Shown here: positions 1 through 34,472 of the stretch, one piece after another
Layout: the number at the start of each line of letters is the position of its first letter
Position numbering within the stretch: the first letter of the stretch is position 1
Assembly: GCA_030830865.1 (NCBI GenBank)
Contig: JAURME010000068.1
Span: 1 to 34,472, forward strand
Direction: 5' to 3'
Source of the DNA: Candidatus Nanopelagicales bacterium
GTDB lineage: Bacteria > Actinomycetota > Actinomycetes > S36-B12
DNA length: 34,472 nt
Position numbers and translations under genes: made by a program
The notes under the pieces: generated by a model
What the model saw: only the letters and a program-made list of their open reading frames with translations
The model's database searches: none
What the model was told of the DNA's origin: nothing

Positions 1-412
1 GCAGGAAGGTCGTGGCGCCGGTGACGTCGTCACCGCGCCAGATTGCATGCTGGACCGGCGCAGCGCCACGCCAGCGGGGCAGCAGGGAGAAGTGCAGGTT
101 GACCCAGCCGGCGGCAGGGATGGCGAGCGCATCGGCGGGAACGAGACCGCCGTAGGCCACGATCGGGGCGACATCCGGGGCGAGCCCGCGCAGTCGAGTC
201 AGCACATCGGCATCCCTCAGCGACGGTGGCCTCAGCACCTCACAGCCGTGCTGCTGTGCCAGGTCCGCCACCGGCGAAGGGCTCAGGGCGCGACCTCGGC
301 CCGCCTTGGCATCAGGGCGGGTGACCACGGCGACCACCTCATGGGAGGACTCCAGCAGCCGGGCCAAGGCCACGGCAGCGACGTCCGGCGTTCCGGCGAA
401 GACGCAGCGCAC
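1..412 (-). CDS. fmt: Methionyl-tRNA formyltransferase, 5' part (truncated by window edge)
   Basis: Reverse strand from a GTG at 412 reads [41 protein letters not shown]...[19 protein letters not shown], matching the Fmt N-terminal fold; lies 3 nt after the def stop. Absent from the ORF track because of the GTG start and truncation. Confidence 0.93.
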
Positions 413-415
413 CGA

Positions 416-961
416 CTACATCCAGCGCGACGAGATGGAGTGCGGGCTGAGCCGCACGTCGGGCGCCTGCTCCCCGAACCACTCCGCCTGGCGGATCTGG
501 CGCATCGCCTCCTTGCGCATCTCCGGGTCGAGCCGGTCGATGAACAAGATGCCGTCCAGGTGGTCGGTCTCGTGCTGCACGGCCCGTGCGAGCAGGTCCG
601 ACCCCTCGATGACGACCGGCTCCCCATGCATGTTCATGCCCTTGGCGACGACCCGCTTCGCGCGGGGGGTGTCGAAGGCGAGATCAGGAAGGGACAGGCA
701 GCCCTCCTCACCGTCCATCATCTCGTCAGACAGGTCGAGGTCCGGGTTGACGAGGTGTCCGGGCTCATCGTCGACCCAGTAGGTGAACACGCGAAGGCTG
801 ACCCCGATCTGCGGCGCGGCGAGGCCGGCACCGGGCGCGTCCATCATGGTCTCGGTCAGGTCCTTCACGAGCTTGCGCAACTCCTTGTCGAAGGTCTCCA
901 CGGGAGCGGCGGGCGTGCGCAGGACAGGGTCACCGAAGAGTCGGATGGGCTGGATGGCCAT
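416..961 (-). CDS. def: Peptide deformylase
   Basis: MAIQPIRLFGDPVLRTPA...GAGLAAPQIG...EGCLSLPD...QHETDHLDGILFIDR: the three PDF motifs. Start trimmed from the track start (1021) to ATG at 961. Confidence 0.95.
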   Translation of the reverse strand: MAIQPIRLFGDPVLRTPAAPVETFDKELRKLVKDLTETMMDAPGAGLAAPQIGVSLRVFTYWVDDEPGHLVNPDLDLSDEMMDGEEGCLSLPDLAFDTPRAKRVVAKGMNMHGEPVVIEGSDLLARAVQHETDHLDGILFIDRLDPEMRKEAMRQIRQAEWFGEQAPDVRLSPHSISSRWM

Positions 962-968
962 GTCGTCG

Positions 969-974
969 AGTGTA
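969..974 (-). promoter_or_regulatory. Candidate -10 element (TACACT) for a leaderless def transcript
   Basis: TACACT followed by exactly 7 nt (CGACGAC) and ATG of def; no Shine-Dalgarno visible. Confidence 0.55.
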
Positions 975-992
975 GACAGGCGCAGGCGACCG

Positions 993-2969
993 CTACACCG
1001 ACCTCGGATCCATGTGCACATGGACGGGCCTGGAGCGTCCCTCCGCTGATCGCGTCATGGTGATGGCCGCGAGCTCCCGACTGAGGGCGCGGCCCTCGCG
1101 GCGATGGACGACGACGAGGCCGCGCTGACGGTCCGGGTCATGCTGGGAGGGGTCGGGGAGGGGTCCGAGCAGCCGGTGGGGTGTGCGCAGCCTCTGCGCC
1201 ACCGCACGGATGTCCTCCCCCGCACCGACCAGGGCCGCCATGCGCATGGCGGGCGGGAGGCCGGCGGACTCGCGCTCCCTGAGCTCCCGCGCGGCGAGCC
1301 ACGGAGCGTCCCACCGCACCAGCGCCTGGACCGGGGCGAGGGAGTTCTCCGCGGTGATCACGACCGGGGCCGACGGTGCGGCAAGGGCGGCCGCCGCGAA
1401 CCAGCGCCGGGCGGCGTCCTCCTCCGCGTCGAGGCTCGGCCGACCGAGCATCGATCGGGCATCCAGCAGCAGGACGGCCCGATAGCCCCCTTCGGCAACC
1501 GGCTCAGCCCCGGGAGTGGCGACCACGATGGCCGGGGTGTCAGGGACGGTGAGCAGGCGGTGCCCCCCGTGGCTGGCCAGGACGGGGACGTGCGGGAACG
1601 CCCGCCCGATCTCCTCGACCGTGCGCTCGGCTCCCACCGCCATCGCGCGCAGCCGTGCCCCGTGGCAGGCGGAGCAGCGCCAGTCGCCGCGGATCGCGCC
1701 GCACCACGAGCAGGCCGGGGTCGATGCCCGACCGCGCAGCATCAATGGGCCACCGCACGAGCAGCGGGCCGGAGCCCGGCAGTCCTGGCACGCCAGACCC
1801 GGGACGTACCCGCGGCGCGCGACCTGCACCAGCACCGGCCCGTCAGCTATCGCCGACCGAGCCGCCTCCCAGGCTGTGTGGGGCATTCGTGCCGCGGCCG
1901 CCGCCGGATCCCGCGCCTCATCCTGATCGGTGATGGCACGGACGCGGGGCGCACGGTCCCGGACCGTGTCACGCGAGGCCTCGACCGAGCGCGCCCACCC
2001 GGATTCGACCCACTGCTGCGTGACCACCGACCGTGCCGGCGCTCCCACGACGAGATGGCACCCGCTCAGGTGAGATCGCACTGCAGCGACATCGCGGGCG
2101 TTCCAATAGGGCGCCTGGGGATCGATCAGGGCCTCGTCGGAGTCGTCCCACACGATGATGAGGCGCAGGTCATGGGCCGGGGCGAAGACGCTGGCTCGCG
2201 TGCCGATGACGACACGCACGCCCCCGCGAAGGATCCGCAGGAACTCGCGGTACCGCCGCTCCGGACCCATGTCGGCGGTCAGCACCGCAGCGGCCTTGGC
2301 CTCGAAGGCATCCGACAGCCGGGCACGCACCCGGTCGACGTCGGCGGCGTCGGGGACCACCACGATCACGGTGCCGTCGACCTGCGATGTCACCGTCTGG
2401 ACCAGCGCCGCGACATCCCGGCTCCAGTCACCTGCGGGTGCTGCGGACCAGACCGCGCGGACGGGAGTCCCGGCCGGGGGTGTGGACAGTCGCCGGACCA
2501 GGGCTTCCCCGGCGGTGTAGTCGGTCCAGGCCTGATCGCCCGGTGATGGAGAGGACCACTCGGCCGGCGGAACGATCGTCTTCTCCGCTCGGGCATGACG
2601 CGGCGGCACGGCCGAGCGCAGGACGTCGCTGAACGTTCCGGCCCAGCGGTCGGCCACCGCCTGCACCAGTCGGAGGGTGTCATCGGTCAGGACCGGCTCA
2701 GGACCCATGACCCGCTCGATCGCACGCAGTCGACCCTCATGGCCGGAATCCGGGTCGAGGGCCACCACGATCGCGTTGACCAGTCGGCCCGAGAAGCGCA
2801 CCCGCACCCGGCTGCCGACGTCCAGCGACTCGACGAGCGAGGCCGGGACGGTGTAGTCGAAGGGACGGTCCAGATGCGGCACCTGGGAGTCGATGCGGAC
2901 CTGGACGACCCGGGTCCGTTCACCCGGCTCCTCAGCACGCCCGGGAACGTCGTCGGGGGCGCCGGTCAT
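993..2969 (-). CDS. priA: Primosomal protein N' (PriA-like), helicase motifs apparently degenerate
   Basis: N-terminal VRIDSQVPHLDRPFDYTVPASL...GSRVRVRFSGR and cysteine-rich zinc module CQDCRAPARCSCGGPL...CSWCGAIRGDWRCSACHG. Start set to ATG 2969; upstream part of the track ORF overlaps metK in another frame. Confidence 0.88.
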   Translation of the reverse strand: MTGAPDDVPGRAEEPGERTRVVQVRIDSQVPHLDRPFDYTVPASLVESLDVGSRVRVRFSGRLVNAIVVALDPDSGHEGRLRAIERVMGPEPVLTDDTLRLVQAVADRWAGTFSDVLRSAVPPRHARAEKTIVPPAEWSSPSPGDQAWTDYTAGEALVRRLSTPPAGTPVRAVWSAAPAGDWSRDVAALVQTVTSQVDGTVIVVVPDAADVDRVRARLSDAFEAKAAAVLTADMGPERRYREFLRILRGGVRVVIGTRASVFAPAHDLRLIIVWDDSDEALIDPQAPYWNARDVAAVRSHLSGCHLVVGAPARSVVTQQWVESGWARSVEASRDTVRDRAPRVRAITDQDEARDPAAAAARMPHTAWEAARSAIADGPVLVQVARRGYVPGLACQDCRAPARCSCGGPLMLRGRASTPACSWCGAIRGDWRCSACHGARLRAMAVGAERTVEEIGRAFPHVPVLASHGGHRLLTVPDTPAIVVATPGAEPVAEGGYRAVLLLDARSMLGRPSLDAEEDAARRWFAAAALAAPSAPVVITAENSLAPVQALVRWDAPWLAARELRERESAGLPPAMRMAALVGAGEDIRAVAQRLRTPHRLLGPLPDPSQHDPDRQRGLVVVHRREGRALSRELAAITMTRSAEGRSRPVHVHMDPRSV

Positions 2970-3018
2970 GAGGTGATCATGCCCGACGCCCCCGACACAG
3001 GAGCGGATGGTTTTCCGG

Positions 3019-4269
3019 TCAGCGACCGACTGCCGCCTTGAGCGCGTCGGCGCGGTCGGTGGCCTCCCACGTGAAGGTCGGGCCCACGGCCGTGCGCTTC
3101 GCAGGATCGTCGCTGTCCAGCAGGATGTTGCTGCCCTGCGGACGACCGAAGTGGCCGTAGGCCGCCGTCGTGCGGAAGATCGGCCGGAGCAGGTCGAGGT
3201 CCCGGATGATCGCCGCCGGGCGCAGGTCGAAGACCCGGAGCACCGCCTCCTGGATCTGCTCGTCCGGCACGACGCCGGTGCCGAAGGTCTCGACGAAGAC
3301 GCCCACGGGGTGGGCCTTGCCGATGGCGTAGGCCACCTGCACCTCACAGCGAGAGGCGAGCTCGGCTGCGACGACGTTCTTCGCCACCCAGCGCATCGCG
3401 TAGGCGGCGGACCGGTCGACCTTCGACGGGTCCTTGCCCGAGAAGGCACCACCGCCGTGGCGGGCCATGCCGCCGTACGTGTCGACGATGATCTTTCGCC
3501 CGGTGAGGCCGGCATCGCCCATCGGGCCGCCGATCTCGAAGCGACCGGTGGGGTTGACCAGAAGTCGGTAGTCACGTGAGTCGAGATCGATCAGGTCGAG
3601 GACGGGGTCGACGACGTGGCGCTTCACGTCCGGCGTGAGCATGGTGTCGAGATCGACGTCCTTGGCATGCTGTGACGAGACGACGACCGTGTCGATCTTG
3701 ACCGGCCGGTCGTTCTCGTCGTACGCGATCGTGACCTGGGTCTTGCCGTCCGGACGAAGGTAGGGAACCCTGCCGTCCTTGCGTACCTCGGTGAGGCGCT
3801 CCGCGAGGCGCTGGGCGATGTGGATCGGCAGCGGCATGAGCTCGGGGGTGTCGTCGCACGCGTAGCCGAACATGAGCCCCTGGTCGCCGGCACCCTGCCG
3901 GTCCAGCGGATCCGAACTGCCCTCGGCGCGCTCCTCGTAGGCATCGTCGACACCCTGGGCGATATCCGGCGACTGCTTGCCGATCGAGACGGAGATGCCG
4001 CAGGACTCGCCGTCGAAGCCCTTGACGGACGAGTCGTAGCCGATGCCGAGAACCGTCTGGCGGACGAGATCCATCACGTCGGCGAAGCCGTTGGTGGTCA
4101 CCTCACCGGCGACGTGGACCTGACCGGTGGTGAGCATCGTCTCGACCGCGACGCGACTCGTCGGGTCCTGCCTGAGCAGGTCGTCGAGGATGGCGTCGCT
4201 GATCTGGTCGGCCATCTTGTCCGGGTGACCCTCGGTGACCGATTCGGAGGTAAACAGGCGATGTGACAC
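3019..4269 (-). CDS. metK: S-adenosylmethionine synthetase
   Basis: [30 protein letters not shown]...GHFGR; GTG start preceded by an AGGAAGAGG SD-like stretch. Confidence 0.98.
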
Positions 4270-4314
4270 GAACGATTCCTCTTCCTAGCTGACGTCGAAC
4301 GCAGCCCCACGGGT

Positions 4315-4421
4315 GGATCCGCGCTTGCCCCTGGTGGGGCCTGGTCTGCTCCCGGAGCACCCCACCGCGTCTGGAGGGTTGCCGACCAGCGAGCCGGGAC
4401 TTGTCGCTGGTACTCGTGACC
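4315..4421 (-). ncRNA. SAM-IV-type riboswitch upstream of metK
   Basis: Minus strand: GGUCACGAGUACCAGCGACAAGUCCCGGCUCGCUGGUCGGCAACCCUCCAGACGCGGUGGGGUGCUCCGGGAGCAGACCAGGCCCCACCAGGGGCAAGCGCGGAUCC; recalled SAM-IV landmarks: CCAGCG..CGCUGG stem, CGGCAACCCUCC, CGCGGUGGGGUGC, GACCAGG, GGCAAGCGCGG. Confidence 0.9.
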
Positions 4422-4428
4422 GCGGTGA

Positions 4429-4434
4429 AGTCTA
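4429..4434 (-). promoter_or_regulatory. Candidate -10 element (TAGACT) for the SAM-IV/metK transcript
   Basis: TANNNT hexamer placing the start site at about 4422, right at the riboswitch 5' edge; no good -35. Confidence 0.5.
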
Positions 4435-4486
4435 GCCCAGAGGGCGACGGGTGGCGTGCAGGCGGCGCCCATGGACCGCTCGCGGA

Positions 4487-5689
4487 TCAGGCACGGAAGG
4501 CGAGGACGGCATCCCAGACCGCATCGGCGATCTCGGCCTTGCCGGCCCTCGGGACCTCCCGCACATCGCCGGCCGAATCGAGGATCAGCACCTCGTTGGT
4601 GGGCTGGCCGAACACGGCGTCGTCGCCCACGTCGTTGGCCACGAGCAGGTCACACCCCTTGCGAGCCAGCTTGGCCATGGCCAGGTCGCGCAGGCGCTCC
4701 GGGCTCCCGGCCGTCTCCGCGGCGAATCCGACGATGGTCGGAGCGACTCCGACGCGCTGCCGCACGAGGTCCGCGAGCACGTCGACCGTCTGCTCCAAGC
4801 GGAGGTCGACCCCTGCGTCGCCCTCCTTCTTGACCTTGCCCCCCTCGGCCTCCGGGCGGAAGTCCGCCACCGCAGCCGCCATGACGACGATGTCGCTGCT
4901 CGCGGCCTGCTCGGTCATCGCGGCGTGCAGATCGGCCGCGGACTCGGCCCTGATGACGGCGACCCCGGCCGGTGGTGGGACGTCCATGGCCGCGGCCACG
5001 AGGGTCACCTCCGCCCCGCGGGACAGGGCCGTGCGGGCCAGCTCGACCCCCTGGATTCCGCTGCTGCGGTTGCCGAGGAAGCGCACCGGATCCCATGCCT
5101 CGCGTGTGCCTCCGGCGCTGACCGTGATCCGGAGGCCGCGGAGGTCGGCATTCGCCGGGCGCCGCAGGAGGTCGAGCGCGGCGGCGACGATCGCCGACGG
5201 GTCCGGCAGGCGCCCCGGGCCGGAATCGGCTCCCGTGAGTCGCCCGATGGCCGGGTCCAGGATGCGGATCCCCCGCTCGCGCAGGAGTGCGACATTGCGC
5301 TGTGTGGCCGGGTGGAGCCACATCTCGGTATGCATCGCCGGAGCCAGCAGCACCGGGCCGTGCGCGGTGAGGAGCGTGTTGGTCAGGAGGTCATCGGCCA
5401 TGCCCTGCGCCGCTCGGGCCATGAGATCCGCCGTGGCCGGAGCGACGAGGACGAGGTCGGCCTCCTGCCCGAGCCGGACGTGCGGGACCTCCTCGGCCCG
5501 CGTCCACACATCGCTGGCGACCGGCCGACCCGAAAGCGCTTCCCAGGTGGTGGCGCCGACGAAGTTCAGGGATGCGGCTGTCGGGACGACGGTGACATCG
5601 AGGCCGTGCTCGCGCAGACCTCTCAACACCTCGCACGCCTTGTAGGCGGCGATCCCGCCGGCGACGCCCAGGACGACCCGACGGGCCAT
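4487..5689 (-). CDS. coaBC: Bifunctional phosphopantothenoylcysteine decarboxylase / phosphopantothenate-cysteine ligase
   Basis: MARRVVLGVAGGIAAYKACEVLRGL...LLAPAMHTEMW...ITVSAGGTREAWDPVRFLGNRSSG. Confidence 0.97.
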   Translation of the reverse strand: MARRVVLGVAGGIAAYKACEVLRGLREHGLDVTVVPTAASLNFVGATTWEALSGRPVASDVWTRAEEVPHVRLGQEADLVLVAPATADLMARAAQGMADDLLTNTLLTAHGPVLLAPAMHTEMWLHPATQRNVALLRERGIRILDPAIGRLTGADSGPGRLPDPSAIVAAALDLLRRPANADLRGLRITVSAGGTREAWDPVRFLGNRSSGIQGVELARTALSRGAEVTLVAAAMDVPPPAGVAVIRAESAADLHAAMTEQAASSDIVVMAAAVADFRPEAEGGKVKKEGDAGVDLRLEQTVDVLADLVRQRVGVAPTIVGFAAETAGSPERLRDLAMAKLARKGCDLLVANDVGDDAVFGQPTNEVLILDSAGDVREVPRAGKAEIADAVWDAVLAFRA

Positions 5690-5692
5690 GGG

Positions 5693-6049
5693 TCAGGCCT
5701 CGGGCTGATCCGAGAAGCCCGCGCCGCTGGAGAAGGAGGCCTCGCTGGACATGACAGCGGCCTCGGCCGCCGCGATGCCCGCGGCCTCCTCAGCGCTGAT
5801 CGGCTCACTGGAGAGGAGGCCGGCGTCGATCTCGCGCAACGCGATGGACAGCGGCTTCTCCTGCACGTGGGTCTCGACGAGCGGGCCGACGTACTCCAGC
5901 AGACCCTCGCCCAGCTGGGAGTAGTAGGCGTTGATCTGGCGGGCGCGCTTGGAGGCGTAGATCACGAGCGAGTACTTGGAGTCGGTCTTCTCCAGCAGCT
6001 CATCGATCGAGGGATGGGTGATGCCCTCGGGGGTGGTCGCACTGCTCAC
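5693..6049 (-). CDS. rpoZ: RNA polymerase omega subunit
   Basis: [35 protein letters not shown]; gmk-rpoZ-coaBC synteny; GTG start with GAGG SD. Confidence 0.95.
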
Positions 6050-6087
6050 GTCACGGCCTCATTCAGTCGGTCACACAGGTGGGAGCG

Positions 6088-6103
6088 GTCCCGCCCTCGG
6101 GAC
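6088..6103 (-). other. Short hairpin GTCCCG-AGGG-CGGGAC between gmk and rpoZ
   Basis: Perfect 6-bp inverted repeat with 4-nt loop; no T-tract, so terminator function is unproven. Confidence 0.35.
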
Positions 6104-6116
6104 ACAGATATGGGTC

Positions 6117-6692
6117 TCAGGGCCGGGCGCTCGTCGGATCAGCCACTAATCGTAGCAAGGCCTGGGCACACTCCTTGACGTCGGCGTTGACGAGGACCAC
6201 ATCGAACTCGTCGGCAGCGGCGAGTTCCTCGCGGGCGGCGGTGAGCCGACGCTGGACCGCGGCGTCGTCCTCGGTGCCTCGCCCGGTGAGTCGGGCCTCG
6301 AGAACCTCCCAGGACGGGGGCGCGAGGAACACCAGCAGGGCCCCCGGCACGCGCTCGCGCACCTGGCGAGCGCCCTGAACCTCGATCTCCAGCAGCACTG
6401 GCGTCCCTGCAGCACGCCGTTCGTCGACCGGGCCGCGCGGGGTGCCGTAGCGGTTGCCCGCGAAGGCGGCCCACTCCAGCAGCCCCTCGGTGGCGACGAG
6501 CTCGTCGAATCCCTCGTCGGACACGAAGAAGTACTCCCGACCGTCCTGTTCTCCGGTCCGTGGCGGACGGGTCGTGGCGCTCACGGAGAGCCAGATCCCG
6601 GGATCCCGCGAGAGCGCCTCGGACACAACGGTGCTCTTGCCGACTCCCGACGGACCCGACACCACGACCAGAGGAGCGGCTGAGACCGTCAT
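6117..6692 (-). CDS. gmk: Guanylate kinase
   Basis: [27 protein letters not shown] (P-loop)...[15 protein letters not shown]. Start trimmed to ATG 6692, an ATGA overlap with mihF. Confidence 0.96.
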
Positions 6693-7015
6693 GGCCGCGC
6701 CCGTCCCAGTTGGGTGAGGAGGGCCGTGCGCTGACGATCGCCCAGCCCCCGGATCCTGCGGCTCGAGGCGATGCCGAGGTCCTCCATCAGCCGTTCGGCC
6801 CGGATCGGGCCCACACCGGGCAGCGCCTCGAGCAGCCACGACACCCGCAGGGTGGCCCACAGCGGATTGTCGGTCGCACCCTCGATCACCTCGACGCCCG
6901 TGATGCGCCGCTCCTTGATGTCCTGACGCAGGCGTGCCTTGGCCTGTCGGGTGGCCAGCGCCTTGGCGAGCGCCTCCGCCCGCTGCTCCGGGGTCCGCAC
7001 CGGGATGGCGCTCAT
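6689..7015 (-). CDS. mihF: Actinobacterial integration host factor
   Basis: [46 protein letters not shown], directly upstream of gmk as in mycobacteria. Confidence 0.93.
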
Positions 7016-7767
7016 GAGGCGTCGGCGAGTGAACGGGCGATCGCCTGCGCCGCGGCTCGCGGGTCCTCGGCTCCCGTGATGGGTCGACCGATCACCAGAA
7101 GGTCAGCACCGTCGGCGATGGCCTGCTCGGGCGTGGCCACCCGCCGCTGGTCGTCCAGGGACGCCCCCGCCGGTCGGACCCCCGGGGTGATGAGGGTGAC
7201 GTCCGCAGGGACGACGGCCCGGATCGCGGCGACCTCCTGGGGCGAGCACACGATCGCCCGGGCTCCAGCCGCGACGGCGAGCATCGCCAGCCGGACCGCG
7301 GCATCGCGCGGGGGCCCGGCCATGCCGATGGCCTCGAGGTCCGAGGAGTCCATCGAGGTCAGGATCGTGACCGCGGTGATTCGGGTGTCCGGCAGCGCCT
7401 CGGCAGCACTCGCGATCATCGCCGCACCTCCCGCGGCATGCACCGTGAGAAAGGACGGCGCGAGAGGAGCCACCGCCCGGGCTGCTCCGCCGACGGTGGC
7501 GGGGATGTCGTGGAGCTTCAGATCGAGGAACAGGTCGATGTCCGACTGCCCGGCGTCGGCCGCGGCCTGACGCGCCGCGTGCACCGCGGCTGCCCCGTCT
7601 CGGCAGAAGACCTCGAGGCCGACCTTCACCGTCGAGACGATGGGGGCGACTGCAGCCGACCACTCGGCCAGGACGTCGAGCGACGGGGCGTCCATCGCGA
7701 CGGCGATGGGTGCACGGGCCCCGGACTCCGGGCTCTGTCCACTACTCGGAGATGAAGTCGAGCTCAT
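7012..7767 (-). CDS. pyrF: Orotidine-5'-phosphate decarboxylase
   Basis: [10 protein letters not shown]...[11 protein letters not shown]...[15 protein letters not shown]...[12 protein letters not shown]. Start is a choice: ATG 7767 overlaps pyrD by 26 nt. Confidence 0.93.
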
Positions 7768-8767
7768 CGTCCACCTCCGGCTCAGGGTCGGCGGGTCGAT
7801 GGGCGTACGACACGGCATCCGCGAGCGAGCGGAAACCTCGCTCGCCGAGGGCCCTCTGCAGCTCCTCCTGGATACGGACGGGCGCCGAGGGGTCATGGAA
7901 GATGACGGTGCCGGCCTGGACGGCATTCGCCCCAGCGAGGACGAATTCCAGGGCGTCTCGGCCGCTGCGGATGCCGCCGACGCCGATGATCGGCAGGTCG
8001 GGGAAGGCCTGCCGGATCTGCCAGACCGTCCGCACGGCCATCGGCCTGATGGCCGGCCCCGAGAGTCCGCCGGTGACGCCGGCCAGCTTCGGCCGCATCG
8101 TGTCCGTGTCGATGACCATGCCGAGGGTCGTGTTCATGACCGTGACCCCCGTGGCTCCGGCACGAACGACGGAATCGGCGATCTCGACGATGTCCGTGAC
8201 GTCCGGCGAGAGCTTGGCGAAGATCGGCAGCCGCGGATCACTGTGACGACGCACGGCGCTGATGACTTCTGCGGCCGAGGATGACCTGCACGCGAAGACC
8301 TGCCCGCGATCGGCCACGTTCGGGCACGAGATGTTGACCTCGAGCGCCGTCACCGCACGGCTGGTCCGAAGCTTGGCCGCGATCTTGCCGAAGTCCTCCA
8401 CGGTGTCCCCGGCGATCGACACGATGGCCCGTGCGCCGCGCTGGTCCAACCAGGAGAGGTCCTTCTCGAGGAAGGCGTCGATCCCCGGGCCCTGGAGTCC
8501 GATCGAGTTGAGCATCCCGCTCGGCGTCTCCGCCATGCGCGGCGTGGCGCGACCAGAGCGCGCCTGGAGCATGATCGTCTTCGTGACCACGGCCCCGATC
8601 GACGAGACGTCGAAGAACTGATCCAGCTCACGGCCCGCTGCGGCGCACCCCGACGCGGTCATGACGGGAGACGGGAGCTCCAACGGACCGAGCCGGGTGC
8701 TCATGTCGACATCAGGCACAGGTGTGGCACCCGGCATGGGGCCACGTGAGATGAGGGCGCGACTCAT
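7742..8767 (-). CDS. pyrD: Dihydroorotate dehydrogenase, class 1B catalytic subunit
   Basis: MLNSIGLQGPGIDAFL, EVNISCPNVADRG (Cys in the active-site loop), TVMNTTLGMVIDTDTMRP, GVGGI; adjacent to pyrK. Confidence 0.94.
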   Translation of the reverse strand: MSRALISRGPMPGATPVPDVDMSTRLGPLELPSPVMTASGCAAAGRELDQFFDVSSIGAVVTKTIMLQARSGRATPRMAETPSGMLNSIGLQGPGIDAFLEKDLSWLDQRGARAIVSIAGDTVEDFGKIAAKLRTSRAVTALEVNISCPNVADRGQVFACRSSSAAEVISAVRRHSDPRLPIFAKLSPDVTDIVEIADSVVRAGATGVTVMNTTLGMVIDTDTMRPKLAGVTGGLSGPAIRPMAVRTVWQIRQAFPDLPIIGVGGIRSGRDALEFVLAGANAVQAGTVIFHDPSAPVRIQEELQRALGERGFRSLADAVSYAHRPADPEPEVDDELDFISE

Positions 8768-9623
8768 CAGTGACCTCCCGACGTGGGGGCGCCGAGCGTG
8801 TCCGGAGGAATGCTCCCGACCTCGTCCCAGCGCACGCGGTCCCCGGCGAACACCGGACCCTCCGTGCAGGATCGCAGCATCCGGGTCACTCCATCCTTGC
8901 CGATCACGGGCAGCACACAGGTCATGCACACGCCGACCCCGCAGGCCATGGCCTCCTCCACGGCGCACTGGCTGTACGCACCGCGGTCGCTCGCGATCTC
9001 TGCGACCCGCTGGAGCATGGGCATGGGCCCGCAGGCGTACACGACGGCCGCATCACCTTGCGCCATGAGGTCGGGCAGCACATCGGTCACTCGACCTCGT
9101 GTGCCCATCGAGCCGTCGTCCGTCGTGATCGTCAGCGTGGACGCGAGCCGCTTCAGCTCCAGGGCCCCGTAGAGCCGGTCCTCGGATGCGGCGCCGAGCA
9201 CGACGTCGACCCGGCAGCCGCGCTCGCGCAGCTGCTCCGCCAGCATGAACAGGGGGGCAGAGCCGTAGCCCCCGCCGACGAGGACCGTGGGCACCGACTG
9301 CTTGGGAAGCACGAACGGGCGACCGAGCGGGCCGACGATGTCGACCGGGTCGTGACGACGCCGGTCGACCAGCCAGCGGGTGCCCTTGCCATGGACCCCC
9401 ACGACGATGTCCAGCGTCCCGCCGTAGACCCCTCGGGACTGCACCCGGTGGATCGCGAAGGCACGACGCAGCAGCATGCTGCTCTCGTCACCGCCCATGC
9501 CCAGGGTCACGAAGTGACCGGGCCTGGTGGCCTCGGAGATGCCGGGAGCCGTCAGCGAGATGACGTGGTAGGCGCCGGCCCGGCGGATGTCGAGGATCTG
9601 TCCGGTGACCTGGACGGGAGTCG

Positions 9624-9627
<4 letters not shown>
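8767..9627 (-). CDS. pyrK: Dihydroorotate dehydrogenase electron transfer subunit (FAD, 2Fe-2S)
   Basis: [40 protein letters not shown]...SCTEGPVF (2Fe-2S cysteines). Confidence 0.95.
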
Positions 9628-12931
<3,304 letters not shown>

Positions 12932-12932
<1 letters not shown>

Positions 12933-14077
12933 CAGGCGCTCCGTCCCTCTCGTGCGGCAGACATGAGGTCTGCGAACCGGTCGAACAGGTAGTCGGCGTC
13001 ATGCGGGCCGGCGGCCGCCTCCGGGTGGTACTGCACGCTGAAGGCAGGGACGTCGAGGCAGCGCAGACCCTCGACCACGTCGTCATTGAGGCACAGGTGA
13101 CTCACTTCAGCGCTGCCGAACGGCGTCTCGAAGGCACCGCCGCGCGGTGCGTCGACCGCGAAGCCGTGGTTGTGCGCGGTGACCTCGACCTTGCGGGTGA
13201 TCAGATCCATCACGGGCTGGTTGATGCCGCGGTGTCCGTAGCGGAGTTTGTAGGTGCCCAGGCCGAGCGCCCGGCCGAGGATCTGGTTGCCGAAGCAGAT
13301 GCCGAACACGGGGACGCGGCGCCGCAGCAGCTCCTGCACGACTCCGACGGCGTGGTCGGCCGTGGCGGGATCACCGGGTCCGTTGGAGAAGAACACGCCG
13401 TCCGGCTCCAGGGCGAGGATCTGCTCGGTGCTCCACTCGGCGGGAACGACATGGACCTCCATGCCGCGCTCCGCCATCTGGTGCGGGGTCATCGCCTTGA
13501 TGCCGAGGTCGACCGCCACGACGGTGAACCGGCGCTCCCCCACCGCCGGGACGACGTACGGCTCGTCCGTCGTGACATCGGCCGTCAGGTTCGCCCCGGC
13601 CATCTGCGGACTTCCCTGGACGGCCCTGAGCAGCTCCTCGGGGGTGCGCTCGGCATCGGGGCCGCTGAAGATGCCCACGCGCATCGCACCGCGCTCGCGC
13701 AGGTGCCGCGTGAGGGCACGGGTGTCGATGCCGCTGATGCCGACGATGCTCTGGTCGACGAGCTCATCCTCGAGGCCGCGCACAGCGCGCCAGTTGGATG
13801 CGATGCGCGAGGGCTCGCGCACGACGTAGCCGTTGACCCAGATGCGACGGGACTCCGGATCCTCGTCGTTCATGCCCGTGTTGCCGATGTGGGGAGCGGT
13901 CATGATCACCACCTGACCGCGGTACGACGGGTCGGTCAGGGTCTCCTGGTACCCGCTCATGCCGGTGGAGAAGACCGCCTCCCCGAATGCGGTGCCCACG
14001 GCGCCGTAGGCGTCGCCGTGCATGGTGCGTCCGTCCTCGAGGACGAGCACCGCCTTCTCCTGCGGAACGCGGGTCAT
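12932..14077 (-). CDS. carA: Carbamoyl-phosphate synthase small subunit
   Basis: [18 protein letters not shown]...[17 protein letters not shown]...[14 protein letters not shown]...[13 protein letters not shown]. Start ATG 14077 with AGGAG SD. Confidence 0.97.
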
Positions 14078-14211
14078 CGGGCTCCTGTCGAGAACATGGC
14101 CATGAGGCCATCCAACAACGTGTGGTGGTCGGACGATGCATCCGCCCGGTATCCGGAGTCGAGCTCGGGGTCGGCGGCGGCCGTTCCCATGGTCGTGACG
14201 AGGAGTGTCAT
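14074..14211 (-). CDS. Putative 45-aa small protein, overlapping pyrC stop and carA start
   Basis: Reverse strand ATG 14211 to TGA 14074: [49 protein letters not shown] overlap at both ends. Below the ORF-track size cutoff; no homology recognised. Confidence 0.5.
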
Positions 14212-15484
14212 GCGAGCGCCCCATCGAGCACCGTCGGCGTGCCGGCATACAGCGTGTGAACCACCCGACCCGGGAGGGTGCGACCCGCGTACGGGGAGTT
14301 GCGGCTCTTGGAGGCCAGCCGCATCGGATCCACCACGGACGTCGCCTCGGGATCGATGACAGTGATGTTCGCAACGGCGCCCGGGACGAGCTCATGGCCC
14401 TGGGTGCGGACCCGACCGATCTGCGCGGGTGCCGAGGACATCCGGTCGGCCAGCTGGCGCCAGGTCAGGCGGCCGGGCAGCACCATGGTCTCCATCAGGA
14501 CGCCGAGCGCAGTCTCAAGGCCGAGCATTCCCATGGCCGCGGCGGCCCACTCACAGTCCTTGTCCTCATGAGGGTGGGGGGCGTGGTCGGTCGCGACGAT
14601 GTCGATCGTCCCGTCGGCGAGCGCCTCGCGCAGTGCCTCGACGTCCTCGGCCGTGCGGAGCGGCGGGTTGACCTTGTACAGGGGGTCGTACGACGCCACG
14701 AGCTCCTCGGTGAGGACGAGGTGATGGGGCGTGACCTCGGCGGTCACGTCGACACCCCGCGACTTGGCCCAGCGCACGACCTCGACGGACCCCGCCGTGG
14801 ACAGGTGGCACACATGCAGCCGCGAGCCGACATGCTGGGCGAGCAGGACATCTCGCGCGATGATCGCCTCCTCGGCGACGGCCGGCCAACCGGCCAGACC
14901 GAGCCGACCGGACAGCTCGCCCTCGTTCATCTGGGCGTTCTCGGTGAGACGCGGCTCCTGCGCGTGCTGCGCGACGACTCCGTCGAAGGCCTTCACGTAC
15001 TCCAGGGCCCGGCGCATGAGCACGGCATCGTGGACACACTTGCCGTCGTCGCTGAACACCCGCACGCCCGCAGCGCTGTCGGCCATGGCGCCGAGCTCGG
15101 CCATGCGCTCACCCGCGAGGCCCACGGTGACGGCACCCACCGGGCGGACGTCGACGAGGCCGGCCTCCTGACCCAGGCGCCACACCTGCTCGACGACGCC
15201 CGCGGTGTCGGCGACCGGGCTCGTGTTCGCCATCGCATGCACACAGGTGTAGCCACCGAGCGCCGCCGCCTGCGAACCGGTGAGCACGGTCTCCGCATCC
15301 TCGCGGCCAGGCTCGCGCAGGTGGGTGTGGAGGTCGACGAATCCGGGCACCGCGATCAGGCCGTCGGCATCGACGACCTCACCCTCGGCCGTCCCCGGGG
15401 TGGCGAGGTCGACGATGACACCGTCGGCCACGACGATGTCCCGGGGCTCCTCGCCGTAGGGTCGGGCCCCCCTGAGCACGATGG

Positions 15485-15488
<4 letters not shown>
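14208..15488 (-). CDS. pyrC: Dihydroorotase
   Basis: [18 protein letters not shown]...VFSDDGKCV...[14 protein letters not shown]...[10 protein letters not shown]. Confidence 0.97.
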
Positions 15489-17058
<1,570 letters not shown>

Positions 17059-18492
17059 TCAGACGCCGGCAGCCGGGCCCGCACTTCCCATCTTGTGCAC
17101 ACGCATGCCGTTGGTCGTTCCGGGGACACCCGGGGGCACGCCGGCGACGATGACGACGCGATCGCCGTAGGTCGCCCGCCCGATGTCGAGCAGCGCCTTG
17201 TCGACCTGCTGCACCATGTCGTCGGTGTGCTTCACGGAGGACACGAGGAAGGTCTCGACACCCCAGACCAGGGCCAGCTGGCTGCGCGTCCGCGGATTCG
17301 GCGTGAACGCCAGAAGGGGCGTGCGGCTGCGCCAGCGCGAGATCAGACGGGCCGACGAGCCGGTCTCGGTGAAGGCGATGAGGTGGGTGGCCGCGACTCC
17401 ATCGGCGACTCCGACCGCCGCGTGCGTCAGCGCCCGCGCGGTCGATCCGGTCCAGGGGTCGGACAGGCTCGGAACCTCGTGCAGGGCCCAGGTCTCGACG
17501 TGCTCGATGATGCGCGCCATGGTCTCGACCACCAGGTTCGGATGCTCACCGACGCTCGTCTCACCCGACAGCATGAGGGCGTCGGCGCCGTCGAGGACGG
17601 CGTTAGCGACGTCACTGGCCTCGGCGCGGGTGGGCCGATTGGCCACGGCCATGGAGTCCAGCATCTGGGTCGCGACGATGACGGGCTTGGCGGCCTCGCG
17701 GCACAGGTGAATGGCGCGCTTCTGCACCAAGGGGACGGCCTCGAGCGGAAGTTCGACGCCGAGATCGCCTCGAGCCACCATGACTCCGTCGAACGCGGCG
17801 ATGATCTCCTCGAGGTTCTCGATGGCCTGCGGCTTCTCGACCTTGGCCAGGACGGGAACACGCACACCCTCCTCGTCCATGATGGCGTGGACATCGGCGA
17901 TATCGGCGGCGCTGCGCACGAAGGACAGAGCGATGAGGTCCGCGCCGATGCGCAGAGCCCAACGCAGGTCCTCCTTGTCCTTCTCGGACAGCGCCGGGAC
18001 GCTCACCGCGACGCCCGGGAGGTTGAAACCCTTGTTGTCGGAGACCCGGCCGCCCTCGATGACCTCGGTGTGCACGCGGGGTCCGACGACCTTGGTGACC
18101 CTGAGCTCGATCCGACCGTCGTCCACCAGGACCACATCGCCTGGCGTGACATCACCCGGCAGGCCCGAGTAGGTCGTCGACACCATCTCGCGGTCGCCAG
18201 GCACATCTTCGGTGGTGACGATGAACTCGTCGCCTGCCTCCAGCAGGATCGGACCGGACGCGAATGTGCCCAGCCGGATCTTGGGACCCTGCAGGTCGAC
18301 AAGCACTCCGACCCCTCGCCCGGCGGCGTCGGAGGCCGCACGCACGTGCGCGTACACCTGCTCATGATCGGCGTACTGGCCGTGCGAGAGGTTCAGCCGT
18401 GCCACATCCATGCCAGCCTCGACCAGGCCGGTGATGGCCTCCAGGGAGCTGGTGGCAGGGCCGAGGGTGGCAACGATCTTGGCGCGACGCAT
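17059..18492 (-). CDS. pyk: Pyruvate kinase
   Basis: MRRAKIVATLGPATSSLEAITGLVEAGMDVARLNLSHG...VMVARGDLGVELPLE...ATQMLDSM...PTRAEASDVANAVLDG. Confidence 0.98.
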   Translation of the reverse strand: MRRAKIVATLGPATSSLEAITGLVEAGMDVARLNLSHGQYADHEQVYAHVRAASDAAGRGVGVLVDLQGPKIRLGTFASGPILLEAGDEFIVTTEDVPGDREMVSTTYSGLPGDVTPGDVVLVDDGRIELRVTKVVGPRVHTEVIEGGRVSDNKGFNLPGVAVSVPALSEKDKEDLRWALRIGADLIALSFVRSAADIADVHAIMDEEGVRVPVLAKVEKPQAIENLEEIIAAFDGVMVARGDLGVELPLEAVPLVQKRAIHLCREAAKPVIVATQMLDSMAVANRPTRAEASDVANAVLDGADALMLSGETSVGEHPNLVVETMARIIEHVETWALHEVPSLSDPWTGSTARALTHAAVGVADGVAATHLIAFTETGSSARLISRWRSRTPLLAFTPNPRTRSQLALVWGVETFLVSSVKHTDDMVQQVDKALLDIGRATYGDRVVIVAGVPPGVPGTTNGMRVHKMGSAGPAAGV

Positions 18493-18499
18493 GACGACA

Positions 18500-18505
18500 A
18501 CCCTA
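18500..18505 (-). promoter_or_regulatory. Candidate -10 element (TAGGGT) for a leaderless pyk transcript
   Basis: TAGGGT-N7-ATG; nothing resembling a strong SD. Confidence 0.5.
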
Positions 18506-18508
18506 TCC

Positions 18509-18520
18509 GTAAACGTTTGC
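18509..18520 (-). promoter_or_regulatory. LacI-family-like operator (GCAAACGTTTAC) in the pyk promoter spacer
   Basis: Palindromic AAACGTTT core with central CG, between the candidate -10 and the expected -35 position. Confidence 0.45.
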
Positions 18521-18576
18521 AGATCGGTGGCTGATGGTTGAACGGCAGGTGGCGCGTTCCGATCGCCGAGGATCCA

Positions 18577-20031
18577 TCAGATGAGCAGTGGCCGCGCTGA
18601 CGCCGGGATCGGCGAAGGCAGGTTGGTGCTCCCCATGAGGAACTCATCGACGCTGGCCGCGGCCGCGCGTCCTTCGGCGATGGCCCACACGATCAGGGAC
18701 TGCCCGCGACCCGCATCTCCCGCGATGAAGACGCCGGGCACGTCGGTCGTGTAGTCATCACGACGGGCGATCGCTCCGCGATCAGTCAGGCTGAGCCCGA
18801 ACTGGTCCGCCAGGCCGTTGTCCTCGGGTCCCAGGAAGCCCATGGCGAGGAACACGTAGTCGGCCGGGATCTCACGGGTCGAGCCTGGCACTGGACGCAG
18901 ACCGCCCTCGTGCTGCTCCACCTCGACCAGGCGGATGGCTCGCAGGTTGCCCTCCCCATCGCCCAGGAACTCCTCGGTCGAGACGGCGAACATCCGGTCA
19001 CCGCCCTCCTCATGGGCACTGGACACCCGGTAGGTCATCGGATAGGTCGGCCACGGCTGGGAGTCCGGACGGTGGTGCGGAGGCGTCGGCAGGATCTCCA
19101 ACTGGGTGATCGACGCCGCGCCCTGGCGGTGCGCGGTGCCCAGACAGTCGGCGCCGGTGTCGCCGCCGCCGATGATGACGACATGCTTGCCGGCGACGTC
19201 GATCGGCGACGCGTCGAGATCACCCTCCTGCACGCGGTTCGCCAGCGGCAGGTACTCCATGGCCTGGTAGATGCCTGTGAGGTCGCGGCCGGGAGCGGGC
19301 AGATCACGCCATACGGTCGCGCCGACGGCGAGTACAACGGCGTCATAGCGCTGACGCAGGTCCTCCCCCGTCAGGTCGATGCCGACCTCGACACCAGGAC
19401 GGAACTTCACACCCTCGGCCTGCATCTGGTCCAGACGGCGGTCGAGGTGGCGCTTCTCCATCTTGAACTCGGGAATGCCGTAGCGCAGGAGCCCGCCGAT
19501 CCGATCAGCACGCTCGAAGACAGCGACGGTGTGACCGGCCCGGGCGAGCTGTTGCGCGGCCGCCAGCCCTGCCGGCCCCGAGCCGACGACGGCCACGGTG
19601 CGGCCGGTGAGTCGGTCCGGCGGCTGGGGCGTGACCCAGCCCTCGGCCCACGCCCGGTCGATGATGGACACCTCGACCTGCTTGATGGTCACCGGATCCT
19701 GGTTGATCCCGAGGACGCAGGCTGTCTCGCACGGGGCCGGACACAGGCGCCCGGTGAACTCCGGGAAGTTGTTCGTCGCGTGCAGCCGCTCGATCGCGTC
19801 CTGCCAGTCATGACTCCAGACGAGGTCGTTCCACTCCGGGATGAGGTTGCCCAGCGGACATCCGTTGTGGCAGAACGGGATGCCGCAGTCCATGCAGCGC
19901 CCCGCCTGCTTCTCCAGACGCTCGGCATCGAACTCCTCGTACACCTCCCGCCAGTCCTGGATGCGCACGTCGACCGGTCGCCTCGTGGGCAGCTCGCGCT
20001 GTGTGGACAAGAAGCCCTTCGGGTCAGCCAT
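18577..20031 (-). CDS. gltD: Glutamate synthase small subunit
   Basis: MADPKGFL...[28 protein letters not shown]...[16 protein letters not shown]...[22 protein letters not shown]. Confidence 0.97.
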
Positions 20032-23000
20032 TGAGTCCTCCCATGATCGCGATCATCGGATCCATGCCCTTCTCCTCCGCCTCGGCCCTGAGCCGGAGCA
20101 CGCGCTTGTAGTCCCGCGGCATGACTACGGTGAAGCGTCGCGCGGACGCCGGCCAGTCCTCGAGCAGCGCCTTCGCGACCGCGGAGTCCGTCTCCTCGGC
20201 ATGATCCCGAAGGAAGCCGTGAAGCAGATCGAAGTCCTCGGTCGACAGCGGATCGAGATCCACCATCTCTCCGTTGACCCGCTCCGGGTCGAGGTCGAGG
20301 ACGTAGGCGACTCCACCTGACATGCCGGCTCCGAGGTTGCGGCCGGTCGCGCCCAGGATCACTGCGTAGCCACCCGTCATGTACTCAAGAGCGTGGTCCC
20401 CCACCCCCTCCACGACCGCGGTCACGCCGGAGTTGCGGACGCAGAAGCGCTCACCGACCCGGCCGCGCAGGAAGATCCGCCCACTGGTCGCGCCGTAGCC
20501 GATGACGTTGCCGGCGATGATGTTGTCCTCGGCCGTCAGAGTCGCCTCGCGGTGCGGACGGATGACGATCCGGCCGCCCGACAGCCCCTTGCCGACGTAG
20601 TCATTGGCATCGCCCTCGAGTCGCAGAGTGACACCCGCCGGAACGAAGGCCCCGAAGGACTGGCCAGCCGATCCCACGAGCGTCAGGTCGATGGTGCCGT
20701 CAGGCAGGCCCGCTCCACCGTGACGGCGGGTGACCTCCGCGCCCAGCATGGTGCCGACGGTGCGATGGACATTGCGGACCTCCAGCTGACCGCGCACGGG
20801 GTCACCGTGCTTGATCGCCGGCTCGCACATGGCGATGAGGTCCACGTCCAGGGCCTTCTCGAGACCGTGGTCCTGCAGCGTCGTCTGGCGTCGTGCAGTG
20901 CCCTCCTCGACCTCAGGCATGTGCAGGATCGGCGAGAGGTCCATCCCCGATGCCTTCCAATGGTCGACCGCCCGTTCGATGTCGAGCACCTCCACCTGGC
21001 CGATGGCCTCGTCGAGGGTGCGGAAGCCGAGCGAGGCCAGGAGTTCACGGACCTCCTCCGCGATGTACTCGAAGAATGTCTCGACGAACTCCGGCTTGCC
21101 GGTGAACCGGTCGCGCAGCACAGGATTCTGGGTGGCGACGCCGACCGGGCAGGTGTCCAGGTGACAGACGCGCATCATCACGCAGCCGCTGACGACGAGC
21201 GGCGCTGTGGCGAATCCGAACTCCTCGGCTCCGAGCAGGGCGGCGATGACGACGTCGCGACCGGTCTTGAGCTGACCGTCGGTCTGGACGACGACGCGAT
21301 CGCGCAGGCCGTTGAGGAGCAGCGTCTGCTGCGTCTCCGCGAGCCCGAGCTCCCAGGGGCCGCCAGCGTGCTTGAGCGAGGTCAGCGGCGAGGCACCGGT
21401 GCCGCCGTCATGACCGGAGATGAGGATGACGTCGGCGTGCGCCTTCGCCACGCCCGCGGCCACCGTGCCGACGCCGACCTCGGACACCAGCTTCACGTGG
21501 ATGCGTGCGGTGTTGTTGGCGTTCTTGAGGTCGTGGATCAGCTGGGCGAGCTCCTCGATCGAGTAGATGTCGTGGTGGGGCGGGGGCGAGATGAGACCGA
21601 CACCCGGTGTCGAATGACGGGTCTTGGCCACCCAGGGGTAGACCTTGTGCCCGGGGAGCTGGCCACCCTCACCGGGCTTCGCACCCTGAGCCATCTTGAT
21701 CTGAATGTCGTCGCTGTTGACGAGGTACTCGCTCGTCACGCCGAATCGACCTGAGGCGACCTGCTTGATCGCCGAGCGCTTCGAGTCCCCGTTGGCCATC
21801 GGCTGGAACCTCTCCGGGTCCTCACCACCCTCCCCGGTGTTGGACTTCGCGCCCAGTCGGTTCATCGCGATGGCGAGGGTCTCATGGGCCTCCTGCGAGA
21901 TCGACCCGTAGGACATGGCCCCCGTCGAGAAGCGCTTGACGATCTCGGAGACCGGCTCGACCTCGTCAATCGAGATCGGCTCCCGGACGCCCTCCTTGAA
22001 GCGGAAGAGGCCGCGCAGGGTCATGAGGCGCTCGGACTGGTCGTCCACGCGCTGCGAGTACTGCCGGAAGATGTCGAACCGCTTGTTGCGCGTCGCGTGC
22101 TGGAGTCGGAACACCGTCTCCGGGTCGAACAGGTGCGGCTCACCCTCACGGCGCCACTGGTACTCACCTCCGACGGTCAGCGTGCGGTGCGCCGGCGCGA
22201 TGCCGGAGGGCGGGTAGGCGACCCGATGGCGACGCGCCACCTCCTCGGCGATGACGTCGATGCCGACGCCGCCGAGCTTGGAGGCCGTACCGGTGAAATA
22301 GGCGTCGACGAGATCCTGGGACAGGCCCACGGCCTCGAAGATCTGTGCACCGCGGTACGACGCCACGGTCGAGACGCCCATCTTCGACATGACCTTCAGC
22401 AGGCCCTTGCCGAGCGCCTTGACCACGTTGCGCATGGCCTTCTCGGGAGCGATGTCGCCGAGCACGCCACGACGAGCGAGATCCTCGGTGGTCTCGAGCG
22501 CCAGGTAGGGGTTGACCGCCGCCGCGCCGTAGCCCACGAGCAGCGCGACGTGGTGGACCTCGCGGACGTCGCCGGCCTCGACCAGCAGGCCGACCATGGT
22601 GCGGGTCTTGGTCTGCACGAGATGGTGATGCACGGCAGCGGTGAGGAGCAGGGACGGGATCGGTGCGAGCTGCGAGTCGCTGTCACGATCGGACAGGACG
22701 ATGAACCGCTTGCCCTGACGGATGACGGCGTCAACCTCGTTGAAGATCTCCTGCAGGCGCCGCTCCAGCGCGGGCCCGCCACCGGCGACGTTGTACAGGC
22801 CCGAGACGCGGACACCCGCGAAGCTCGAGAACTGCCCGTCCTGGTTGATGTGCAGGACCTTGCTCAGCTCGTCGTTGTCGATCACCGGGAACGGCAGGAC
22901 CACCTGATGGCAGTGCCCCGGCGACGGCTCGAGGAGATTGCCCTCCGGGCCGATGATGCTCGACAGGGAGGTGACGATCTCCTCGCGGATGGCATCCAAC

Positions 23001-24571
23001 GGCGGGTTGGTCACCTGCGCGAACAGTTGCGCGAAGTAGTCGAACAGCATCCTCGGGCGGTCGGACAGGACGGCGATGGGCGTGTCGGTGCCCATCGACC
23101 CGATGGCTTCCGCTCCGCTGCGGGCCATCGGCTCGAGCAGGACGCGCAGCTCCTCCTCGGTGTAACCGAAGGTCTGCTGGCGACGAGCCACGGACTCCGA
23201 GGTGTGCACGATGTGCTCGCGCTCGGGCAGCGACTCGAGGTGGATCAGGCCGGCGTCCAACCACCCCTGGTACGGGTGCTCCGCGGCGAGCTGGGCCTTG
23301 ATCTCGTCGTCCTCGATGATGCGGCCGGCGGCGGTGTCGACCAGGAACATGTGCCCGGGCTGCAGGCGCCCCTTCCGCACGATGGTGCTGGGGTCGATGT
23401 CGAGAACGCCCGTCTCGGACCCCAGGACGATCAGGCCGTCATCGGTCACCCAGAAGCGGCCGGGACGCAGGCCGTTGCGGTCCAGCACGGCACCGATCTG
23501 GGTGCCATCGGTGAAGCACACATTCGCCGGGCCGTCCCACGGCTCCATGAAGTTCGCGTGGAACTCGTAGAAGGCCCGTCGGGCCGGATCCATGGACGGG
23601 TTGTTCTCCCAGGCCTCCGGGATCATCATGAGGACGGCGTGCGGCAGTTCCCGCCCTGACAGGTGCAGCAGCTCGAGCACCTCGTCGAAGGACGCCGAGT
23701 CACTCGCTCCGGGTGTGCAGATGGGGAACAGGCGCGTGATGTCACCCGGGATGACGTCACTTGTCAGCATCGCCTCGCGAGCCGTCATCCAGTTCCGGTT
23801 GCCCTTGACGGTGTTGATCTCGCCGTTGTGGGAGATGAAGCGATAAGGGTGGGCCAGCGGCCACGAGGGGAACGTATTCGTCGAGAACCGCGAGTGCACG
23901 AGGGCCAGGGCGGACTCCATGCGCGGATCAGACAGCTCCGGATAGAAGGGCTCGAGCTGCCCGGTGGTGAGCATGCCCTTGTAGACGATGGTCCGGGAGG
24001 ACAGGGAGGCGAAGTAGACGCCCAGCTCGCGCTCGATGCGCTTGCGCAGCGCGAAGGCGCGGCGATCGAGCTCAAGTCCGGCGAGTTCGCCGAACTCCGC
24101 GGACACGAACAGGTACTCGAAGGCCGGCATGGTGCCACGGGCCGTCGCGCCGACGAGAGTCGGATCTGTCGGGCAGTCACGCCAGCCGAGGACGCGCAGG
24201 CCCTCCTGCTGGGCGATCTCGGCCACTCCCTCTCGGACCCGCTCGACCTCCTTGGCGTCCAGCGGCATGAAGCCGATGCCAGCGGCGAACGCGCCCGGAT
24301 CGGGGAGGTCGAACTCGACGACGTCGCGCAGGTAGCGGTCCGGGACCTGGAGCAGGATTCCTGCGCCGTCACCGCTATCCGGCTCAGCTCCTGAGGCGCC
24401 GCGGTGCTCGAGGTTGCGCAGGGCGGTCAGCGCCTTGTCGACGATGTCGTGGGACGGCACACCGGTGAGGGTGGCGACGAAGGCGACGCCGCAGGCGTCA
24501 TGCTCGTTCAGGCCGTCATACAGGCCTTGGGGAGCCGGGTGCGCGGAGGAGTGGAACATGGGGACCCTCAT
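20024..24571 (-). CDS. gltB: Glutamate synthase large subunit
   Basis: [12 protein letters not shown] (N-terminal nucleophile Cys after processing), central and FMN domains, C-terminal GXGXG repeats. Alternative start ATG 24559 has GAGGG SD 5 nt upstream. Confidence 0.98.
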
Positions 24572-24572
24572 T

Positions 24573-24657
24573 CGTCGTCCGATGGATCAGGGGGCAGGGG
24601 TCTGCCTCGGCGAGCGGGAAGGGCCGGGGCGAGTGATCCTGCTGCATCGGGACGACG
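24573..24657 (-). ncRNA. Putative structured 5' leader of gltB (no known class recognised)
   Basis: 3' arm UGAUCCAUCGGACGACG (24573-24589) complements CGUCGUCC(C)GAUG(CAGCAG)GAUCA (24634-24657): 17 bp interrupted only by 1-nt and 6-nt bulges; inner hairpin GGCAG-ACCC-CUGCC. Confidence 0.55.
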
Positions 24658-24673
24658 TTGGCCCGACCCGAAG

Positions 24674-24679
24674 ATGCTA
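24674..24679 (-). promoter_or_regulatory. Candidate -10 element (TAGCAT) for gltBD, overlapping the lgt stop
   Basis: TANNNT hexamer giving a start at about 24667, about 10 nt before the 5' arm of the leader structure. Confidence 0.35.
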
Positions 24680-25564
24680 CCCGACGCTGGTGGGCGCTGA
24701 CGCCTCGGCGTCGCGGGCTCCGGGCCGAATGAGGGATTCCTCACGTCCCGGGCGCATACGCGCGGACACGACCAGGTAGCCGAGCGCCGCGAGCCCGACG
24801 ATCAGGGCCGTCCACACGTTGAGGCGGACGCCGAGCACGGTGTTGGCGGAGTCGATCCGAAGCGCCTCGATCCAGATCCGTCCGGCCGTGTAGAGCAGCA
24901 CGTACAGGGCGAACACCCGCCCGTGACCCATCCGGAACCGTCGATCGGCCCAGACCAGGACGAGTGCCGTGGCCGCCAGCCAGAGGGACTCGTAGAGGAA
25001 GGTGGGGTGGAATGTCGCGAAGTCCTCGTAGCCGACGGGCCGGTGCTGTACCGCGATCTCCAATCCCCAGGGCAGGTCCGTCGGCGCACCGAAAAGCTCG
25101 GAGTTGAACCAGTTGCCCCATCGGCCGATGGCCTGCGCGACCGCGATGCCGGGGGCGATGGCATCGGCGACCGGCGGGAGCAAGACGCCCGCTCGGCGTG
25201 CACCGATCCACGCACCAACGGCGCCGAGCGCCACCGCGCCCCAGATGCCCAGGCCTCCGTCCCAGATGCGCAGGGCCCCGACGATCCCCGAGCCTCCCGG
25301 CCCGAAGTACAGCTGGTGGTCGGTGATCACGTGGTAGAGCCGGCCCCCCACGATCCCGAACGGCACGGCCCAGACGGCGATGTCGAGGATCGTGCCGGGT
25401 CTGCCACCCCGGGCCACGTACCTCTTGCCACCCCACCACGTGGCGACGACGATCCCGGCGATGATCAGCAGCGCGTAGGCCCGGAGCGGGATCGGGCCGA
25501 GGTTCCAGGTGCCGACCTCCGGACTGGGGATCGAGGTCAGGACGCTGACCGGGACCAGGGTCAC
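24677..25564 (-). CDS. lgt: Prolipoprotein diacylglyceryl transferase
   Basis: RAYALLIIAGIVVATWWGGKRY...VPFGIVGGRLYHVITD...WDGGLGIWGAVALG...GRWGNWFNSELFG...HPTFLYESLW. Confidence 0.96.
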   Translation of the reverse strand: MTLVPVSVLTSIPSPEVGTWNLGPIPLRAYALLIIAGIVVATWWGGKRYVARGGRPGTILDIAVWAVPFGIVGGRLYHVITDHQLYFGPGGSGIVGALRIWDGGLGIWGAVALGAVGAWIGARRAGVLLPPVADAIAPGIAVAQAIGRWGNWFNSELFGAPTDLPWGLEIAVQHRPVGYEDFATFHPTFLYESLWLAATALVLVWADRRFRMGHGRVFALYVLLYTAGRIWIEALRIDSANTVLGVRLNVWTALIVGLAALGYLVVSARMRPGREESLIRPGARDAEASAPTSVG

Positions 25565-26385
25565 TCGGCGGCAGGACCGCCATTGGCGATGAACTCGCGC
25601 AGCGCGGCCTCGTCGGCGAGGGTCGGGTTCTCGATCACGACGCCGTCGAGGACCGCGTAGGGCGTCCCGCCGGCCTCGGAGTTGGTGAACGAGACGCCGC
25701 TGTTGGTCGCCCAGTCCAGGTAGGTTCCGTCGGCGACACAGGCCTGGAAGGTCTCGAGATCGGCACCGGAGATGCCCGACTCGCCCGCGATCGCGGCGAA
25801 TTGCTCGTCGGTGTAGCCGTCGCCCTCGTTCGCGGGATGGTTGGCGTACAGAGCGTCGTGGTACTCCCGGGTCTTGCCCAGGTCGATCGCGCAGCCCCAG
25901 GCGGCGGCTGCACGGCTCGACGAGTTCGCCACCGCCGGGTCCCCGCCCTCGTTCACGCGATCAAGGAACGTGGCCGGGCGCCAGACCAGTTGGACCGTGC
26001 CCTCCTCGGCGAGCTTCGCGATGCCACTGCCATTGGCCTGCTCGACCGCGGCACATGCCGGGCACTGGAAGTCCTCCCAGATCTCCAGCACGGGTGCATC
26101 CGCGGCAGCTGTGCCGTACGGCACGCCGAACGGTTGGTCGGAGTCGGCCGCCAGTACCTCGGCCGGCAGGGCCGCTCCCTCAATGATCTCCGTGGGCGTG
26201 GCGGTCTGCGAGGAATCGGAGGATCCACGGGCGATCACCGCTACGACGATGATGCCCACGACGACGACCAGGACGGTGACGGCGCCGATGATCCGCACGA
26301 GGCGCTCGCGCTTGCGCTCCTCGGCCTGCGCCGCATTGCGTGCCGCGGCCGCGCGGTCCCGACGCTTGCTGCCGGACTCACTCAT
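25561..26385 (-). CDS. Membrane-anchored DsbA-like thioredoxin-fold protein
   Basis: N-terminal TM (IIGAVTVLVVVVGIIVVAVIA), EIWEDFQCPACAAVEQ (CPAC), C-terminal GGTPYAVLDGVVI (cis-Pro). Confidence 0.9.
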   Translation of the reverse strand: MSESGSKRRDRAAAARNAAQAEERKRERLVRIIGAVTVLVVVVGIIVVAVIARGSSDSSQTATPTEIIEGAALPAEVLAADSDQPFGVPYGTAAADAPVLEIWEDFQCPACAAVEQANGSGIAKLAEEGTVQLVWRPATFLDRVNEGGDPAVANSSSRAAAAWGCAIDLGKTREYHDALYANHPANEGDGYTDEQFAAIAGESGISGADLETFQACVADGTYLDWATNSGVSFTNSEAGGTPYAVLDGVVIENPTLADEAALREFIANGGPAAE

Positions 26386-26411
26386 CGATGTCTCTCCTCG
26401 TCGTTACCAGT

Positions 26412-26429
26412 CTCCGGTTCGGTCCGGAG
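26412..26429 (-). other. Hairpin CTCCGG-ACCGAA-CCGGAG between trpA and the DsbA-like gene
   Basis: Perfect 6-bp stem, 6-nt loop, no T-tract; could be a 5' UTR hairpin or weak terminator. Confidence 0.35.
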
Positions 26430-26467
26430 CCGTGCCATGCTCGGTACACCGTAAACCGCACGTGGAA

Positions 26468-27265
26468 CTACGACGCGCGGACCCCGGTCGCGAGTTCCCG
26501 CGCGAGGTCGCACACGGCGACCACCGCGGCTGCGTGGTCCGGTGCGTGGAGGATGCGTTTGACGAACGCGGACCCCACGATCACGCCGTCCGCGTAGGAC
26601 GCCACCTCGGCCGCCTGGTCGCCGGTGGAGATGCCGATGCCGACGCCGATGGGGAGCCCCGTGATGGCCCGGCACCGTCGCACGAGCTCGGGAGCCGCCG
26701 AACTGACTGCAGTGCGGCCGCCGGTGACCCCCATGGTCGACGCCGCGTACAGAAAGCCGGATGACACGGATGCGACTCGGTCGATTCGGGCGTCCGTCGA
26801 CGAGGGAGCTGCGAGGAAGATCCGATCGAGCTCATGCCGCGTCGTCACGGTGATCCAGTCCGCTGCCTCCTCCGGGGTGAGGTCAGGGGTGATCACGCCC
26901 TGTCCGCCAGCCTCGGCCATGCGCAGCGCGAACCGCTCGAGCCCGTACTGCTCGATGGGATTCCAGTAGGACATGACGAGCGGGACGGCACCGGTGGTCG
27001 CCACCTGCGCCACGGTGTCGAGCACGACATCCGTCGTGGTGCCAGCGGCGAGGGCGGCGTTGACCGCTGCCTGGATGTCGGGGCCGTCCATCAGCGGATC
27101 CGAGTAGGGCAGACCAACCTCGACGATGTCGACACCACCCTCGACCATGGCGGCGATGAGCTCGACAGCCTGGTCCGGGGTCGGGAAACCTGCGGGGAGG
27201 TATCCGATCAGCGCGGCCCGACCTTCGTCACGGGCTGCGGCGAAGGCGTCGGCCAGAGTCCTCAT
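26468..27265 (-). CDS. trpA: Tryptophan synthase alpha subunit
   Basis: [12 protein letters not shown]...[23 protein letters not shown]...[29 protein letters not shown]. Confidence 0.98.
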
Positions 27266-28512
27266 GGACGCATGCCCGGGGCCCGGCCCTGATCATGGCC
27301 GTCGAGGTCTATCCCGAACCAGGCCGCCGCCGTCGCGACATCCTTGTCCCCTCGGCCCGACAGATTGACGACGATGACGGCGTCGGGGCCGAGCTCGCGA
27401 CCCAGTCGCATGGCACCGGCGAGCGCGTGCGCCGTCTCGATCGCCGGGATGATCCCCTCGGTTCGACACAGGGCTGCGAAGGCCGACATCGCCTCGGCGT
27501 CGTCGACGGGCTCGTAGATCGCGCGACCGGTGTCGTGCAGCCAGGAGTGCTCGGGTCCGACGCCCGGGTAGTCGAGCCCGGCCGAGATGGAATGCGACGG
27601 AAGGGTCTGACCCCACTCGTCCTGCATGACGTACGTGCGTGCCCCGTGCAGCACTCCCGGGCTCCCGGCCGCGAACCGAGAGGCGTGCCGTCCGGTGGCG
27701 ACGCCCTCCCCTCCGGCCTCGTAGCCGCGCAGTTGGACCTGCGGGTCGTCGATGAACGCGCTGAAGAGTCCAATGGCGTTGGACCCGCCCCCGACGCAGG
27801 CGACAGCGGCATCGGGCAGCCGGCCCTCAGCCTCGAGGATCTGTGCCCGTGCCTCGCGCCCGATCACCTCGTGGAAGTGCCGGACCATTCGGGGGAACGG
27901 GGCAGGCCCGGTGACGGTGCCGAGAACATAGTGCGTGCGATCCACCGTGGTCACCCAGTCGCGCATGGCCTCGTTGATGGCGTCCTTCAGCGTGCGACTC
28001 CCGGCCGTGACGGGCACCACCTCCGCTCCGAGCAGGCGCATCCGGGCGACATTGAGTGCCTGGCGCCGGGTGTCCTCCTCGCCCATGTAGACGGTGCATT
28101 CCAAGCCCATCAGAGCAGCAGCGGTCGCCGTGGCCACGCCGTGCTGACCCGCACCGGTCTCGGCGATGACACGCTCCTTGCCCATGCGCTTGGTGAGGAG
28201 CGCCTGGCCGAGGACGTTGTTGATCTTGTGCGATCCGGTGTGGTTGAGGTCCTCGCGCTTGAGGTAGACCCGGGCTCCCCCGCATTCCGCAGAGAAGCGA
28301 CGCGCAGGCGTGAGCGGACTCGGTCGCCCGGTGTAGTGCACCTCAAGGGCGGCCAGTTCCGCACCAAAGTCGGGATCGGCCAGCGCGGTGGTGAAGGCGG
28401 CATCCAGCTCGTCGAGTGCCGCGGTGAGCGCCTCCGGCACGAATCGACCGCCGTACGGACCGAAGTGCCAGGGGTCGGTCGCCGCGGTCATGCTCTCTGC
28501 GATGTCGGTCAC
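27262..28512 (-). CDS. trpB: Tryptophan synthase beta subunit
   Basis: [13 protein letters not shown]...[24 protein letters not shown]...[12 protein letters not shown]...[12 protein letters not shown]. Confidence 0.98.
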
Positions 28513-28521
28513 CGGGCCCCC

Positions 28522-29331
28522 TCAGCCTCGTCCGTGGCGCGTCGCCGGATGTGCCCCCGCCGTGACGAGGTCGTGCACCGCGGCGCGGGGGTCACGGCCG
28601 GTCACCAGGCTCTCCCCGACCAGGACGGCGTCGGCACCGGCCTCGGCATAGACGATGAGGTCATGGGCGTCGCGCACACCGGATTCGGCGATCTTGACCA
28701 CAGAGGGAGGGATCGCGGGGACCACGCGGGCGAAGGTGCCGGTGTCGACCTCGAGGGTCTTGAGGTTGCGCGCGTTGACGCCGATGACGGTCGCACCGGC
28801 GGCGACAGCCCGCGCCGCCTCCTGCTCGTCATGCACCTCCACGAGCGGCGTGAGTCCAAGGCTCCTGGTCCGCTCGATGAGGCTGACGAGCGCCTCCTGC
28901 TCCAGCGCGGCGACGATCAGCAGGATGACGTCGGCTCCATAGGCCTTGGCCTCCCAGAGTTGGTAGCTGCTGACGATGAAGTCCTTGCGCAGCACGGGGA
29001 TGTCGACGGCGGCGCGAACGGCTGCGAGGTCGGCCAGCGAGCCGCCGAAGCGGCGCTGCTCGGTCAGCACGCTGATGCAGTGGGCCCCGCCCGCCTCGTA
29101 CTCCATCGCGAGGGCGGCGGGATCGGGGATGTCGGCGAGAGCGCCCTTGCTGGGACTCGAGCGCTTCACCTCGGCGATGACGCACACATCCTCGCCCGCG
29201 AGGACGGCCTCGACGTCGCGTGCCGGCGGCACACTGTGGGCGCGTTCCTTGAGTTCCTCGAGGGAGACCGCAGCCATCCGCTCGGCCAGATCGGCGCGCA
29301 CGCCGTCGAGGATGTCGTCCAACACGGTCAC
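28522..29331 (-). CDS. trpC: Indole-3-glycerol phosphate synthase
   Basis: [22 protein letters not shown]...[22 protein letters not shown]...[12 protein letters not shown]...ESGV. Start placed at GTG 29331 (MTVLDDIL); the track start is 29340. Confidence 0.96.
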
Positions 29332-29338
29332 AACGACC

Positions 29339-29344
29339 ACAGTA
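29339..29344 (-). promoter_or_regulatory. Candidate -10 element (TACTGT) for leaderless trpC
   Basis: TACTGT-N7-GTG; same geometry as at def and pyk. Confidence 0.45.
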
Positions 29345-29359
29345 GTGACGGCGGCCGGA

Positions 29360-29881
29360 CTACCCGATGCCGGATCCCAGGTAGGGAACGAAGTTCCGGA
29401 CCACGCCGAACACCACCATGGCGATCAGCCCGATCACGAGGATCGCCGTCCTCCGGCGGGTCTGTCGGGCCGTCACGGCCGCGGCGTGCCCCGTCCACGA
29501 TCGGCGCAGCCAGCCCAGCCACAGCAGCAGCGCGAGCGGGACGAGCACCACCAGCGCGATGTTGTGGTCCAGTGCGCCGGCGGGATTGCCGGTGATGAGG
29601 TCGTGGGTTCCGCGCATGATGCCGCAGCCGGGACAGTCCAGGCCGAACAGGGCACGGGTCGGGCACAGCGGGTAGTGGCCGGGCTCGTTGGGGTCGACGA
29701 CCGCGAGATAGGCCAGGCCGGCGGCCACGGCCCCCGTTGCCACCGCCGGCGCAACCATCCGGCGCAGCCGTGGTCGCGAGTCCCGGATCTCGGGCTGCAC
29801 GATGCGGTCGCCAGCATCACCTCCGAGTCCGGACGGCCCGGCAGCCGGCGAGCCGGTGTCGCGCCCGGCATCCACTGTCAC
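29360..29881 (-). CDS. DUF2752 family membrane protein
   Basis: [38 protein letters not shown] with predicted TM helices. A TAGAGT lies 6 nt upstream of the GTG start. Confidence 0.88.
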
Positions 29882-29890
29882 AGCAGGACT

Positions 29891-31291
29891 CTACGACGCG
29901 GCCGCGGGCAGGCGCACCGTGAATCGGGCACCTCCCTCGGGCGCCTGTCCGACCTCGGCCCTACCGCCGAGGCCTCTGGCCAACCGGCCCACAAGCGCCA
30001 GCCCGAGGCCAGTGCCCACCGGTCGGACCCCCCGGTAGCGCTCGTGGAGGGCACCGGGCTCGAAGGCCACGGCGCGGTCGTCGTCCGTCAGACCCGGACC
30101 GGAGTCACGCACCTCGACCACGGCCACGTCACCCTCAGATCGGATGGCGAGCACCATGACCGACTCCGGGGGGGACACCCGCAACGCATTCTCCGCGAGG
30201 TTGTCGATGATCTGGCGCACGCGCATCGGATCGGTCCGGACGATGAGCGGGGCCGCCGGAAGCTCCAGAACCGCGCTGAGGCCCTCGCGCTCCGCGCGGT
30301 CGCGCCACACGTCACCGGCGTCCGCGCCGAGCTCGGTGAGGTCGACCTCCACCGGCTCGACATGGAAGTCCACGGCGCCCAGCCGCGCCAGGTCGAGCAG
30401 GTCCGTCACGAGTCGATCGAGTCGTGCCGCCTCGAGTGCCACGGTCGTTCCCGTGCGCTCGACATCGTCGCCGGTGATGATGCCGTCGGCCAGGGCCTCC
30501 GCATATCCCTTGACCGCCGTCAGAGGCGTGCGAAGCTCGTGGGAGACGGACAGCAGGAATTCCCGCTGACGCCCCTCGGATGTCAGGAGGGCGGTGTTCA
30601 GTCGGTTGAGGCTGTCAGCGATGTCGGCGATCTCCACCGGGCCCTCCGGCACCAGCGTGACCTCTCGTGAGCCGGTGGCCATCTCGTTCGCGGCATCCCG
30701 CGCCGCCCGCAGCGGACGGATGAGCCGCCGCGCTGCCACGTAGCCGATCGGCATCGCGATGAGCAGCCCGACCACGAGACCGATGGCCAGGCGGCGCAGA
30801 GCGTCGATCGCCTGCACGCCGACAACGGTCAGGGGCTGTTCCAGGATGACGGCACCGCCGGCCACGAGGGGCCGCGCCTCGATGAAGATGCGGCCCTCCC
30901 GGGTCTCCCCGTCGGCCGAGACGGAGCGTCCTTCCATCACGGCTGCCATCACCGCATCCGGAACCCCTGGCGGGGAGCCGGCGCCGGGCGCGACCAGATA
31001 GCCGGTGATCTGCTTCGTCTGGAGAGCCGCGATGAGCGGACGGGGCAGGATCTCCTCGCTGTGTCGCCCCGAGTCGCCGCGGTCGAGTGCCGTCTTGGTG
31101 ACATCGGCCAGCCGGACGAGGTCGCTTCGCGTCTGCTGCTCGGCAGCACTGCGCACGAGCGGGTAGGCGGCCAGACCGGCGATGACAGCGGCGATGGCTG
31201 CGATCGAGGAGACGAGAAGGACGGTCCTGGTGACCAGGCTCATGCGTCCGCCCGGCACGTGCTGGACGCCAGGAGGCGAATCGACGGTCAC
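29891..31291 (-). CDS. Two-component sensor histidine kinase
   Basis: Two TM helices, HAMP-like region, H-box FLLSVSHELRTPLTAVKGYAEAL, N-box QIIDNLAENALRVSP, G-boxes DSGPGL/GTGLGLALV. GTGA overlap with the regulator. Confidence 0.95.
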   Translation of the reverse strand: MTVDSPPGVQHVPGGRMSLVTRTVLLVSSIAAIAAVIAGLAAYPLVRSAAEQQTRSDLVRLADVTKTALDRGDSGRHSEEILPRPLIAALQTKQITGYLVAPGAGSPPGVPDAVMAAVMEGRSVSADGETREGRIFIEARPLVAGGAVILEQPLTVVGVQAIDALRRLAIGLVVGLLIAMPIGYVAARRLIRPLRAARDAANEMATGSREVTLVPEGPVEIADIADSLNRLNTALLTSEGRQREFLLSVSHELRTPLTAVKGYAEALADGIITGDDVERTGTTVALEAARLDRLVTDLLDLARLGAVDFHVEPVEVDLTELGADAGDVWRDRAEREGLSAVLELPAAPLIVRTDPMRVRQIIDNLAENALRVSPPESVMVLAIRSEGDVAVVEVRDSGPGLTDDDRAVAFEPGALHERYRGVRPVGTGLGLALVGRLARGLGGRAEVGQAPEGGARFTVRLPAAAS

Positions 31292-31986
31292 GACGCGCCC
31301 GGCGCCTCGACCGAGTAGCCGACTCCGCGCACGGTGCGGATCGGGCTCGCGTCTCCCAGCTTGCCGCGCACCTGCGCGACGTGGACGTCGACGGTCCGCG
31401 TGCCCACCACAGCGGCATAGCCCCAGACCTCGGACAGCAGGTGGTCACGCGTGTAGACGCGGCCCGGATGCTGCATGAGGTGCGCGAGCAGGTCGAACTC
31501 CGTCGCCGTGAGCATGACCGGTTCACCATCGACCGTGACTCGTCGGGTGACGAGGTCGACCCGAACCGGACCGAGAACGAGCGGTGCCTCATCGGGAGCG
31601 ATGAGCGACGCTCGACGCACGACTGACTTCACACGAGCGACGACCTCGCGGGGGCTGAACGGCTTGGTGATGTAGTCGTCGGCACCGAGTTCGAGACCGA
31701 GCACGCGGTCCACCTCGTCGTCCCGAGCGGTGCAGAACAGGATCGGCACCCAGTTGCCCTCGGCACGCAGCTGGCGACACACCTCGGTCCCGTCGAGGAT
31801 CGGCAGGCCCACGTCCAGGACGATGGCGGCCGGATGCATGCTCCGTGCGGCAGCCAGCGCCGACTGGCCGTCCTCGGCGACATGGACCCCGAAGCCCTCT
31901 CGACTGAGGTAGAGGCGGAGCAGGTCGGAGATCGCCCGCTCGTCCTCGACGACGAGGACGAGTCCACGAGAGGTGTCAGCGCTCAC
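31288..31986 (-). CDS. OmpR/PhoB-family response regulator
   Basis: LVLVVEDERAISDLLRLYL, IVLDVGLPILDG phosphoacceptor, DYITKPFSPREVVARVK; C-terminal winged helix LTATEFDLLAHLMQHPGRVYTRDHLLSEVWG...VDVHVAQVRGKLG...IRTVRGVGY. Confidence 0.96.
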   Translation of the reverse strand: MSADTSRGLVLVVEDERAISDLLRLYLSREGFGVHVAEDGQSALAAARSMHPAAIVLDVGLPILDGTEVCRQLRAEGNWVPILFCTARDDEVDRVLGLELGADDYITKPFSPREVVARVKSVVRRASLIAPDEAPLVLGPVRVDLVTRRVTVDGEPVMLTATEFDLLAHLMQHPGRVYTRDHLLSEVWGYAAVVGTRTVDVHVAQVRGKLGDASPIRTVRGVGYSVEAPGAS

Positions 31987-32037
31987 GGGTCAAGGGTGTC
32001 AGATGACGATGCCGGTCGCGGGCCTCGTGGTACGCGA

Positions 32038-32067
32038 GACGTCAGTGCGACGTCAGGATCACGTAAG
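32038..32067 (-). repeat. Three direct repeats at 11-bp spacing; candidate response-regulator binding site
   Basis: Minus strand CTTACGTG-ATC-CTGACGTC-GCA-CTGACGTC; the last two units identical, the first 6/8. Confidence 0.65.
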
Positions 32068-32295
32068 TCAGTCGGCCTTCTTGCCGTAACCCATCGCGGC
32101 GAGCGCCTTGCCGGCGATGCCACCGACGACCACCAGCCCCGCGGACACCCAGAACAGCGGCCAGTTGCCGAACATCACCGCGAGCGTTCCCAGGAGGAAG
32201 GCGATGGAGATGATGACCACCGCGGTCCACGCGGCCGGTGTGGACCCGTGGTTGTCGTGGTGTGCCTGCGTCTGCGTCGAGGACTCCTGCGTCAT
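32068..32295 (-). CDS. Small HGxxPAAW-motif membrane protein
   Basis: HGSTPAAWTAVVIISIAFLLGTLAVMFGNWPLFWVSAGLVVVGGIAGKALAAMGYGKK; start trimmed to ATG 32295 (75 aa). Confidence 0.9.
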   Translation of the reverse strand: MTQESSTQTQAHHDNHGSTPAAWTAVVIISIAFLLGTLAVMFGNWPLFWVSAGLVVVGGIAGKALAAMGYGKKAD

Positions 32296-32303
32296 GGCGT
32301 CAT

Positions 32304-32753
32304 TCAACCAGATGGTTCTGCGGCGGGGCCGTCCGTCGGGCCGTCCGTCGGATCGTGCCCCTGGTCCAGCGCGTCCCACGCCGCACGGCGGGAGGCCGAG
32401 GCCTCCGGTCCGGGCGTGCGGTCATATCGTCCGCCCATCGCGGGCCACTGACGCCCCTGGACAGCGGACCACAGGGCAGCAACCACGATGAGCAGCCCGC
32501 CCGCCAGCGCTGCCAGTCCCGGGCCGGACGATCCGCCGACCAGGTCCACGATCCCCCCACCGACCGCGATGAGGCCGCCGGCAAGGAGCAGCACCGAAGC
32601 GATGACTCGGCCCCAGCCGCGGGTGGCGACCACGCCCAGGATCACGGCGAGCGTCAGCCACGGCAGGCCATCGACCAGGATGACCAGGACGAGGCCCATG
32701 ACGAGCAGGGCGAGTGCCAGCACGTACGCCCGAGTCGGGCTCAACCGGCTCAC
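32304..32753 (-). CDS. Trp biosynthesis-associated membrane protein (TIGR02234-like)
   Basis: GTG 32753 overlaps the trpE stop (GTGA); [32 protein letters not shown]...GWGRVIASVLLLAGG; located immediately after trpE as in other actinobacteria. Confidence 0.85.
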   Translation of the reverse strand: MSRLSPTRAYVLALALLVMGLVLVILVDGLPWLTLAVILGVVATRGWGRVIASVLLLAGGLIAVGGGIVDLVGGSSGPGLAALAGGLLIVVAALWSAVQGRQWPAMGGRYDRTPGPEASASRRAAWDALDQGHDPTDGPTDGPAAEPSG

Positions 32754-34306
32754 GTCGCGGTGAGCGTCTGCGCAGCCGCCACTGCCCGCAGGACGGCCGC
32801 GGCTTTGTTGGCGCACTCGTCCGCCTCGGACTGCGGGACGGAGTCGGCGACGATTCCCGCACCCGCCTGGACGTGCGCGATGCCGTCCTTCACCAGGGCC
32901 GTTCGAATGGCGATCGCGGCATCGAGGTTGCCCGCGAAGTCGAAGTAGCCGACACAACCGCCGTAGAGCCCTCGCCGCAGCGGCTCCAGTTCGTCGATGA
33001 TTGCCATCGCCCGGGGCTTGGGAGCACCGGACAGCGTGCCAGCCGGGAAGGTGGCGGCGAGGACGTCGTAGGCCGCCGACCCCTCCGCGAGCTCTCCGGT
33101 GACCGTCGACACAAGGTGCATGACGTGCGAGTAGCGCTCGACGCTCATGAACTCCACGACGGCCACGGATCCCGGACGGCATACGCGGCCGAGGTCGTTC
33201 CGGGCCAGGTCGACGAGCATCACGTGCTCGGCCCGCTCCTTGATGTCAGTGCTGAGCTCCTCGGCGAGGGCGACGTCCTCCTCCGGGGTCGCGCCCCGAC
33301 GGCGCGTGCCGGCGATCGGGTGCAGGACGCAGTGGTCGGCCTGCACGGTGACGAGAGCTTCCGGCGAGGATCCGACGATGTCGAAGGCGACCTCGTCGCT
33401 GAGCTGGACCGCACTCGCGTGCTCACCGTCGGTCTGCGGCATCCGGATGAGGTACATATATGGGCTGGGGTTGGTGGCACGGAGCACGCGATAGACATCG
33501 AGGGCAGATGCGGCGCACGGAACCGAGTAGCGCTGGGACACCACGATCTGGAAGGCATCCCCGGCCCGGATGTACTCCTTGGCAGTCTCAACCTGCTCGA
33601 GGTAGTCGGCATGCGGCGTGGCGGACTCCACGGTGACCTGCGCTGCGCGGTCGTAGGTGGCGACTCCGAGGGCCATCGGCTCCGCGAGCTGGGCCGCCAT
33701 GCGATCCAGCCGGCCAACCGCGTCGCGCCATGCCTCGTCGACTCGTTCATCCGTCGCGTCGTAGTTGATGGCGTTTGCGATGAGGAGCACCGAGCCGTCG
33801 GCGTGGTCCAGGACCGCGAGATCGGTCGCCAGCAGGAAACCCATGTCCGGGACGCCCAGGGTGTCGGGATTGTCGTCCGGCACGCGCTCCCAGGCACGCA
33901 CGGCGTCATAGGTCAGGTAGCCGACCAGTCCTCCGGTCAACGGTGGGAGGTCGGGCATGGCGGGTGTGCGCAGCATGGCGACGCTGTCGCGCAGGACATC
34001 CATCGCCCGGCCTTGCGTCGGAAGACCGACGGGAGCATGTCCGATCCATTGGGCGTGGCCGTCGCTTTCGGTCAGCAGCGCAGCGCACCTCACGCCGACG
34101 AAGGAGTATCGCGACCACGTGCGCCCCTGCTCGGCGGACTCCAGCAGGAACGTTCCCGCACGGTCCCCACAGAGCACCTCGAACAGTCCCACCGCGGTGA
34201 GCCCATCGGCGAGGAGCCGGCGCACGACGGGGATCACCCGGCGGTCGCGGGCGAGCTCCCGGAACGTGTCGAGGTCCGGAGCCACAGCCCCTGTGAAGTC
34301 GGTCAT
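32750..34306 (-). CDS. trpE: Anthranilate synthase component I
   Basis: [19 protein letters not shown] (LLES feedback motif); [67 protein letters not shown]. Confidence 0.97.
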
Positions 34307-34472
34307 ACCGGGCCGCCGGGTGTGACCGCGACGGCATCGAAGCAGGTGCGGTCGCCGGTGTGACAGGCAGCGCCGACCTGATCGACGAGGAGCAGGACCG
34401 TGTCGCCGTCGCAGTCCAGTCGGACCTCGCGGACCTGCTGCACGTGGCCGGAGGTGTCACCCTTGGCCCACC
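34303..34472 (-). CDS. hisI: Phosphoribosyl-AMP cyclohydrolase, 3' part (truncated by window edge)
   Basis: [55 protein letters not shown]: HisI metal/active-site motifs; stop overlaps the trpE ATG. Not in the ORF track. Confidence 0.95.

Follow-up and report, generated by a model that had tools for sequence, protein, structure and literature searches.

Three short tandem repeats stand directly ahead of a response regulator gene in Candidatus Nanopelagicales bacterium (GCA_030830865.1, contig JAURME010000068.1; the whole stretch of DNA analysed, 34,472 nt, is referred to as the window). The question raised by this locus is whether the two-component system next to the repeats uses them as its operator and which other genes it might control. 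Our analysis makes it likely that it does: the phosphorylated regulator would bind the array and activate its own promoter together with a small regulon that includes rbpA.

A repeat array and its setting in a trp cluster

On the minus strand, from 32067 to 32038, the array reads CTTACGTG-ATC-CTGACGTC-GCA-CTGACGTC. A first-pass annotation of this DNA had described three tandem repeats with an exact 11-bp period at this place, and its sequence, strand, coordinates and spacing were all correct. Unit 1 (CTTACGTG, 32060..32067), unit 2 (CTGACGTC, 32049..32056) and unit 3 (CTGACGTC, 32038..32045) lie at about -81, -70 and -59 from a predicted leaderless start, and a degenerate fourth unit, CGTAC (32030..32034, minus strand), follows in register at -48. 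Some members of the genus keep unit 3 in the form CTGAC. Units 1 and 2 together (CTTACGTGATCCTGAC) form the most conserved pair of the array and are the window's top match to a matrix trained on 13 sites from regulator promoters only, the window's own site being one of the 13. The array starts directly 3' of the TGA (32068-32070) of the preceding DUF6704 gene and ends 51 bp before the regulator GTG (31986), inside a gap of 81 bp between stop and start codon, which agrees with its earlier placement right after the preceding stop and upstream of the two-component system.

The 30-bp array pattern occurs a single time in the genome according to a pattern search, and a genome-wide scan with the exact motif proposed in the first-pass annotation likewise gave one match only. 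The repeat in the window by itself is without statistical significance and could be due to chance: period-11 triples of equal quality were found in 14% of dinucleotide-preserving shuffles of the window alone, and triples at other periods are common in shuffled windows.

The regulator (31288..31986, minus strand, GTG start) is of OmpR/PhoB type and passes the cut-offs for PF00072 (receiver) and PF00486 (winged-helix Trans_reg_C). Its gene overlaps by 4 bp with that of a membrane histidine kinase (29891..31291; HAMP, HisKA, HATPase_c), which is followed after 9 bp by a gene for a DUF2752 membrane protein (29360..29881), possibly served by the same promoter, and further downstream by trpC (IGPS, 28522..29340), all on the minus strand. 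The upstream neighbour on this strand (32068..32295) encodes a small HGxxPAAW/DUF6704 membrane protein, and its stop abuts the array. From 27262 to 34306 the window shows a two-component pair embedded in a trp cluster (trpE ... regulator, kinase, DUF2752, trpC, trpB). The regulator-kinase pair is kept in Micromonospora and in all ten genomes of the order that were examined, and in these ten, which belong to several families, it is located between trpE(-DUF6704) and (DUF2752-)trpC-trpB. In the window the genes from regulator to trpB share a strand and are separated by no more than about 20 bp, and the search for terminator-like sites was negative, so the putatively autoregulated promoter may also supply DUF2752-trpC-trpB. 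The conserved seat in the trp cluster raises the question whether an internal promoter drives part of tryptophan synthesis.

Against curated models the regulator scored 214 bits for MtrA (cut-off 300) and 226 bits for PhoB (cut-off 296), and the true MtrA of this genome is encoded elsewhere (380 bits). The searches reported no exact two-unit CTKAC array close to the other genes of OmpR type in the window's genome, and we found no description of this two-component system in the literature searched. As a side observation, two records titled Bifidobacterium breve (L053 and L088) appear to carry a wrong organism name; L053 encodes a regulator 78% identical to that of the window, also with a DUF6704 neighbour.

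Conservation and promoter layout upstream of orthologous regulators

Upstream regions of regulator orthologs were collected from 59 relatives plus genomes of the class. They have a common layout while the sequence drifts, as in CTTACCGGATC-CTGACGTACTC-CTGAC, TTTACCAAACT-CTGATCCAGAA-TTGAC and CTTGACACATT-CTTAACAAAGT-CTTGGC. Among the 31 regions with a real intergenic gap, 19 contain [CT][TG][TG]AC pairs at spacing 11, where 0.36 were expected and the maximum in 200 shuffles was 3; this count is somewhat favourable to the unit, which was defined after inspection of the ortholog regions, and the shuffle statistics overstate independence because orthologs share descent. It is this repetition in orthologous regions that lends the array its significance, and independent checks on the unit come from the rbpA and Micromonospora sites described below. 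In the same 31 regions other spacings were close to expectation, except 22 (twice 11) and 9 with six regions each, the excess at 9 being derived from CTGAC and TTGAC at the -10 element.

Judged from this comparison, what is conserved is CTKAC with a period of 11, not the 8-mer CTGACGTC. The core across orthologs is CTKAC-n6-CTKAC, with CTKACnnGATCCTKAC as the wider consensus of the first pair, and the unit opens with C or T rather than G across orders. The palindrome GACGTC is a peculiarity of the window's genome; orthologs keep CTKAC without it. Arrays are present upstream of orthologous regulators in the genus, the family, other families of the order and Micromonospora, and are kept even where the neighbouring genes differ. 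No recognisable array was seen in the upstream regions inspected of several orthologs from Actinomycetes that do not belong to the order. The array is also missing from most orthologs in which DUF6704 and the regulator gene are tightly joined, and autoregulation through the array is therefore not universal. The first-pass annotation had made its reading depend on conservation upstream of orthologous regulators, and such conservation was found from the genus to Micromonospora. The conserved 11-bp repeats also argue for the direct-repeat class of OmpR/PhoB-type regulators to which the array had been assigned, and their place ahead of orthologous regulators is consistent with the autoregulation it had predicted.

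A predicted extended -10 element, TGA-CACCCT (31993..32001, minus strand), is located 6 nt before the GTG and would give a leaderless transcript. The pattern TGN-NANNNT-N6/7 followed by an in-frame ATG or GTG, which places NANNNT 6-7 nt ahead of the start codon as used to recognise leaderless promoters, is carried by 33 of 61 orthologs, where mononucleotide shuffles give an expectation of 0.35. Mapped transcription starts of mycobacteria have ANNNT at -13 to -6, and roughly one transcript in four there is leaderless (PMC6448022). Given that the -10 spacing here is as in mycobacteria, transcription of the regulator gene is predicted to start at the start codon itself. Counted from this predicted start, which is implied by the conserved extended -10, the units are positioned by genus at -83..-81, -72..-70, -61..-59 and -50..-48, nearly always in one register, and whole arrays at about -81/-70/-59 or whole turns nearer (-60/-49), so that the face of the DNA is kept. 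Array and promoter tend to occur together (27 orthologs with both, 21 with neither, 13 with one only; Fisher p = 1e-5). Where the regulator gene directly adjoins DUF6704, neither is present as a rule. A sigma-70-like -35/-10 pair was looked for in the array-promoter region and not found. A phased layout upstream of -35 suits an activator contacting RNA polymerase, and from it we infer the sign of control. The phosphorylated regulator would bind the CTKAC units, 11 bp apart, head-to-tail as a tandem dimer or trimer that occupies a single face of the DNA, and this site ahead of its own predicted leaderless promoter with extended -10 would result in positive autoregulation.

rbpA and other candidate targets

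A genus-wide scan for three units, in which many matches were coding or restricted to a single genome and were rejected, revealed sites upstream of a gene identified by Pfam as rbpA (PF13397). Sites of the form YTTAC-n6-CTTAC, often YTTACCTGATCCTTAC, precede rbpA in 12 of 14 genus genomes (all except L209 and L210). With the matrix built on regulator promoters only, rbpA upstream regions reached at least 12 bits in 11 of the 14 genus genomes vs 2 of 239 unselected chunks (p = 2e-8), and the pattern YTTACCNGATCCTKAC with one mismatch allowed had 26 matches in the genus and 1 for the reversed control. Most of the 14 genomes have a GGGAAT box upstream of rbpA. The distance from array start to this box is exactly 44 bp in six genomes and 105-107 bp in three, an offset of about six turns. 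In the window's genome the putative rbpA promoter reads GGAAT-N18-GTC (spacing determined by eye in this genome), one base off GTT. The rbpA arrays of the genus would lie at about -80 from the rbpA start, close to the distance at the regulator promoter. No convincing array was seen in rbpA upstream regions outside the genus, to which the sites are confined; high matrix scores upstream of rbpA in L219 and L226 were set aside for their unrelated positions or strand. Separately, two RbpA paralogs (G000:C171 and G000:C151, 36% identical) are encoded in the window's genome and in many related genomes.

These sites suggest that rbpA, which encodes an RNA polymerase-binding protein and has a SigR-like promoter, belongs to the regulon in this genus. 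Direct control of rbpA by the two-component system seated in the trp operon of an actinobacterial order, by which an envelope signal would tune the housekeeping RNA polymerase, together with coupling of that signal to trpCB transcription through the autoregulated promoter, is a tentative proposal that we hold at somewhat less than even confidence. If true, the rbpA link would put a general RNA polymerase factor under the influence of membrane signalling.

Within 3 kb of the regulator-kinase pair, Micromonospora sp. RHAY321 and M. alfalfae MED01 showed no trp gene. Since the Micromonospora pair keeps its own array outside the trp cluster, the motif travels with the two-component system and not with the trp genes. 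A second array with three units, CTTACCTGACC-CGAACATCGGC-CTGAC, is located in Micromonospora after the kinase gene and ahead of a lipoprotein gene; its first unit varies as in CTTACC(T/G)GACC-CGAACATCGGC-CTGAC, and the complete genome G135 has the same three-unit array between kinase and lipoprotein gene. The predicted site form for the regulator in Micromonospora is CTTACCTGACCCGAAC.

With the regulator's own sites removed, a broad-consensus site was found in 7 of 33 class genomes with an ortholog and 5 of 164 without (197 genomes; p = 9e-4, a value weakened by genome relatedness and by a consensus drawn partly from the counted sites). In G002 and G010 the site precedes a gene for a secreted helical protein, which is Spy/CpxP-like only below threshold (PF13801, E 0.13), and distant homologs of this protein in G007 and G011 have CTTACCCCGCT-CTAAC and CTTACTCAGCC-TTAAC. 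The regulon would probably also include a few genes for secreted proteins or lipoproteins. A site before the lipoprotein gene on G000:C162 was dropped from the core regulon, as it is not kept in orthologs, and matches to CCTACCGGATCCTGAC were discarded because they lie inside coding frames, mostly of one acyltransferase-like kind. One genome only shows five CTGAC-like units with 11-bp period directly after a stop codon and upstream of a membrane protein gene (L142 1501-1549; G004:C134:2203-2251). The motif offered earlier for finding the regulon was too specific in its exact form, while the core CTKACnnGATCCTKAC does find further promoters, above all that of rbpA, and with its 11-bp period it provides a candidate binding motif backed by comparative tests, along with a short target list.

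Alternative readings and comparison with known systems

The array might be a genuine operator for a different regulator of OmpR type, MtrA (or GlnR) for instance, and this system would then be under the control of that protein. Sites of the MtrA/GlnR type are similar GTnAC-n5/6-GTnAC repeats, and the window's genome does encode a true MtrA. The MtrA repeats described from Streptomyces, GTnAcC-n5-GTnAcn, are one base from CTKAC (PMC13189361). We nevertheless regard this reading as improbable: the array accompanies the regulator-kinase pair where its gene neighbours change, and a second one is present there; its first base remains C or T across orders; GTWAC repeats occur at other places in the same genomes; and the broad-consensus site is commoner in genomes with an ortholog of the regulator, whereas MtrA is expected nearly everywhere. 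Another possibility is that the regulator binds the array but represses its own promoter. Position alone leaves the sign of control unfixed, and negative autoregulation is common, but repression appears unlikely to us in view of arrays that lie mostly upstream of -35 (about -83 to -38), spaced by whole turns and clear of the -10 element and start, in the placement of a class I activator, within a region where no sigma-70-like -35/-10 pair was found.

Two further explanations would deprive the repeats of a regulator altogether. They could act at the RNA level, for instance as a terminator hairpin behind the DUF6704 gene in which GACGTC pairs with itself, and a 6-bp GACGTC stem can indeed form. 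Yet folding was no better than that of shuffles (z -0.19), no terminator-like site and no RNA family match were found at the array, and orthologs lose the palindrome while keeping CTKAC, which leaves this reading with next to no probability. A chance repeat without function would agree with the frequency of equal triples in shuffled windows but not with units, spacing and register conserved across genera or with the reuse of the site at rbpA, and is very improbable as well. As a separate observation on RNA elements, the window contains a SAM-IV riboswitch aptamer at 4316-4421 on the minus strand (101 bits).

We favour binding of the array by the adjacent regulator, and its putative operator can be compared with several described ones. 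A possible relationship to CrsR of Actinosynnema was looked into; the paper on CrsR found no motif. The array resembles the MtrA direct repeats of Streptomyces in its period, in the class of the regulator and in the AC that closes the half-site, and differs in the first base (C/T vs G) and in a regulator score of 214 bits vs the 300-bit cut-off. MtrA-like GTTAC-n6-GTTAC repeats, possibly true MtrA sites, were also noted at L250-L259, with GTTACCGAAGTGTTAC common to G001 and G006. PhoP of Streptomyces and PolR of Microlunatus recognise 11-nt units, GtTCAcc / GTTCACnnnnnGTTCaC (PMC6754071), which are likewise direct repeats ahead of promoters, whereas their half-site differs and their targets are phosphate-related. 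At rbpA, the literature searched held no report of a two-component operator upstream of the gene, and its control by SigR through GGAAT-N18-19-GTT is established in Streptomyces (PMC9205884); rbpA has a similar GGGAAT promoter here, but with an additional putative two-component operator upstream. PhoP of Mycobacterium tuberculosis binds as a tandem dimer to 7-bp direct repeats with a 4-bp spacer (PMC4832192), and the system described here shares with it the 11-bp period, the direct repeats, the OmpR/PhoB-type regulator and the possibility of two to four units, while the CTKAC unit, an only distantly related regulator and the genomic context set it apart. The operator type is in this respect the known part, and the half-site sequence, the link to rbpA and the seat in the trp cluster would be the new ones.
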